Positions 1 through 64,000 of a stretch of 64,000 nucleotides of DNA are shown here, piece by piece (within the stretch, counting starts at the first letter, position 1; each line of letters begins with the position of its first letter). A model generated the notes under the pieces. The model saw only the letters and a program-made list of their open reading frames with translations, searched no databases and was not told the origin of the DNA. Position numbers and translations under genes: made by a program. Origin of the DNA: Erythrobacteraceae bacterium E2-1 Yellow Sea (lineage in GTDB: Bacteria > Pseudomonadota > Alphaproteobacteria > Sphingomonadales > Sphingomonadaceae); assembly GCA_014983025.1 (NCBI GenBank), contig JADCLP010000001.1, positions 806,001 through 870,000 on the forward strand. Direction: 5' to 3'.

Positions 1-432
1 TGGCGTCAGCACCACGCGCTGGCCATCGACCACGGAAAGGTTCCATTCTCGGGTCAGCCCTGTGCCATTGACCACCGGCAGCAGCAATTCGCGCGCACGA
101 TCAAGGTCGGCTGGATCATCCAGCATGAAGGAAAGCCGCCCGTCATTGGTGGAAAGGTCACCAATACGAATGCGCGGCTCTGCACCGCGCATCAAGGAGC
201 GGACAGATTCCTCCATATTTTCAAGACGCTGTGCGGCAACCTGATCTGGGTTTGCTTCCAGCAGGATATGGCTGCCGCCTGCCAGGTCGAGGCCAAGATT
301 GACCTCCGGATCAGGCAGGGAATCGGGCCAGCTAACACCAGCCGCCGCGAATATGGAAGGCAGCGCGGCCAGGCACGCCACCAGCGTGATCCCCCACAGC
401 CAGACCTTCTTCCAGGTCGGAAATTCCAGCAT
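1..432 (-). CDS. secD: SecD protein-export membrane protein (N-terminal part, cut by window edge)
   Basis: Only the first 144 codons are present; the gene runs off the left edge. SecD, with SecF, forms the membrane RND-type complex that uses proton-motive force to complete Sec-dependent export. The visible part has an N-terminal membrane segment (about residues 8-30), followed by the family hallmark NLGLDLAGGSHILLE near residues 46-60 and the start of the first periplasmic domain. The ATG at 432 sits just downstream of yajC on the same strand, the usual yajC-secD-secF order. Family assignment is firm; nothing can be said about the missing C-terminal part. Confidence 0.95.
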   Translation of the reverse strand, partial: MLEFPTWKKVWLWGITLVACLAALPSIFAAAGVSWPDSLPDPEVNLGLDLAGGSHILLEANPDQVAAQRLENMEESVRSLMRGAEPRIRIGDLSTNDGRLSFMLDDPADLDRARELLLPVVNGTGLTREWNLSVVDGQRVVLTP

Positions 433-449
433 TGCTCGGAACGCTCCCG

Positions 450-770
450 TCAGTCGTTCGCGGCAGAGCCGCCCGGGGGAATGATGTCACCGATGGTGCT
501 TTTGACCGCTTTGACGCGTACACCCTGCGCAAGGTCAATCTCTGCATAGTGCTCATCAACCTTGGCCACCTTGCCCACCAGGCCGCCGGCGGTGACCACT
601 TGATCACCCTTCTTCAGCCCGGAAATCTTTGCCTGGTGTTCCTTTTGACGCTTCATCTGCGGACGAATGATCAGGAACCAGAATATCACGACCATGCCGA
701 TGATCGGGGCCCATTGGATCCAGGCGGGCGGTGCCTCTGCACTGGCTGCTGCGGCAAGCATTTCGAACAT
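450..770 (-). CDS. yajC: YajC, Sec translocase accessory subunit
   Basis: A 106-aa small inner-membrane protein that associates with SecDF. One membrane helix lies near residues 18-38 (IIGMVVIFWFLIIRPQ), immediately followed by the conserved RPQMKRQKEH stretch. The cytoplasmic domain carries the typical GDQVVTAGGLVGKV signature. Length and order (yajC then secD, 17 bases apart) match the family. The two genes are probably one transcription unit reading leftwards. Confidence 0.95.
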   Translation of the reverse strand: MFEMLAAAASAEAPPAWIQWAPIIGMVVIFWFLIIRPQMKRQKEHQAKISGLKKGDQVVTAGGLVGKVAKVDEHYAEIDLAQGVRVKAVKSTIGDIIPPGGSAAND

Positions 771-992
771 TGTTTGTATGACCTGTCAGATTGTTATTCT
801 GGACGTTCGCAAGGTCCGCCACCAGTTGCCAAATGGCACACCAGCTTCTCCCTCGCTTTGCTAAGTGGGCGCGCCTAGCAGCAATGCAAGCCCCCCGCAA
901 TCGCGCAGCTTGCAAACGGAATTGCAATCAATACCCGATCCATGCTTGCCAGCGCGATTGGTGCGCCCTATAGGGCCGCCCTCCACTGGTTC

Positions 993-1069
993 CGGGACGT
1001 GGCGCAGTCTGGTAGCGCACTATACTGGGGGTGTAGGGGTCGCTGGTTCGAATCCAGTCGTCCCGACCA
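993..1069 (+). tRNA. tRNA-Pro (anticodon GGG)
   Basis: A 77-nt cloverleaf with encoded CCA. The acceptor stem CGGGACG pairs with CGTCCCG, followed by discriminator A and CCA. The anticodon stem CTATA/TGTAG encloses loop CTGGGGG, giving anticodon GGG. The T-arm contains GGTTCGAATCC. A second proline tRNA (TGG) lies at 7248. The gene stands alone between yajC and a phage/GTA-type holin. Confidence 0.96.
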
Positions 1070-1256
1070 GTGGATATCCCCCTTTCATAAATGACAAGAT
1101 CGCGCATCGCCGTTTGCAAATGCGGCCAGCCGGTCCGTGGCCGTAATATCGCAAGCCCGGCCCACATGGATATTCACGCAATAGGATATAAAATTTTCCT
1201 ACAATAACCATTCTGGTTAATTCATACGCGATTCGCAGCCATTAAGGATCGCCACC

Positions 1257-1670
1257 ATGCCCATTCTCGATCAGTTGATCGGCCCCATCGCATCCATCAT
1301 CGACAAGATCATTCCGGATAAGGAAGCGCGTGCCAAGGCCAAGCTGGAACTGATCCAGCTGCAAGGATCGCAGGAACTGAAATTGATAGAAGCCCGGCTT
1401 GCGGCGATTGTGACAGAAGCGCAATCTGCCGATCCATGGACCAGCCGCGCCCGCCCCAGCTTCCTTTATGTCATGTACGCAATGATCCTGTGGGCAGTAC
1501 CGATGGGAGTTCTGGCGGCCTTCAACCCTTCAGCAGCACGCGATATTGCAGCAGGCATGAATGCATATCTCAACGGCCTGCCCGAACCGCTCTACGCCCT
1601 CTTCGGCACTGGCTATCTGGGCTACACCGCCGCACGCCAATGGGGGAAAGCGAAGGGCGTGGACAGATAG
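1257..1670 (+). CDS. GTA/phage-type holin (3TM holin family)
   Basis: A 137-aa protein resembling the three-TM holins associated with gene transfer agent release (PF11351-type). The N-terminal half is amphipathic and charged (residues 1-60, including DKIIPDKEARAKAKLEL). It is followed by a conserved RARPSFLYVMYAMILWA segment that begins the membrane part near residue 63, and by a second hydrophobic stretch ending in YLGYTAARQWGK. The ribosome site GGATCG precedes the ATG. No lysin, capsid or GTA structural gene is adjacent, so the gene is orphaned here. It could serve a GTA cluster elsewhere or be a prophage remnant next to the tRNA. Family call is good; function in situ is inferred. Confidence 0.8.
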   Translation: MPILDQLIGPIASIIDKIIPDKEARAKAKLELIQLQGSQELKLIEARLAAIVTEAQSADPWTSRARPSFLYVMYAMILWAVPMGVLAAFNPSAARDIAAGMNAYLNGLPEPLYALFGTGYLGYTAARQWGKAKGVDR

Positions 1671-1694
1671 TGGGCGCGCGTTTATCGCCTTCGC

Positions 1695-2144
1695 ATGACT
1701 GACGCATCCAACCTAATCTACGTCCTCAATGGCCCCAATCTGAATCTGCTGGGCACGCGCGAACCGGAAATCTACGGTTCTGACACGCTGGATGACATTG
1801 CCGGCATGTTGGAAGACCGTGGGCGTGAACTGGGGTTGGAGATCGATCTGCGCCAGACGAACCATGAAGGCATGCTGGTTGACTGGATGCATGAGGCGCA
1901 GGCAGAGGGTGCACGCGCCATTATTATCAACCCCGGCGCCTATACCCACACATCCATTGCGCTGCTGGACGCGGCACAGGCAATCAAGACACCGGTGATA
2001 GAAGTTCACCTGTCCAATCCCCTGAAGCGCGAAAAATTCCGCCATATTTCCTATATCGGCATGGCCGCGGCCAAATCGATCCTGGGACACGGTGCCAAAG
2101 GCTATTTGATGGCTTTGGAAGCAGTGGCAGCTGGAGAAATCTGA
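1695..2144 (+). CDS. aroQ: 3-dehydroquinate dehydratase, type II
   Basis: Catalyses dehydration of 3-dehydroquinate to 3-dehydroshikimate in the shikimate pathway. The 149-aa size and the motifs fit the dodecameric type II enzyme. They are LNGPNLNLLGTREPEIYG (residues about 11-28, with the catalytic Tyr near 27), QTNHEG, IINPGAYTHTS (about 76-86) and EVHLSN (about 101-106, with the catalytic His). It is followed 67 bases later by accB and accC, an arrangement common in alphaproteobacteria. Confidence 0.97.
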   Translation: MTDASNLIYVLNGPNLNLLGTREPEIYGSDTLDDIAGMLEDRGRELGLEIDLRQTNHEGMLVDWMHEAQAEGARAIIINPGAYTHTSIALLDAAQAIKTPVIEVHLSNPLKREKFRHISYIGMAAAKSILGHGAKGYLMALEAVAAGEI

Positions 2145-2211
2145 TCTTCGCCACTTGCCAGCCGCAATTTGCCGCAATAGTGACCCGCGCAACAACAGCT
2201 AAGGGGTCCCC

Positions 2212-2694
2212 ATGGCGGAACGCAAGACGACTGCTGGACAGAAATCCGGTATGAATGTCGATACCATGCTGGTTCGCGAACTCGCTGAACTGCTCAATGA
2301 AACTGGCCTCACCGAAATTGAGGTTGAAGATAATGACCGCAAAATCCGCGTTGCACGCGGTGGCACAGTTGCTGTGGCCGCACCTGTTGCGCCACCTGCA
2401 CCAGTGGCAGCAGCCCCGGCCAGTGCGCCAGCGGCGGAAGCAGCACCTGCAGCCGACCACGCCGATGCGCTGAAATCACCCATGGTAGGCACGGCCTATC
2501 TTGCGCCGGAACCGGGCGCGGCTGACTTCATCAAGGTGGGTGACAGCGTCAAGGAAGGTGACACGCTGCTGATCGTGGAAGCGATGAAGGTGATGAACCC
2601 CATCACCTCCAACAAGTCTGGCACAATCAAGGCCATCCTGATCGAAAATGCCCAGCCGGTCGAATTTGACCAGCCGCTGGTCGTGATCGGATAA
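2212..2694 (+). CDS. accB: Biotin carboxyl carrier protein of acetyl-CoA carboxylase
   Basis: A 160-aa BCCP that carries carboxybiotin between the biotin carboxylase and carboxyltransferase of acetyl-CoA carboxylase, the first step of fatty acid synthesis. It has an N-terminal helical region, an Ala/Pro-rich linker (about residues 52-85) and a C-terminal biotinyl domain with EAMKVMN, the acceptor lysine being near residue 126. It precedes accC by 10 bases, so the two are almost certainly co-transcribed and co-translated in balance. Confidence 0.98.
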
Positions 2695-2704
2695 TCGGAA
2701 ACCC

Positions 2705-4054
2705 ATGGGTATTTCGCGCATATTGATCGCCAATCGCGGCGAAATCGCGCTCCGCATCCATCGTGCGGCGCATGAAATGGGCATTGAAACTGTGGCGGTA
2801 CATTCCACTGCCGATGCCGATGCAATGCATGTCCGGCTGGCTGACCATGCCGTGTGCATTGGCCCGCCGCCAGCAGCAGACAGCTATCTCGACATTGCGG
2901 CAATCATCTCTGCCGCAGAAATCAGCCATGCTGACGCGATCCATCCTGGCTATGGCTTCCTGTCAGAAAATGCGAAATTCGCCGAGATTGTCGAAGCGCA
3001 TGACATCAAGTGGATAGGGCCCAAGCCCGAACATATCCGCACCATGGGGGACAAGGTCGCCGCCAAGCAGACAGCGGGCGAGTTGGGCCTGCCACTGGTA
3101 CCGGGTAGCGATGGTGCAGTGTCCGATGTGGAAGAGGCGAAAAAAATCGCCGCTGAAATCGGTTACCCCGTCATCATCAAGGCCGCATCGGGTGGTGGTG
3201 GCCGCGGGATGAAGGTGTGCGATGCCGAAGACAAGATCGAAACGCTGATGAAGCAGGCGGGCAGCGAGGCGAAGGCCGCCTTTGGCGATGCCACCGTCTA
3301 TATCGAGAAATATCTTGGCAATCCCCGCCACATCGAATTCCAGGTGTTCGGCGATGGCAATGGCAATGCCATCCATCTGGGTGAACGTGATTGTTCGCTG
3401 CAACGCCGCCACCAGAAAGTTCTGGAAGAAGCCCCCTCCCCCGTCATCTCATCAGAAGATCGCACGCGAATGGGTGAAACCTGCGCCAAGGCCATGCGTG
3501 ACATGGGCTATCGCGGGGCCGGCACGATCGAGTTCCTGTGGGAAAATGGCGAGTTCTACTTCATCGAAATGAACACCCGCCTGCAGGTGGAACATCCCGT
3601 GACAGAGGCGATCACAGGGGTCGACCTGGTGCGCGAACAGATCCGCATTGCCGATGGCAAGCCGCTGTCCGTGACGCAGGATGAGCTGGAATTTCACGGC
3701 CACGCGATTGAATGCCGCATCAATGCGGAAGACCCATTCACCTTCGCGCCCAGCCCGGGCAAGGTGAATTATTACCACGCAGCAGGCGGTATGCATGTGC
3801 GCGTCGATTCAGGCCTGTATGCCGGATATTCGATCCCGCCTTATTACGACAGCATGATCGCCAAGCTGATCGTCTATGGCCGGACGCGCGAAGGCTGCAT
3901 CATGCGCCTGCGCCGCGCGCTGGAAGAAATGGTGGTGGAAGGGGTCAAGACCAACATCCCGCTGCATCAGGAATTGCTGCGCCAGCGCGATGTGCTGGAT
4001 GGCGATTATACCATCAAATGGCTGGAAGAATGGCTGGCGACGCGGGAGGGGTAA
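2705..4054 (+). CDS. accC: Acetyl-CoA carboxylase, biotin carboxylase subunit
   Basis: A 449-aa ATP-grasp enzyme that carboxylates the biotin on AccB using bicarbonate and ATP. Visible hallmarks are the N-terminal [12 protein letters not shown], the glycine-rich ATP loop [12 protein letters not shown] (near 160-171), the [14 protein letters not shown] catalytic region (near 288-301) and the C-terminal [12 protein letters not shown]. Length is typical. It is the last gene of the aroQ-accB-accC run. Confidence 0.98.
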
Positions 4055-4071
4055 CCCCTCGCGCGATGCCG

Positions 4072-4518
4072 TCAGCCGAACTCGAAGCCTGCTTCCTTCG
4101 CTTCGGCAATCGTTTCCGCACCGCTTAGCCGGGTATGATCCCCGGCAAGCTTGCACCAGGCCGCGGCTTCGTCGGCGAAGATTTCGCGCTCGATTGGATA
4201 TTGGTCGGCGTCAGCAAATAGCCCCGCAAGGAAGCTGCGATTGCCGGTCGGCAGGAATTTGTACCAAAGATTGCTGCCGCATTGCTTGCAGAAGGCCCGT
4301 TCCGCCCATTCGCTTGAACGGTACACGCTGACGTTGTCTTCGCCCATAATCGAAAAGCTCACGCCGCTCAGCGCAGAATAGAATGCCCCGCCCCACCGCC
4401 TGCACATAGCGCATTGGCAGATTTCGACATGCTTCTTCGGCTGGTCGAGCGTGACCTGCACCGCCTTGCACAGGCAGTGCCCTTCAATTGATCTGTCAGC
4501 AATGTCGGAAGCAGCCAT
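4072..4518 (-). CDS. GFA-family (glutathione-dependent formaldehyde-activating-like) zinc protein
   Basis: A 148-aa protein of the GFA/CENP-V fold. Zinc-binding cysteine groups are visible: GHCLCKAV near residue 15, the ICQCAMCRRWGG stretch near 34-45, and FCKQCGSN near 77-84. Family members bind zinc and often glutathione adducts, but most, including this one, have no proven substrate. It lies immediately downstream of the Lrp/AsnC gene with only three bases between, so the two may be co-transcribed. Confidence 0.85.
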   Translation of the reverse strand: MAASDIADRSIEGHCLCKAVQVTLDQPKKHVEICQCAMCRRWGGAFYSALSGVSFSIMGEDNVSVYRSSEWAERAFCKQCGSNLWYKFLPTGNRSFLAGLFADADQYPIEREIFADEAAAWCKLAGDHTRLSGAETIAEAKEAGFEFG

Positions 4519-4521
4519 CGC

Positions 4522-4986
4522 CTACTCCAAAGGAACACCCGGTTCATGCTTGGCCGTGCGGATCGTCAGCGATGTTTTCACGCTGTCCACATTGGGGGCT
4601 GGCGTCAACTTGCTGGTCAGGAATTCCTGGAAGCTCTGCAAATCCTTGCTGACGATTTTCAGGATAAAGTCGATTTCGCCGTTCAGCATATGCACTTCGC
4701 GCACTTCGGGCAGTTCGCGCATGTGATCTTCAAATTCGCGCAAGGCGCTTTCGGCCTGGCTCTTCAAACTGACCATCGCGAAAACTGTGATGGCAAAGCC
4801 CAGTTTCGATGCATCCAGATCGGCATGATAGCCGCGAATCACGCCGGTTTCTTCCAGCCCACGCACCCGGCGCAGGCATGGCGGCGCGGTTAATCCCACA
4901 CGCTGCGCCAGTTCCACATTGGTAACACGACCTTCGGCCTGCAATTCTGCAAGCAGCCTGCGGTCAATCTCATCCAGATTCGCCAT
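4522..4986 (-). CDS. Lrp/AsnC family transcriptional regulator
   Basis: A 154-aa regulator with an N-terminal helix-turn-helix (DEIDRRLLAEL ... NVELAQRVGLTAPPCLRRV, residues about 4-45) and a C-terminal RAM ligand-binding domain. The motif LPEVREVHMLNGEIDFILKI lies near 85-104. Such proteins respond to amino acids. I start at ATG 4986 because the upstream in-frame extension has no family similarity, and MANLDEIDRR is the normal N-terminus. The target is unknown; the neighbouring GFA gene is one candidate. Confidence 0.92.
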   Translation of the reverse strand: MANLDEIDRRLLAELQAEGRVTNVELAQRVGLTAPPCLRRVRGLEETGVIRGYHADLDASKLGFAITVFAMVSLKSQAESALREFEDHMRELPEVREVHMLNGEIDFILKIVSKDLQSFQEFLTSKLTPAPNVDSVKTSLTIRTAKHEPGVPLE

Positions 4987-5262
4987 CAATCCGCCCCGCA
5001 ATCTTATTTCGGGATTTGTAATCCCATAGCACCGTCGCTTTATCTCATATGCGAGACTGTGCAACGAAACGGCCCTTTTGGGGCCTTTCACCTAATATTA
5101 TTATTCCTGCCAGCAATTGTCCCGCTTTGCAACGCATCTGGATTGGCGCTCTTCCACAGGGGGTACTTGCTGTTAGGGCGATCATGGCGCTTAGTCTGCG
5201 CGCGATGGCGCGTGCGGTCAGGCTGCCTTGGCCATGAATGAAACTTGCGTGCTGGAGAATGA

Positions 5263-7065
5263 ATGTTTTTTGATGACCGCCTTGCCACAGTGCTGCGCCA
5301 CCGCGCCGCTGGCGAGCAGGCGGCGCGCACGCAGTTCAGGCAGCTGCTCGATCTGTTGGGTAACCGCAAATATGGCCGTGATGAAAGCCTGATTGCGGCT
5401 GCCTGGTTGCGGCTGGGTGCATTGGGAGAAATCATTCCAGCAGCAGAGCGTGCGAAGATGATCCGCGAACCGGGCTGGCGGTTCCGCAGCACCGAACTGG
5501 CCGCCCATCTGGCTGAAGACGAGCCGGAAGTGGCCGCCGCTGCCCTGTCACGCGCGAATCTGGATGCAGAAGATTGGGAAGAGCTGATCCCCCGCCTGCC
5601 AGTACGTGCGCGCGGCTTTATGCGGTTGCGCCGCGATCTGCCGCCAGAAATCAAACGGATTCTGGATCAGCTTGGCATTCTGGACCGCGGCCTGCCACAA
5701 CCCGCGTCCGCAGTGCCGGAGGCCAATGAAGCAATAGAGGCACCCGCTGCCACACCAGCGGAACCTGCCTTAACAGAGCGCGATCCTGTTGGGTCCACCG
5801 AAGAACCGCTTGAACTGACTGAGCCTGAACAACTGCCACAGCCAACAAGGCCAACAGCGACCACGGGCGAAGAAAAATCGGAAATCGCCGCGCTGGTTGA
5901 ACGAATCGCGCAATTCCGGCGAGATCGTGACAGTGGCGTGTTACCGCATGACAATTCGCCACGCCTGCCGCTGGAAGAAGAACCGCATGTCAGGCCGAAG
6001 CAAGCTGCCGGCTTCGGCTTCGTGACAGATGCCGCCGGGCGCATAGAATGGGCAGAGCCGGAAGTTGCGCCCATGGTGATCGGCAAACGCCTTATGCCGC
6101 TGCGGCGGCTGGGCGCGCAGGCATCGCGTGACCGCATCGCCCGCGCTTTTACAGCGCAGCAACCGATCGAGGCGGGCACAATCACGCTAGAGGGCGCACC
6201 TGCCATTGCGGGCGAATGGATTGTGGACGCACAGCCGCGCTTTGGCGGCGGCAGTGGGCGCTTCCACGGTTATGCCGGGCGCTTCCGCCGCCCCGCGCCA
6301 CTGCAGGATGAACTGAGCGGTGCCGCGCGCGAAGCGGATCGTATCCGCCAATTGCTGCATGAATTGCGCACACCGGTTAACGCGCTGCAGGGTTTTTCCG
6401 AAGTGATTCAGCAACAATTGTTTGGCCCTGCGCCGCATGAATATAGGGCGCTGGCCGCTTCTATTGCTGGCGATGCCGCACGCATTCTGGCTGGCTTTGA
6501 CGAATTGGAGCGGCTGGCCAAGCTGGAAACCCGCGTCCTGCAGCTGGAACCGGGCACATGTGATCTGGCCCCGCTGATCACCCGTATGGTGGACCAGTTG
6601 CAGCACGTCCTTTCCCCCCGCATGGCAGGCTTTGATCTTGAACCTGTGGAAGACCCCATCCCCATTGCGATGGCAGAGGAAGAGGCAGAGGCGCTGAGCT
6701 GGCGGGTGCTGGCCACGCTGGCGGGACTGTGTACAGCAGGTGAAGCGCTGGAGCTGATTTTGCGGCGCGAACGGCGTGTCACGCGGTTGTGGTGCGAATT
6801 GCCATCGCAACTGGTGGCGGAAGAAGATGTGTTCGCGGCCAAGGCAAAGCCAACATCGCGCGGCCTTTCTGCCGGCTTCTTTGGCGCAGGGTTCAGTTTG
6901 CGGCTGGCCCGTGCAGAATCACGCGCGGCAGGCGGCGATCTGGTGCATGAAGATGACCGGATATGCCTGACATTGCCACTTGATCCGGCAGCAACGCGCC
7001 CCTCTATCAATGGCGACCAAATTGCCCGCCCTGCGGTGGGCCAGCACGAAACAGCCGGGAATTAA
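5263..7065 (+). CDS. Cytoplasmic histidine-kinase-like protein with PAS domain and degenerate ATPase domain
   Basis: A 600-aa protein with no signal peptide or membrane segment. Residues about 1-150 form a helical, DUF2336-like region; about 150-240 is an acidic, Pro-rich linker. About 246-345 is PAS-like (FGFVTDAAGRIEWAEPE). His366 lies in a good H-box (LLHELRTPVNALQGFSE) close to those of the PleC/DivJ type. The C-terminal catalytic domain is eroded: no N-box asparagine, no DxGxG G1 box, and a G2-like GFFGAGFSLRLARAESRAAG. It may therefore dimerise and take or pass phosphate without binding ATP normally. ATG 5263 has a good ribosome site (GGAG). The gene is monocistronic. Confidence 0.75.
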   Translation: MFFDDRLATVLRHRAAGEQAARTQFRQLLDLLGNRKYGRDESLIAAAWLRLGALGEIIPAAERAKMIREPGWRFRSTELAAHLAEDEPEVAAAALSRANLDAEDWEELIPRLPVRARGFMRLRRDLPPEIKRILDQLGILDRGLPQPASAVPEANEAIEAPAATPAEPALTERDPVGSTEEPLELTEPEQLPQPTRPTATTGEEKSEIAALVERIAQFRRDRDSGVLPHDNSPRLPLEEEPHVRPKQAAGFGFVTDAAGRIEWAEPEVAPMVIGKRLMPLRRLGAQASRDRIARAFTAQQPIEAGTITLEGAPAIAGEWIVDAQPRFGGGSGRFHGYAGRFRRPAPLQDELSGAAREADRIRQLLHELRTPVNALQGFSEVIQQQLFGPAPHEYRALAASIAGDAARILAGFDELERLAKLETRVLQLEPGTCDLAPLITRMVDQLQHVLSPRMAGFDLEPVEDPIPIAMAEEEAEALSWRVLATLAGLCTAGEALELILRRERRVTRLWCELPSQLVAEEDVFAAKAKPTSRGLSAGFFGAGFSLRLARAESRAAGGDLVHEDDRICLTLPLDPAATRPSINGDQIARPAVGQHETAGN

Positions 7066-7141
7066 TTCAAATCTACGCAAACCCGTGCTTGTCATGCGGC
7101 CAACCCCATTGTAGGGCGCGCTCCGCATCGCTGCCGATGAT

Positions 7142-7218
7142 GGGCCTGTAGCTCAGTTGGTTAGAGCTGGCCGCTCATAACGGCTAGGTCGCGGGTTCGA
7201 GTCCTGCCGGGCCCACCA
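7142..7218 (+). tRNA. tRNA with CAT anticodon (probably tRNA-Ile2, else elongator Met)
   Basis: A 77-nt cloverleaf with encoded CCA. Acceptor GGGCCTG pairs with CGGGCCC (one T-G wobble). Anticodon stem GGCCG/CGGCT holds loop CTCATAA, anticodon CAT. The D-arm AGCTCAGTTGGTTAGAGC is standard. The G-C rich acceptor and anticodon stem ending, followed by AGGTC, look more like the lysidine-modified tRNA-Ile2 than elongator Met, but sequence alone does not settle this. The initiator is unlikely because the anticodon stem lacks three consecutive G-C pairs at the loop. Confidence 0.85.
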
Positions 7219-7247
7219 GCAGTGGGTGGCGATTGCGGAAACATGGT

Positions 7248-7324
7248 CGGGGAGTGGCGCAGCCTGGTAGCGCACCTGTTTTGGGTACAGGGGGTCGCAA
7301 GTTCGAATCTTGTCTCCCCGACCA
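7248..7324 (+). tRNA. tRNA-Pro (anticodon TGG)
   Basis: A 77-nt cloverleaf with encoded CCA. Acceptor CGGGGAG pairs with CTCCCCG. Anticodon stem CCTGT/ACAGG encloses TTTGGGT, giving TGG. The T-arm contains AGTTCGAATCT. It lies 29 bases after the CAT-anticodon tRNA and is probably transcribed with it. Confidence 0.96.
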
Positions 7325-7360
7325 GTTTTTCCGCAGACGCAAAATTGCACCAGATGCTAT

Positions 7361-8200
7361 TCAGCCTGCATTGGGCCCAAATTCGGGGACCAGTGACCGC
7401 ATCAGCCGCGGCATTAAATCTATATCGAAATCTGGATTCGATCGCATCAGGGCGGCCGCCGCGCGCCCCGATTCGAGACGCTGAACCCCGTCCTGCAGGC
7501 GCTGAAGGTCAAGCGGCTGGCCCTTTTCGTTACGTATGTTCGCACCGTCAGTGCCTATCCTGCCAGCCTTGAGTGCTGGCGCTACGCGTTGGGAGCAATG
7601 GCAGCTGGCACTGCGTGAGGCGATGCCGCACTTCACCCGGGTGAAATCGAGTACTGCGACGCGCGCTCTTTTCAGGCGCTGGCGGAAGGCAGACTGCGCA
7701 ATATCAAGCGCCTTGGCGGCTTCGCCATCAGTTAATTCAAATATCTCGCCCAGAATATAGGCGATCCGCAAATTGCGCGACAGGCAGGTCAGCAGCGCCA
7801 TGGTGCACCCTATCTTGACCTGCTCCAGTGTAATTGCTTCCTCGACCTTGCTCAATCCAGCATCGGACAAGGGGGCACGGCCTTGCTCAAGATCCTCAGC
7901 AAAGCCTTCAAAGCTCAGCCGCATCGATTCGGTTCGGCTCTGCTTGCGCAATTCAACCAGATGACGGCAGGCAATCCGCAACGCCCAGCCCCCCGCCGCG
8001 CCGGGATCTCTTAACGAGCCTAAATTGGTTATGATCCTGATCAGGATTTCCTGCGTTGCGTCCTCTGCACTGGCCGGATCGGCCAGCATACGCAGCGCAA
8101 GATTGTAGATCGGTCGTTGGGCAGAACGCACCAGCGCATCAAGGGCGGCGCGGTTTCCTTCCCGCGCCGCCACAACCTGATCTTCGTGGATGATGATCAT
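7361..8200 (-). CDS. ECF-type RNA polymerase sigma factor with C-terminal Cys-motif extension
   Basis: A 279-aa sigma factor. Region 2 spans about residues 8-85 (RPIYNLALRMLADPASAEDATQEILIRI) and region 4 about 135-190 (LGEIFELTDGEAAKAL ... SAFRQRLKRAR). A further ~85-residue tail begins with a C-x9-C-x-C motif (KCGIASRSASCHCSQ), a pattern seen in some ECF proteins. No anti-sigma factor is adjacent. Its start codon overlaps the stop of the SRPBCC gene (ATGA), so the two are translationally coupled. What it responds to is unknown. Confidence 0.85.
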   Translation of the reverse strand: MIIIHEDQVVAAREGNRAALDALVRSAQRPIYNLALRMLADPASAEDATQEILIRIITNLGSLRDPGAAGGWALRIACRHLVELRKQSRTESMRLSFEGFAEDLEQGRAPLSDAGLSKVEEAITLEQVKIGCTMALLTCLSRNLRIAYILGEIFELTDGEAAKALDIAQSAFRQRLKRARVAVLDFTRVKCGIASRSASCHCSQRVAPALKAGRIGTDGANIRNEKGQPLDLQRLQDGVQRLESGRAAAALMRSNPDFDIDLMPRLMRSLVPEFGPNAG

Positions 8201-8598
8201 CCTTCGATTACCGCTTTCAATCCCACGAGTTCCTTGGCGAGGATCGCCATTTGCTCGTTCAAGGCGCCTTCAAGCGCTTCCAATGCTACCGGCGGCGCCA
8301 TTAGCACGAAGGAATAGATTGCCTTGTCTTCGCCATTCGCAGTGACACGCGAATAGGCCGAACCAATCCCGCCGTCGGGGAAGGTCATGAACCAGTCAAC
8401 CGTGCCCGCCTGCGGCTGTGCGTCAGTCTTGAGCGCAATTGGCACTGCACCAGCTGGCGTTACCAGCTCTGCCTTTTCATCATCCGCGCTTTTGAATGCA
8501 TTGGTCCAGTTGGGAAGGTTCGCCGGATTGGCGACATATTCGAACACTTCCTGTGCCGGGCGGTCGATACCGATCGATTGAACATCAAAGGTTTTCAT
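8197..8598 (-). CDS. SRPBCC-family (polyketide cyclase/START-like) small protein
   Basis: A 133-aa protein of the SRPBCC ligand-binding fold. It opens with SIGIDRPAQEVFEYVANPANLPNW (the motif continues only a few residues), the classic helix-grip start where a lipophilic ligand sits over an antiparallel sheet. I use ATG 8598; an upstream extension to 8718 has no family character. It is the first gene of an SRPBCC-ECF pair and may act as a ligand sensor or partner for the sigma factor. That role is inference from the coupling only. Confidence 0.8.
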   Translation of the reverse strand: MKTFDVQSIGIDRPAQEVFEYVANPANLPNWTNAFKSADDEKAELVTPAGAVPIALKTDAQPQAGTVDWFMTFPDGGIGSAYSRVTANGEDKAIYSFVLMAPPVALEALEGALNEQMAILAKELVGLKAVIEG

Positions 8599-8730
8599 TG
8601 GGGTATTTCCTTGTTGCGATGGAACCGGCCAATCCGGCCCACATGAAACTAGGAGGGCCCTGGATACCGGTCTGTGACTCACTTTTTTGTTCAATCTGAA
8701 AAAATTCTCCGGCCACACTTGAATAATTAT

Positions 8731-8742
8731 TAGACCAGTCTA
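8731..8742. promoter_or_regulatory. Candidate TetR-family operator (TAGACCAGTCTA)
   Basis: A 12-bp near-perfect palindrome with 5-bp arms TAGAC/GTCTA, set in an AT-rich stretch between the divergent SRPBCC-sigma and TetR genes. NemR/AcuR-type TetR proteins bind TAGAC-N-GTCTA boxes, so it fits autoregulation by the TetR protein starting at 8800. It may also affect the leftward pair. Confidence 0.65.
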
Positions 8743-8799
8743 TTTTTAATTCTGCAAGCGGCAATCGCCGCATCACGGATGATCGACAGGACACCAGCG

Positions 8800-9399
8800 A
8801 TGGCACGTACACGCAATGCAGAAACCTATAATGATGCGCGCGACAAGCTGTTGACAGTGGGTATGAACCTGATCCGTTCTGGCAGCTATGAAAGCGTTGG
8901 CATCAACCATATCCTGCGCGAAGGGCAAATTCCCAAGGGATCATTCTACCATTATTTTGACAGCAAGGAGGGGTTCGGGCTCGAGATCGCAAGGCATTAT
9001 CATGCCCAGCAGATCAAAAGCGCGCAGGCGATCCTGCTTGATCGCGAAGTTCCGGCACTGGAACGCCTGAGGAAGTTCTTCGAAAACGCCTATGAAGATT
9101 TTGAAGCACGTGGTTTCAGCCAAGGCTGCTTGATGTGCAATCTCACCACCGAACTTGCCGATGCAGAACCCAATTTCCAGGCGGTGCTCCAGACTCATTG
9201 GCACGAACTCAGCGGGGTGATCGCAACCTGTATCGCTGAAATCGACAAGGCCGATATCGGTCTCGATCACCTGAGCGACAGCGAAGCTGCAGACTGGCTG
9301 CTCAATTCCTGGAGCGGCGCCCTGACCCGCATGAAAGCAACCCGCGATGGGGCACCCCTCCGCCTCTTCCTCAAATCAACCTTCAAAGAAAGAAAGTGA
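8800..9399 (+). CDS. TetR/AcrR family repressor, NemR/AcuR-like
   Basis: A 199-aa regulator. The N-terminal helix-turn-helix covers about residues 5-55, with GINHILREGQIPKGSFYHYF followed by SKEGFG. The C-terminal half contains GFSQGCLMCNLTTELAD (near 105-121), a cysteine-bearing segment typical of NemR/AcuR-like sensors of electrophiles. It starts the plus-strand unit followed 3 bases later by the SDR-ABM-SDR genes and probably controls it through the palindrome at 8731-8742. ATG 8800 is preferred over 8779 because MARTRNAETY begins the HTH domain. Confidence 0.88.
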   Translation: MARTRNAETYNDARDKLLTVGMNLIRSGSYESVGINHILREGQIPKGSFYHYFDSKEGFGLEIARHYHAQQIKSAQAILLDREVPALERLRKFFENAYEDFEARGFSQGCLMCNLTTELADAEPNFQAVLQTHWHELSGVIATCIAEIDKADIGLDHLSDSEAADWLLNSWSGALTRMKATRDGAPLRLFLKSTFKERK

Positions 9400-9402
9400 A
9401 CT

Positions 9403-10288
9403 ATGGTTAGCCCCCAAACCATCCTCATAACAGGTGCCAGTCGCGGCATCGGCATGCTTGCAGCAAAGGCGCTCGCACAGCGTGGGCACAAGGTTTTTGC
9501 ATCCATGCGCGACATCAAAGGTCGCAATCGCGATGCGGCCAACCACCTGGAAAACTGGGCCAAAGATGGTGCGTTCAAGCTGGAGCCGCTGGAACTGGAT
9601 GTTACCGACCAGTCATCGGTCGACCAGGCAATCGCAACTGTCATTGCGCAGGGCCCTCTTGACGTGCTGGTCAATAATGCCGGCATCATGCCAACCGGCC
9701 TGACCGAAGCCTTTACACTCGACCAGCAGCAGGCTTGTTTCGACGTCAACATGTTCGGCCTAGCGCGCACCAGCCAAGCTGTCCTGCCGCATATGCGTGA
9801 GCGCGGGATGGGCCTGCTGATCGGCATCAGCTCGGCTGCTGGCCGCCTAGCCATCCCGAACTTCGGCCTTTATTGCGCCAGCAAATGGGCGATGGAAGCC
9901 TATTGCGAGGCACTCCACTATGAACTTGAGCCCTTCGGCATCGAATCCGTTCTGATAGAGCCCAGCGGCCACGGCACTGACCTGGTTGCATCTGCCCCCG
10001 CCCCAGCCGACACTGGCGTGGTCAAAGCCTATGGCGCCTTCGCTTCAGGACGTGAACGTTTGCTCGGCATGTTTCAGGACATGTTTGACCAAGGCGATGC
10101 GACAACCGATGCAGGCAATGTCGCGCAAGATCGTCGAGCTGGTAGAGATGCAGGCCCCCCGCCCTATCCGCACACAGGTTGGCCAGGATATGGGTGTCGA
10201 AGCCATCAATACAGCAACTGCGCCGATCCAGGCCGGATTGATCGAAAGCCTGAAACCGGTCTATCTACCCGAGACTGTCGATGCCTGA
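9403..10288 (+). pseudogene. SDR-family NAD(P)-dependent oxidoreductase, interrupted by a frameshift near 10121-10127
   Basis: The first ~240 codons give a classical short-chain dehydrogenase: cofactor loop GASRGIG at residues 11-17, NNAG near 90, and catalytic Ser plus YCASK near 157-161. At about 10121-10127 (GTCGCGCAAG) the family-like sequence jumps to another frame. From CGC at 10124 it reads RKIVELVEMQ ... VGQDMGVEAINTATAPIQAG to a TGA at 10286-10288 that overlaps the next gene's ATG (ATGCCTGA). In the original frame the ORF runs as nonsense to 10557, right through the ABM gene. An intact gene would make ~295 aa. The cause is either a true mutation or a sequence error, such as loss of one CG from a GCGCGC run. 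Confidence 0.8.
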
Positions 10289-10613
10289 GCCGACCGGACG
10301 CCTTCATATATTCGCAACGATCTGGCCGAAGGCCGAACATTTCGCAGAGGCGAAAGCGGCGTTGGAGCAACTTGTTGCTCCAACGCTCGCCGAGGCGGGC
10401 TGCCATCTGTTCACCGTGCTTGAAAATCGCGACGAACCAGGGGTGCTGCACCTGTTCGAAATCTTTGAAGATCAGGCCGCCGTCGCAGAACATTATGCGC
10501 AAGATTACACCAAAGAGGTCTTTGCCAGCTACCAGGACTGGCTCGCCGCCCCGGTAGATATCCAGCATCTGTCGGCCACGTCCCCCATCTCAGCGGAGCA
10601 GTTCTTGCCATGA
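10281..10613 (+). CDS. Antibiotic-biosynthesis-monooxygenase (ABM) domain protein, putative quinol monooxygenase
   Basis: A 110-aa one-domain protein of the ABM ferredoxin-like fold. Typical landmarks are the opening GRLHIFATIWPK, then TLAEAGCHLFTVLENRDEPG, VLHLFEIFEDQAAVAEHYA near residues 54-72, and a C-terminal half ending in FLP. Relatives are quinol monooxygenases or small heme/aldehyde-linked enzymes. It overlaps the upstream SDR stop by 8 bases and the downstream SDR start by 4 (ATGA), so the three genes are translationally coupled. Confidence 0.8.
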   Translation: MPEPTGRLHIFATIWPKAEHFAEAKAALEQLVAPTLAEAGCHLFTVLENRDEPGVLHLFEIFEDQAAVAEHYAQDYTKEVFASYQDWLAAPVDIQHLSATSPISAEQFLP

Positions 10614-11296
10614 CCAATGCCCTGATCGTCGGTGCCGGTCCAGGCCTCAGCGCCTCGCTCGCCCGGTTACTCACCGCACGCGGCGCGAAGGTAGCTCTGG
10701 CAGCGCGCGATACCGGTAAGCTCAATGGATTGTGCCAAGAAACAGGCGCAATTACATACAGCTGCGATGCCACCGATGAAGCCAGTGTAGAGGCCCTGTT
10801 CGCACAGCTCGCCACAGAAGACCGTTCGCCCGACCTGCTGATATACAACGCCAGCGCCTATACCCGTGGCCCTATCGCGCAACTCGACGCAGGCAAAGTA
10901 CGCGATGTGCTGGCCGTCAGCGCCTATGGTGCCTTTCTGGCGGCACGGGCAGCAGCGCGGGTCATGCTGAAAAAGGGCAGCGGCACCATGCTTTTCACCG
11001 GTGCTTCTGCCGGGGTGAAAGGCTATGCCCAATCCGCCCCCTTCGCCATGGGCAAGTTTGCTTTACGCGGACTGTGCCAGAGCCTCGCCAGGGAGTTGGC
11101 ACCTCAGAATATCCACGTGGCGCATTTCGTAATCGACGGCAGCATCTACCAGCCCGAACGTGGCACACCCTTTGATAACCCGGACAAGACTCTCCACCCC
11201 GATGCGATCGCCCAATCCTACCTGGCCATCGCCGACCAGGATCGCAGCGCGTGGAGCTGGGAAGTGGAATTGCGACCTTATAACGAAAGCTTCTAG
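10610..11296 (+). CDS. Atypical SDR-family oxidoreductase with Phe in place of the catalytic Tyr
   Basis: A 228-aa Rossmann protein: NAD(P) loop GAGPGLSASLA at residues 8-18, YNASAYTRG near 79-87, and candidate catalytic Ser133 (TGASAG). The usual YxxxK is FAMGK here (Phe145, Lys149). A C-terminal HVAHFVIDGSIY motif near 178 places it in an atypical SDR subgroup where, as I recall, Phe is common at this site. Classical hydride chemistry is therefore doubtful. It is last in the TetR-controlled unit. Confidence 0.8.
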   Translation: MTNALIVGAGPGLSASLARLLTARGAKVALAARDTGKLNGLCQETGAITYSCDATDEASVEALFAQLATEDRSPDLLIYNASAYTRGPIAQLDAGKVRDVLAVSAYGAFLAARAAARVMLKKGSGTMLFTGASAGVKGYAQSAPFAMGKFALRGLCQSLARELAPQNIHVAHFVIDGSIYQPERGTPFDNPDKTLHPDAIAQSYLAIADQDRSAWSWEVELRPYNESF

Positions 11297-11573
11297 CCCG
11301 GTGATTGGTGCGCTTGAATGTCGAACGCCGCATAAGCACCGCCAAACGATCCGCATCAAGTTCAGCTAGAAATGTGTGACATCCAATGGCGCTCAAATGC
11401 GCCCTGTGCAGGAACCCGAATTGTTCTGGGCGGAAGCGATCGCGCAAGGCGCATGTCCATGCGGACCGCGCATGTTGCCGATGCACACACTTCACCTTGC
11501 CCCCGCCGCACTTACCCCCTATCTGCGCAGCCAAATTCCATTCACGACCAGATACCTTAAAAGGACGACCCCG

Positions 11574-13253
<1,680 letters not shown>

Positions 13254-13573
13254 GTTTTCCTACCTGACCATCGCCCGCTAATTTGCGGGGGATGGTCAGT
13301 TGCACTTCCCCTTTCAACCTGCACGAACGCTGCAATTTGTGCGGCGCAGAGCCGTGTGTGTGGGGTCAGATTTCCTTAGTTAGAACCCTGTTCCATGTGT
13401 TCCATCCTGTAGGAAATGGCGCGGATAGCACATCATTTTCATTCATCCGAAGTACCTCGAATATGAACGGGAGGCGACTCAAGCGGTTCAGTTTGAGGTC
13501 AGCCACGCGCACGTATCAATGCTGTATCAAACACAGCCGTGCGTGGTGGATCGGCGAGGATCAGGAGCTGAAT
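13254..13573. other. 320-base intergenic stretch between ettA and the RcnB-like gene
   Basis: Besides the ettA hairpin, the stretch holds a probable long 5' leader of the RcnB-like gene. In it CCACGCGCACG (13503-13513) can pair with CGTGCGTGG (13538-13546) across a loop carrying two copies of TATCAA. I see no credible ORF. The leader hairpin lies about 30 bases upstream of the ATG and could affect translation, which is untested. Confidence 0.5.
13265..13298 (+). terminator. Hairpin downstream of ettA
   Basis: TGACCATC at 13265-13272 and GATGGTCA at 13291-13298 are perfect arms, with a further CCCGC/GCGGG pairing inside. It sits 12 bases after the ettA stop. No U-run follows, so termination may be weak or the hairpin may protect the mRNA 3' end. 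Confidence 0.6.
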
Positions 13574-14485
13574 ATGTCTGTCTCAAAACTTATGAAAGGT
13601 AGCGCCTTCTCCGCCATGGCCGCCGTGATGGCGCTCACCGCGCTTCCCGCCACAGCCTATGCCAAAGAGGGTCGTGATGCCCGGGCCAGCGAAAAGGCCC
13701 AGCAACGCAGCGAAAATCGCCAGCAGCGCAACCAGTCCAACTATGCCGAGCGTGTGACGCAGAACCGTGATTCTGATCGCCAGGGCAAGGTTTGGGACCG
13801 CAGTGAACGCCGCGCAGAAAATCGCAGCTCCACGGCTGATACGCGATCAACCCGTGACTGGAACCGCAGTGAGCGGCGAAGCGAAACCGCAGACAATCGT
13901 TCGGGGCGTGACTGGAACCGCAGCGAACGCCGCGCAGAAAACAACCAGAACCGCACTACGCGCGAATGGAGCGAGAGCAACCGACGTGAGGCTCGCCATG
14001 GCGACGACACGCGCAATCGCAGCTATTCCGACAGGAACCGCAACACCACCTATCGCGATGGTTATCGTGACGGGCGCAGGGCTGACAGGCGCGATGATCG
14101 TCGTAATACCCGTCACGCTTATCGCGACGGTTATCGCGATGGCCGCCATTATGACCGCCACCGCGATTACCGCCGCTGGGATCGCCAGACATGGCGCAAT
14201 CACAACCGCTACAACTGGTATGATTATCGTCGCAAACATCGCGATATCTACCGGCTGGGGCGTTATTACTCACCCTATCACCACCACAATTACAGCCGTA
14301 TCAGCATCGGCATCTATCTCGATAGCCTGTTCTTCGGCAGCCGTTACTGGATCAATGACCCGTGGCAGTATCGCCTGCCCGATGTGTACGGCCCCTATCG
14401 CTGGGTGCGCTATTATGACGATGCGCTGCTGGTGAACACCTATACCGGCGAAGTAGTGGACGTGGTTTACGACTTCTTCTGGTGA
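13574..14485 (+). CDS. RcnB-like periplasmic protein with Arg-rich repeats
   Basis: A 303-aa exported protein. A signal peptide spans residues 1-27 (hydrophobic core AMAAVMALTALPATAYA). Residues about 30-215 are very rich in Arg, Asp, Asn and Tyr, with three copies of W(D/N)RSERR (DNA repeats starting at 13793, 13856 and 13910) and two of YRDGYRDGR. The C-terminal ~85 residues, with GRYYSPYHHH, RYYDDALLVNTYTGEVVDV and YDFFW, match the RcnB-type (PF11776) domain. RcnB of E. coli affects nickel/cobalt homeostasis; the role of these long sphingomonad versions is unknown. It probably interacts with the envelope or a polyanion. Confidence 0.8.
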   Translation: MSVSKLMKGSAFSAMAAVMALTALPATAYAKEGRDARASEKAQQRSENRQQRNQSNYAERVTQNRDSDRQGKVWDRSERRAENRSSTADTRSTRDWNRSERRSETADNRSGRDWNRSERRAENNQNRTTREWSESNRREARHGDDTRNRSYSDRNRNTTYRDGYRDGRRADRRDDRRNTRHAYRDGYRDGRHYDRHRDYRRWDRQTWRNHNRYNWYDYRRKHRDIYRLGRYYSPYHHHNYSRISIGIYLDSLFFGSRYWINDPWQYRLPDVYGPYRWVRYYDDALLVNTYTGEVVDVVYDFFW

Positions 14486-14493
14486 TCCAATAA

Positions 14494-14529
14494 AAACCCC
14501 CGCCGCTCAGCTTTGAGTGGCGGGGGTTT
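14494..14529 (+). terminator. Rho-independent terminator after the RcnB-like gene
   Basis: AAACCCCCGCC (14494-14504) pairs perfectly with GGCGGGGGTTT (14519-14529), with an inner TCA/TGA extension and short loop. It lies 9 bases after the stop codon. The A-run and T-run flanks make it able to work in both directions, also ending the leftward cytochrome b561 unit. Confidence 0.9.
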
Positions 14530-14552
14530 GCTCTTTCTCAGCCCTGTTTGTT

Positions 14553-15101
14553 TCAGCGCGCGCTGCCAAACCACATGCGCGAAAGGCTGGGAATTTTGTC
14601 GATGAAGCTGTGCTTCAACGCGCCCAGAATATGCAGGAACATCAGATAGATCATGATCGATCCACCTGTACCGTGCAGTTCCAGTATCTCATGCCCGGTT
14701 TCTTCTCCAAAGCCCACCGGCAGTGCACCCAATTCACCCATGCCCCAGAAATTGATTGAGGCGCCATAGCCTGACAATCCGATCCAGCCGCCCAGCGGAA
14801 GACCGATGAGCAAGATATAGAATAATGCATGTGCGCCGCGTGCCAGCGCCTTCTCCCACGACTTCAGCCTGTCCGAAAGCGGCGGCGGAGTATGGGTCAG
14901 GCGCCAGATGATCCGCAACACAGTCAACACCAGAATAATCATGCCCAGTGCAAAGTGATTGGACATCACCGCGCTGCGCGCAGCACCTTCAAGGTGTTCG
15001 GCGGATTCGGCAATCCGCCAATTGATGATTACAGCCAATGCGATCAGCCAGTGAAAAATGATCGCGCCCGTGGAATATCGTTGCGAGACTGCATCACTCA
15101 T
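14553..15101 (-). CDS. Cytochrome b561-family diheme membrane protein
   Basis: A 182-aa four-helix membrane protein. Candidate heme-ligand histidines are visible in IIFHWLIAL (near residue 15), SNHFALGM (near 49), RGAHALFYILL (near 91) and the C-terminal LMFLHILGALKHSF. Bacterial members pass electrons between quinol and periplasmic acceptors or superoxide. ATG 15101 has an excellent ribosome site (GGAGGAG). It stands alone, so the electron partner is not evident. Confidence 0.88.
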   Translation of the reverse strand: MSDAVSQRYSTGAIIFHWLIALAVIINWRIAESAEHLEGAARSAVMSNHFALGMIILVLTVLRIIWRLTHTPPPLSDRLKSWEKALARGAHALFYILLIGLPLGGWIGLSGYGASINFWGMGELGALPVGFGEETGHEILELHGTGGSIMIYLMFLHILGALKHSFIDKIPSLSRMWFGSAR

Positions 15102-15215
15102 TGAAATCTCCTCCGCATAAAAGCGCGTGGAGTCTAGCAAGTCGGTGGTGATAAACAAGGTACTGTTTTGTCGTGGCTTGCATCAGGCAAGCGCAGGGCT
15201 AGGGTCAACCACATC

Positions 15216-15884
15216 ATGACGAAAACAGAACTGATTCCAGACAAGGATGCATTGGCGCGGATTGGCGAACAGGTTCGCAAGCGATTGAAAGCAGATCCGG
15301 CAATCTATCAGGTCGAAACTGACAAGGCAGAAATTTTCGCCATAGGAGACTTTCTGGACGTGTCCGAATGTGAACGCTTGTGCCTGATGATCGACCAAGT
15401 GGCTAAACCCAGCACGCTGCATGAGCAGGATTATTCCAGCGGTTTCCGTACATCCTATTCAGGCGATCTGGATGCATATGACCCCTTTGTGATGGGGATT
15501 TCACGCCGGATAGATGACATTCTAGGCATGGATTCAATCTGTGGCGAGCCCATTCAGGGCCAGCGATACCTGCCCGGCCAACAGTTCAAACCGCATAATG
15601 ATTGGTTCTATACCAGCGAAAAATATTGGCAGCTGGAACGCAAGCGCGGGGGCCAACGTTGCTGGACGGCGATGGTCTTCCTGAATGAGGTTGAAGAGGG
15701 CGGCGAAACGCATTTCACCGAAGTCGGAATCAAGATCGCGCCCAAACCAGGCGTGCTGATGCTGTGGAACAATGCCCTGCCTGATGGCACGCCCAATGAA
15801 GGGACAATGCATGCTGGAACGCCTGTGGTGAAAGGCGCAAAATACGTGATCACCAAATGGTACCGCACGCGCAAATGGGCGTGA
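15216..15884 (+). CDS. 2-oxoglutarate/Fe(II) oxygenase, prolyl 4-hydroxylase-like
   Basis: A 222-aa single-domain oxygenase. The metal-binding HxD is seen in QQFKPHNDWFY (near residue 130) and the distal His in GTMHAGTPVVKGAKYVITKWYR (near 200). The Lys after that His would hold 2-oxoglutarate. QRYLPGQ and EVEEGGETHF between them are typical of P4H-like proteins. The substrate, possibly a prolyl residue in a protein or peptide, is not known. ATG 15216 is chosen because the domain begins shortly after. Confidence 0.85.
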   Translation: MTKTELIPDKDALARIGEQVRKRLKADPAIYQVETDKAEIFAIGDFLDVSECERLCLMIDQVAKPSTLHEQDYSSGFRTSYSGDLDAYDPFVMGISRRIDDILGMDSICGEPIQGQRYLPGQQFKPHNDWFYTSEKYWQLERKRGGQRCWTAMVFLNEVEEGGETHFTEVGIKIAPKPGVLMLWNNALPDGTPNEGTMHAGTPVVKGAKYVITKWYRTRKWA

Positions 15885-15912
15885 CAGTGAGTTTGGTTGA
15901 GCCGGTGGCGGA

Positions 15913-17547
15913 TCAGCCGCGCTCGATTGCCTCACCAATCAGCTTGCGGCTGTTATCAATCCCGTAAAGCGCGATAAAGCTGCCCATGCGTGGGCCCTGC
16001 TCGCTGCCCAGCAGTGTTTCATACAGTGCCTTGAACCAGTCACGCAGATTACCGAAACCGAATTCCTCACGCTTGCCGATCTCGTAAACGATTGTCTGAA
16101 TTTCTTCAGCAGGTGTTTCCGGGTTCATGATCGATAATGCACAGTCGAGTGCCTTCAGCGCCTCCCGCTCATTTGCAGCAGGCGCGCGCTTGTTCAGCGT
16201 CGGCGCCACGAAGTCACGATTATAGGCAAGCGCAGTGGTTACCAGCACATCCAGTTCGGGATGCTTGGCAGGGTCTGCATCAGCGACATAATTGGCGAGG
16301 TATGACCACACGGCATCGCGGTCCGCCTCTGCCCCCAGCACGCCCACAAGGTTGAGCAGCAGGCCATAGGTCACCGGCAATGTGTCGCCAGCACCGGGCG
16401 CTTCTTCCGCCTCATAGCCGCCATTGACGCGCAGCAAATGCCAGGCCGGATTGCCCAGCTGCTTGTCCAGATCCTGCGTCGGCAGGCTGGATCGGAACTG
16501 CCAGTAATCATCCACCGCGCGCGGGATCACGCCCACATGCAGCTGCTTGGCGCTTTTGGGATTGGGGAAGATGTAAAAACCCAGGCTTTCTTCACTGCCA
16601 TAGGTCAGCCATTCCTCAATCGTCAGCCCGTTGCCCTTGGACTTGGAAATCTTCTCTCCATTTGCATCCAGGAACAATTCGTAGATCAGACCTTCGGGCT
16701 TCTGGCCGCCCAGCACACGCACAATCTTGCCAGATTGCACGCCACTATCGGTCAAATCCTTGCCATACATTTCGTAGTCGACGCCCAGCGCATACCAGCG
16801 CATGGCCCAATCGACCTTCCATTGCAGCTTGGACATGCCGCCCAGCGCGCTCTGCTCCACCACACTGCCATCTTCATCGGTGAAGCGGATAGTGCCCGCA
16901 TCGGCATCCACAATCTCCACCGGCACCTGCAACACGCGGCCCGTACTGGGAGAAATAGGCAAGATAGGCGAATAGGTCTGCCGCCGTTCTTCACGCAAGG
17001 TCGGCAACATGATGTCGAGAACGTCCTGATTGTGCCGCAGCACATTCTTCAGCGCATCATCAAACTCGCCCGAATTGTACATCGCGCTGGCGGCAACGAA
17101 TTCATAATCAAAGCCAAAGCGATCCAGAAAGTCGCGCAGCATCGCATTGTTGTGATGCGCGAAGCTGGCATGACCTTTCTCAAACGGATCGGGAATGCGG
17201 CTCAGCGGCTCATGCAAATGCGCGGCGATCAATTCCTGATTTGGGATATTGTCAGGCACCTTGCGCAGCCCATCCATGTCATCACTGAAAGCGACGAGAC
17301 GCGTCTTGCCATCTTCAGGCCTGGCACCAATCAGCGCCTCAAATGCGCGGCGCACCAGCGTGGTACGCAGCACTTCCTGAAACGTGCCGATATGCGGCAG
17401 GCCGCTGGGGCCATAGCCGGTTTCAAACAGCACGGGCGAACCATCAGGCTTGGTGCCTGACGGATAGCGTTTGAGCAGCCGCTGCGCCTCCTGAAAAGGC
17501 CAGGCTTTCGATACGCGTGCAGCTTCGATCAATTGTTCCATGCTCAT
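15913..17547 (-). CDS. lysS: Lysyl-tRNA synthetase, class I
   Basis: A 544-aa class I LysRS, the archaeal-type enzyme that replaces the class II form in many alphaproteobacteria. The HIGH-equivalent PHIG is at residues 51-54 and the KMSKS-equivalent KISKS at 299-303, defining the Rossmann catalytic core. The C-terminal helical anticodon-binding part runs from about 350. It ends 25 bases from the convergent oxygenase gene. Confidence 0.97.
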   Translation of the reverse strand: MSMEQLIEAARVSKAWPFQEAQRLLKRYPSGTKPDGSPVLFETGYGPSGLPHIGTFQEVLRTTLVRRAFEALIGARPEDGKTRLVAFSDDMDGLRKVPDNIPNQELIAAHLHEPLSRIPDPFEKGHASFAHHNNAMLRDFLDRFGFDYEFVAASAMYNSGEFDDALKNVLRHNQDVLDIMLPTLREERRQTYSPILPISPSTGRVLQVPVEIVDADAGTIRFTDEDGSVVEQSALGGMSKLQWKVDWAMRWYALGVDYEMYGKDLTDSGVQSGKIVRVLGGQKPEGLIYELFLDANGEKISKSKGNGLTIEEWLTYGSEESLGFYIFPNPKSAKQLHVGVIPRAVDDYWQFRSSLPTQDLDKQLGNPAWHLLRVNGGYEAEEAPGAGDTLPVTYGLLLNLVGVLGAEADRDAVWSYLANYVADADPAKHPELDVLVTTALAYNRDFVAPTLNKRAPAANEREALKALDCALSIMNPETPAEEIQTIVYEIGKREEFGFGNLRDWFKALYETLLGSEQGPRMGSFIALYGIDNSRKLIGEAIERG

Positions 17548-17700
17548 GGCGCACGCCCTTTGCGCAAGAGAGAGTTTGTTGCAAGCGCGAAGAGAAAATT
17601 CCTACTTATGACATTCTCCGTCCAATTGCTGCGGATTGCGCCACAAACCAGCATGTCTGCGCGTTTACTTTGCCGCAAGCAGGGCGCTATCACAATTGGT

Positions 17701-20463
17701 GTGAGCGCCCCTCTTCCCCTTCCAGCCCTGCATGCCAGCCATGGCGGCACATGGCTACGCCCCGCCAATGGCGAAACAGGCGCGGTTTCAAAGGGTGAGG
17801 CGATCATGGCCACGGCCGACACGCCGGTGCTGCTGATCAATGCACCACTGGTGGCAAACAGGCTGGGCTATCCCGACCTGTCGGGATTGGACCTGTTGGA
17901 ATTGTTCGCCTTCGTCCATCCCGCGCGTTTTTGCGTACCCACCCCGCGCGGGCTGGCAGAGGCGCTGGGGCTGGATGAGCCTGCGGGTGATGAACATGTT
18001 CCCGCTTTCCTGCAATTGGCCGCGGCTAGCCTGATGGAGAAGTGCGAGAGCACCGACTGGCCTGAACGCGAGGGGGCATGGAGCGCGCTGCAGAATATGG
18101 TCCGCCTGCGCTGGCCATGGGCGCAGGTATTGGCGGCACATATCAAGCGGCCCGAACGTGCGGAAAAATGGCTGTTTTCGCGACTGCCCGAATGGGAAGA
18201 TACTGGTGATCGCCCCGCCCCGCGTCAGGTTGCACTCACACCGGATCAGGTGCTGACCCAGCTAGAAAATCTCACTGGCAGCGATGCCGAACGGCGCGAG
18301 GGTCAGCGTGCCTATGCGCAGGATGTGGCGCAGGTATTCGCGCCACGTGAGCAACGCGATGCCCCGCATCTGCTGCTGGCGCAGGCGGGCACGGGCATTG
18401 GCAAGACCTTGGGCTATCTCGCCCCCGCTTCTTTATGGGCCGAGCAGTCAGGCGGTACAGTATGGGTGTCCACTTTCACCAAGAATTTGCAACGCCAATT
18501 GCGGCAGGAAAGCCGCCGCGCATGGCCTGAAGCTCGCAGTGATGGCAGCGCCCCGGTGGTGGTGCGCAAGGGGCGTGAGAATTACCTCTGCCTGCTCAAT
18601 CTGGAAGATGCACTGCAAGGCGGCTTTGCCGGGCGTCCCGCCATTCTGGCGCAATTGGTGGCGCGCTGGGCCGCATATTCACAAGATGGCGATATGGTGG
18701 GCGGCGATCTGCCCGGCTGGCTGGGCACGCTGTTCCGCAAACGCGGCATTGCCGCGCTGACGGATCAGCGCGGCGAATGCGTCTATGCCGGCTGCCCGCA
18801 TTACCGCAAATGCTTTATCGAACATGCCGCGCGGGCCAGCGCCCAAGCCGATCTGGTAATCGCCAATCATGCACTGGTGATGGTGAATGCGGCACGTGGC
18901 AGAGACCATGCCGCCCGCCCGACCCGCATCATTTTTGATGAGGGCCATCACGTGTTCGAGGCGGCGGATTCGATCTTTGCGGCCACGCTGAGCGGGCAGG
19001 AATCAATTGAACTGCGCCGCTGGATTATCGGGCCGGAACGCAAGAACAGGGGCCGGCGCCGCGGCCTTTCCGCACGGCTGGCCGATGTCGCGAGCTATGA
19101 TGATGAAGGCGGCACAGCGATAGAGGCGGCAATCCATGCCGCAGAGGCCCTGCCGGGTGATGGCTGGCTGCAACGCCTGCATGATGGGGAGCCGAGCGGC
19201 CCGATAGAAGCGCTGTTGGCGCAAGTACGCAACGCCACCTATGCCCGTGATGAATCGGGTGGGCAGGAATCAGGTTATGGCATCGAAACTGAGGCTTCTG
19301 GCCTGCCCGGCGAATTGATCGAGGCGGCGGGCGAAGCAGAGGCTGCGCTGGCAGCAATCCGTAAACCCTTGATGAAGCTGGGCACACGGCTTGAGGCTGT
19401 GCTGGTCGACCCGCCCGATTGGCTGGATGGTCAAGGGCGGGCCAGAATCGAAGGCGCGCGTCATTCGCTGAGCTGGCGCGCAGACCTGATTGCGGCTTGG
19501 GAAGCGCTACTGGAAAGGTTGGGCGGCGTTGACGGGGACAATCTGGACGACCCAGAATTTATCGACTGGTTAGCGGTCGACAGATCTGACGCGCGCGAAT
19601 TTGACGTTGCCATTCACCGCCGCTGGATCGACCCGATGAAGCCCTTTGCAAAGGTCGTGCTGGAACCGGCCCATGGCGTGATGCTGACCAGTGCAACGCT
19701 GACCGACCGCGCAGCGGACGGGCCTGACTGGGACAGTGCTGTTAGCCGATCCGGCGCGAAATATATTGATGGCACGCCTCAATTAACTGCGGCCGAAAGT
19801 CCGTTCGATTATGCATCACGCGCAGAAGTGCTGATCGTGACCGATGTGAAAAAAGGTGATTTACCTGCGCTTGCCGGTGCCTATTCCAAACTTATCGAAG
19901 CAAGCGAAGGCGGCGTACTGGGCCTGTTCACAGCGATCCGCCGCTTGCGTGCAGTACATGGCCGCATTGCAGACCGGTTGGCCAGGGCTGGGCTGCCGCT
20001 TTACACCCAGCATGTCGACCCGATCGACACGGGAACGCTGGTGGATATCTTCCGTGATGATCCCCATGCCAGCCTGCTTGGAACCGATGCACTGCGCGAT
20101 GGTGTGGACGTCCCCGGTCATTCGCTGCGATGCGTGGTGATGGAACAGGTGCCTTGGCCCCGACCTGATATTCTACACAAGGCGCGCCGCGCTGCGAATG
20201 GAGGCAGTACTTATGATGACCGTATCATTCGCGCCCGTTTGGCACAGGCTTTTGGGCGATTGATCCGAAGCCAGGATGACAATGGGCATTTCATCGTCCT
20301 GTCGCCTGCATTCCCCAGCCGCCTGCTCTCCGCCTTTCCCGCAGGCACCCCTGTCATACGATTGACGCTGGATGAGGCTTTACAACGGGTCGCCGCTGGT
20401 GTTTGCGGGGGTGAAACGATTGCCGCACAAGATACTGCGGAAAAGGAAGAGGAAACGCGCTGA
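17701..20463 (+). CDS. DinG/XPD-type ATP-dependent DNA helicase
   Basis: About 920 aa, superfamily 2. Walker A GTGIGKT is near residue 230 and the DEAH-like box DEGHH near 413. Between them lie cysteines of a likely 4Fe-4S cluster (ENYLC, then GECVYAGCPHYRKC), as in XPD and DinG. Late motifs include LLGTDALRDGVDVPG and AFGRLIRSQDD. Such helicases unwind 5'-3' during repair. The start is uncertain: GTG 17701 precedes the conserved PLPALHASHGG, with no strong ribosome site. ATG at 17533 would overlap lysS, and ATG 17806 would trim conserved sequence. Confidence 0.88.
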   Translation: MSAPLPLPALHASHGGTWLRPANGETGAVSKGEAIMATADTPVLLINAPLVANRLGYPDLSGLDLLELFAFVHPARFCVPTPRGLAEALGLDEPAGDEHVPAFLQLAAASLMEKCESTDWPEREGAWSALQNMVRLRWPWAQVLAAHIKRPERAEKWLFSRLPEWEDTGDRPAPRQVALTPDQVLTQLENLTGSDAERREGQRAYAQDVAQVFAPREQRDAPHLLLAQAGTGIGKTLGYLAPASLWAEQSGGTVWVSTFTKNLQRQLRQESRRAWPEARSDGSAPVVVRKGRENYLCLLNLEDALQGGFAGRPAILAQLVARWAAYSQDGDMVGGDLPGWLGTLFRKRGIAALTDQRGECVYAGCPHYRKCFIEHAARASAQADLVIANHALVMVNAARGRDHAARPTRIIFDEGHHVFEAADSIFAATLSGQESIELRRWIIGPERKNRGRRRGLSARLADVASYDDEGGTAIEAAIHAAEALPGDGWLQRLHDGEPSGPIEALLAQVRNATYARDESGGQESGYGIETEASGLPGELIEAAGEAEAALAAIRKPLMKLGTRLEAVLVDPPDWLDGQGRARIEGARHSLSWRADLIAAWEALLERLGGVDGDNLDDPEFIDWLAVDRSDAREFDVAIHRRWIDPMKPFAKVVLEPAHGVMLTSATLTDRAADGPDWDSAVSRSGAKYIDGTPQLTAAESPFDYASRAEVLIVTDVKKGDLPALAGAYSKLIEASEGGVLGLFTAIRRLRAVHGRIADRLARAGLPLYTQHVDPIDTGTLVDIFRDDPHASLLGTDALRDGVDVPGHSLRCVVMEQVPWPRPDILHKARRAANGGSTYDDRIIRARLAQAFGRLIRSQDDNGHFIVLSPAFPSRLLSAFPAGTPVIRLTLDEALQRVAAGVCGGETIAAQDTAEKEEETR

Positions 20464-20464
20464 C

Positions 20465-20992
20465 GTGAAATTGCTGGGGCTACTTAGGCATGCCAAATCG
20501 GATTGGGACGATATGGCCAAACGTGATTTTGACCGTGGGTTGAATGATCGTGGCCGCCGTGGTGCTGCATTGATCGGCCAACACATGCGTGACCACGGCA
20601 TCAAATGGGAAAAGGTGCTGGCCAGCCCTGCCGAACGCGTCCGTCGCACGCTGGACGAAGCTATGCCCGATGCCGAAGTGATCTTTGACGACCGGCTCTA
20701 TCTCGCCAGTTCCGACACCATTCTAGAGGTTGTGCAGGATCATGCTGGTGATGCCGGTACCGTGCTGGTGGTCGGCCATAACCCTGGCTTGCAGGAAGTG
20801 GTGATGGACCTGGTGCCGCCACAAAATGAAAATAATCTGTTTGATGAGGCCGCACGCAAATTGCCCACCGCATCCTATGCCGTGTTTGAATGCGATATAG
20901 ATGATTGGTCAAAACTTAAACTGGGTTGCGGTAAATTGAATCATCTGGCCCGCCCGCGCGATCTGGACCCCGAACTGGGACCTGAATACTAA
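20465..20992 (+). CDS. SixA-like histidine phosphatase
   Basis: A 175-aa histidine phosphatase superfamily protein. The catalytic RHA signature is in LLGLLRHAKSDWDD (near residue 9), with a second pair of motifs SPAERVRRTLDEA and VGHNPGLQEV (His near 104). SixA dephosphorylates phosphohistidine in phosphorelay or PTS proteins, and the substrate here is unknown. GTG 20465 follows the helicase stop by one base, with GGAAGAGGAAA as ribosome site, so the genes are coupled. Confidence 0.85.
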   Translation: MKLLGLLRHAKSDWDDMAKRDFDRGLNDRGRRGAALIGQHMRDHGIKWEKVLASPAERVRRTLDEAMPDAEVIFDDRLYLASSDTILEVVQDHAGDAGTVLVVGHNPGLQEVVMDLVPPQNENNLFDEAARKLPTASYAVFECDIDDWSKLKLGCGKLNHLARPRDLDPELGPEY

Positions 20993-21003
20993 GAGTCCTG
21001 ACC

Positions 21004-21456
21004 CTACACCATCACATTGCGCGGCCCCGGCCCTTCAGCCGCGTGATAATCATCCTTATTGTATAGCTGGCAATGTTTGAGGCTGAGGCAACCGCAGCCA
21101 ATACATCCATCCAGCCTGCGACGCGTCAGTTCCAGCTGGGCGATTTTGCGATCAAGTTGACCGCGGATGGAGCTGCTGATTGTGCGCCAATCGCGCGCAT
21201 TGGGTGTTCGCCCATGCGGCAATTTACGCATCGCCTCTTCAATTTCTGTTAGAGCCAGCCCCAATTGCTGGGCAATCAGGATAAAACTCAACCGCCTGAT
21301 ATCGCTGCGTAAAAAGCGCCGCTGATTGCCGCTGGTGCGAATCGGCTCGACCAGCCCTTTCTCCTCGTAGAAACGAATCGCAGACACTGACAAGCCTGTG
21401 CGCCGCGCCATTTCTCCAATAGGAATCAGATCGCTGCTGCGCAGCCTGCCCGCCAT
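21004..21456 (-). CDS. soxR: SoxR, redox-sensing MerR-family activator
   Basis: A 150-aa MerR protein. The winged helix-turn-helix (IGEMARRTGLSVSAIRFYEE) spans about residues 12-32 and a dimerisation helix about 85-115. The cluster ligands C118, C121, C123 and C129 have exactly the Cx2CxCx5C spacing of SoxR's 2Fe-2S centre. Oxidation by redox-cycling compounds turns on its target. ATG 21456 gives the standard N-terminus. It diverges from a VOC/glyoxalase gene with a SoxR box between. Confidence 0.95.
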   Translation of the reverse strand: MAGRLRSSDLIPIGEMARRTGLSVSAIRFYEEKGLVEPIRTSGNQRRFLRSDIRRLSFILIAQQLGLALTEIEEAMRKLPHGRTPNARDWRTISSSIRGQLDRKIAQLELTRRRLDGCIGCGCLSLKHCQLYNKDDYHAAEGPGPRNVMV

Positions 21457-21507
21457 GATTTCATCCCTTACCTGCCAGTGGTAATCCAGGGCAAAATTAA
21501 ATCTTGA

Positions 21508-21525
21508 CCTCAACTTAACTTGAGA
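21508..21525. promoter_or_regulatory. SoxR box within the promoter of the VOC gene
   Basis: CCTCAACTTAACTTGAGA matches the SoxR operator CCTCAAGTTAACTTGAGG at 16 of 18 positions. A -35 element TTGACC (21504-21509) runs into it. A weak -10 candidate CAGATT (21529-21534) lies exactly 19 bp away, the over-long spacer that MerR-type activators untwist. This points to rightward activation of the gene at 21623. Confidence 0.85.
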
Positions 21526-21622
21526 TTGCAGATTGAGCAAGACGGGTGATTCGTCAGCATGCTGACTTCTGCTGCGCAGGCGTTCTTCCCGACACGAACT
21601 GGCCAATTCAAAGGAGTTTCTT

Positions 21623-21994
21623 ATGGCTATCGCATCACTTGAACACGTCAATCTGACCGTCACCGATCTGGACCGTTGCGTGAAGTTTTTTCAAGAACTT
21701 TGCGGCTGGCATGTCCGCTGGCGGGGCACCGCCATGATGGGTGGTGAAACCGTGCATATCGGCACCGACACTGCCTATCTGGCAATTTACACCAACCCGG
21801 CGGCAAGCGGAGGCCATGGCAAAGGTCGCCCCCTCAACCATATCGGCCTATTGGTAGATGACCTGTCGGCTGCAGAAGAAGTGGTCACAAGATTTGGCTT
21901 CAAGACATGGGGACATGAAGATTACGAACCGGGCCGTCGTTTCTATTTCTACGATTGGGACGGCATTGAATACGAGGTGGTGAGTTATGAATGA
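21623..21994 (+). CDS. VOC-family (glyoxalase/bleomycin-resistance-like) protein, SoxR target
   Basis: A 123-aa vicinal-oxygen-chelate protein of two beta-alpha-beta-beta-beta modules: LEHVNLTVTDLDRCVKFFQE at residues 5-24 and LNHIGLLVDDLSAAEEVV at about 71-88, with a C-terminal GIEYEVVSYE. His/Glu positions fit metal binding. The ribosome site AAAGGAG is strong. Being divergent from soxR across the SoxR box, it is likely induced by redox-active compounds. It may detoxify them or sequester a toxic ligand; the substrate is unknown. Confidence 0.85.
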   Translation: MAIASLEHVNLTVTDLDRCVKFFQELCGWHVRWRGTAMMGGETVHIGTDTAYLAIYTNPAASGGHGKGRPLNHIGLLVDDLSAAEEVVTRFGFKTWGHEDYEPGRRFYFYDWDGIEYEVVSYE

Positions 21995-22024
21995 GCCGAT
22001 ACCTACACGTCCGCTATTCACCCC

Positions 22025-22927
22025 TCACGCATTGCCAACCACAAAACATGCCGCAGCCATCAACGCGCCAGTCCAGCGATTGGAACGGAAGCGATCGAGT
22101 GGATTGGTAGGATCTACAGGTTTCAACGTTGCCACCTGCCAGGACAGATGAATGGCCACTGGCAACAGGGCCAATATTGCCAGCCAATCTGCACGATAAA
22201 GCCAGAAGGCGAGCGCCCAAAACACCAGTGCCCCGGCATAAAAAGCAGCCACTCCTTCGCGCGCGCGCGCACCCATGCGCAATGCGGAGGAGCGGATGCC
22301 CACCAAAGCATCATCTTCCCTATCCTGTAGTGCATAGATCGTATCATAACCGATCACCCAGCAAACAGCGCCAGCATAGGCTGCGGCCAGAACATGCCAG
22401 TTGTCCCACCGTAAAGCCGCCCAGCCAACCGGTAAGCCCCATGTAAAGACCAGGCCCAGCCAGGCCTGTGGCCACCATGTGATCCGCTTCATGAATGGAT
22501 AGGCTGCAACAAGCGCCAGACTGGCCAAAGCAACCAGTTGCGCCTGCCAGCGCAATTGCAGCAGCACAATCAGACCAACCAGACACAGAGCCAGCAACCA
22601 GCCCCAAGCAAGTCTTTTATCCACCCGCCCGCTCGCCACCGGGCGTGACGCGGTGCGCGCCACCTGCCGATCCAGTTTGGCATCAACAATATCATTATAA
22701 ACGCAGCCTGCCCCGCGCATGGCAATACTGCCCAGCAGCAGCCAACCAATCAGCGCCCATTGCGAACCCGCGCCCGCCAGCCATACGCCCCATACACAAG
22801 GCCAGAACAGCAGCCACCAGCCAATCGGCCGATCAAACCGGGCCAGCATGGCCAGATCGCACAGGCGTTGCGGCAGGCGCGCCACCAATCCGCGATGCTG
22901 GCTGTCAGGAACAATCTGCTCTGTCAT
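22025..22927 (-). CDS. ubiA: 4-hydroxybenzoate polyprenyltransferase
   Basis: A 300-aa polytopic membrane enzyme (about 8-9 helices) that joins a polyprenyl chain to 4-hydroxybenzoate in ubiquinone synthesis. The two Asp-rich motifs that hold the diphosphate through magnesium are clear: NDIVDAKLDRQ near residue 78 and DTIYALQDREDD near 200. SRPVASG follows the first. Length and N-terminal RFDRPIGWWLLFWPC fit UbiA. It is divergent from rsmE with about 40 bases between. Confidence 0.95.
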   Translation of the reverse strand: MTEQIVPDSQHRGLVARLPQRLCDLAMLARFDRPIGWWLLFWPCVWGVWLAGAGSQWALIGWLLLGSIAMRGAGCVYNDIVDAKLDRQVARTASRPVASGRVDKRLAWGWLLALCLVGLIVLLQLRWQAQLVALASLALVAAYPFMKRITWWPQAWLGLVFTWGLPVGWAALRWDNWHVLAAAYAGAVCWVIGYDTIYALQDREDDALVGIRSSALRMGARAREGVAAFYAGALVFWALAFWLYRADWLAILALLPVAIHLSWQVATLKPVDPTNPLDRFRSNRWTGALMAAACFVVGNA

Positions 22928-22965
22928 GCTTGCCTCCTAACCCGGCGGGCGATTAGTGCAAGCAG

Positions 22966-23739
22966 ATGGGCAATCATCACTCCCCCCGCACACCCGTATG
23001 GCCGCCACGCAGCGCACCGCGCCTGTTTGTGGAAAAGGAATTGGCCAAGGACACGCATATCAGTCTTGAAGGAAATCAAGCGCATTACCTTGGCCGGGTA
23101 ATGCGTATTGCGCCGGGCGATGCCGTAATCCTGTGCGATAATGTCACGGGCGAGTGGGCCACCAGCGTCATAGATACAGGCAAACGCAGTGTTACGCTGA
23201 AGGTGGTGGAGCAATTGCGGGCGCGTGAGGATGTACCAGATTTCTGGCTTTGCGCCGCGCTGCTGAAGAAAGATCGCTTCGATCAGATCCTTGAAAAGGC
23301 GACAGAGCTGGGCGTTGCGCGCATCCAGCCCGTAATCACGCGCCGCTGTGTGGCAGATAAGCTTAACATGGATCGTGCACGCATGGTCGTGACAGAGGCC
23401 GCAGAACAATGTGCCCGCACCGCCCTGCCAGAAGTGGCTGAACCTGTGAAGCTGGACGCATTGCTCAAACATTGGCCGGGGGACCGTGTGCTGTTCTTTG
23501 CTGATGAATTGGGCGGCGAAGCTGCCGCAACGCGATTTGCGCAGCATTTACCACCTGCCGCAATGTTGATCGGCCCCGAAGGCGGTTTTGACGATCAGGA
23601 ACGCAGTGCCATTCGCGATATGGTGGGGCGCGCTGTGCCCATTTCCCTTGGCCCACGCATCCTGCGCGCAGAAACCGCCGCCATCGCGGGTACAGCGCTT
23701 TGGATGGGGGCGATGGGCGACTGGCAAAATAAAGAATAA
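22966..23739 (+). CDS. rsmE: 16S rRNA (uracil1498-N3)-methyltransferase
   Basis: A 257-aa SPOUT-fold methyltransferase acting on U1498 of 16S rRNA. It has an N-terminal PUA-like domain (RLFVEKELA ... HYLGRVMRIAPGD). The C-terminal knot carries LIGPEGGFDDQE (near 200) and ISLGPRILRAETAAI (near 229), the SAM-binding signature. ATG 22966 is a reasonable start, though GTG 22957 is in frame too; the first ~18 residues are not conserved-looking. Confidence 0.93.
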   Translation: MGNHHSPRTPVWPPRSAPRLFVEKELAKDTHISLEGNQAHYLGRVMRIAPGDAVILCDNVTGEWATSVIDTGKRSVTLKVVEQLRAREDVPDFWLCAALLKKDRFDQILEKATELGVARIQPVITRRCVADKLNMDRARMVVTEAAEQCARTALPEVAEPVKLDALLKHWPGDRVLFFADELGGEAAATRFAQHLPPAAMLIGPEGGFDDQERSAIRDMVGRAVPISLGPRILRAETAAIAGTALWMGAMGDWQNKE

Positions 23740-23779
23740 TTTGCTGGTGCGGCGCGTTTCAGTTTTCTAGGGCAACCCA

Positions 23780-25150
23780 ATGAGCACGCGTGACGCTTCG
23801 GGCGATATCGACCCGATTATCGAAAGCCGCGACCAGCTGGTCGCACCAATGCAAGCCGGCGAAAAATCGCCGGACAAATGGCGTATTGGCACGGAGCATG
23901 AAAAATTCGTCTACAAGGATTTTGACAAGCACGCCCCGTCCTATGAAGAGCCTTGCGGCATTCGCGATATGCTGCTGGCCCTGCGGGAATTTGGTTGGGA
24001 ACCGATTGAGGAAAACGGCAAAGTCATTGCCATGCGCGGCGATGATGGCACCGTCAGCCTGGAACCGGCTGGCCAGCTGGAATTGTCCGGCGCGCCATTG
24101 GAAAACCTGCACCAGACCTGTGCTGAAACCGGCCGCCACCTGCAGCAGGTGAAGGCGATTGGCGAAAAGTGCGACGTCAAATTCCTGGGCCTTGGCATGT
24201 GGCCGGACAAGACGCGTGAAGAACTGCCGATCATGCCCAAAGGCCGCTATGACATCATGCTGCGCCATATGCCGCGCGTGGGCAGCATGGGGTTAGACAT
24301 GATGCTGCGCACCTGCACAATTCAGGTCAATCTGGATTATGCGAGCGAGGCCTGCATGGCCAAGAAGTTCCGCACATCGCTGGCGCTACAACCGCTCGCC
24401 ACCGCGCTGTTTGCAAATTCGCCCTTTACCGAAGGCAAGCCCAACGGTTTCCTGTCCTATCGCAGCCATATCTGGTCAGACACAGATCCAGCGCGCACCG
24501 GCATGCTGCCCTTCGTGTTCGAAGATGGCTTCGGCTATGAACGCTATGTCGATTATATGCTGGATGTGCCGATGTATTTCGTCTTCCGTGACGGAAAATA
24601 TATCGATGCCGCAGGACAAAGCTTTCGCGATTTCATGAAGGGCGAACTGCCTGCACTGCCCGGCGAATTGCCGCGAGAGGGCGATTGGTGGGATCATTTG
24701 TCTACCGCCTTTCCCGAAGTGCGACTGAAGAGCTTTCTGGAAATGCGTGGCGCTGATGGCGGCCCATGGAACCGCATCTGCGCCCTACCCGCCTTCTGGA
24801 CCGGCATCCTTTATGACGGCGCGGCGCTGGATGCTGCCTGGGATCTGGTCAAGGACTGGACGATGGAAGAGCGTGAGAAACTGCGCAATGATGTGCCGCG
24901 GCTGGCGCTGGATGCCGAAATACCAGGCGGGCGCAGATTGCTCGACCTTGCGCGGGAAGTGCTGGCGATTTCACGCGCTGGCTTGTCCGCGCGCAACCGG
25001 CTCAATTCATCAGGCGACAATGAAACTGGCTTCCTTGCCCCGCTCGATGAAATCGCCGAACGCGGGAAGGTACCCGCACAGGATCTGCTGGACCTTTATC
25101 ACGGTAAATGGGGCGGCGATATCAACCGCGTATACGAATACAGCTTCTAA
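23780..25150 (+). CDS. gshA: Glutamate-cysteine ligase (alphaproteobacterial/plant type)
   Basis: A 456-aa enzyme that makes gamma-glutamylcysteine, the first step of glutathione synthesis. It belongs to the class shared by alphaproteobacteria and plants, not the E. coli class. Landmarks are WRIGTEHEKFVY (near 35), SLEPAGQLELSGAP (near 92-105), MMLRTCTIQVNLDYASE near 175-191 and YRSHIWSDTDPARTG near 225. Monocistronic, ending in a hairpin shared with convergent bamB. Confidence 0.95.
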   Translation: MSTRDASGDIDPIIESRDQLVAPMQAGEKSPDKWRIGTEHEKFVYKDFDKHAPSYEEPCGIRDMLLALREFGWEPIEENGKVIAMRGDDGTVSLEPAGQLELSGAPLENLHQTCAETGRHLQQVKAIGEKCDVKFLGLGMWPDKTREELPIMPKGRYDIMLRHMPRVGSMGLDMMLRTCTIQVNLDYASEACMAKKFRTSLALQPLATALFANSPFTEGKPNGFLSYRSHIWSDTDPARTGMLPFVFEDGFGYERYVDYMLDVPMYFVFRDGKYIDAAGQSFRDFMKGELPALPGELPREGDWWDHLSTAFPEVRLKSFLEMRGADGGPWNRICALPAFWTGILYDGAALDAAWDLVKDWTMEEREKLRNDVPRLALDAEIPGGRRLLDLAREVLAISRAGLSARNRLNSSGDNETGFLAPLDEIAERGKVPAQDLLDLYHGKWGGDINRVYEYSF

Positions 25151-25166
25151 TTGTCGCAGGTGTTGG

Positions 25167-25192
25167 TGGCGCGGGCTTCAAATCCCGCGCCA
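25167..25192. terminator. Hairpin between convergent gshA and bamB
   Basis: TGGCGCGGG (25167-25175) pairs with CCCGCGCCA (25184-25192) around an 8-base loop. It lies in the 47-base gap between the two stop codons. There is no clear U-run on either side, so it may be a Rho-assisted or mRNA-stabilising structure. Confidence 0.55.
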
Positions 25193-25197
25193 AACCA

Positions 25198-26535
25198 TCA
25201 GCGATAGGCGTGAATCCGCCCGCTATCGTCCAGGATATAGAGCATATTGTCTGCCACAACTGGCGGCAGGCTGACAGATTCGCCCAGATCAACATATTGA
25301 CTGGCAGATCCTTCGCCCGTGCTAACCCGGTAAAGCATACCGCGCGAACTGGCGATCCACAGCTGGCCACCGGCCAGAACAGGGCCCGTCCAGAAGATCG
25401 GGCCCTTCTTGTCCTTTTCATCCTTGTAACGCTGCAACTGGGTTAGCCAGCGCACACGCCCGGTCGAACGCGCAATCGCCAGCAGACGCGCGTCATCCGT
25501 GAGGGTGAAAATCCATTCACCCGCAATCGCCGGGGTGGAAATACCCGCCAGGCTCAATTCCCAGATGCGCTGTCCGGTAAGAATCTGGTACGCAGCCATA
25601 CGTCCGCCCTGGCCCAGAGCATAGACGCGACCTGAATCGATGATTGGGTCGGCATCGATATCAGTCAGCGATCCGACTTCGGTAGAAATCGAAGTGCGAG
25701 CCAGCGCATCAGCCCACAGCGTACGGCCATTTTCATAACGATAGGCGCTCAATTCGCCCGAGGAATAACCGGCAATCACTGTGCCCGCACCGGCAGCGGG
25801 CGCGGCCACACCAAACACGCCAGCCTGCGTGGCAGAGCCTGATTCCTGCCACACCAGTTCCCCATCGCTGGCATTGAGAGAGAATATCTGGTTATCCTGT
25901 GTCATCACATAGATCTGGCCGAAAGCGATGGTGGGTGAACCACGCAGCGGGCCAGCAGGCTGCACCTTCCACAATTGGGCACCGCTATTGGCATCCAAGG
26001 CAACAACTTCACCCACGCCATTTGTGGCAAACACGCGGCCATCGGCATAGCTGGCACCGCCGCCGAAGGCAGAGTCAGTAAGCCGCCCGGCAATGTCCAT
26101 GTCATGCGACCATATTTTGGCACCCGATTTGGCATCAAAAGCCTGGATCATGCCATCGGTTCCAACGGCATAAAGCTTGCCATCACCAATTACAGGAGCC
26201 GCAGCCAGACGGCGGCGATTACTGGACCCGGCAATATTCACTGTCCAGGCGCGGCTTGGGCTTTCCGCCAAGGCTAGATGACCATAAGATTTGCTGGCCG
26301 TTCCACCCGCTTGCGCCCATTCAGTATTTACCTGGGCAGGCGGCAGAGTGACTGTGACATTGGCTAGCGAGGGATCAACTTTGGCCCCACTTTCAATCCG
26401 GGACAGGACCGGGATACGTTGACCAATGGTTGGTGTATCTTTCTTCTTGTCACCACCACCGAACAAGCCACCACTGCAACCACTGACACCAGTAGCCAGC
26501 ACTGCAGCTGCCATAAGAATTCGGGTCGATTTCAT
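25198..26535 (-). CDS. bamB: BamB-like outer-membrane assembly lipoprotein (PQQ-type beta-propeller)
   Basis: A 445-aa lipoprotein. The signal peptide ends in lipobox GVSGC (Cys20) when started at ATG 26535. The rest is an eight-bladed propeller with repeats such as GKLYAVGTDGMIQAFDAKSG, GRVFATNGVGEVVALDA and GQIYVMTQDNQIFSLNASDG. BamB supports the BAM complex that folds outer-membrane proteins. The upstream TPR protein is the usual YfgM-like partner. An ATG at 26553 is possible but would put charged residues before the signal. Confidence 0.9.
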   Translation of the reverse strand: MKSTRILMAAAVLATGVSGCSGGLFGGGDKKKDTPTIGQRIPVLSRIESGAKVDPSLANVTVTLPPAQVNTEWAQAGGTASKSYGHLALAESPSRAWTVNIAGSSNRRRLAAAPVIGDGKLYAVGTDGMIQAFDAKSGAKIWSHDMDIAGRLTDSAFGGGASYADGRVFATNGVGEVVALDANSGAQLWKVQPAGPLRGSPTIAFGQIYVMTQDNQIFSLNASDGELVWQESGSATQAGVFGVAAPAAGAGTVIAGYSSGELSAYRYENGRTLWADALARTSISTEVGSLTDIDADPIIDSGRVYALGQGGRMAAYQILTGQRIWELSLAGISTPAIAGEWIFTLTDDARLLAIARSTGRVRWLTQLQRYKDEKDKKGPIFWTGPVLAGGQLWIASSRGMLYRVSTGEGSASQYVDLGESVSLPPVVADNMLYILDDSGRIHAYR

Positions 26536-26564
26536 CGTTATCATCACAGTCAATCCATTTGAAA

Positions 26565-27350
26565 TCAGTTACTTGCCGACACAGCGGAGGCTTCGTCCGT
26601 AATTTCCTGTTCTTCCAGGAATTCATCTGCATCACCAATGGCGTCGACACCCAGCAGACCCGCCATTTGCCGCGTGCGCGAACGCAGCGTTTCTGGCACA
26701 TCTTCATTCTTGGCAATTTCACCAAGAAGGGTACCGGCCTGTTTCTTGTCCCCCTTGTCGAGGTAGGCCATCGCCAGCAATTCACCTGCACTGCCGAACC
26801 AGGGATTGCCGGGCACGGCCAGTGGTTTCAGCCGCGCAATCACCTCATCCGGCTTCATCGCATCATAACGGGCCGATACCTCGCGAATCGTCGCAAGATC
26901 ACGCAATGCAGGTGGCGCGCTCTCATCGTCTGATACCTGTTTGAAAAAGGCGGCAGCTTCTGCAGTTTTACCCTGTTCCAGTGCCACAGCAGCCTGCAGG
27001 AACAGTGCCGATGTCTTGGCAGCAGCACCCCCATCGCCCATTTTCGCTGCAAGATCAGCTGCACCCTGCAAATTGCCTGCTTCCAGCCGATCCAGTGCAG
27101 TCACCAATTCTTCAGACTGCTTTTCCAGCGCGGCTTCCTGACGTGATTGCCAGAACAGGTAACCACCAAACCCCAGTATGCCGGCGACCAGCAGTGCCAA
27201 CAAGGGGCGGCCATAGTTGCGCGCCATGGCGGCGAACTCATCCTGCCGAACAGCTTCATCAATCTCGCGCATAAGAACTTCGTCCTGCGCGGCCTGTTGC
27301 TGGGCTTTCTTGTCTTCGGCGTTTTGTTTTTTGCCAGGTATCAGTGCCAC
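26565..27350 (-). CDS. YfgM-like membrane-anchored tetratricopeptide protein
   Basis: A 261-aa protein with a cytoplasmic N-terminus, one membrane helix near residues 50-67 (LLALLVAGILGFGGYLFW) and a periplasmic helical-repeat region (about 75-225) of TPR_21 type. YfgM links the Sec translocon to periplasmic chaperones, and its gene typically precedes bamB as here. Translation starts at a GTG (27350). It is separated from bamB by 29 bases. Confidence 0.85.
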   Translation of the reverse strand: MALIPGKKQNAEDKKAQQQAAQDEVLMREIDEAVRQDEFAAMARNYGRPLLALLVAGILGFGGYLFWQSRQEAALEKQSEELVTALDRLEAGNLQGAADLAAKMGDGGAAAKTSALFLQAAVALEQGKTAEAAAFFKQVSDDESAPPALRDLATIREVSARYDAMKPDEVIARLKPLAVPGNPWFGSAGELLAMAYLDKGDKKQAGTLLGEIAKNEDVPETLRSRTRQMAGLLGVDAIGDADEFLEEQEITDEASAVSASN

Positions 27351-27514
27351 GATTGGGCAAATCCTCTATTCAATATCTTGTTGCGCGCAGCTTTTAGGGG
27401 CGGTGCGCGCCAACCGCAATGGCAAGGGTTCAGGCCGCGTGGACAAATTTCACACGGTTTGATGTATATGTGCCTTGGGTTGCCTGCAAATGCTTGAACC
27501 GCTGATGAAGCATA

Positions 27515-28660
27515 TCACCCGATTTCGCGCTGCAATGCGCTGGCATAAAGCCGGCGATAAGCTTCCACCATTGCGCCTGTATCAAAACGCGCACGTGCCG
27601 CCCGGCGGTTGGCCACCCCTATGTCGGCACGCAATTGCGCATCCTCTGCCAGTGTATCCAGCATGTCTGCTGCTGACCCTTTATCCAAGGCAGGATACAA
27701 AACATGCTGGTTTTCTGGCGACAGCATTTCTTCAGCGTCCCCAGCCCTGGCCGCCCAAACTGGCAAGCCTGCTGCCATGGCCTGTGCCAATTGGACAGGG
27801 GAGGCCGCATAACCAGGAATCTGAACGAATATGTCCAGCAGGCCCATTATAGTGGGCAGATCCTGTACCACCCCCGGCAAATGCACCCTGTGGCTGATTT
27901 CCAGTCGCGCTGCCTCAGCACGAATGGCTTCTTTCGCCTGCCCTTCACCCCAAATCACCAACTGCCATTGGGGCTTCAATGGCGCAAAGCTGGCGATTAT
28001 TTCGTTCATGCCTGTATCTGCGGAAAGATCGCACACACACCCCACCCATAATTCGCCATCGCGCTTAATGATCCCGCGCAAGGCATCGTCAGCAGGCCGC
28101 AAAGCAAAATCTGCTGTATTCACGCCAACAGGAATCCGTCGCACCCGGCCGATGGGTTGCTGCCAATCGGCCAGCGCTATTCCTTCAAGCTGTTCATTCT
28201 CCACCACCAGTCCGAACGTGCGGCCCAATGCAATCCGCCGGTACCAATTGCGCATGATGCCCAATTCGCTCCTGTCATTCTCACCAAACCCGATTTCGTG
28301 GTGAATCAGCGGTGGCAGGTTGGACTTCTGGGCGAAAGCGGTGTGGGCCATCGCCACATTCAGGGCGCCCCAATCATAGGTCAACACCAGATCGAAATCG
28401 CCCATAGCCTGCGCCAGCCTGGCCAGTTTGCCTGGGGTCGGTTTGCCAGAAAACTCAGGGAAGTTGGCGGGGTAATGGACATTGGAGCGGCAAGATATCG
28501 CAGGGACAGCGCCTGCAGGAAGTGCATCTGCAACCACGATGCTGTGGTCAAGGGCACCACCAAATGCCTCTATCAACACATTTGCGCGTGCCGCACTCAC
28601 CCCATCATTGCGCGCAAAGCAATGTAGCAGCCGCGGTTTCGCCGTTGATTGGCGGCTCAT
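27515..28660 (-). CDS. Glycosyltransferase, family 4 type (GT-B fold)
   Basis: A 381-aa glycosyltransferase-like protein. The C-terminal half has the GT4 pattern: RVRRIPVGVNTADF near residue 168, LVIWGEGQAKEAIRAEA near 233, VHLPGVVQDLPTIMGLLDIF near 258, and QAMAAGLPVWAARAGDAEEML near 291, with the Glu of an EX7E-like motif being uncertain. Sugar donor and acceptor are unknown. Its ATG overlaps the upstream hydrolase stop by 4 bases, suggesting coupled expression. Confidence 0.82.
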   Translation of the reverse strand: MSRQSTAKPRLLHCFARNDGVSAARANVLIEAFGGALDHSIVVADALPAGAVPAISCRSNVHYPANFPEFSGKPTPGKLARLAQAMGDFDLVLTYDWGALNVAMAHTAFAQKSNLPPLIHHEIGFGENDRSELGIMRNWYRRIALGRTFGLVVENEQLEGIALADWQQPIGRVRRIPVGVNTADFALRPADDALRGIIKRDGELWVGCVCDLSADTGMNEIIASFAPLKPQWQLVIWGEGQAKEAIRAEAARLEISHRVHLPGVVQDLPTIMGLLDIFVQIPGYAASPVQLAQAMAAGLPVWAARAGDAEEMLSPENQHVLYPALDKGSAADMLDTLAEDAQLRADIGVANRRAARARFDTGAMVEAYRRLYASALQREIG

Positions 28661-29517
28661 GCGACCCCGGCCAGCAGCCTATCAATCGCCGCCAGAGATT
28701 CTGGCTCGTCCAACGCAGGCGCATGGCCGATATTTGGAATGGTCAGTGTCTCCATATGTGGCAGGCGGCGCTTCATTTCGTCCAGCGAGGACTGAGACAA
28801 CAGATCTGATATCCCGCCACGCAGCACCAGCAAGGGTGTGTCACGCAATGCCTCAAATGCTGGCCACATATCTATCGGGGTGACATTTTCCGGCTGCTTG
28901 AAGGGTTCGGCAATGGCCATATCGTAATCCAGGCTGATCCGCCCGTTTTGGCCCACCACCATCAAACGTTTGGCAATCTCCAGCCAGCGTTCGATCGTGT
29001 AATCGGGAAAGCATTCGCCATGCAGTTCCTGAGACGCGCGCGCAGCATGCATCCATGTGGGGAAGCTGCGGCCATGCCCTACATAGGTGGTGATGCGTTC
29101 CAGACCGGTGGGATCAAGCTCTGGCCCAATATCATTCAATGCCACCGCAACCAGGCGTGATGCATCCTTGGCAGCCAACAGCATGGTCATCAACCCGCCC
29201 ATGGATGTGCCAATGGCAATGAAACGGTCGATCCCTTCTTCTGCCAGCAGCGCCTCTACATCCGCGACATAGGTCAGCGGATTATAGGTAGAGATATCCT
29301 TGGCATATTCGCTTTCACCACGTCCGCGCATTTCAGGCACGATCACACGCCATTCACCGGCCAGATGTTCTGCCAGCGGGGCAAAATCGCGCGAATTGCG
29401 CGTCAACCCATGCATACACAGCACGGGCGGGCGATCATCACGCCCTGCATAATCACGAAAATGCAACTTAAGACCGTCAGGACTGGTCCAGAAACGGTCA
29501 CTATAGGGTTGATCCAT
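28657..29517 (-). CDS. Alpha/beta hydrolase
   Basis: A 286-aa alpha/beta-hydrolase fold protein. Visible parts are the oxyanion region LCMHGLTRNSRDF (near 33), MRGRGESEY (near 63), nucleophile elbow GTSMGG (Ser near 104), a C-terminal Asp candidate in LLVLRGGISDLLS (near 235) and the catalytic His in NIGHAPALDEPES (near 265). It resembles small-ester hydrolases; the substrate is unknown. First gene of a two-gene unit with the glycosyltransferase. Confidence 0.85.
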   Translation of the reverse strand: MDQPYSDRFWTSPDGLKLHFRDYAGRDDRPPVLCMHGLTRNSRDFAPLAEHLAGEWRVIVPEMRGRGESEYAKDISTYNPLTYVADVEALLAEEGIDRFIAIGTSMGGLMTMLLAAKDASRLVAVALNDIGPELDPTGLERITTYVGHGRSFPTWMHAARASQELHGECFPDYTIERWLEIAKRLMVVGQNGRISLDYDMAIAEPFKQPENVTPIDMWPAFEALRDTPLLVLRGGISDLLSQSSLDEMKRRLPHMETLTIPNIGHAPALDEPESLAAIDRLLAGVA

Positions 29518-29594
29518 TCGAATTTCGGCCTTTGTGTGAAGATCATTGCCAGACGCTGCTTGCGCATCGCCCTATCCGCCCCCACTATCGCGTC

Positions 29595-31007
29595 ATGCGC
29601 GCCGAACCGCAAGACGCCGTGTACCGGCCAGACCCTGCTTTGCTGCAATTATCCGATTGGCTGGCCGATCCGGTTGCCCCGGCAGACTTCCCACGTGCCG
29701 AAATTCGCTTTCGCAATGATCGCGCGGCGCAAGAAATCGGCCTGGCGAATCTGGACGATGATGGCTGGCGCGCACATTTTGCGCGATTTGCACCTCTATC
29801 CGGCAATTTGCCCCAGCCACTGGCGCTGAGGTATCACGGGCACCAGTTTCGCCACTACAATCCTGATCTGGGCGACGGGCGCGGTTTCCTGTTCGCGCAA
29901 ATGCGTGATTGCAAGGGGCGATTACTGGATTTGGGCACAAAGGGATCAGGCCAAACACCCTATAGCCGGACGGCCGATGGACGGCTGACATTGAAGGGCG
30001 CGGTTCGCGAAATCCTGGCCACAGAAATGCTGGAGGCATTGGGCGTCTATACCTCTCGCACATTCTCCGTCATCGAAACGGGTGAGGAATTGTGGCGCAA
30101 TGATGAGCCTTCGCCCACACGGTCAGCCGTGATGACCCGCCTTAGCCACGGACATATCCGTATTGGCACATTCCAGCGATTGCTGATGCTTGAAGAACGC
30201 GATCATATGGCGGCTCTGGTAGATTATTGCCTGACGCAGTTTCCCGGCCCACCCCCACCCGATGATGCACCTGGACGTGATGAGCCTGCGGTGGTGCTGA
30301 TGCATCAAGTGGTAGAGCGCATGGCAGACCTTGCTGCAAGCTGGATGGTCGCTGGCTTCGTCCACGGCGTGCTCAACACCGATAACATGAATATCTCAGG
30401 TGAAAGTTTCGATTACGGCCCCTGGCGCTGGCTGCCCCAATGGGACCATGGCTTTACCGCCGCATATTTCGACCAGACCGGGCTATATTCCTTCGGCCGA
30501 CAGCCAGAGGCGCTGCATTGGAACAGTGGCCAATTCGCCGTGGCGTTGAGGCTGCTGGCCGACACCGAACCGCTGGTTGCGGCACTGAAACGCTTTGGCC
30601 CACTTTACGCGCAAGCCGTTGCACGGCGATGGTGCTGGCGACTGGGAATAGAATCTCGTGATCAGGAAGCAGATATGCAATTGGTCGCTGCCTGCGAAAA
30701 GGCGATGCGGAATGAGAAAATCCAGCCTGACAATTTCTTTTTCCGTCATCGTTTCGGGCGCGGTGGCGAAGGTGAATTAGCGGACATCCTTTCCCGATAT
30801 TCTCCAACAGATTGCGATCACGAATATTGGCACGAAGGGGCCGTGCAAAGCATGGTGATAGAGGAGGTGGAGACAATCTGGTCAGCTATCGACACCCGCG
30901 ATGATTGGGCGCCGCTTCACAAGAAAATTGCCGCAATCCGCCGAATGGGGGATGCACATGGCATCCCGCCTGTACCCGCAGGACATGTCACTTACCCGAA
31001 ATGTTGA
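29595..31007 (+). CDS. selO: SelO-family protein adenylyltransferase (pseudokinase)
   Basis: About 470 aa. SelO transfers AMP from ATP to hydroxyl side chains of proteins and is linked to redox stress. Diagnostic stretches are RYHGHQFRHYNPDLGDGRG near residue 79, LDLGTKGSGQTPYSRTADGR near 113, HGVLNTDNMNISGES near 257 (metal-binding Asn and Asp) and DYGPWRW. The start is ambiguous: ATG 29595 gives a compact N-terminus, while TTG 29532 would add 21 residues. No ribosome site is decisive. Confidence 0.93.
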   Translation: MRAEPQDAVYRPDPALLQLSDWLADPVAPADFPRAEIRFRNDRAAQEIGLANLDDDGWRAHFARFAPLSGNLPQPLALRYHGHQFRHYNPDLGDGRGFLFAQMRDCKGRLLDLGTKGSGQTPYSRTADGRLTLKGAVREILATEMLEALGVYTSRTFSVIETGEELWRNDEPSPTRSAVMTRLSHGHIRIGTFQRLLMLEERDHMAALVDYCLTQFPGPPPPDDAPGRDEPAVVLMHQVVERMADLAASWMVAGFVHGVLNTDNMNISGESFDYGPWRWLPQWDHGFTAAYFDQTGLYSFGRQPEALHWNSGQFAVALRLLADTEPLVAALKRFGPLYAQAVARRWCWRLGIESRDQEADMQLVAACEKAMRNEKIQPDNFFFRHRFGRGGEGELADILSRYSPTDCDHEYWHEGAVQSMVIEEVETIWSAIDTRDDWAPLHKKIAAIRRMGDAHGIPPVPAGHVTYPKC

Positions 31008-31076
31008 CGCCCCGGCCCTTTCCATTCGTTGCATGCGCGACTAACTGACCGGCACAGAGAGGAAGAATTAGAGCCT

Positions 31077-32486
31077 GTGACAGACCAAGCATTCGTTTCC
31101 TATGAACCCGCAAGTGGGGCCGAGTTGTGGCGCGGCCAAGCCTGCGATGTTGACGAATGCGTGGCAAATGCGCGCCGGGCTTGGCCCGTATGGGCCGCAC
31201 TTCCACTTGCCAACCGTATCGAATTCGTCCGCCGTTTTGCCAATGAAGTGCGCAAGGAAGGTGATGCTTTCGCCGAATTGATCGCACGCGAAACAGGCAA
31301 ACCCCTTTGGGAAGCCCGCACCGAAGTGGACGCGGTGATTGCCAAGGTGGAAATCTCCATCCGCGCCTATGCTGAACGGACAGGCAAGAAGAAGCTGGAC
31401 AGCGCGCTGCAGGGTACCGCCGCCGTGCGCCATAAACCGCATGGGGTTATGGTTGTGCTGGGGCCGTATAACTTCCCTGCCCACCTGCCCAATGGCCATA
31501 TTGTACCTGCGCTGATCGCGGGCAATGTGGTGATCTTCAAGCCCAGTGAGAAAACGCCCGCCGTGGGCGAATTTCTGGTCAAATGTTTCCATCAGTCCGG
31601 GATTGACCCTGCGATTGTGCAATTGGCCATTGGCGGGCCTGATGAAGGCAAGGCACTGGTATCCCATCGCCAGATTGACGGTGTGCTGTTTACCGGCTCA
31701 GTTCAATCAGGTGTGGCAATCAACCGCGCACTGGCGACCAATCCAGCCAAGATTGTGGCTTTGGAAATGGGTGGCAACAACCCGATTGTGGTGATGGATA
31801 CGCCCAAGCTGGCCGATGCCGCAGCCTTGATCGCGCAATCTGCCTTCACCACTGCCGGCCAGCGTTGCACCGCGGCGCGGCGGCTGGTTGTGCTGGACCA
31901 CCTTTATGATCCACTGATGGAAGAAGTGCTGAAACTGACCGATCGGCTGATCGTGGACGAACCCTTTGCCGATCCTGCGCCATTCATGGGCCCAGTGATC
32001 GATAATGAAACAGCCGAATTACTGTCCAACAGCTTTCTTCACTTGGTCACCAATGGCGGCAAGGCGTTGAAACACATGAAACGTCCGCAAGCAGACAAGC
32101 CGTTTCTGACACCAGGTATTATTGACACAACAAATATGGCCGACCGCCCAGATATGGAACTGTTCGGGCCCATACTGCAAGTGATCCGGGTACCAGATTT
32201 CGATGCCGCGATTGTGGAGGCGAACAATACCCGTTTTGGCCTTTCCGCATCGCTGATTGGTGGCGGACCGCAGGATTTCAACCGTTTCTGGGCCCATGTG
32301 CGGGCCGGTATTATCAACTGGAACAAGCCCACCAATGGCGCATCATCTGCCGCCCCATTCGGCGGTGTGGGCCTGTCTGGCAATCACCGCCCGGCGGCCT
32401 TCTATGCGGCCGATTACTGCGCTTATCCGGTGGCAAGTACAGAGATGGACCAACCGCGGGCAAATATCGGCGTGGGGCTGAAATAA
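31077..32486 (+). CDS. astD: Succinylglutamate-semialdehyde dehydrogenase
   Basis: A 469-aa aldehyde dehydrogenase. The NAD-binding and catalytic features are GPYNFPAHLPNGHIVPAL (near 140), FTGSVQSGV (near 206), Glu in LEMGGNNP (near 237) and catalytic Cys in TAGQRCTAARR (near 270). The subgroup fits AstD of the arginine succinyltransferase pathway. The other ast genes are not adjacent, so the role could be broader. I choose GTG 31077 (VTDQAF...); an AGAGAGGAAG stretch lies about 12 bases upstream. Confidence 0.88.
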   Translation: MTDQAFVSYEPASGAELWRGQACDVDECVANARRAWPVWAALPLANRIEFVRRFANEVRKEGDAFAELIARETGKPLWEARTEVDAVIAKVEISIRAYAERTGKKKLDSALQGTAAVRHKPHGVMVVLGPYNFPAHLPNGHIVPALIAGNVVIFKPSEKTPAVGEFLVKCFHQSGIDPAIVQLAIGGPDEGKALVSHRQIDGVLFTGSVQSGVAINRALATNPAKIVALEMGGNNPIVVMDTPKLADAAALIAQSAFTTAGQRCTAARRLVVLDHLYDPLMEEVLKLTDRLIVDEPFADPAPFMGPVIDNETAELLSNSFLHLVTNGGKALKHMKRPQADKPFLTPGIIDTTNMADRPDMELFGPILQVIRVPDFDAAIVEANNTRFGLSASLIGGGPQDFNRFWAHVRAGIINWNKPTNGASSAAPFGGVGLSGNHRPAAFYAADYCAYPVASTEMDQPRANIGVGLK

Positions 32487-32539
32487 ATTCACAGCAAATG
32501 TTGAAAGCGCCCCATACGCCTTGGCGCAGGGACGCTTTC

Positions 32540-32560
32540 CACGGCTTGGTGGGAGCCGTG
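32540..32560 (+). terminator. Weak hairpin after astD
   Basis: CACGGCT (32540-32546) pairs with AGCCGTG (32554-32560), and AAAGCG/CGCTTT form an additional outer pair upstream (32504-32538). It lies about 55 bases past the astD stop, in the gap before a convergent gene. No U-run. Confidence 0.4.
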
Positions 32561-32610
32561 CCAGGGTCAATGGTGGAATCGACCCAAGTCGGTAATGTCG
32601 TCAGTTCAGA

Positions 32611-33093
32611 TTAGCGGCATCGTGTGTCGCTGCGGTCTATCGAGCGGCCCAATATCGCGCCGCCTGCTGCACCCAAAATGGCACCCAGCGTGCGGTCACC
32701 GCCACGTCCGGCCACTTCATGCCCGATCAGCGCGCCGACGCCTGCACCAATCAGCAAGCCGGTTGTGCCGTTTTCGCGGCGGCAATAATAGCGCCCGTCA
32801 CGCCCGCGCCAAACACGCGTATCGCGATAGACTGGCTCTCCATAAGAACGGTAATGGTCGCGGTCGCGTCCATAATATCCGTCACGATAATGGTCATGTT
32901 TACGGTGCTTGCGCTTATGCTCAGCCTTCTGTTCATGCCAAACCTGCGACGTGCCATATGCGGTGGCGTGGCCCGGCGCAGCAGCGTGGGCTGCAGCCGA
33001 AACACTATTCGCCGCCATCGCAGGGCCAGTTCCGACCAGCGTCAAAGCCGCAGCAGTGCCCAGGGCAATTTGCTTCGCGATTGATGTACGCAT
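32611..33093 (-). CDS. Exported glycine-zipper (2TM) protein
   Basis: A 160-aa exported protein. The signal peptide ends near residue 27 (ALTLVGTGPAMA). A His/Arg/Tyr/Asp-rich middle follows (KAEHKRKHRKHDHYRDGYYG). The C-terminal glycine-zipper hairpin covers about residues 110-150 (GLLIGAGVGALIGHEVAG and GAILGAAGGAILGR). This 'Rick_17kDa/2TM' type is usually an outer-membrane-associated protein of unknown function. ATG 33093 has AGGAGAAG upstream. The middle resembles the Arg/Tyr-rich part of the RcnB-like protein at 13574. Confidence 0.82.
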   Translation of the reverse strand: MRTSIAKQIALGTAAALTLVGTGPAMAANSVSAAAHAAAPGHATAYGTSQVWHEQKAEHKRKHRKHDHYRDGYYGRDRDHYRSYGEPVYRDTRVWRGRDGRYYCRRENGTTGLLIGAGVGALIGHEVAGRGGDRTLGAILGAAGGAILGRSIDRSDTRCR

Positions 33094-33279
33094 CACACTT
33101 CTCCTCGCTTGCCACGGTGAATTCCGCGATTCGCGCTTCGTTATGTTCATGTTTAGAAGTTTTAACCTGAACAAATCGCAACGGCTGGTGCAGCTTTGTA
33201 TTCAGGGAACATATGCGGCCTTGCATCCGCACTATGGCTGCTTGCACGGTCGCCATACCAGTACTAGGTGCGGCATCGC

Positions 33280-34209
33280 ATGACACAGCCCGATAACACG
33301 CGCCAACCTTCCGGGCTGCCGGCTGCAATAGGTGCCTATACAATTTGGGGCATCCTGCCGCTCTATCTGCTTCTGGTTCAGAGCGTACCTGCGTTAGAAT
33401 TTGTCGCCTGGCGGGTCTTCTTCACACTGCCCGTATGCTTTGTGATCATTACCTTTCGGCGCCAATATAAAGAATTGTTCGCCACCATATCCAACCGCAA
33501 GGCGATGTTGGTTCTCGTTGCCAGCAGCACCCTGATCGCTAGCAATTGGGTGATCTATATCTGGGCGATCCAGCGCGGCGAAATCTATGCTGCCAGCTTA
33601 GGCTATTACATCAACCCGCTGGCCAATGTGCTGCTCGGCACGATATTGCTGGGCGAACGGTTGACCCGCCTACAATGGTTGGCGGTGGCCATTGCCACAG
33701 CCGGGATTTCAGCCTTGCTTTCCGGTGCACTCACCACTTTGTGGATCAGCCTGGCATTAGCTTTAAGCTTTGGAAGCTACGGTATATTACGCAAACGCCT
33801 GGATGTTGGCGCAGTCCCCGGCCTGACTATCGAAACCCTGCTGCTGTTGCTGCCGTCCATAGCCATACTGGTGTTTTACGCGACAGGGCCGAACGGGACA
33901 TCCATGGCCGTTTCATGGACATTGTCACTGTCAATCATGATAGGCGGCGTAATAACGGCGATCCCCCTGCTGATGTTCGCCATCGCTGCACGAAGAATGG
34001 ATTATTCCACGCTCGGCTTCATCCAGTTCCTGGCACCCAGTCTCGTATTCATTCTGGGCCTGACATTGTTCGACCAGGAATTGCAAACATCGCAGATCGT
34101 CGCGTTCACGCTGATCTGGATAGCGATCGCAGTCTTTATATGGGATCAGCTCAAACGCCGCGGTGTGGAAGAAAAAGTCGTGTCAAAACCCCCTCCGCCA
34201 ATCGACTAA
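33280..34209 (+). CDS. rarD: RarD-type EamA-family membrane transporter
   Basis: A 309-aa protein with ten predicted membrane helices, two EamA halves. RarD signatures are [13 protein letters not shown] near residue 19, [17 protein letters not shown] near 90, [15 protein letters not shown] near 110 and [19 protein letters not shown] near 237. The physiological substrate is not established for the family. Its TAA overlaps the convergent pyrC stop (34206-34209). Confidence 0.9.
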
Positions 34210-35249
34210 TCGAGCAGTTTCCAGCCCAGTGTTTCACCCGCATGGAATGGCACAATGATATTGCCCGATGCGTTGAGCGGCAATTCATCGGGCACAGTCA
34301 CTTCGGTTCGTTCCAGCGTCACCTGCGCCTGATTGACTGGCAGGCCGTAGAATGCCGGGCCGTTGAGGGATGCAAATGCCTCAAACCTGTCCAGCGCACC
34401 TTCCTCGTCGAACACCGTGACATAGCTTTCCAGCGCATAGGGCGCGTTGAAAATGCCGGCACAGCCGCAGGCAGATTCCTTTGCCCCGCGCGTATGCGGC
34501 GCGCTGTCTGTACCCAGAAAGAATTTCGCATTGCCAGATACCGCCGCCTTGCGCAGGGCCAGACGGTGCTTTTCACGCTTGGCGACAGGCAAGCAATAGG
34601 CATGCGGGCGAATGCCGCCCACCAGCATGGCATTGCGATTGATATGGAGATGTTGCGGCGTGATGGTCGCGCTAACATTGTTGCCAGCAGAGATCACAAA
34701 ATCGACCGCATCGGCCGTAGTGATATGTTCAAATACCAGTTTCAGGCTGGGGAACCGCTGGATCAACGGTTGCAAATGTCGTTCGATAAATTCCGCCTCC
34801 CGGTCGAACACATCCACATCGGCATCAGTCACTTCACCATGAACGCACAGCACTATGCCATCCCGCTCCATCCGTTCCAGTACGGGATAGAGATTGGCAA
34901 GATCACTGACGCCATGCGATGAATTGGTGGTGGCATTGGCAGGATAAAGTTTGGCCGCAGTGAATACGCCCGTCGCAGCACCGCGTGCCAATTCATCCGC
35001 ATCGGTATTGTCGGTCAGATAGCAGGTCATCAGCGGGGTAAAATCTACCCCTTCAGGGACTGCCGCCAATATTCGATCGCGATAGGCGCTGGCGCTGGCC
35101 GTGTCGGTCACAGGCGGCACCAGATTGGGCATGACAATCGCTCTTGCAAACTGTCGCGCCGTATAAGCGACCACATCTTGCAGCATGGCGCCATCGCGCA
35201 AATGGACATGCCAATCATCAGGGCGGCGGATCGTCAGGCTTTGTATCAT
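34206..35249 (-). CDS. pyrC: Dihydroorotase (type II, E. coli-like)
   Basis: A 347-aa amidohydrolase that cyclises carbamoyl-aspartate to dihydroorotate in pyrimidine synthesis. Zinc ligands are in [10 protein letters not shown] (near 13-22) and the FEHITTADA region. The carboxylated bridging Lys is in [15 protein letters not shown] (near 100), and the catalytic Asp is in [15 protein letters not shown] (near 250). ATG 35249 is preferred to 35294, matching the family N-terminus ([13 protein letters not shown]). pyrE lies elsewhere in the window (53382). Confidence 0.96.
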
Positions 35250-35317
35250 CACGCCGTGCCTTAGAAGCGTGCGCGTGATCTTTCCAGTCGGCAATCGCGC
35301 GGTTATTGGCTGTGCCG

Positions 35318-36199
35318 ATGAAAATCGGATTCCTTACCTGTCCCGGCACCCATCCCGGATCACCCACCAGGCGCGAAGACGCCTACGAGCATGATTTCCA
35401 GGTCGATGCCATACGGCCCGAGCTGGAGAAGCTGGGCCATCATCTGGTGGAGATTGACTGGCGTGCCCCGGCTGAAACCTTTGCCGATATTGCGCTGGCA
35501 GTGGTGGGGACGCCGTGGGATTATCAGGATGACGAACCTGCATTTCTGGCAGCACTGCATGGCATTGAGCAGGCAGGTTGCCAGCTGTGCAATCCGACAC
35601 AGGTAGTGCGCTGGAATTCGCGCAAGACATATTTGCGAGACCTTGAAGCACGCGGCGCGCAACTGATCCCAACCATATGGGTGGATGATCCGTCGGCAGA
35701 TGACATTACCAACGCATTTGGAACCTTCGCCTGCGATCAGATTGTTGCCAAGCGGCAGGTAGGCGCAGGTGCACAGGGGCAATCAATCCATTCACGCAGG
35801 ACAAGTGATCCTCAATGGCGCATGGACCGGCCCGCCATGCTGCAACCCTTCCTGCCTTCTGTGGTGGAAGAAGGGGAATATTCCTTCCTTTTTATCGATA
35901 GTGAATTATCGCATGCGCTGCTGAAACGCCCGATAGCGGGGGATTACCGCGTCCAATCGCTTTATGGTGGTACCGAAGTGGCAATCACGCCATCCGCTGC
36001 GGATCTTGCAGCGGCGCAATCAATCATGATGGCGCTGCCCTTCCCCACCCCTCTCTATGCCCGGATTGATATGGTGCGCGGGGATGATGGCGCGCTGTTA
36101 CTGATGGAGGCAGAATTGATCGAACCCTATCTCTACCCACTGCAGGGGCCGAAATTGGGGCCAATGATGGCCGCCGCAATTGCGCGCCGGTTGGCGTAG
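35318..36199 (+). CDS. Orphan ATP-grasp ligase-like protein
   Basis: A 293-aa ATP-grasp fold protein. Visible are the N-terminal Rossmann-like [13 protein letters not shown], the lid/ATP residues in [16 protein letters not shown] near 142, an MLQPFLP then [20 protein letters not shown] run near 185-205, and metal-binding [16 protein letters not shown] near 260. It resembles the RimK/DcsG/D-Ala ligase branch. No biosynthetic partner is adjacent (pyrC one side, ygfZ the other), so the amino acid or peptide it joins is unknown. ATG 35318 chosen over TTG 35306. Confidence 0.75.
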
Positions 36200-36299
36200 T
36201 TTAAAATCGAAAGCGGCACAGCCACATAAATGCCGAGTGGTCAGGGCAAATATCAGGCAAGGGGATTGAATCCGGGCACCATATCGCCACTTTACCTAT

Positions 36300-37052
36300 A
36301 TGTCCGCCAGCCGTCTGTATTCCCGTGCCATTATCCGCCTCAGCCCTGAGGCAGATGGTGAAGATGTCGCCGCCTTTCTACAGGGGTTGGTCACGAATGA
36401 CGTGACCGATCTTCTCCCAGTCTATGCGGCCCTTTTGAGCGCACAGGGCAAGACCATGTTCGACTTTATCGTCTGGCCTGCCGGCGATGGTGAATTACTT
36501 CTGGATTGCGAAGCGATCGCGGCAGAGGATCTGGTCAAACGCCTCTCACTCTATCGGCTACGCCGCAAGATCCGCATTGAACGTGATGACAGCGTTGCTG
36601 TCCATTGGGCAGGCCATATGGGCGATGGTGGCGCCCGTGACCCACGCCTGAGCAGCCTGGGCGAACGCTGGCTTTCCCCGGCACAGGACAGCGATGAAGC
36701 TGCCGATGATGCCTGGCTTAAACATCGTCTGTCACTGGGTGTGCCAGAAGGTACTGCAGAACTGGGCGATATCCTGTGGCTGGAAACCAATGCGGTGGAA
36801 CTGCACGGCGTCAGCTTTACCAAGGGCTGTTACATAGGGCAGGAAAATACTGCGCGGATGAATTGGAGGCAAAAGGTCAATCGGCGGCTAGTGGTGGTCC
36901 CGCTCGACAAATCGGATGAGAAGCGCTGCAAGGCCGCCTATCCCGAACTGGGGCTGGCTATCGACCATTTGCGGGTTGAGGACATTGACCTGGACACAGC
37001 GCCCCAATGGCTGCGCGATAGCCTGATGTCAGAAAGCAAGGTTCAGGATTGA
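36300..37052 (+). CDS. ygfZ: YgfZ/GcvT-like folate-binding Fe-S maintenance protein
   Basis: A 250-aa protein of the YgfZ (COG0354) family, which uses tetrahydrofolate to support repair or assembly of some Fe-S enzymes. The diagnostic KGCYIGQENTARM with its conserved Cys is near residues 178-190. FLQGLVTNDV lies near 27 and AQGKTMFDFIVW near 50. Its C-terminus overlaps the end of the convergent TetR gene by 10 bases. Confidence 0.92.
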   Translation: MSASRLYSRAIIRLSPEADGEDVAAFLQGLVTNDVTDLLPVYAALLSAQGKTMFDFIVWPAGDGELLLDCEAIAAEDLVKRLSLYRLRRKIRIERDDSVAVHWAGHMGDGGARDPRLSSLGERWLSPAQDSDEAADDAWLKHRLSLGVPEGTAELGDILWLETNAVELHGVSFTKGCYIGQENTARMNWRQKVNRRLVVVPLDKSDEKRCKAAYPELGLAIDHLRVEDIDLDTAPQWLRDSLMSESKVQD

Positions 37053-37642
37053 TCCTGCGGACCGATTGACCGTTCCAACATTTCAGTCGCCCTTTCGCGC
37101 ATTGCCTCACGCGACAGGCCCAGCGATTGAGCCAGTGGTGCCCCCATCAATGCATCGCCCAGCGCCAGCAGGACCAGTGTCAAGGTTTCGCGGTGCACAC
37201 GCGTTGCCTCGCCACCGTGATGGGCAATCTCTTCGGGCGCAATCTCATCCACCAGATCGTGGATAGTCTCCACAATCGGGTCCAGCGCATCCTCATTCCC
37301 CGTCAGCAGCATCCAGCTGGCCAGCGCCCCTGCCCCGCCGCGATCAAACGCATCAAAGGTCAGATCCACCACCTGGCGCGGGCTGCCCTGCCCCGTACGA
37401 CTGGCACGGATGGCATCGCCAATCGTGTTACACACACTATGTGCCAGATGTTCTGCCAGCGCCTTTTGCAGGCCCGAAGCTGAACCGAAATGGTGCAGCA
37501 GATTGGCATGGGTGCGCCCGATCCGCGCGGCCACAGCCTTTAACGTAACTGCCTGAGGTCCAGCCTCAATCAACAATTCGCGTGCGGCGGCCAGGGCGCT
37601 GCTACGTGATTCTTCGGGGGATAGACGCTTGCGACTTGCCAT
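37043..37642 (-). CDS. TetR/AcrR family regulator
   Basis: A 199-aa regulator with an N-terminal helix-turn-helix: LKAVAARIGRTHANLLHHFG near residues 35-54. The C-terminal ligand domain is not recognisable to a subfamily. It is transcribed away from the tandem PF10118 genes with only 30 bases between the start codons. That places its operator over both promoters and makes those genes its likely targets. Confidence 0.88.
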   Translation of the reverse strand: MASRKRLSPEESRSSALAAARELLIEAGPQAVTLKAVAARIGRTHANLLHHFGSASGLQKALAEHLAHSVCNTIGDAIRASRTGQGSPRQVVDLTFDAFDRGGAGALASWMLLTGNEDALDPIVETIHDLVDEIAPEEIAHHGGEATRVHRETLTLVLLALGDALMGAPLAQSLGLSREAMRERATEMLERSIGPQDQS

Positions 37643-37672
37643 TTATTATTATGCCTAATAGAATCTTAACCC

Positions 37673-38605
37673 GTGACCGAGCTGAAAACCAAGGACGTAA
37701 AGGGCGCGCCCCTTTCCGACAAGCCCAGCAGCGCAGATGCCGATAGCGGCTTTATCGCGCAGCGCACAGCAACGCCTGATGAACACGCACTGATTGTGCG
37801 TGATCGCCGTTTTGATCGCAGTGCCATGGTGCCGCGCTGGTGGCATTCCAATGACCCGGTTGCGACAGCATGGTACAATTCAGTTTCAGCCAGCCTGCCG
37901 CGGGGCGAGGCATTCTTTATCGAAACTCTGCGCGATTTTCGTGATGATTTGCCCCCACGGCTTGCTGGTGAAATCAAGGCATTCGTTAATCAGGAAATCA
38001 ACCACACGCGTGAACATGTCGCATTCAACCGTCTGGTCGCCGATCATGGATATAATGTTGAAAGCATTGACCAGGGCATCAAGGCCATGCTGGCTCTGGC
38101 CGAAGGCCGCCCGCGCGAATTCAACCTGGCGATTTCGCTGGCGCTGGAACATTTTGCCGCTGTCATCAGCCGCCAATTGCTGGTCAAACCCGAATATCTG
38201 GCAGGCGCTGATCCCGTGGCTGCCGATGTGTGGCGCTGGCACGCGACCGAAGAAATTGAGCACAAGGGCCTGATGTATGACGTGTGGCTGCATGCCACGC
38301 GCGATTGGGGTGCATGGAAACGGTACAAAACACGCGCCCTGATTGCCGCGCTGATCACTCGCAAATATTTCCGCAACCGCATCCGCGATGCGATCGGCCT
38401 GCTGGAACAGGATGGCTATAGCCATCGCAAGGCCAAATGGGCGCTATATCGCTTCCTGTGGCTGAAACCAGGCATGATGCGGCGTATGTTCTTTGAATGG
38501 GCAGAGATTCTGACGCCCCGTTTCCACCCGTGGAAGCGGGATGACCGTGCACTGATCCGCAAATTTGACAGCCCATATGCCGATGCAGTGATGCCAGCTG
38601 AATAG
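37673..38605 (+). CDS. PF10118-type 'metal-dependent hydrolase', copy 1
   Basis: A 310-aa helical protein starting at GTG 37673. Conserved acidic and histidine motifs are QEINHTREH (near 105-113), ALEHFAA (near 160) and ATEEIEHKG (near 188-196). Their ExxH-like pattern resembles ferritin-type di-iron sites more than a classical hydrolase, so the family name is a poor guide. No signal peptide. It is divergent from a TetR gene and followed 80 bases later by a close paralogue. Substrate unknown; such genes often sit with lipid or fatty-acid stress regulators. Confidence 0.8.
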   Translation: MTELKTKDVKGAPLSDKPSSADADSGFIAQRTATPDEHALIVRDRRFDRSAMVPRWWHSNDPVATAWYNSVSASLPRGEAFFIETLRDFRDDLPPRLAGEIKAFVNQEINHTREHVAFNRLVADHGYNVESIDQGIKAMLALAEGRPREFNLAISLALEHFAAVISRQLLVKPEYLAGADPVAADVWRWHATEEIEHKGLMYDVWLHATRDWGAWKRYKTRALIAALITRKYFRNRIRDAIGLLEQDGYSHRKAKWALYRFLWLKPGMMRRMFFEWAEILTPRFHPWKRDDRALIRKFDSPYADAVMPAE

Positions 38606-38685
38606 TTTTTCGCACTACTATTGACATTGATGTAAGTAATTGTCATTTTTGCCAGCGAAAACTGGATATTCACGGAGTCGTCGCT

Positions 38686-39567
38686 GTGAACGCACCGACC
38701 ACAATTGATATTGATGCCGATTCAGCAGGCGGTTCAACGCCTGCCGATCTGGAAATTACCATTCGCGATGAACGCTTTAACCGTGGCACTAGCCCACGCC
38801 GCTGGTGGGCAGGCGACCCCTTTGGCACTGCCTGGCACAACTCGCTGTCGGCCACTTTCCCGCGTGGTGAGGCTCACTTCATCGAAGCGGTAAAGGCACA
38901 CCGCGATGGTGCCCCGCCCAAGTTGGAGGCTGAAATCCGCGCATTTGTGAAGCAGGAAATCAACCACACACGCGAACATATTGCTTTTAACAAGCTGGCC
39001 GAAGCACACGGTTACGACATGAAGGCGATAGATGAACGTGTGGGCGAAATGCTGGCACTGACCAAGGATCGCCCCGTTATCCTCAACCTGGCCTCTACCA
39101 TGGCGCTGGAACATTACACAGCCATGATGGCACATGAATTCCTGTCAAATCCGCGCCACTTCGATGGGGCTGACCCTGAAGTGCGGCAGATGTGGAAATG
39201 GCACTCGATCGAGGAGATCGAGCATAAAGGCGTTGCCTTTGACGTATGGAACCACGCCACGCGCGACTGGCCCAAGTTGAAACGCTGGAAGCTACGCAGC
39301 CTGATGATGCTGATCGTCACCAAGAATTTCTTCCAGAACCGCTGGGAAGATTCGATCGCACTGCTCGCCCAGGATGGAATAACAGGTTGGAAGGCGCGCT
39401 GGGGACTGTTCAAATATCTGGTGATCACACCAGGTGTTGTACGCCGCATATTCCCCGCATGGCTGGCCTTCTTCAAACCCGGCTTTCACCCATGGGATCA
39501 CGATGATCGCGAACTGATCCAGCTTTACGATGGCGAATTCAAAGACGCGCTGCTGCCAGCTGAGTAA
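38686..39567 (+). CDS. PF10118-type 'metal-dependent hydrolase', copy 2
   Basis: A 293-aa paralogue of the preceding gene, aligned over its whole length. It shares RRWWAGDP/PRWWHSNDP near the start, KQEINHTREHIAFNK (near 88-102), LEHYTAMMAHEF (near 140), EEIEHKGVAFDVW (near 172-184) and a common C-terminal FHPWDHDDRELI ... LLPAE. All candidate metal ligands are kept in both, so both copies are probably active. Start is GTG 38686, preceded by CACGGAGTCG. The pair looks like a tandem duplication under one TetR regulator. Confidence 0.8.
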   Translation: MNAPTTIDIDADSAGGSTPADLEITIRDERFNRGTSPRRWWAGDPFGTAWHNSLSATFPRGEAHFIEAVKAHRDGAPPKLEAEIRAFVKQEINHTREHIAFNKLAEAHGYDMKAIDERVGEMLALTKDRPVILNLASTMALEHYTAMMAHEFLSNPRHFDGADPEVRQMWKWHSIEEIEHKGVAFDVWNHATRDWPKLKRWKLRSLMMLIVTKNFFQNRWEDSIALLAQDGITGWKARWGLFKYLVITPGVVRRIFPAWLAFFKPGFHPWDHDDRELIQLYDGEFKDALLPAE

Positions 39568-39603
39568 TCCCCCCGGTCCGGCTTTGTGATGGCCGGAAAT
39601 GAC

Positions 39604-39636
39604 AAGCCCCGGCCCATCTAGACGGGGCCGGGGCTT
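39604..39636. terminator. Bidirectional Rho-independent terminator
   Basis: AAGCCCCGGCCC (39604-39615) pairs perfectly with GGGCCGGGGCTT (39625-39636), followed by TCTTGTTTG. It lies between the PF10118 pair and the convergent GNAT gene and can end both. Confidence 0.9.
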
Positions 39637-39657
39637 TCTTGTTTGTTGTTGCAGGGC

Positions 39658-40191
39658 TCAGGCAGCTTGCTGCACAGGAATGTCTGCCTGTTCCAGGTCC
39701 AGCACATATTCCGCAGCCAATGCCTTTTCAGAACGGCCACAACTGAACCGCGCTGCAACCTTGCCAGTCGGTTTGAACCCCAGCTTTGCCAGCACCTTGC
39801 CCGATGCCGGATTATCCCGGAAATGGCTGGCGTTGATCAGTTTGTGACCAAGCATTCGGGCAATGCCAAGGACACCATGCGCGGCCTCTGTCGCATAACC
39901 ACGCCCCCAGTATGGGCGTGCAATCCAATATCCCAGTTCAACACCATCGTCACAGGGATCAAGCCCGATGCAGCCTACCATAACCGCATCGCGTGCGCGT
40001 GTGACCAGAAAGCGCGGGTGCAGATGATCTTGCGGCAGTGCCACAAACTGCTGCGCATCATCAGGTCTGTATGGCCATGGCGCACGCGCCAGATTGCGAA
40101 CGACACCCTCATCCGCGATCCCATTATGAACTGCCTGCCAATCCTCTGGCCAGGCGGGCCGCAAAAGCAGCCTTTCGCTGCGATGAAACAT
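39658..40191 (-). CDS. GNAT-family N-acetyltransferase
   Basis: A 177-aa acetyltransferase of the RimJ/RimL-like GNAT_3 type. It opens with SERLLLRPAWPEDWQAV. The acetyl-CoA loop is in ELGYWIARPYWGRGYATEA (near 85-103), followed by RDNPASGKVLAKLGF near 124-138. The acceptor could be a ribosomal N-terminus or small amine; it cannot be told from sequence. Confidence 0.85.
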   Translation of the reverse strand: MFHRSERLLLRPAWPEDWQAVHNGIADEGVVRNLARAPWPYRPDDAQQFVALPQDHLHPRFLVTRARDAVMVGCIGLDPCDDGVELGYWIARPYWGRGYATEAAHGVLGIARMLGHKLINASHFRDNPASGKVLAKLGFKPTGKVAARFSCGRSEKALAAEYVLDLEQADIPVQQAA

Positions 40192-40290
40192 TCATTCTCT
40201 CCTCATCGCCCCGCAGTGCCAATAGGCACTATGCGTGACAGTAGCATTGCGGCGAAAGCAACTTTCGCCAGATCGTGAGGGAGAAACGAC

Positions 40291-40338
40291 AAGAGGGAGA
40301 TGGACCCCCTGTTACCAGGAAAGTCCCATCTCCCTCTT
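40291..40338 (-). terminator. Terminator after rplU-rpmA
   Basis: AAGAGGGAGATGG (40291-40303) and CCATCTCCCTCTT (40326-40338) are perfect 13-bp arms with a 22-base loop, about 65 bases downstream of the rpmA stop on the minus strand. A second small hairpin CCGGA/TCCGG (40347-40361) lies between. It should end the ribosomal-protein unit. Confidence 0.8.
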
Positions 40339-40402
40339 TGGCTGCCGGACTAAATCCGGCTGGGACCATCCTGATGGACGATCCCTTTATCGAACCGTCC
40401 GC

Positions 40403-40672
40403 TTATTCGGCTGCTTGCGCAATCATGTCGACTGACACGTATTTGCGGCCCAGCTTGCCTTTGTGGAATCGCACCACGCCTTCACCCAGCGCGAACAGGG
40501 TGTGATCCTTGCCCATGCCAACATTGGCGCCGGGATAGAATCTGGTGCCGCGCTGACGCACGATGATGTTGCCGCCGATCACGTCCTGACCGCCGAACTT
40601 CTTCACACCAAGGCGACGACCAGCTGAGTCGCGACCGTTACGCGATGAACCGCCTGCTTTTTTATGTGCCAT
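40403..40672 (-). CDS. rpmA: 50S ribosomal protein L27
   Basis: An 89-aa ribosomal protein L27 with the unprocessed N-terminus [16 protein letters not shown] that reaches toward the peptidyl-transferase centre. The core [19 protein letters not shown] is near 28-46. It lies 13 bases downstream of rplU, the universal order. Confidence 0.98.
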
Positions 40673-40685
40673 GGTTCTTCAGTCC

Positions 40686-41120
40686 TTACTTCGTTTCGTC
40701 AGCCTTGGGCGCAGCCTTCTTGGCGGGCGCTTTTTTGGCAGGTGCTTTCTTGGCTGGCGCCTCGACTTCTGCATCAGCAGCCTTGGGCGCAGCTTCCTTC
40801 TTCGGAGCAGCAGCCTTCTTGCCTTCGCCAACGTCCGTGATGCGCAGCAGCGTCATCTGCTGGCGATGGCCGTTCTTGCGGCGATAGTTGTGGCGGCGAC
40901 GCTTCTTGAAAACGAGAACCTTCTCGCTCTTGGCCTGTGCGATGATTTCCGCCGAAACGGTAACCTTCGAAGCATCAGCCAGCGATTCGCCTTCACCGGC
41001 GATCAGCACATCACCCAACGTCACAGTGTCGCCGGCTTCGCCAGCGAGCTTTTCGACTGCAATCTTGTCTCCAGCGGCAACCCGGTATTGTTTGCCGCCC
41101 GTGCGCACTACTGCGAACAT
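40686..41120 (-). CDS. rplU: 50S ribosomal protein L21 with Ala/Lys-rich C-terminal tail
   Basis: A 144-aa L21. The conserved domain is residues 1-100 ([19 protein letters not shown] ... [20 protein letters not shown]). A tail of about 40 residues made of Ala, Lys, Pro and Glu follows (three PAKKA-type units); similar tails are seen in other alphaproteobacterial L21 proteins. First gene of the rplU-rpmA unit. Confidence 0.97.
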
Positions 41121-41311
41121 GGTCGTAATACTCTCAATCTAAAGCTGTGCCGATGCCATCATGAAACCGGCGCGTCCGACTCTCCGCCATTGGCGGGGCC
41201 GGAAAGAAGCGTGCCGTTAAGGGAAAGGGCCGCCTAAGTCAACGCCGTACATACGCCTTTTTACATCGAACGATACTGGCGCGCACCGGGGGGCGTGCTA
41301 ATAGCGTGGCA

Positions 41312-41833
41312 ATGCGGATATCCATATTTCATCGGTACTGCGCCGGAATGCTGGCGACATTGGCTTTGGCAGGCTGTTCATCCGCCTCCCATAACTACCC
41401 CTCTCTCGCCATTCGCGATGCAGAACGGGTCTCTGGCACCTTTGCCGTGACACCAGGCACCGGTGATCAGCTCGGGCCTGCTCCGGCGTCACCAAATGTG
41501 CTCGAATCGCTTCCAGAACAGCTTGTTCTGTCACAAACCGCACATGACAGCTTTATGGGTCTGTCTGCAGAAGCAGAACGGCTGGTGCTGGCCGCACAAG
41601 GTACTGATACAGACAGCAATGCATGGGCCGCCGCACAAATTGCGCTGGCGCAGCTCGAATCGCAACGCAGCCAGTCTGCAATCGCATTAGCCACTCTGGA
41701 CTTGCATTATGCCGATGCTTCTTTGGGTTTTACGGCGCGTGAAGAAATTGACGCCGTGCGAAGCCAGGTTTTGAGCACGCTTAGGCAAGAGGATGAAGTG
41801 CTGGCGCGTCTGCGCTCCGCGATGCCCGATTGA
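41312..41833 (+). CDS. Unknown lipoprotein
   Basis: A 173-aa protein starting at ATG 41312 with a lipoprotein signal: charged start, hydrophobic GMLATLALAGC with the lipidated Cys near 21. The mature part is helical and rich in Ala, Gln, Ser and Glu (LSAEAERLVLAAQGT ... ALAQLESQRSQSAIALATLD), suggesting a periplasmic helical bundle. I do not recognise a family. It is divergent from rplU and convergent to the small RNA locus at 41844-41976. Confidence 0.7.
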   Translation: MRISIFHRYCAGMLATLALAGCSSASHNYPSLAIRDAERVSGTFAVTPGTGDQLGPAPASPNVLESLPEQLVLSQTAHDSFMGLSAEAERLVLAAQGTDTDSNAWAAAQIALAQLESQRSQSAIALATLDLHYADASLGFTAREEIDAVRSQVLSTLRQEDEVLARLRSAMPD

Positions 41834-41843
41834 TCTGATTTAC

Positions 41844-41976
41844 AAAAAATAGGCGCGGGGTCGGATTTCCGACCCCGCGCAACCTGCTGGCACCCTTCCG
41901 GGAAGGAACGGGGCATAGTTTTGCGGCTATCGTCACCACCGCAAAGCCCCGCGGCAGCACGGGTGCATGCAAGATG
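41844..41976 (-). ncRNA. Candidate FNR-activated small RNA
   Basis: A predicted ~133-nt minus-strand transcript. The start near 41976 is set by a -10 element (41983-41988) and an FNR/FixK-type box centred 41.5 bases upstream. The RNA can fold strongly: GCACCC pairs with GGGTGC, GGGGC with GCCCC, TTTGCGG with CCGCAAA, and CCTTC with GAAGG. It ends in a 12-bp G-C hairpin plus six Us. The CU-rich TTCCTTCC segment could pair with ribosome binding sites. Only an 11-codon ORF without a ribosome site lies inside. It does not match SRP, 6S, tmRNA or known riboswitch consensus as I know them. It may alternatively be the 3' UTR of the moa operon. Confidence 0.55.
41853..41880 (-). terminator. Strong Rho-independent terminator (leftward)
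   Basis: GCGCGGGGTCGG (41853-41864) pairs perfectly with CCGACCCCGCGC (41869-41880) around four bases. On the minus strand the stem is followed by CTATTTTTTG, a proper U-run; on the plus strand it is followed by AACCTG. It is therefore oriented to end minus-strand transcription, not the lipoprotein gene. Confidence 0.9.
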
Positions 41977-41982
41977 AGTAAG

Positions 41983-41988
41983 CTTATG
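41983..41988 (-). promoter_or_regulatory. -10 element of the candidate small-RNA promoter
   Basis: CATAAG on the minus strand (4 of 6 with TATAAT), separated by exactly 22 bases from the FNR-type box, the spacing of class II FNR-dependent promoters. No good -35 element of its own is present, as expected for an activator-dependent promoter. Confidence 0.55.
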
Positions 41989-42010
41989 ATGACAGAAAAA
42001 CTGGGCCGCC

Positions 42011-42024
42011 TTGATACAAGTCAA
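42011..42024. promoter_or_regulatory. FNR/FixK-type binding site (TTGATACAAGTCAA)
   Basis: Matches TTGAY-N4-RTCAA with both half-sites complete. It lies 10 bases beyond the moaE stop and reads toward the candidate small RNA. Centred at 42017.5, it would sit at -41.5 for a start at 41976. No FNR/FixK gene is in the window, so the regulator must be elsewhere. Confidence 0.7.
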
Positions 42025-42034
42025 GGAACCAAAT

Positions 42035-42481
42035 TTATTTTTCCCATCGTTCGCGATCGCTAAAATCCTGTTCGCGCGGCTCAATCCAATGCCAGCCATC
42101 GCCACGCTGTTCGCGCTTCCAGAACCAGGCCGCACTTTTGAGGTGATCCATGCAGAAATCGACCGCATCGATTGCGTCGCGCCGGTGAGTTGCCGCAGCA
42201 GAGACCACCACAATCGGTTCTCCGGGCAGAATCACACCGATTCGATGGACCATCAGCAGCCCCATAAGATTAAACCGTGCAAAGGCGTGGTCTGCCAGAT
42301 CGTGCATGCCCGGCAGGGTCAGCGGTTCATAATGCGTCAGCTCCAGCGCCTGCACATCCGTCTCACCCCGCACTTCACCGACAAAGGTACAAACGCCGCC
42401 AAGCCCTGGATTGGCCTGTGTGAACGGGCCAATCAGCGTGCCTGGATTGAAAGCACGGTCAATCAGGCGGATATCACGCAT
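42035..42481 (-). CDS. moaE: Molybdopterin synthase catalytic subunit MoaE
   Basis: A 148-aa large subunit of molybdopterin synthase, which inserts two sulfurs from MoaD into cyclic pyranopterin. Typical stretches are GGVCTFVGEVRGE (near 29-41), LELTHYEPL, MVHRIGVILPGEPIVVV (near 78-94), ATHRRDAIDAVDFCMDHLK (near 98-116) and WFWKRE with the catalytic Lys. ATG 42481 restores the family N-terminus; it follows moaD by 10 bases. Confidence 0.95.
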   Translation of the reverse strand: MRDIRLIDRAFNPGTLIGPFTQANPGLGGVCTFVGEVRGETDVQALELTHYEPLTLPGMHDLADHAFARFNLMGLLMVHRIGVILPGEPIVVVSAAATHRRDAIDAVDFCMDHLKSAAWFWKREQRGDGWHWIEPREQDFSDRERWEK

Positions 42482-42491
42482 CGGCACTGTT

Positions 42492-42752
42492 TCAGCCCCC
42501 GCTGACAGGCGGCAGCAGTGCGATCTCATCACCATCGCGTGCGATCAACGCGGTTTTATCTGCCAGCACAGCGCCATTCAGTGCAAGCTTGGTCCTGTCT
42601 GCAAGCGCGGCCTCTGCAATCGCTGTGTTGAGATGATCTTCCATCAGAGCGAGCAGATCTGGCCAGTTGATTGCGCCGGAAGTCAAAGCGCATTCACATT
42701 CCGCACGGCCCGCCAGGTCAGCCAGCTTTCCCAGAAAAACCAGAGTGATCAT
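42492..42752 (-). CDS. moaD: Molybdopterin synthase sulfur-carrier subunit MoaD
   Basis: An 86-aa ubiquitin-fold sulfur carrier ending in the essential Gly-Gly (LLPPVSGG), whose C-terminus becomes a thiocarboxylate. LNGAVLADKTALIARDGDEIALL is split across the last third. It overlaps moaA by 4 bases (ATGA). Confidence 0.95.
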   Translation of the reverse strand: MITLVFLGKLADLAGRAECECALTSGAINWPDLLALMEDHLNTAIAEAALADRTKLALNGAVLADKTALIARDGDEIALLPPVSGG

Positions 42753-43783
42753 CCGCCCGTTACCGACATATGGCGCGGCTGCGCCGGGGCCGCACCTCGA
42801 CGCGAAATATCGAAATGATGGCGCTCCGGCTTGATCCGCATTGCTTCATTCAGCGCACTTTCCAACTGTGCATCTGGGTCATCGGATCGCAATGCGCCGC
42901 GCAGATCCACCCGCTCCCCACCGCCCAGACAGGGATAAAGCTGACCTGTCGCCGTCACGCGGATGCGGTTGCAGCCTTCGCAGAAATTGCTGGTGAGCGG
43001 GGTGATGAAGCCCAGCTTCCCGCCAGTTTCTTCTACCTTCACATAGCGCGCAGGGCCGCCAGTCGTTTCGCTGAGTGGGCTCAGCGTCCAGCGTCGCTCA
43101 AGCTGCGCACGCACATCCGACAGCGGCAGATAATGATCGACGCGGTCGCCATCCACCTCGCCCAACGGCATCACCTCTATCAGGGTCAGAGCGTGCCCCT
43201 GCCCATGCGCCCATTCGATCAGCGCAGGAATTTCGTCCTGATTGAGGTCTTTCAGCGCCACAGCGTTGAGCTTGACCTTCAGCCCTGCTGTTTTGGCCGC
43301 CGTAATCCCTTCCAGCACCTGCGGCAGGGCATCCCGGCGGGATAATTGCGTAAACATGTCACGATCAAGCGTATCGAGCGAGACATTCACCCGCCGCATG
43401 CCCGCCGCAAACAAGCTATCGGCATGTTCAGCCAGCTGGGTGGCATTGGTGGTCAGCGTCAGCTCCTCCAGCCCATCACCCAGATGGCGGCCCAGCGCGC
43501 GCACCAGTTCCATTATGTCACGCCGTACCAGCGGCTCACCACCGGTCAGGCGAATCTTGCTGACCCCGCGGGCAATGAAACCGAGCGACAATTTGTACAA
43601 TTCTTCCAGGCTCAGTACTTCACGCCGCGGCAAAAACTGCATCCGTTCTGGCATACAATAGGAACAGCGCAGATCGCAGCGATCGGTCACCGACAGTCGC
43701 AGATAGGATATGCGGCGCTGAAACCCATCAACCAGCGGCGCTGATTTTTTCATCGGCGCAATGATATCTCTAACCCTAGACAT
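42749..43783 (-). CDS. moaA: GTP 3',8-cyclase MoaA (radical SAM)
   Basis: A 344-aa radical SAM enzyme that starts molybdenum-cofactor synthesis from GTP. The N-terminal cluster motif is CDLRCSYC (Cx3Cx2C) near residues 36-43. The second cluster uses NFCEGCNRIRVTATGQLYPC near 260-280. The GGEPLVRRDI motif follows the first. The N-terminus could also be the Met ten codons in. It overlaps the 107-aa upstream gene by 8 bases. Confidence 0.95.
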   Translation of the reverse strand: MSRVRDIIAPMKKSAPLVDGFQRRISYLRLSVTDRCDLRCSYCMPERMQFLPRREVLSLEELYKLSLGFIARGVSKIRLTGGEPLVRRDIMELVRALGRHLGDGLEELTLTTNATQLAEHADSLFAAGMRRVNVSLDTLDRDMFTQLSRRDALPQVLEGITAAKTAGLKVKLNAVALKDLNQDEIPALIEWAHGQGHALTLIEVMPLGEVDGDRVDHYLPLSDVRAQLERRWTLSPLSETTGGPARYVKVEETGGKLGFITPLTSNFCEGCNRIRVTATGQLYPCLGGGERVDLRGALRSDDPDAQLESALNEAMRIKPERHHFDISRRGAAPAQPRHMSVTGG

Positions 43784-44099
43784 GGCTGGGAATATACTGC
43801 CCTGTCACTCCGGGTGAAGACCCTAAATAGGATATTATGTCAGCCAAACAGGCATCGTTGCTTCCCGCCACCACATTGACGCGCGCGGGCGCATGGGCCC
43901 GGGCCAGATCACGCGCCAATGCGCGGCGCCAGTCATCATGATCTTGCAAGGCGGTCGGCAGGGCAATGACGAGAGATGTCGCCCCGTCAGCCAGTATCTG
44001 CCGTGCCTGCGCTAGATAGGTTTCGAAGAAATGCGCAGCCGCCTCCAGCGGGACTTCGGGTAGTTCACCCACCTGCAAAACCTCTTGCCCCGCGCTCAC
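43776..44099 (-). CDS. Unknown 107-aa protein, possibly Rossmann-like
   Basis: A GTG-started 107-aa protein between folB and moaA, overlapping both neighbours. It reads as alternating helices and strands: EAAAHFFETYLAQARQILA, TSLVIALPTA, DWRRALARDLARAH, ARVNVVAGS. This suggests a small alpha/beta fold. No catalytic motif is apparent. The tight overlaps say it is translated with folB and moaA, so a pterin or cofactor link is possible but unproven. Confidence 0.7.
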   Translation of the reverse strand: MSAGQEVLQVGELPEVPLEAAAHFFETYLAQARQILADGATSLVIALPTALQDHDDWRRALARDLARAHAPARVNVVAGSNDACLADIISYLGSSPGVTGQYIPSHV

Positions 44100-44467
44100 T
44101 TGCGCTCCCGATGCAGGGTAATGCCAATTTTCTCATCACGTTCGGCAATGGCCAGCTTCACGATCTTGACCGTGACCGCCTCTACCCGTGCATCTTGCAC
44201 AAACAGCGTTTGGCAAATATGGTCAGCCACCGCCTCTATCAGTTTGAAATGCACCCCCGGCGGCAAGGCATCTGACGCAGCAAATTTCAGATCCATGTAA
44301 TTCTTGCTGGCATCCAGCGGCGTATCAGGTGCGTAGTGTTCGGCCACCTTCATGCGCGCCTGCACCGTAAAACGCAGCGGCTGCGGCTTACCAGTTTCTT
44401 CCGAATAAATGCCGGTCAGCACGTCATGCTCAAAATCGGCAATTTCAAGAATCAGCGAATCACTCAT
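44096..44467 (-). CDS. folB: Dihydroneopterin aldolase-like protein
   Basis: A 123-aa T-fold protein. Seen are LEIADFEHDVLTGIYSEE (near 6-23), YMDLKF near 63, and FKLIEAVADHICQTLF near 80-95, where the Glu would bind the pterin. FolB converts dihydroneopterin in folate synthesis. ATG 44467 is used; a longer frame to 44614 overlaps the methyltransferase and lacks similarity. Its stop overlaps the next gene's GTG. Confidence 0.88.
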   Translation of the reverse strand: MSDSLILEIADFEHDVLTGIYSEETGKPQPLRFTVQARMKVAEHYAPDTPLDASKNYMDLKFAASDALPPGVHFKLIEAVADHICQTLFVQDARVEAVTVKIVKLAIAERDEKIGITLHRERK

Positions 44468-44477
44468 GCTCTGCGCC

Positions 44478-45368
44478 TTAGCCTGAATTGGACCAGCGCG
44501 CGAAAATCGCAGTGGGTAGCAGGCGGCCCTCAGGGCCATTTTCCTGCACTGCCAGATCGCCATGTTCGATAGTACCGGGCAGATCGGCGAACAATTCCTG
44601 CACCAGCCCGGCAAGCGCCAGGCTGCTCATGCGCACGGCGTAGACGGTGAGGAACAGGAAGCGGCTGTTTTTATCCAGCAGTTGGCGGCAATCCGCCAGC
44701 AGGCCGGGCAGGCTTTCTTCCAACCGCCAGGTTTCATTCTTCGGCCCACGCCCGAATTTGGGCGGGTCAAGAATGATCCCGTCATAGCGATTGCCGCGTC
44801 GCACTTCGCGCGCGGTAAACTTGGCTGCATCATCCACCAGCCAGCGGATCGGGCGATCTTCCATGCCAGAAAGCGTCGCATTTTCGCGCGCCTGGCCAAC
44901 TGATTTCTTGCTGGCATCAACATGGGTGACGCGGCCGTGCTGACTCAACGCAAGCGAGCCCACCCCTGTATAGCCGAAAAGGTTGAGCGTTTCGGCATCA
45001 GTCATGTCTCCCAGCTGTGCGCGCATCCATTGCCATACCGGCGCCATGTCGGGGAAGAATTGCAGGTGACGGAACGGAGTCGGCAGGGCGGTAAAACGCG
45101 CCTCCTCCCAGCTCAGCCCCCACCCCTGTACGGGCACATCTGGCGCAAGCGTCCAACGCCCCCCGCCATCCTCATCCGAACCGGGAATGAACTCTCCATC
45201 CGCCTGCCAATCAGGCAGGCGCGGACTCCACATCGCCTGCGGTTCGGGCCGGATAAAGCTGTAAGGGCCAAAGCTTTCCAGCTTGCGGCCATGCCCGCTA
45301 TCTATCAGGCGATAGGCATCCCAGCCCTCGCCCACCATCAACAACGGATCACGAATCAGCTGGGTCAT
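44478..45368 (-). CDS. Class I SAM-dependent methyltransferase (RlmI/RlmK-like)
   Basis: A 296-aa methyltransferase. The SAM site is LNLFGYTGVGSLALSQHG near residues 128-145, then VTHVDASKKSV; the catalytic IILDPPKFGRGPKNE is near 199-213. The fold resembles 23S rRNA cytosine or protein methyltransferases of the PF10672 type, but there is no PUA domain. The target is probably RNA, unproven. It overlaps thrC by one base. Confidence 0.82.
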   Translation of the reverse strand: MTQLIRDPLLMVGEGWDAYRLIDSGHGRKLESFGPYSFIRPEPQAMWSPRLPDWQADGEFIPGSDEDGGGRWTLAPDVPVQGWGLSWEEARFTALPTPFRHLQFFPDMAPVWQWMRAQLGDMTDAETLNLFGYTGVGSLALSQHGRVTHVDASKKSVGQARENATLSGMEDRPIRWLVDDAAKFTAREVRRGNRYDGIILDPPKFGRGPKNETWRLEESLPGLLADCRQLLDKNSRFLFLTVYAVRMSSLALAGLVQELFADLPGTIEHGDLAVQENGPEGRLLPTAIFARWSNSG

Positions 45369-46768
45369 CAGCCTGCCGGGCTAGCGTGTTCGGCCACGAA
45401 ATCGCGCACCGCCTCATATGTGCCGGGCAGTTCCACCAACGCCTCCTCGCGCGCGAATAGATCGCCCACGCGGGTAGGCAGTGCCGGACGCAGGCCAGTG
45501 GCACGTTCCACTGCATCCGGGAATTTTGCCGGATGCGCGGTGGCCAGCGTGACCATGGGAATGGTTGGGTCCAGATCGCTCTGCAGCGCGGCATGCAGGC
45601 CCACGGCGGTGTGTGGATCGATCACCTCACCCGCATGATCATGCGCCCAACGCAGGGCTCGCGACATCTCATCCCCATCTGCCCGCGCACTGGTGAACAG
45701 GCGCGATGCGCCTTCACGCTGGGCATTGGTGAGGCGCATGGCCCGATCCTGCTCAAAGCTACGCATCTGTTCACCCAACGCCGCGCCATCGCGACCGCCA
45801 CAATCGAACAGCAGCCGTTCAAAATTGGAACTGACCTGAATATCCATGCTGGGCGTGGCTGTGGGCGTGACCGTTCCGGTTGAATAATCACCTTCTGACA
45901 GTGCACGGTGTAGAATATCGTTCACATTGGTGGCGACGATCAGCTGCGCGATCGGCAGACCCATCTTTTCTGCCACATAGCCTGCAAAAACATCGCCAAA
46001 ATTTCCGGTCGGCACGCTGAAGGCGACCTGTCGATGCGGCGCGCCCAATTGCACGCCCACTGCGAAGTAATAGACCACCTGCGCCATCAACCGCGCCCAG
46101 TTGATTGAATTGACAGCGCCGATATTGAAACGCCCGGTCATATCGGCATCGCCAAACATGCGCTTCACCATGGCCTGCGCATCGTCAAAGCTGCCATCAA
46201 TGGCGATATTGTACACATTGGGTGCACGCACCGTGGTCATCTGGCGTCGCTGGACATCGCTCACGCGCCCTTTGGGGTGGAGCATGAAAATGTCGATCCC
46301 CTCACGTCCTGCAACAGCGTCAATCGCGGCGGAGCCGGTATCGCCACTGGTCGCGCCAATAATGGTTAGGGTGGATTTGCGGCGGCTAAGGAATGTTTCA
46401 AACAGCAGGCCCAGCAATTGCAGAGCCACATCCTTGAAAGCCAGTGTTGGGCCATGGAACAATTCCAGCAGCCATTGCCGTTCGTTAAGCTGGACCAGCG
46501 GCGTCACCGCATCATGCGCAAAGCGACCATAGGCGGCCTGGCACAATCCACGCAGCTCGTCCTCACTCAAGCTGCCAGCCACAAATGGCGCCATCACCCG
46601 CACAGCAAGTTCGGCATAGGGCAGACCAGCCATTGCCGCGATCTCGCTTTCTGTAAAGCGCGGCCATTCAGCAGGCAGATACAGCCCGCCATCCCCCGCC
46701 AGACCAGCCAGAGTGACACCTTCGAAATCGAGCGTGGGCGCAGCGCCCCGTGTAGAGATATATTCCAT
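45368..46768 (-). CDS. thrC: Threonine synthase
   Basis: A 466-aa PLP enzyme converting phosphohomoserine to threonine. The PLP lysine is in GPTLAFKDVALQLLG (near 110); the phosphate-binding loop GATSGDTGSAAIDAV is near 140-154. SVPTGNFGDVFAGYVA follows near 247. ATG 46768 gives the family start MEYISTRG. It belongs to the block downstream of the oxidase genes. Confidence 0.96.
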   Translation of the reverse strand: MEYISTRGAAPTLDFEGVTLAGLAGDGGLYLPAEWPRFTESEIAAMAGLPYAELAVRVMAPFVAGSLSEDELRGLCQAAYGRFAHDAVTPLVQLNERQWLLELFHGPTLAFKDVALQLLGLLFETFLSRRKSTLTIIGATSGDTGSAAIDAVAGREGIDIFMLHPKGRVSDVQRRQMTTVRAPNVYNIAIDGSFDDAQAMVKRMFGDADMTGRFNIGAVNSINWARLMAQVVYYFAVGVQLGAPHRQVAFSVPTGNFGDVFAGYVAEKMGLPIAQLIVATNVNDILHRALSEGDYSTGTVTPTATPSMDIQVSSNFERLLFDCGGRDGAALGEQMRSFEQDRAMRLTNAQREGASRLFTSARADGDEMSRALRWAHDHAGEVIDPHTAVGLHAALQSDLDPTIPMVTLATAHPAKFPDAVERATGLRPALPTRVGDLFAREEALVELPGTYEAVRDFVAEHASPAG

Positions 46769-46828
46769 CGCGCGAAGGCGGTTAGACGCGCGCGCGCCGG
46801 AGAGCAAGCAAGCTCAGCTTTCCGGGGT

Positions 46829-47404
46829 TCAATCCTGTTCTTTGATGCGCTTTTGCAGCGCCAATGCGTAGATAACCAGCGCGGTCAGCGCAAAGAAGAA
46901 CCACTGCATGGCGTAAGACATATGGTTATTGGGCAGGTCGCCGGGATCTGGGCGTGACATGTCCTGCAATCCCGCCACAGCCGGGCTGGCGACAAGGCGC
47001 GGTCCGGGCGCGATGAAGCCACCCACTTCGCCGCCACCAAAGCTGATCGCATCGGGGTTTTGCGACCAGCCCAGCACCACTGGCGCAATGGTACCAGACG
47101 GCAGGCGACATTGCGCCACATGCACCCAACCCGGCGCATCACTGGTGCTGCGGCCAGCGCGCGCCTCTATACCCTCGACCCGGGCACAGACTACGCGCGT
47201 ATGGCGATACAGGCGTTGTTCCGCCTGATCTACGCTGATCGGCCAATCCACATCAGATGACATGCGGCTGGCCTGCGCATAATGCGCCAGAAGCGCCTCT
47301 TTCTGCCCGGCCCGGTCCAGCTGCCACACACCCAGTGCCACCATTACAGCAACAGCAACGGCAACCAGCAGTGTGGGCAGGATCGGCAATTGGCGCAGTG
47401 TCAC
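46829..47404 (-). CDS. SURF1-family cytochrome oxidase assembly protein
   Basis: A 191-aa SURF1-like protein with the usual two membrane helices, near residues 8-26 (ILPTLLVAVAVAVMVALGVWQLDRA) and near 166-184 (MQWFFFALTALVIYALAL), flanking a periplasmic domain. SURF1 helps heme a insertion into subunit I. GTG 47404 overlaps the DUF983 stop. It lies in the canonical place after ctaE-DUF983. Confidence 0.92.
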   Translation of the reverse strand: MTLRQLPILPTLLVAVAVAVMVALGVWQLDRAGQKEALLAHYAQASRMSSDVDWPISVDQAEQRLYRHTRVVCARVEGIEARAGRSTSDAPGWVHVAQCRLPSGTIAPVVLGWSQNPDAISFGGGEVGGFIAPGPRLVASPAVAGLQDMSRPDPGDLPNNHMSYAMQWFFFALTALVIYALALQKRIKEQD

Positions 47405-47790
47405 AGCTCGCGGCTACCCGCCTCGCGCGCTTTGTTGCGATATTCGGAAATCAGCAAAGCAGCCTTGGACACGCGCAGACCCCAGAGCACAGCCACTGTC
47501 GTGATTGGCAGCCAGATCAGCGCATGCACCCACAGCGGTGGATGGAATGCTGAATCGAGCCACAGCGCCAGCCCGGTGATAATCGCGCCGATAATCAAAG
47601 TCAGAAACGCCGCCGGGCCATCACCCACATTGAAGCGCGTCAGATCAAGCGAACAGACACGGCAGCGATCGGCAAACTTCACCACGCCGGAAAACAGCGT
47701 GCGGCTGCCGCATTTGGGGCACAAACCGAAAAGGGCAGCCTGGCCAATGCCGGGCTGCCCCTTGTCAGTATCAGGTGTTTCAGCCGTCAC
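47401..47790 (-). CDS. DUF983 membrane protein with zinc-ribbon-like N-terminus
   Basis: A 129-aa protein, GTG start at 47790. Four cysteines form two pairs: GLCPKCGS (near 20) and DRCRVCSLDL (near 40), a likely zinc or metal knuckle. Two membrane helices follow (about 55-73 and 85-104). The family is almost always next to ctaE/SURF1 in alphaproteobacteria and is presumed to help oxidase assembly; its exact role is unknown. Confidence 0.88.
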   Translation of the reverse strand: MTAETPDTDKGQPGIGQAALFGLCPKCGSRTLFSGVVKFADRCRVCSLDLTRFNVGDGPAAFLTLIIGAIITGLALWLDSAFHPPLWVHALIWLPITTVAVLWGLRVSKAALLISEYRNKAREAGSREL

Positions 47791-47792
47791 GA

Positions 47793-48653
47793 TCAGTGAA
47801 CCGGTGCACCCCAACCGCCCCAGACATATACTGCGACGAACAGGAACAGCCACACCACGTCAACGAAGTGCCAATACCACGCAGCCGCTTCGAAACCGAA
47901 ATGCTGGCGCGGGGTGAAGTGCCCCTTATAGGTGCGGATCAGGCACACGATCAGGAAGATGGTGCCGACCAGAACGTGGAAGCCGTGGAAACCGGTGGCC
48001 ATGTAGAAGGCCGAGCCATAGGTGTTTTCACCAAAGGCAAAGGGGGCCACGGCGTATTCATATGCCTGGATCGAAGTGAACAGTGCGCCCAGCAGGATGG
48101 TGGCCCACAGACCCTTCTTCAGGCCTTCACGATCACCATGGATCAACGAATGGTGTGCCCATGTAACCGTGGTACCCGAACACAGCAGGATCAGCGTGTT
48201 GAGCAGCGGCAGTTCGAAGGCATTCAGCACTTCCAGCCCCTTGGGCGGCCATTGCGAAATCGCAGCTGCGCCGTCCTGGCCGAACAGACTGGTGGTTACG
48301 CCTTCCACAACCTCAATTGGCTGTGGGAAGAGCGAGAAGTCAAAGAAACTCCAGAACCAGCCGACGAAGAACATCACTTCCGAAGCGATGAACAGGATCA
48401 TGCCGTAACGCAGGTGCAGCTGCACCACTGGGGTGTGGTCGCCCTGCTGCGCTTCCTTCACGATGTTCGAAAACCAGCTGAAGAAAGTGGCTATCAGGCC
48501 CGCAATGCCCAGGCCCAGAATGATCTGCCAGCCAGACATTTCGTGCATGAAGAACACCATGCCCGTGGTAAAGACCAGGCCCGACAAGGCACCAATCAGC
48601 GGCCAAATATCGGGTTCCAGAATGTGATAGTCGTGATTTTTGGTACCAGCCAT
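47793..48653 (-). CDS. ctaE: Cytochrome c oxidase subunit III
   Basis: A 286-aa subunit III with seven membrane helices. Characteristic stretches are RYGMILFIASEVMFFVGWFW (near 83-102), TTVTWAHHSLIHGDREGLK near 163, and the final FEAAAWYWHFVDVVWLFLF near 255. It stabilises the proton-pumping aa3 oxidase. It lies in the standard order downstream of ctaG. Confidence 0.97.
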   Translation of the reverse strand: MAGTKNHDYHILEPDIWPLIGALSGLVFTTGMVFFMHEMSGWQIILGLGIAGLIATFFSWFSNIVKEAQQGDHTPVVQLHLRYGMILFIASEVMFFVGWFWSFFDFSLFPQPIEVVEGVTTSLFGQDGAAAISQWPPKGLEVLNAFELPLLNTLILLCSGTTVTWAHHSLIHGDREGLKKGLWATILLGALFTSIQAYEYAVAPFAFGENTYGSAFYMATGFHGFHVLVGTIFLIVCLIRTYKGHFTPRQHFGFEAAAWYWHFVDVVWLFLFVAVYVWGGWGAPVH

Positions 48654-48715
48654 GAATCAATCCCGTCGTGTTATGCGATCGCCCTTAATGCCCCAATCGG
48701 CGCGGGTCCAGAGGG

Positions 48716-49288
48716 TTAGGAGCCTTCATCCTTTGCCCGGTGGAAAGTGTAGCTGAGCGTGATCTGTTCAACGCCCTTCATATTCTCGTCATCCAATGCA
48801 GCAGGGTCGACATAATAGAGCACTGGCATGTGCACTTCCTGTCCCGGTTGCAGCGTCTGTTCGGTAAAACAGAAACATTGGATCTTGTTGAAATAGGCAC
48901 CGGCCTGTTCCGGCTCGACATTGAATGTCGCCGTGCCGGTAATCGGTTCATTGCTATTATTGCGCGCGAAATAGGTTGCCATGTCACGGACACCGATCTG
49001 CACGGTATCGGTCGTCTGGTCTGGACGGAAAGTCCAGGGCATGTCGCCCGAGGTCGTGGCATCAAACCGGATCGATATGGTTTTGCCGCCGATGCTTTGT
49101 GCAGCTTTCGCCGCTGCATCAGCTTCGCCCTCTGTGGCACGCTGCGTAGTCCCGGCAAATCCAGTCACACGGCAAAACAAATTGTAGAGCGGCACCGCAG
49201 CATAGCCCAGGCCAAGCATGGCCAGCGCCCCAAGAATGGCCAATATGCCAGTACGAAGGTTTTTCTGGTCAAGTGTAACGCTGTTCAC
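48716..49288 (-). CDS. ctaG: Cytochrome c oxidase assembly protein CtaG/Cox11
   Basis: A 190-aa copper-delivery factor for the CuB site of subunit I. One N-terminal membrane helix (about 15-35, ending LYNLFCRVTGFAGTTQ) is followed by the periplasmic beta domain with the copper motif KIQCFCFTEQ near 135-144. It starts at GTG 49288, four bases after the 41-codon gene. Confidence 0.95.
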   Translation of the reverse strand: MNSVTLDQKNLRTGILAILGALAMLGLGYAAVPLYNLFCRVTGFAGTTQRATEGEADAAAKAAQSIGGKTISIRFDATTSGDMPWTFRPDQTTDTVQIGVRDMATYFARNNSNEPITGTATFNVEPEQAGAYFNKIQCFCFTEQTLQPGQEVHMPVLYYVDPAALDDENMKGVEQITLSYTFHRAKDEGS

Positions 49289-49292
49289 CCGG

Positions 49293-49418
49293 TCAATCCC
49301 CCATGCGAACTATGGTAATTGCGTAGAACAATACGACGAAGAACGCCAAGACCAGTCCCAGCGCGATATTGCGGCCTTTCTGGCGGCGGCGGATTTCGGT
49401 TTCTTCTTCAGGCGTCAT
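49293..49418 (-). CDS. 41-aa membrane peptide of the oxidase cluster (CoxF-like)
   Basis: A short gene easily missed. ATG 49418 shares a base with the ctaB stop (TGATG) and has GGTGG upstream; it ends with TGA at 49293. The product has a charged N-terminus (TPEEETEIRRRQKGRN) and one membrane helix of about 20 residues (IALGLVLAFFVVLFYAITIV), finishing RMGD. A small protein at this site between ctaB and ctaG is common in alphaproteobacteria. It probably aids oxidase assembly. Confidence 0.85.
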   Translation of the reverse strand: MTPEEETEIRRRQKGRNIALGLVLAFFVVLFYAITIVRMGD

Positions 49419-50329
49419 CACAACCACCCCTGTGTATAGGCCACACGGTCAACCACCAAGGCGCCGAACAGTGCGAACAGATAAATTATTGAGTAGGCGA
49501 ATAACCGTTTTTCCGGTTTCATCGCATCATCCAAAGCTGCCGTGCGTAGACCAACCGGAATGGCCAGCGCGATAAAGACTGCTGTCAGCCCCAGTGCGGC
49601 GGCAAAATAGATTATGCCCATTCCGCCCCACAGGAACGGGGCCATGGCGATTGGCGCAAGCAAGAAGCTGTAGACCAATATTTGCTGACGGGTCACCTTT
49701 TCGCCCGCGACCACCGGCAGCATGGGAATGCCAACCTTGGCATAATCAGTCTTCACAAACAGCGCGAGCGCCCAGAAATGCGGCGGCGTCCACATAAAGA
49801 TGATCGCAAACAGCAGCACCGGCATCAGGGTAATGTCACCCGTCACCGCGACCCAGCCAATCATGGGCGGGAAGGCGCCAGCGCCGCCACCGATCACGAT
49901 ATTCTGCGGTGTGCGCGGTTTCAGCCAGATGGTGTAGATAACCGCATAATAAACGATGGAAATTGCCAGAATAGTGGCAGCCAGCCAGCCCACGGCCAAG
50001 CCCATCACGATGACCGATGCAAAGGACAAGGTGATCCCAAAATCGCGCGCATCCGTGCGCTGCATCCGTCCGGCGGGCAAAGGCCGCGCGGCAGTGCGCT
50101 TCATCCCTGCGTCCAGGTCTGCTTCCCACCATTGGTTTAGCGCAGCAGCACCACCTGCACCCAGCGCGATGCACAGGATAGCGGTAAAGCCGATCACCGG
50201 ATGGATGTGTCCAGGTGCCGCCAGCAGGCCGCACAGACCGGTAAAGATCACCAGGCTCATCACGCGCGGTTTCGTCAACGCAAAGAAATCACGCCAGTCG
50301 GCGGGCATGCTTTGTGCGTTGATCGTCAT
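49418..50329 (-). CDS. ctaB: Protoheme IX farnesyltransferase (heme O synthase)
   Basis: A 303-aa polytopic UbiA-superfamily enzyme that farnesylates heme b for heme a synthesis. Conserved parts are [19 protein letters not shown] near residue 16, [20 protein letters not shown] near 66-85, and [21 protein letters not shown] near 181-201. ATG 50329 is chosen since a terminator-like hairpin (50377-50398) lies just upstream and [15 protein letters not shown] is a usual start; a frame opens from 50416. Confidence 0.95.
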
Positions 50330-50376
50330 GGCTTGGCTAAGTTCAGACTTCACCAGTTTCATTTTCCAAAAATGGA

Positions 50377-50398
50377 GGGCGCACCTTGCGGCACGCCC
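50377..50398 (-). terminator. Intercistronic hairpin between ctaD and ctaB
   Basis: GGGCGCACC (50377-50385) pairs with GGCACGCCC (50390-50398), a 9-bp stem with two G-T pairs and a four-base loop that reads GCAA on the minus strand. There the stem is followed by TCCATTTTTGG. It is a plausible partial terminator that would lower expression of the assembly genes relative to the ctaC-ctaD subunits. Confidence 0.6.
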
Positions 50399-50472
50399 CC
50401 CGGTTTCAGCTTGCATGCCCCCATTTACCGGGAGGGCTTGAGGTTCAGGCGCTTAGCCCGAACCCGCCAGCA

Positions 50473-52155
50473 TCAATGATGGGCTTCATCCTTAATAACC
50501 GGCAGCGTTTCAAACTGGTGGAACGGCGGCGGGCTGGACAGGGTCCATTCCAGCGTCGTTGCACCTTCACCCCAGGGATTGGCAGGTGCCTTCTTGCCTG
50601 CAACGAAGGCGTAGATGATGTTCGCGAAGAACAGCACCATCGATGCAGCCATGATCATATAACCAATCGAAGCAACTTCATTCCATTGGGCATAGGCCGG
50701 TGTGAAATCGGGGTAACGGCGTGGCATGCCGTCCAGGCCCAGGAAGTGCATCGGGAAGAAGATCACGTTCACACCAATGAAGAACACCCAGAAGTGCAGG
50801 TGGCTGAGCAGTTCGGAATGCATCCGGCCGCTCATCTTCGGGAACCAGTAATAGAAACCGGCGAACATTGAGAACACGGCACCCATCGACAGCACATAGT
50901 GGAAGTGCGCGACCACGAAATAGGTGTCATGCACATAATCGTCGATACCGCCATTGGCGAGATAAACGCCCGTCACACCACCAACGGTGAACAGGAAGAT
51001 CATGCCAATCGCCCATACCATGGGTGACTTGAACTCGATCGATCCGCCCCACATCGTGGCGATCCAGCTGAAAATCTTCACACCGGTCGGAACCGCGATG
51101 ACCATGGTGGCTGCAGTGAAATACATCTTCGTATTCACGTCCAGACCCACGGTGTACATGTGGTGCGCCCAGACGATGAAGCCGACCACGCCAATCGCGA
51201 CCATTGCGTAAGCCATGCCGAGATAACCGAACACCGGCTTGCGGCTGAAGGTCGAGATGATCTGGCTGATCATGCCGAAGCCTGGCAGGATCATGATGTA
51301 AACTTCAGGGTGACCGAAGAACCAGAACAGGTGCTGGTACAGGATCGGGTCACCACCGCCGGCTGGATCGAAGAAAGTCGTGCCGAAATTACGATCAGTC
51401 AGCAGCATGGTGATGGCAGCGGCCAGCACCGGCAGCGCCAGCAACAGCAGGAATGCAGTGACCAGCACCGACCACACGAACAGCGGCATTTTATGCAGGG
51501 TCATACCCGGCGCACGCATGTTGAAGATGGTGGTGATGAAGTTGGTTGCACCCAGGATCGAACCTGCGCCCGCAAGGTGGAGCGAGAAGATCGCGAAATC
51601 GACGGCTGGTCCGGTGGAACCAGTGGTTGAAAGCGGCGCATAAACCGTCCAGCCCGTGCCCGCACCCATGCCGGTGCCGCCTGGCACAAACATGGAGAAG
51701 AGCAGGCTGAAGAAGCCCGCCACCGTCAACCAGAAAGAGATATTGTTCATGCGCGGGAAGGCCATATCCGGCGCACCGATCATGATCGGGACGAACCAGT
51801 TACCAAAACCGCCAATCATGGCCGGCATGACCATGAAGAACACCATGATCAGGCCGTGCGCCGTGATCAACACGTTCCAGTGATGCAGCGCCGCATCCAG
51901 ATTTTCCGGGCCGACACCGACCATGAAAATCGCCTGATTCAGGATCTGGATACCCGGCTGCGCCAGTTCGGCACGCATGATGCCGGAAATGCCGCCACCC
52001 ACGATCCCCGCGATAATCGAGAAGATCAGGTAGAGTGTGCCGATATCCTTGTGATTGGTCGACATGAACCAGCGGGCGAAAAAGCCCGGCTTGTGATCCG
52101 CATCATGTGCGTGATCATCGGTATGAGTGTCGAAACCTTCTGCGGTAGTGGCCAT
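50473..52155 (-). CDS. ctaD: Cytochrome c oxidase subunit I (A1-type)
   Basis: A 560-aa catalytic subunit with twelve membrane helices carrying heme a and the a3-CuB centre. The proton-channel and metal motifs are clear: [19 protein letters not shown] (A1-type GHPEV with the CuB His and the cross-linked Tyr), the His pair in [10 protein letters not shown], the K-channel [10 protein letters not shown] and the double heme His in [14 protein letters not shown]. Length is typical for aa3 oxidases. It lies 30 bases downstream of ctaC. Confidence 0.98.
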
Positions 52156-52185
52156 GTTTCAATTACTCTCAGACTTGGATTTCGT

Positions 52186-53196
52186 TCAGGCTTCATCTGC
52201 ATCAGCAGCGGCATCTTCGCCGGCTGCATCTGCAGCAGGTGCGGCTTCTTCAGCAGCGCCAACATTGCCGCCCTGTTCCAGCACCCATGCTTCCCACTGT
52301 TCACGTGGCAGCGCCTCAATCGCGATGGGCATAAAACCATGGCGTGCACCACACAGTTCAGAACACTGGCCATAGTATACGCCGGGTTCTTCAATGAACA
52401 TCTGCTTTTCATTCAAACGGCCCGGAACTGCATCCAGCTTGAACCACAGTGAAGGCACTGCGAATGAATGGATGACGTCTGCCGCCACAGTCTGAATACG
52501 CAGCGGCGTACCAGCAGGAACAACCATGCGGTTATCAACGGCCAGTTGCGGCGGTTCACCATTTGCCAGCGCGTCAGCTTCAGGCAGCATGTTGGAAATC
52601 ACTTCAAAACCGCCATTGTCGGGGTAGGTATAGCCCCAATACCACTGATAGCCGGTGACCTTGATCGTCACGGCATCTTCAGGTGGCGATTCGTACTGCT
52701 TGGCCAGAAGGCTGATCGAAGGAATGGCAATTGCCACCAGGATCAGCACCGGAACCAGCGTCCACACCACTTCGATCAGCGTGTTATGCGCAGTCTTAGA
52801 AGGAACCGGATTGGCGCGCTTGTTAAAGCGGATCATTACATAAACCAGCAGCAGCAGCACAAAGGCGCTGATGATGATCATTATCCACCATAGCGCATTA
52901 TGCAGCTTCACGGCGGTGTGACCGATGGGGGAAAACTGTTCCTGCACATCGGTTGCGCCAGCAATCGGCATGCCCTTGCCCTCAGTCGGGGCCATTGGGG
53001 TGTAACCCGCGGTGGTGACCGCATCATCTGCGACAGTGGCTTCTGCAGCAGGGTCGGCAGCTGCCGCTTCCTGCGCAAATACCACGCGCGGTGCAATTGC
53101 GATCAACAGCGCAATGGCAAGGGTTGCAAGGAGAATATGTGCCCGTTTCAGGCTAAGACCAAGTGTCATCAGTCCGACGCTTTCCAGTTCGTTCAT
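52186..53196 (-). CDS. ctaC: Cytochrome c oxidase subunit II
   Basis: A 336-aa subunit II. Signal peptide about 1-45 (ending VVFA), then a linker, two membrane helices (around 105-125 and 145-167), and a cupredoxin domain. The CuA site is CSELCGARHGFMPI near residue 293, with the earlier His in ADVIHSFAVPSL. The tail (about 315-336) is Ala/Asp/Glu-rich. ATG 53196 has GGGGGCAG upstream; ATG 53169 is the alternative. It starts the oxidase block. Confidence 0.96.
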   Translation of the reverse strand: MNELESVGLMTLGLSLKRAHILLATLAIALLIAIAPRVVFAQEAAAADPAAEATVADDAVTTAGYTPMAPTEGKGMPIAGATDVQEQFSPIGHTAVKLHNALWWIMIIISAFVLLLLVYVMIRFNKRANPVPSKTAHNTLIEVVWTLVPVLILVAIAIPSISLLAKQYESPPEDAVTIKVTGYQWYWGYTYPDNGGFEVISNMLPEADALANGEPPQLAVDNRMVVPAGTPLRIQTVAADVIHSFAVPSLWFKLDAVPGRLNEKQMFIEEPGVYYGQCSELCGARHGFMPIAIEALPREQWEAWVLEQGGNVGAAEEAAPAADAAGEDAAADADEA

Positions 53197-53381
53197 GTCT
53201 GCGCTGCCCCCAGCCATTCCGAAAAAACCGGTGACGCAGCATATACCCCCCCGGCATAGGCCAGGATTTGGGGGCCTATAGGCGCGCTTGCCCGTCGCCT
53301 CAAGCGCTTCTAGGGAGAAATTTGTCGATGGCATTTCGCCGCGCTTAACAATTCACCCAAGTTTAATGGAATTATCACGCT

Positions 53382-53960
53382 ATGACCGATGAAGAAGTCC
53401 TGTCCGAATTTCGCGCCAGCGGGGCGCTGCTCGAAGGACACTTCAAGCTTTCATCAGGGCGGCACAGCGCCCATTACCTGCAATGTGCCCGTGTATTGAT
53501 GAACCCCGAACGCGCCGGAAGACTGGCGCTGGCAATGGCCCAGAAGCTCCCCAGAGAGATTCGCAATCAGATAGATGTGGTCGTATCGCCAGCCATGGGC
53601 GGAATCATTATTGGTCATGAAATGGGCCGCGCATTGGGCAAGGATGCACTGTTTCTGGAACGGCCTGACGGAGTATTTCACCTTCGCAGGGGATTTGCGC
53701 TGGAACCTGGCGCCAAGGTTTTGATGGTGGAAGATGTTGTCACCACCGGGCTTTCGAGTCGCGAGGCGATTGAAGCCGTGGCCCGCGAAGGCGGCGAGGT
53801 AATCGCCGAAGTAGCCCTGGTCGACCGATCATTGGGCGAAGCCGATCTGGGTGTGCCCTTATTCCCACTGATCGAAATCACCTTCCCTAGCTATGCCGAA
53901 GATGAGATTCCGCCTGAACTTGCTGCCGTACCTGTAACAAAGCCCGGGAGCCGCAGCTAG
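53382..53960 (+). CDS. pyrE: Orotate phosphoribosyltransferase
   Basis: A 192-aa enzyme joining orotate to PRPP in pyrimidine synthesis. The PRPP signature VLMVEDVVTTGLSSREAIEA lies near 113-132; GHFKLSSGRHSAHY near 19 and VVSPAMGGIIIGHEMGRAL near 66 complete the pattern. Together with pyrC (34206), this window holds two pyrimidine steps in separate units. It starts the rightward pyrE-pdxJ-acpS-lepB run. Confidence 0.96.
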   Translation: MTDEEVLSEFRASGALLEGHFKLSSGRHSAHYLQCARVLMNPERAGRLALAMAQKLPREIRNQIDVVVSPAMGGIIIGHEMGRALGKDALFLERPDGVFHLRRGFALEPGAKVLMVEDVVTTGLSSREAIEAVAREGGEVIAEVALVDRSLGEADLGVPLFPLIEITFPSYAEDEIPPELAAVPVTKPGSRS

Positions 53961-53961
53961 A

Positions 53962-54717
53962 ATGAGTACCCGCCTGCCCCAGCAAAAACTACGACTCGGC
54001 GTAAACATCGATCATGTCGCCACCATTCGCAATGCACGCGGCGGCGACCACCCTGATCCAGTGCGTGCAGCAGAAATCGTGGCAAGCGTTGGCGGTGATG
54101 GCATCACAGCGCATCTGCGTGAGGACAGGCGGCATATCCGCGATGAAGACCTTGCGCGTATTCAGGCGGCGACCGATCTGCCGCTCAATCTGGAAATGGC
54201 CGCGACCGAAGAAATGCTGGAGATCGCGCTCCGCCACAAACCGCATGCAGCATGCATCGTGCCGGAAAAACGTGAAGAACGCACGACAGAGGGCGGATTG
54301 GACGCTGCCGGACTGCACAACCAGATTGTCCCCATTTGTACTCGGCTGGCTGATGCGGGGATTCGCGTATCTTTGTTCATCGAAGCAAGCGAACGCCAGC
54401 TGGATGCGGCGCGGCGATTGGGCGCACCAGTGGTGGAATTCCACACTGGGGAATATGCCCATGCCCATCTTGATGGCGATGCAGACAAAACCGCCCGCGA
54501 GTTGGAGCGCATTGCCAACATGGCGCGTTTGGCGGCAGAAATGGGAATAGAACCCCATGCAGGCCACGGGCTGACATACGAAAATGTGCAACCCATTGCC
54601 GCGATTCCTGAACTCGCCGAACTTAATATAGGCCACTATCTGGTTGGCGAAGCAGTATTCGTAGGGCTGGAATCTGCCGTGCGCCGCATGCGCGAACTGA
54701 TGGATCAGGTACGATGA
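53962..54717 (+). CDS. pdxJ: Pyridoxine 5'-phosphate synthase
   Basis: A 251-aa TIM-barrel enzyme making pyridoxine phosphate. Visible motifs are [18 protein letters not shown] near residue 10, [16 protein letters not shown] near 48, EVARIQAA-type strand, then HTGEYAHAH near 160, and the phosphate loops [10 protein letters not shown] and [12 protein letters not shown]. It starts one base after pyrE ends and overlaps acpS by 4 bases. Confidence 0.97.
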
Positions 54718-55115
54718 TCATCGGTCTGGGCAGCGATCTCTGCAATATAGAGCGCATCGCCAATTCGCTCGAACGCTATGGCGAACGATTTGAACAGCGG
54801 GTATTCACAGAGATCGAGATGTCAAAGGCAAGGCGGCGGCCCTTCACCATCGCTGGCACCTATGCGAAGCGATTCGCCGCCAAGGAAGCTTTCAGCAAGG
54901 CGGTGGGTACTGGCTTCAGGCGCGGTGTCTTCATGAAGGACATAGGTGTAGTCAACGCACCCAGCGGTGCCCCGACACTGGCATTGACTGGTGGTGCCGC
55001 AATCCGGCTTGCGGAATTGCTGCCGGCAGGCCATGAGGCCGTTATTCATCTCACCCTCACCGATGACCATCCATGGGCACAGGCCTTCGTTGTAATCGAG
55101 GCACGACCCCAATGA
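54714..55115 (+). CDS. acpS: Holo-[acyl-carrier-protein] synthase
   Basis: A 133-aa phosphopantetheinyl transferase activating ACP. The two family motifs are [14 protein letters not shown] at residues 2-15 (magnesium Asp at 8) and [17 protein letters not shown] near 50-66. It overlaps pdxJ by 4 bases and lepB by 4 (ATGA), the common pdxJ-acpS-lepB order of proteobacteria. Confidence 0.96.
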
Positions 55116-56011
55116 GCAGCATGACCGGCACAGAACACGTGGAAAACAACAAGCAGGACAAGGCCAAGGAAAAGGTCAACTGGTTTGCGGAGATTCGCGG
55201 ACTTTTGCTGATGTTGTTGGCCGTACTCGGCTTTCACAGTCTGGTGGCGAAACCATTCTACATCCCGTCCACCTCCATGATGCCCACACTCTATGTCGGG
55301 GATCGGCTGGTGGTCAGCAAATATCCCTATGGTTGGTCATGGGCTTCTGCCAGCTTTCACCTTTTACCGCGTGGTGATTGGCGCATCTGGCCTGCCACAC
55401 CGCAATATGGCGATATCGTGATCCCGGTACATCCTGAACGGGACGAGGATTATATCAAGCGCGTGGTTGCCCTGCCGGGTGACCGTATTGCTGTGCGTGG
55501 CGGGCAGATTATCCTGAACGGCAAACCCGTGCTGCAGGAAGTTGTACCCCCCGTGCGTGTTCCTGTGGAAGCCGATCTGCTTTGCGAAGGTCATCCCTGC
55601 CTCAGCGCCTTTGATGCCTATCGCGTCAAAACAGAGAGTGGCCAGCAATTCTTCGAACCGCCGACCTATCGGGAAACACTGCCCAATGGGGCGAGCTATC
55701 TGATCATTGATCATCGCACACAAACGCTGGACGATTACGATGAAATCACTGTCCCCGATGATGCAGTGTTTGTGATGGGTGACAATCGTGATCATTCTGC
55801 GGACAGCCGGGCTGATGTGTGGGACCGTGGATTGGGCGGCCCTGTCCCGCTTGCAAATATTGGCGGAAGGGCGGAATTCATCACCTTCTCATTAGACGGA
55901 TCGACAACAATAAATCCTGTCAGCTGGTTCACAAGCTTGCGTCCTGATCGCGCCTGGACCACTTTGCGACCTGCGATTGCCGAAGGAATAGAGCAGGATG
56001 AGCGAGAATGA
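55112..56011 (+). CDS. lepB: Signal peptidase I
   Basis: A 299-aa membrane protease removing Sec signal peptides. One membrane helix near residues 28-46 is followed by the catalytic Ser in [10 protein letters not shown] (near 53) and the Lys in [20 protein letters not shown] near 114. The box [11 protein letters not shown] is near 225. ATG 55112 overlaps acpS. The usual rnc-era genes do not follow here; an AI-2E transporter overlaps its end instead. Confidence 0.96.
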
Positions 56012-57119
56012 CAAAGGGGTTCAACCCGCTGCACCTCCGCCCCCAATAATGCGGCGCCCAAATGAAGCGATAGGTCCCTCTCCAACCCGGATCGGGAATG
56101 ATGCGTTACGTTTAGAGGCTGGACGCGCAGCTGTTTGGGCGGCGGTCATCGGTCTGGTCATACTGGCAATCTATATCTCCAACGCATTGCTGGTGATCTT
56201 TGGCGCCATGGTTTTCGGCGCCATGATAGATGGCGGCGCGCGGCTGATTGGCCGGGTATTGAAAATCGGGCGTGGCTGGTGCGTGGCCCTGGTTCTGATG
56301 CTGACCGTGCTTTTCTTCATCTGGCTGGGTTTCTTTGCCGGATCGCAGATTTCGCGTGAGGCGGCTGAATTACCCGCTATTCTGAACGAACAGCTGGTAC
56401 GCCTGTTCAGCTGGATGCGGGCGCAGGGTTTTGAAATAGAGGTTGCCGATCTGAAGGGGCTGGCTGGCTCTATTGGAAGCGGCGTTGGCACCGTGACCAA
56501 GGCAATAGGTGGCATTTTCGGCAGTCTGGCCACTATGCTGATGATCATAATTATCGGCATCTATCTGGCGATCGATCCGAATCTGTATGAACGCGGCGTG
56601 GCATGGATGGTGCCCGAACATCGTCGGGAAGCCTTTTATGACACGATCAGCCACCAGGCATTCACCATGCGTCGCCTGCTGGCCGGGCGACTGGTTGGCA
56701 TGATTGCGGAAGGTATTTTTACCTGGGCCCTGCTGGCAATTTATGGCGTGCCTATGGCAGCCCTGCTGGGACTGTTGACCGGCCTGCTGGCCTTCATCCC
56801 CAATATCGGTGCAATCATATCTGGCGTGCTAATGGTGCTGGTGGGTTTTTCCGGCGGCACCGAAATGGGACTCTACACCATCTTCGTCTATTTCCTGGTC
56901 CAAAATTTCGATGGCTACGTTCTGGTTCCCCTGATCGCCAAGAAAACGGTGGACCTGGCACCTGCGCTGGTGCTGTCCGCCCAGCTGATCTTTGGCGTTT
57001 TGTTCGGCCTGTTGGGGCTGGCCCTGGCCGATCCGCTGCTGGCCATGATCAAGGTTGGGCTGGAACGCCGCTCTGCCCGGCTGGATGAAAGCGATAATCT
57101 GTCACGAGAGACAACATAG
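55998..57119 (+). CDS. AI-2E-family membrane transporter
   Basis: A 373-aa PF01594 permease of about eight helices. A Pro-rich cytoplasmic N-terminus (about 1-40) precedes paired helices, then a soluble loop, then GVPMAALLGLLTGLLAFIP (near 250) and FVYFLVQNFDGYVLVPLIAKK near 300. Family members export diverse small molecules or ions; AI-2 itself is only one case. It overlaps lepB by 14 bases with a good ribosome site inside lepB (GAAGGAATAGAGCAGG). Confidence 0.86.
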   Translation: MSENDKGVQPAAPPPPIMRRPNEAIGPSPTRIGNDALRLEAGRAAVWAAVIGLVILAIYISNALLVIFGAMVFGAMIDGGARLIGRVLKIGRGWCVALVLMLTVLFFIWLGFFAGSQISREAAELPAILNEQLVRLFSWMRAQGFEIEVADLKGLAGSIGSGVGTVTKAIGGIFGSLATMLMIIIIGIYLAIDPNLYERGVAWMVPEHRREAFYDTISHQAFTMRRLLAGRLVGMIAEGIFTWALLAIYGVPMAALLGLLTGLLAFIPNIGAIISGVLMVLVGFSGGTEMGLYTIFVYFLVQNFDGYVLVPLIAKKTVDLAPALVLSAQLIFGVLFGLLGLALADPLLAMIKVGLERRSARLDESDNLSRETT

Positions 57120-57120
57120 A

Positions 57121-58260
57121 ATGGCGCGCAAATTTCTCTACATTATTGCCGGGCTGATTGTGCTGGTGATTGCCGGCATGCTGGTCCTGCGCATCTGGTC
57201 AAAAGAACTGGCGGCACTTGCCTTTGTGCCTTCCACCGAATTCGTCGAACAAAAGCCGATGGATACCAACGCCTATCAAGATCCGGCGATGTGGTTTTCC
57301 CGTCCTGGCATCGGGCTGGAAGATCCGGCACGATGGCAACCGGCCTATAGCGGCGATGAACGCAGCCAGACCGTTTCAGCAGACGCAACTTCCGCACCTT
57401 TTGCAGTCTTTTTCGTTCATCCGACCAGCTACCTTGAACGCACGCAATGGAACGCCCCGATTGGCGATGCAGAATCGGATCGTGTGACGCAAATATATCT
57501 GCGCGGAATGGCCAGCCCATTTAATGGGGCGAGCGAGATCTGGGCACCACGTTACCGCCAGGCAACGCTGGGCGCATTCATGACGGATAAGGCAGAAGCA
57601 CAAAAGGCAATCGACGCGGCCTATACTGACGTCGAACATGCGTTCGATTTCTTCTTGTCCTCTATTGATGCCGATACACCGATCGTTCTTGCGGGGCACA
57701 GCCAAGGGTCGCTTCATCTGATGCGGCTGTTGAAAGACAGGGTCGCTGGAACAGAACTCGCCCCGCGGATTGCCGCCGCCTATCTGATTGGATGGCCCGT
57801 TTCTGTTGAACATGACCTGCCTGCGATGGGTCTGCCAGCCTGTGCCACCGCGCAGCAGGCGGGATGCATCCTCAGCTGGTCCAGCTTTGCCGAACCAGCC
57901 GACCCATCCGCAGTGATCGAAACCTATGCTGCCTCCATCGGCTTTGACGGTGTGAAGCGCGGTACAAGCGCCATATTATGTACCAACCCGCTAACGGGCA
58001 GCATCGGTGCAGCGGCAAAGGCTGATATGAATCTGGGCACATTGGTCCCTGATGGGGATCTCAGCAAGGGCGCACTCGTCCGCCAATCGGTTCCAGCTCG
58101 TTGTGATGATCGTGGCTTATTGCTGATTGGCGATCCGCCGGAAATGGGCAGCTATGTGCTGCCGGGCAATAATTACCATGTTTATGATATCCCCTTGTTC
58201 TGGGCAAACACGCAGGCGGATGTCGCACGCCGGGTGGGGGCATGGGCGATCAAGGACTGA
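57121..58260 (+). CDS. DUF3089 alpha/beta-hydrolase-like protein
   Basis: A 379-aa protein with an N-terminal hydrophobic anchor or signal (residues 4-25, LYIIAGLIVLVIAGMLVL). The DUF3089 core follows, with FFVHPTSYLERTQWNAP near 100-116 and a nucleophile-elbow-like LAGHSQGSLHLMRLL near 190 (candidate Ser). It lies one base after the AI-2E transporter and overlaps ruvX by 19 bases. Probably periplasmic or membrane-bound; the substrate is unknown. Confidence 0.82.
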   Translation: MARKFLYIIAGLIVLVIAGMLVLRIWSKELAALAFVPSTEFVEQKPMDTNAYQDPAMWFSRPGIGLEDPARWQPAYSGDERSQTVSADATSAPFAVFFVHPTSYLERTQWNAPIGDAESDRVTQIYLRGMASPFNGASEIWAPRYRQATLGAFMTDKAEAQKAIDAAYTDVEHAFDFFLSSIDADTPIVLAGHSQGSLHLMRLLKDRVAGTELAPRIAAAYLIGWPVSVEHDLPAMGLPACATAQQAGCILSWSSFAEPADPSAVIETYAASIGFDGVKRGTSAILCTNPLTGSIGAAAKADMNLGTLVPDGDLSKGALVRQSVPARCDDRGLLLIGDPPEMGSYVLPGNNYHVYDIPLFWANTQADVARRVGAWAIKD

Positions 58261-58727
58261 TTACAGACAGCGCCATAGATATGCGCGCCGCCCTGCCTGA
58301 TGGTGGGGCGTTGCTGGGCATTGATTTGGGCACAAAGACCATCGGCATAGCCACCTGCGATGCGGGCTGGCGCTTTGCCACGTCTGGTAAGACGCTTGGG
58401 CGCGGCAAATGGGGCCGTGACCGTGAGGCAATCGGCCAGATCGTCAGTCAACGCACCATAGTTGGGATCGTGATTGGCCTGCCACGTAATATGGATGGCA
58501 GCGAAGGCCCGCGGTGCCAGGCCTGTCGCGCTTATGCCCGCAATTTGGCTGAATCCTTCGCCCTGCCTGTGCTGTTATGGGATGAACGCTGGTCAACCCA
58601 AAGTGCAGAAGCAGCGATGATCGGTCAGGATATGAGCCGCGCCAAACGCGCCGAAAAGATTGATAGCCATGCAGCCGCCGTTATCCTGCAAGGCGCGATT
58701 GATGCACTGACAGGCAACGCGTTCTAA
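58242..58727 (+). CDS. ruvX: Holliday-junction resolvase-like YqgF/RuvX
   Basis: A 161-aa RNase H-fold nuclease-like protein of the YqgF family, implicated in pre-16S rRNA 5' maturation and junction resolution. Diagnostic are LLGIDLGTKTIGIATCD near 25-41 with the catalytic Asp, VGIVIGLPRNMDGSEGPR near 73-90, LLWDERWSTQSAEAAM near 112-127 and IDSHAAAVILQG near 144. The start lies inside DUF3089; ATG 58281 is an alternative. Confidence 0.93.
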   Translation: MGDQGLITDSAIDMRAALPDGGALLGIDLGTKTIGIATCDAGWRFATSGKTLGRGKWGRDREAIGQIVSQRTIVGIVIGLPRNMDGSEGPRCQACRAYARNLAESFALPVLLWDERWSTQSAEAAMIGQDMSRAKRAEKIDSHAAAVILQGAIDALTGNAF

Positions 58728-58741
58728 GGCGCTCTTGAACT

Positions 58742-59644
58742 TCAAGCTGGTGCAAGCTGCAGTCTGTGCCGTTTTGCTTCCATCTGAACCATTACACTGC
58801 CTGATTGTTCAGCCTGGCGCCACAGATCATCCCGTTCGGCCAGATCATCCAGCAGCAAAGCGCGCGCTTCAAAACTGGCAAGTCTGATCCTGTCACTGGG
58901 ATGGGTACGGCCAAAATTTTCTGCCAGATCGCTGGCGTTCTGATGACCTGTGGCAACAGCCAGACGCATGAAAACCTCTGTCGCATTCGGGCTAAGTACC
59001 CGCGTCACTTCGCCTTTTTTTGTATCAAAGCCATATTGATCATACCATTTCTGCACCGGGTCGACATGCATGATGTTAAGCGAGACAGACAGGCTTTCCG
59101 CCGGGATCTGGCTGTGCACGTCCTGATGCGCGCGATAGTGCATCAGCTTGCCTTGTCCCAATGCGGTGCGCTCAATAAAGCGCAGCCCCGGCCTCTCGCC
59201 TGCATATCCGGCAACCGAAGCATAATCATATTCATAATAATCGCTGCGATAACCCGGCCCTAGGTAGCCGCTGGTGAGAAAAGAGAAATTGTGGTCATGC
59301 GGCACCCCATAGACGAAGCTTTTGGCACCACTGGCCTGATAGCAGTGATCGTGTTCAGATGGCCAGATATTGGCGCGCAGAAACACATCATTACGCATTG
59401 GGCTTAACACGATGGCCTGCGGGCCATATCCGCTATCTGCTGCAGTAGTGCGAAACTGGTCTTTTAGCCGATCAATCAACAAATCGCCCAGGAATGTGCG
59501 GTTATTATTGAGTTTGCGCAGCCACAGCGCATTTTGCGCCACACTGTGATCGCAGTTCGGGTCAAAACCATTTTGCGCCACAGCCTCTATGCAATCCTCT
59601 AGAGAACAGGATTCTTCTGAAATTGCCTCTATCAAGCAGGGCAT
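58742..59644 (-). CDS. Unknown His-rich, cupin-like protein (third gene of the peptide unit)
   Basis: A 300-aa protein I do not recognise. Its middle looks like a metal-binding beta barrel. E97, H98 and H100 lie in WPSEHDH, H116 and H118 in VPHDHNF, and H169, H173 and H177 in MHYRAHQDVH, with strands rich in Tyr/Gly between (GYRSDYYEYDYASV near 131). The last third is helical (TEVFMRLAV, ASFEARALLLDDLAER). No signal or membrane segment. ATG 59644 lies 13 bases inside the upstream gene, so the two are coupled. An iron-dependent oxygenase of the cupin class would fit, but this is inference. Confidence 0.65.
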   Translation of the reverse strand: MPCLIEAISEESCSLEDCIEAVAQNGFDPNCDHSVAQNALWLRKLNNNRTFLGDLLIDRLKDQFRTTAADSGYGPQAIVLSPMRNDVFLRANIWPSEHDHCYQASGAKSFVYGVPHDHNFSFLTSGYLGPGYRSDYYEYDYASVAGYAGERPGLRFIERTALGQGKLMHYRAHQDVHSQIPAESLSVSLNIMHVDPVQKWYDQYGFDTKKGEVTRVLSPNATEVFMRLAVATGHQNASDLAENFGRTHPSDRIRLASFEARALLLDDLAERDDLWRQAEQSGSVMVQMEAKRHRLQLAPA

Positions 59645-60603
59645 CGGTTTTTCTCCTGTCCTCTTAGCTGTGGGTAAGCATCCAGCAGTTGCCCACACAC
59701 TTTCGATGCATGGGGCGCCAAAGGGTCAACGCTATCCGCCGCAACCTCAGACAATCTTTCAAAACCGCTGCCAGTTTCAAGCGCGAGCGCATGTCGCATT
59801 GCCTCCCACCTCAACTGACTGGCCCCGGTTTTAGACAAAGCCAACATTGCAGGTACGGCATCTTTGCGCCCCATGGCCCCCAGCACCGCCATTGCCATTT
59901 CGCATTGGCTTTCATTTTTGCGCGCGCAGGCCTGATGGATCAGAGCCCCGTCAGCCAAACGATAATCGCACGCCGGGCGCGGGTCATTGGGCAGGCGCTG
60001 CAATTGCAACATCAGCAATCGCCCTTTCACGCCTGTGATCTCACGCCCATATTGGCGCGACGGCAGGCGAATTTGATGCCCTGGCAAAAGTTCTATGGTC
60101 TGCCGGTCGATCCGCACGGAATCATGCGCGACATCTGCCTTGTGATACAATTGCGCCCGCCCCCTTCCAGCCAGCACAATTTCGTGCTGCTCACGATCTG
60201 CGAAATGGGCATTTTGCGGCGGAAGAATATTCGATCTTTCTTCATAGCAGACCAGATACAGCACGGCGTTGCCTGATGTGGCAATCTGCATGGTCGAAAA
60301 GCCTGCTGAATAACTGTGACTGAATGGAATCTGGGCAAATGGGTGATCCTGCATAACGGACAGGAAATGATCCGCCCAACATAGGGTCAGATTTCGCGCG
60401 GCTTCGCCCTCTTCCATCAGTCGGTGCAGGCCAGGCAGGTCAGCGATGGGCTGGCCCGCAGCATATCGTGCCAAATCGATGGCCAACGTTTGGATCTGTG
60501 GCAAACTGTGCCATTTTGCAGAGGCAATCTGCATGGCATCCTTTGTGCGGCGTTGCGCAGCCGGATTGCTACGCAACGCCATCAATGACTTATCTATCCG
60601 CAT
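59632..60603 (-). CDS. Unknown protein with beta-rich middle and HEAT-like C-terminus (second gene of the peptide unit)
   Basis: A 323-aa protein without a recognised family. Residues about 1-90 are helical, about 95-215 are beta-rich and possibly cupin-like (FSHSYSAGFSTMQIATS ... HEIVLAGRGRAQLYHKAD), and about 232-310 read as paired helices of HEAT type (MAVLGAMGRKDAVPAMLAL then LRWEAMRHALAL). ATG 60603 follows the 52-codon gene's stop by 10 bases; an in-frame ATG at 60651 lies inside that gene. Like its downstream partner it ends in a partly helical tail, hinting that they evolved together. Confidence 0.65.
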   Translation of the reverse strand: MRIDKSLMALRSNPAAQRRTKDAMQIASAKWHSLPQIQTLAIDLARYAAGQPIADLPGLHRLMEEGEAARNLTLCWADHFLSVMQDHPFAQIPFSHSYSAGFSTMQIATSGNAVLYLVCYEERSNILPPQNAHFADREQHEIVLAGRGRAQLYHKADVAHDSVRIDRQTIELLPGHQIRLPSRQYGREITGVKGRLLMLQLQRLPNDPRPACDYRLADGALIHQACARKNESQCEMAMAVLGAMGRKDAVPAMLALSKTGASQLRWEAMRHALALETGSGFERLSEVAADSVDPLAPHASKVCGQLLDAYPQLRGQEKNRCPA

Positions 60604-60613
60604 GGCAGAGGCA

Positions 60614-60772
60614 TCACACCAGATTTTCTGGCGGAACCGTTTCGTAGACATAGACCATGACTGCTACGACCTTGTCATCATAGGTGCCGGCAACCTGACT
60701 GATGCTGCCGTAAATGCCATTGGCCACATCAAGACCAGGCAATGCAGATAGATCGATTTTTGGAATGTTCAT
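60614..60772 (-). CDS. 52-aa peptide, first gene of an unrecognised three-gene unit
   Basis: A short ORF below usual size cut-offs, with a good ribosome site (GGGAGACC, 7 bases before ATG 60772). The product has a polar, Pro-containing start (NIPKIDLSALPGLDVANGIY, residues 2-21), a middle rich in Gly/Ser, then a beta-prone run (KVVAVMVYVYE, residues 34-44) and ends PPENLV. It has no Cys, no signal peptide and no basic character. Codon use matches the neighbours. Leading an operon of two larger unknown proteins, it could be a modified-peptide precursor or a small subunit. Both ideas are inference. Confidence 0.65.
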   Translation of the reverse strand: MNIPKIDLSALPGLDVANGIYGSISQVAGTYDDKVVAVMVYVYETVPPENLV

Positions 60773-60896
60773 GAGTTAGGTCTCCCGTTACTAAAACGCG
60801 GACCCATTGCCCGCGCATCGGAAGATTGGACGGGTTCTTCGATAGAAAAAAATTAAAAGCCTGTAATATTATGTCAGGAAAAGATGAAATAAAGAA
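60773..60896. promoter_or_regulatory. AT-rich divergent promoter region
   Basis: The 124 bases between the leftward peptide unit and rightward thioesterase genes include a markedly AT-rich segment (about 60840-60905), unlike the G-C-rich surroundings. A possible leftward -35 CTGACA (60872-60877, minus strand) faces a TA-rich -10 zone near 60850. No clear operator palindrome is seen. Confidence 0.45.
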
Positions 60897-61352
60897 ATGA
60901 TTAAACATGATTCTTCCTTCCAGCCTCGTGAGATATGCGATCTCGTTTGCAGGGTTGGTCACTCCAGCTGGTTGGGGATCCAATATTACAATCATGGCGA
61001 TGACTGGGTGGAGCTGGAGCTTCCATGGCGTGAAGATTTGTTGGGGGATGAAGACCGCCACGTAATGGCAACAGGCCCCATCATCAGCCTGCTGGATATG
61101 GCCAGTGGCATGGCCATCTGGACCAAAAGACAAGCTTTTATGCCTGTGGCGACTCTAGATCTGAGGGTTGATTACCAGCGCCCTTCTGGTGATCGCATGC
61201 CTGTTCGCGCGCGAGTGGAGTGTTACCGTGATACACGTTCAGCCGCTTTTGTACGCGGCATGGCCTATGACAGGGATATTGATGATCCTGTGGCCACAAT
61301 GGCTGGTGTATTCATGAATGTGGGAAGCGCGGGCAACAGTGGCCGTAAATAA
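60897..61352 (+). CDS. PaaI-type hotdog thioesterase, copy 1
   Basis: A 151-aa hotdog-fold thioesterase-like protein. Visible are HSSWLGIQYYNHGDDWVELEL near the start (Ser/Trp then Gly-rich strand), GPIISLLDMASGMAIW (near 60-75, where the catalytic Asp of PaaI-type enzymes lies) and ATLDLRVDYQRPS near 83-95. The substrate is some acyl-CoA, unknown. It overlaps the start of a second thioesterase gene. Confidence 0.83.
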   Translation: MIKHDSSFQPREICDLVCRVGHSSWLGIQYYNHGDDWVELELPWREDLLGDEDRHVMATGPIISLLDMASGMAIWTKRQAFMPVATLDLRVDYQRPSGDRMPVRARVECYRDTRSAAFVRGMAYDRDIDDPVATMAGVFMNVGSAGNSGRK

Positions 61353-61758
61353 CAAAATTGTCCTGTCCCCTTACGCCCGCGCGTTGGGCATTGAAGTGGC
61401 TGACTTTGAAGACAGAATACCTGTGATGAAGGTCAGTTTTGGCGGGTCTGTTGAAGGCCGTCCGCAATATTTCCATGGTGGGGCAACCAGTGGCTTGCTG
61501 GAAACTGCCGCCTATACAGCCTTGCGTTTACGCCTGGATGAAGAAGGAAGGCACCCGGTTTTCAAGCCGATCAATATCACAGTTCAATTCCTGTCCGGCG
61601 GCAGATCAGAGCCTGCATTTGCCAAGGCACGGATCACACGTTTGGGCGCGCGCAATGCCAATGTCTCGGTTGAGGCATGGCAATCAGACCGCGACCGACC
61701 GATCGCCAGTGCAGTGATGAACATACTGCTGGTTGAGGAATCTGATCAGCGCGATTGA
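61339..61758 (+). CDS. PaaI-type hotdog thioesterase, copy 2
   Basis: A 139-aa hotdog protein. YARALGIEV is near 12-20, then a strand with KVSFGGSVEGRPQYFHGGATSGLLE (split near residues 34-58) including the HGG-type turn before the catalytic region, and FKPINITVQFLSGG near 75. GTG 61339 has GGGAAGCG upstream; ATG 61318 is in frame too. Either start overlaps copy 1, so the two may form a heteromeric or sequential pair. Confidence 0.8.
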   Translation: MAVNNKIVLSPYARALGIEVADFEDRIPVMKVSFGGSVEGRPQYFHGGATSGLLETAAYTALRLRLDEEGRHPVFKPINITVQFLSGGRSEPAFAKARITRLGARNANVSVEAWQSDRDRPIASAVMNILLVEESDQRD

Positions 61759-61760
61759 CC

Positions 61761-63920
61761 CTATTGGGCAGGCGCCACATCCAGCCCGTCTTCTGTCAGC
61801 CTGATTTCAATAGGCATACCATCCACCTGAGTGGAAACAGTCACTTCCCCTTCTCGGATATTCAGTGTCGATCCGTCTTCCCCCAAGGGAATATTTTCCA
61901 GCTCAGGTATGTCGAGCGGCTGGATCGGACCTTCCGGATCGGGCATTTGCGCTGGTTCGGATTTGACAGGAACCTTCAATGCCGCGCTCATGAAATCGCG
62001 CCAGATACGCGCGGGCAGTCCTCCTCCGCTGATACCGTTGAGTGGCGAATTGTCATCATTGCCCACCCAGACCCCCACCACCAGATCTTGCGCATAACCA
62101 ACAAACAGCGCGTCGCGGTGGTCCTGCGTCGTGCCTGTCTTGCCGTAATTGGCAACGGAAAGTGACGCAGCACGCCCGGTGCCGCGGTTGATTGCTGCGC
62201 GCAATAATTGTTCCATTTCCTTATGCGTGCTTCCAGACAGGCTGTGCTTGCCATCCAGAAGGCGGGCGACCCAACCTTTTTCCTCTTGCGGGAAGGCATG
62301 GGCTTCCACAGGATATCGATTGCCTGCCACACCTGCATAGGCTGATGTCAGCTCAAGCAATGTCATCGTGGAAGTGCCCAATGCCAAACTTTGATCACCT
62401 TCTGGCAAATCAGATGTCACACCCAGGCCACGTGCAGTCCTTATCACGGCCTTACTGCCGATCTTACCCAGCAGGCGTACTGCCGCCACATTACTGGATC
62501 GAGCGAATCCTTCCTCCAGCGTAATCGTGTCCGAATAACTGTTCCCAGAATTGCGCGGGCGATAACTACCCTCCGTAATCGGGCGATTGTCGATCAGATC
62601 ATCGGGCTCCATCCCAGCTTGTAAAGCGGCCAGATAAACAAACAGCTTGAAGGTCGATCCCGGCTGGCGGTGCGCTTGCGTCGCGCGGTTAAAGGGTGAC
62701 CGCGCATAATCACGCCCGCCGATCATTGCCACGACTTCTCCATTAGGTCGCATTGCCACCAGTGCGACCTGCGCCTTGCCCAGTCCGGAACGCGAAACAA
62801 CTCTGCTAGCGATCCCTTGCAACCTTGCATCCAACGTGGTGGTGATCGTCTGCTTGGCATAACTGCGCTCTGCCAGTTTGCGCGCTATCGGCAGCGCCCA
62901 ATCGGCAAAATAGGTGCCTGTGGGGACATTATTGCGAGCGCGCACATCAAGTCGCGGTATGCGCATGGCTTGTGCCTCAGCCTCTGTCAGGTAACCGGCA
63001 GCCACCATAGACTGCACCACCACCTTCATACGGTCGCGCGCTGCCTGGTAATCATTGGTGGGGGCAAGGCGTGATGGTGCTTTGAGTAGTCCAGCCAGCA
63101 TGGCAGCCTGTTCAGGCCGCAACTTTTCTGGCTGGCGATAGAAATAATGCAGGCTGGCGGCCCGCAGGCCATATTGATTGTCCCCGAAATAGGCATTTGA
63201 GAGATAGCGTTCCAGAATCTCATCCTTGCTCAGCCAAGCCTCAAGCCAGAATGCGATCAACATTTCGCGCGCCTTGCGCGTCAAAGTCTGTTCGGGGGTT
63301 AGGAAGGTGAATTTGGCAAGCTGCTGAGTGATGGTGCTGCCGCCCTGCGTCGATCCGCCCGTGGCATTGGACCATGCGGCACGCGCCAATCCGCGCGGGT
63401 CGATACCCCAATGATCATAGAAACGCCGGTCCTCGATTGCCAAAAACGGTTCGATTACATGGGCTGGCAGCTTGGCAACCTCAACCGGTTCCTCCACCAC
63501 GGCCCCACTGCGCGCAATCGGGGTCCCGTCTGATGCAACCAAGGTAATCTGCGGCGGCGCAATGGGTTCCAGCGACTTGCTGAGTGGTGCAGTTATCGCC
63601 AGCCAGGCCACCAGCAGTATGAAGATCAACAACAAAGCGCCCAGCCCGCGCGCGAACCAGCGCCTCTTGCTCGCCTGCCACCAGCTGGGTTTTTCACCCT
63701 CTATGGGGTTGGATGCAGCCCATTCATCGGGTTTTCTTTGCCAGAAACGCCAGCTGCGCCTGCTGCTTGGCGATTTGTCATCCATGTCGAAGCGACGATC
63801 AAATGCGTCGAGTGCGCTGCCATAGGGGTCTTGCACCGAATAGAACCCAGCCGATTTGCGCCTGCGCCCATTCCATGTTGGCCTGCTGCTGTTTGATTTG
63901 CTGCGTAACCACGAAAACAT
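61761..63920 (-). CDS. Class A penicillin-binding protein (transglycosylase/transpeptidase)
   Basis: A 719-aa bifunctional peptidoglycan synthase. A basic cytoplasmic N-terminus (about 1-90) and one membrane helix (about 92-110) lead to the GT51 domain with AIEDRRFYDHWGIDPRGLAR (near 160) and GGSTITQQLAKFTFL near 187. The transpeptidase domain has the serine motif GSTFK (near 425), SSN (near 475) and KTGTT (near 595). It resembles PBP1A/1B but has no large extra domain. Convergent to thioesterase copy 2, with only 2 bases between. Confidence 0.94.
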   Translation of the reverse strand: MFSWLRSKSNSSRPTWNGRRRKSAGFYSVQDPYGSALDAFDRRFDMDDKSPSSRRSWRFWQRKPDEWAASNPIEGEKPSWWQASKRRWFARGLGALLLIFILLVAWLAITAPLSKSLEPIAPPQITLVASDGTPIARSGAVVEEPVEVAKLPAHVIEPFLAIEDRRFYDHWGIDPRGLARAAWSNATGGSTQGGSTITQQLAKFTFLTPEQTLTRKAREMLIAFWLEAWLSKDEILERYLSNAYFGDNQYGLRAASLHYFYRQPEKLRPEQAAMLAGLLKAPSRLAPTNDYQAARDRMKVVVQSMVAAGYLTEAEAQAMRIPRLDVRARNNVPTGTYFADWALPIARKLAERSYAKQTITTTLDARLQGIASRVVSRSGLGKAQVALVAMRPNGEVVAMIGGRDYARSPFNRATQAHRQPGSTFKLFVYLAALQAGMEPDDLIDNRPITEGSYRPRNSGNSYSDTITLEEGFARSSNVAAVRLLGKIGSKAVIRTARGLGVTSDLPEGDQSLALGTSTMTLLELTSAYAGVAGNRYPVEAHAFPQEEKGWVARLLDGKHSLSGSTHKEMEQLLRAAINRGTGRAASLSVANYGKTGTTQDHRDALFVGYAQDLVVGVWVGNDDNSPLNGISGGGLPARIWRDFMSAALKVPVKSEPAQMPDPEGPIQPLDIPELENIPLGEDGSTLNIREGEVTVSTQVDGMPIEIRLTEDGLDVAPAQ

Positions 63921-64000
63921 CGTCGCTGTATTACCTTATTAACACAGCTGGCGCCAGCAAAATCGGCTGTCAGATGCGATACTGCTTAAATGACGAGCTT

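Follow-up and report, generated by a model that had tools for sequence, protein, structure and literature searches.

A probable deletion scar behind an FNR-type promoter downstream of moaE in an Erythrobacteraceae genome

Class II FNR-activated promoters have the FNR box centered at -41.5 and can do without a -35 element, and FnrS of E. coli is an FNR-controlled small RNA. The reference list of PMC8595263 has an entry for Durand and Storz 2010. Among the matches listed for literature searches on Sphingomonadales small RNAs and on Erythrobacter fnr and small RNAs, the titles and the beginnings of the abstracts do not contain the RNA discussed here, and the terms used for the origin of small RNAs from pseudogenes found nothing.

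The stretch of DNA analyzed here, called the window, is 64,000 nucleotides long (C11:806001-870000), and positions are counted from its first letter. A preliminary description proposed a dedicated FNR-controlled small RNA at 41844-42024. This is not supported, because relatives have a membrane-protein gene, here called mem, under this promoter, and the RNA segment consists of the remains of the 3' ends of mem and of a neighboring fnr gene. The element is best explained as a relic of the mem and fnr tails behind an old FNR-type promoter (probability about 0.83). Any short RNA from the locus is probably a by-product and not a dedicated regulator.

The FNR-type promoter behind moaE

The locus follows a moaA-moaD-moaE row, named from ORF reading. 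The last gene, moaE, occupies 42035-42535 on the minus strand, and its end at 42035 is 10 bp before an FNR-type box on the same strand. The box (42011-42024) reads TTGACTTGTATCAA on the minus strand and TTGATACAAGTCAA as the letters stand at 42011-42024, and ancestrally it would have been that of mem. On the other side is a convergent lipoprotein-like ORF (41306-41833, plus strand), which in relatives is placed behind fnr. No match to fnr was found at the window locus.

The assignment to class II FNR-type promoters is well supported because relatives conserve the same promoter. The box had been described as a full FNR palindrome; the site and its type hold, but it agrees with TTGAT-N4-ATCAA at 9 of 10 positions, so the palindrome is not perfect. 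The class II geometry that was also proposed is exact, with 22 bases between the box and the -10 hexamer CATAAG (41983-41988, minus strand, read from 41988 to 41983). The box thus lies near -41.5 with a matching -10, and the expected RNA start is at about 41975-41976 on the minus strand. The FNR-like box pattern has 17 sites genome-wide, compared to 2 for a reversed control pattern; this excess, together with the 66 of 78 loci (detailed below) that share the box, the 22-nt spacer, and the A at -11, places the window box beyond chance. A sigma-70 scan of the region gave no promoter-like sites; the scan demands a -35 and a T ending the -10, and the window site has neither. A second FNR-like box is found at G000:C11:883287-883300 (L131), with TATCCC 22 nt behind it. 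It is 29 nt ahead of an ORF that, from its sequence, resembles a universal stress protein.

The ancestral locus and the remnants of mem and fnr

The distribution of genes behind moaE in relatives indicates what the promoter once served. Loci were searched for with patterns derived from moaE of the window itself. The search yielded 99, and the 80 best of these form a near sample, not a census. Their titles give Erythrobacter, Porphyrobacter, Altererythrobacter and relatives, or just a higher rank. With the window added, 78 of the 81 loci have at least 900 bases after moaE and were scored, while L056, L071, and L104 were dropped because too little DNA lies behind moaE. The gene order in relatives is moaE, box, mem, convergent fnr, and lipoprotein gene. 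Among the 78 scored loci, drawn from the best 80 of 99, 66 (window included) have a box no more than about 120 bases behind moaE, mem is matched over at least 100 residues in 68 (partially in two and not at all in eight), fnr is present in 68, and box, mem, and fnr occur together in 56. Base -11, the second position of the hexamer 22 nt behind the box, is A in all 66 boxed loci, and the first base of the hexamer is T in 46, C in 19, and G in one. The mem start codon is 50-56 nt after the box in all 52 loci where this was measured. From the conserved box, the A at -11, and this spacing it follows that the window has kept, in its box and -10, what on sequence comparison is the former promoter of mem. 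Two example mem genes, L117:2286-2711 and L123:2035-2469, both on the minus strand, have an FNR-box promoter ahead of them and are convergent with fnr. In L120 the fnr product carries CETCPVRDSAAC close to the N-terminus, and its best match is FnrL, below the curated cut-off. In a set of 60 promoter sequences, including four that do not belong to the 80 named loci, most had a pyrimidine-rich tract between the -10 and the mem start, immediately after the -10, that is complementary to the mem Shine-Dalgarno. The complementarity may be mere composition, because most of the tract precedes the predicted RNA start.

The product of mem is a membrane protein of about 141 amino acids that ends in LPVLVLLWGLAVVTIAATI before the stop, and its gene lies between moaE and the convergent Crp/Fnr gene. 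Two mem proteins were scanned against Pfam and NCBIfam, and neither had a family above the cut-off. The AlphaFold model is poor (mean pLDDT 51, pTM 0.29) and has three long helices. A profile search of 196 genomes of the order gave a match at E <= 0.001, some of them weak, in 64, and the genome of the window is among those without one. Synonymous-site constraint at the 3' end, which could hint at an RNA function, was not seen in 67 distinct mem genes, where mean synonymous identity is 0.51 over the whole gene and about 0.48 in the last 22 scored columns. These results point to an uncharacterized membrane-protein family whose genes, in most relatives covered here, accompany fnr and an FNR-type box.

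The proposed RNA body is made up of the ends of these two genes. The last 22 or so codons of mem are at 41913-41978 on the minus strand (LLILHAPVLPRGFAVVTIAAKL, compared to VLVLPVLVLLWGLAVVTIAATI in relatives), with 41962-41978 weakly supported, and alignment with fnr-bearing relatives places the last 20 or so codons of fnr at 41853-41914 on the plus strand (RGVGFPTPRNLL, compared to RGIELVDPAHLQ). In an alignment of the window with 14 relatives the mem tail is in frame and ungapped. The candidate core (41921-41950) corresponds to the 3' end of mem in relatives, and both the CU-rich segment TTCCTTCC and the stem of the terminator derive from fnr codons on the opposite strand. Positions 41853-41961 (109 nt) share 80% identity with G049 over the 3' end of mem and the sequence beyond it (E 2.2e-19). 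This is the best match in the genus outside the window's own genome, and G049 has an intact mem. Local alignments to eight relatives were compared with 500 simple letter shuffles, and for each relative none reached the observed score. For six of them the aligned span takes in both the mem tail and the former fnr sequence, and for L058 and L101 the mem core only; upstream of 41961 the alignment is weak. The segment is therefore homologous to intact orthologs at the same place. The preliminary description found no credible ORF, and this stands for the window, where the segment has a TTG-started frame of 63 amino acids, but the sequence itself is homologous to coding DNA. The mem remnant has lost its start codon, Shine-Dalgarno, and stop, so it cannot give the intact mem protein.

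An assembly error as the source of the deletion is scarcely credible. The window is represented by a single assembly, but the locus is inside a long contig, the remnants carry many substitutions and not just a junction, and neither a protein search of the genome nor a profile search at E <= 0.001 found mem elsewhere.

Partial emptying of this locus has occurred repeatedly. Ten of the 78 scored loci (best 80 of 99) are without a full mem and ten are without fnr. The other partly emptied loci are L042, L046, L054, L058, L076, L102, L103, L108, and L109, of which L108 retains a mem start, and those included in the moaA+moaE tree are scattered over it. The tree places the window beside L054/L058 with a support of just 0.40, so an event common to the three is not established. 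The plus strands of L058 (about 1980-2310) and L054 (about 1910-2240) have an FNR box, a -10, a hairpin with a CCTCCC loop, a mem stub, and a terminator-like hairpin. The stub is in frame and encodes 35-37 amino acids, the last mem helix with its stop. The CCTCCC hairpin has about 10 bp in folded fragments and, by eye, 12 bp in L058. This form is found in only two genomes of the genus, and the folds of the whole RNAs are unremarkable (z -0.8 for L054 and -1.5 for L058). The L054/L058 element could be an FNR-driven regulatory RNA or a leader.

These two loci also bear on whether a mini membrane protein resembling their stub is still encoded in the window remnant. Both keep an open last-helix frame with a stop, against which the window frame is ungapped. 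In the window remnant, however, the sole start is a TTG that lies some 4 nt from where the RNA is expected to begin, there is no Shine-Dalgarno, the helix contains H, P, and R residues, and no stop remains, all of which make a surviving mini-protein very improbable.

The terminator hairpin and the folding of the RNA

The hairpin appears to be older than the loss of fnr. The 12-bp stem with a leftward U-run that had been reported was recovered by a terminator scan, which found two sites (0.7 +/- 0.8 in shuffles), the other being a 5-bp hairpin on the plus strand. The terminator-like hairpin is at 41853-41880 on the minus strand, with 11 of its 12 stem pairs G-C, and the leftward TTTTTT tract is at 41844-41849; its stem derives from fnr codons. 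The six-T tract of the window is longer than those of the fnr-less relatives aligned. The analyst chose 12 hairpins from 15 aligned sequences for a covariation analysis, and five of them are inside fnr genes. Stem positions pair in 99.3% of cells, and sliding the hairpin partners lowers pairing to 33-51%. Four stem pairs changed on both sides, a number reached in 12 of 500 shuffles, and seven cells are doubly changed, compared to 1.8 in shuffles (0 of 500); this is a small, hand-chosen set in which kinship among the sequences can itself exceed shuffles. Terminator-like hairpins with compensatory changes are seen inside the last fnr codons of L101, L023, L120, L087, and L061. Overall the alignment suggests that the hairpin already existed in the last fnr codons and was retained after fnr was lost.

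The segment could instead belong wholly to the moa mRNA, as its 3' end and terminator, behind an FNR box that no longer works. moaE ends so close to the box on the same strand, compensatory changes are found in the hairpin, and the sigma-70 scan shows no consensus promoter, which makes this an unlikely but serious alternative. However, the box and -10 have retained their sequence and spacing after the deletion, and fnr-less relatives with a full mem (L075, L077, L084, and L115) also keep the box. Even with a usable promoter, the hairpin may chiefly terminate moaE transcripts along with those begun at the box.

Most of the structure in the RNA resides in the terminator. About 130 structured bases had been reported; the 147-nt RNA folds better than shuffles (z -5.0), but the signal comes mostly from the terminator (z -5.9 alone), and the 95-nt body without it has a z of -2.5, with 5 of 200 shuffles as good. 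The CU-rich segment, said to be in a small hairpin, is partly in a 3-bp stem but partly in a loop. The terminator stem is the one part in which compensatory pair changes were looked for, and they are present there. Close relatives keep the box and the hairpin, but the intervening stretch encodes protein in them and is not conserved as RNA.

These data can be weighed against the idea that a selected, trans-acting, FnrS-like small RNA was born from the remnant and pairs with mRNAs via the C/U stretch under low oxygen. The class II promoter is intact, the terminator is strong, the body folds somewhat better than shuffles, and the genome has an FnrL-like regulator. On the other hand, the body derives from coding sequence, and the C/U stretch comes from former fnr codons, whose complement it is. 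The whole 261-base query has a full-length match in none of the 113 other genomes of the genus. Among 298 family genomes (own included) three others match, in part, and the longest match (G129) is to an intact mem locus. The preliminary description knew of no described RNA with this sequence, and an Rfam search of 4001 bases with E up to 5 found nothing over 41844-42024; this too counts against an FnrS-like RNA, which is improbable. Known RNA families gave three sub-threshold Rfam matches in the 4001 bases, none overlapping 41844-42024.

Oxygen sensors and comparison with known systems

The genome encodes an FNR/FnrL-type regulator with presumed cysteine ligands away from the moa locus. It is at G000:C26:32166-32879 (L124:946-1662) and adjoins a cydB-like frame. 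The protein has CQTCSIRNRAIC near its N-terminus, the cysteines of which we take to be FnrL-type ligands. Its best NCBIfam match is FnrL (E 4e-68, 229 bits, compared to a cut-off of 300), and the match of the cydB-like frame is also below the curated cut-off. A second Crp/Fnr protein is encoded on contig C31. An FnrL homolog is named in PMC10674011 for Porphyrobacter sp. ULC335.

A survey of 114 genomes of the genus, own included, at E <= 1e-30 shows that the two kinds of Fnr tend not to occur together. Proteins at least 64% identical to the cyd-linked FnrL are found in 11 of the genomes, and seven of these have no match of the other kind, which is 34-38% identical. The remaining 103 comprise 94 with the other kind only and nine with neither. 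A Fisher test on presence and absence of the two kinds gives p = 7e-5, with kinship ignored and several of the genomes incomplete. The distribution fits an oxygen-sensor swap after which the moa-linked fnr was lost, although G065, with a locus lacking fnr and a genome without a match of either kind, does not fit. The FnrL-like regulator, the 17 versus 2 boxes, and the box kept in fnr-less relatives make a low-oxygen transcript of about 130 nt from the predicted window promoter plausible.

The gene-relic explanation can be set out as a series of steps. The ancestral locus would have had mem, convergent with fnr, under a class II FNR-type promoter behind moaE. Comparison with relatives indicates that fnr was lost from the locus in the window lineage and that mem also suffered a deletion, which removed most of the gene, roughly from the transcription start to codon 119. 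As a consequence of this deletion the promoter would face about 22 decayed mem codons, the decayed fnr tail, and the hairpin terminator. The FnrL-like regulator encoded elsewhere in the genome can probably still use this promoter, and low oxygen would then yield an untranslated by-product RNA of about 130 nt ending at the terminator. A counterpoint is that the spacer, the -10, and the terminator have all stayed intact, which need not be the case in a locus that is purely dead. It is doubtful, though conceivable, that the sensor swap orphaned the promoter of the old neighbor and that this promoter now drives a newborn small RNA composed of what is left of the genes; the window and L054/L058 would then represent two stages, or two births, of regulatory RNAs under FNR control. 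If the relic RNA is functional, it would be a case of small RNA birth from gene decay that can be traced in relatives.

The locus shares features with three described kinds of element. Like FnrS, the window RNA would be short, terminator-ended, and under an FNR box; it differs in having no Rfam match, in not being kept as RNA in relatives, and in having a body of former coding sequence. The window resembles class II FNR-activated promoters in its box, its 22-nt spacer, and its -10, which has A at -11, and its genome encodes an FnrL-like regulator, but the gene once served has been deleted and the promoter here is a predicted one. Like pseudogenes and gene relics with an orphan promoter, the window is homologous to intact orthologs, has lost the neighboring gene, and is without start, ribosome site, and stop. 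It differs from such relics in that promoter and terminator both survive, and for this reason it resembles a small RNA gene. The window form, found in one genome only, shows that a gene relic with an intact promoter, a decayed body, and a strong terminator can mimic a small RNA.
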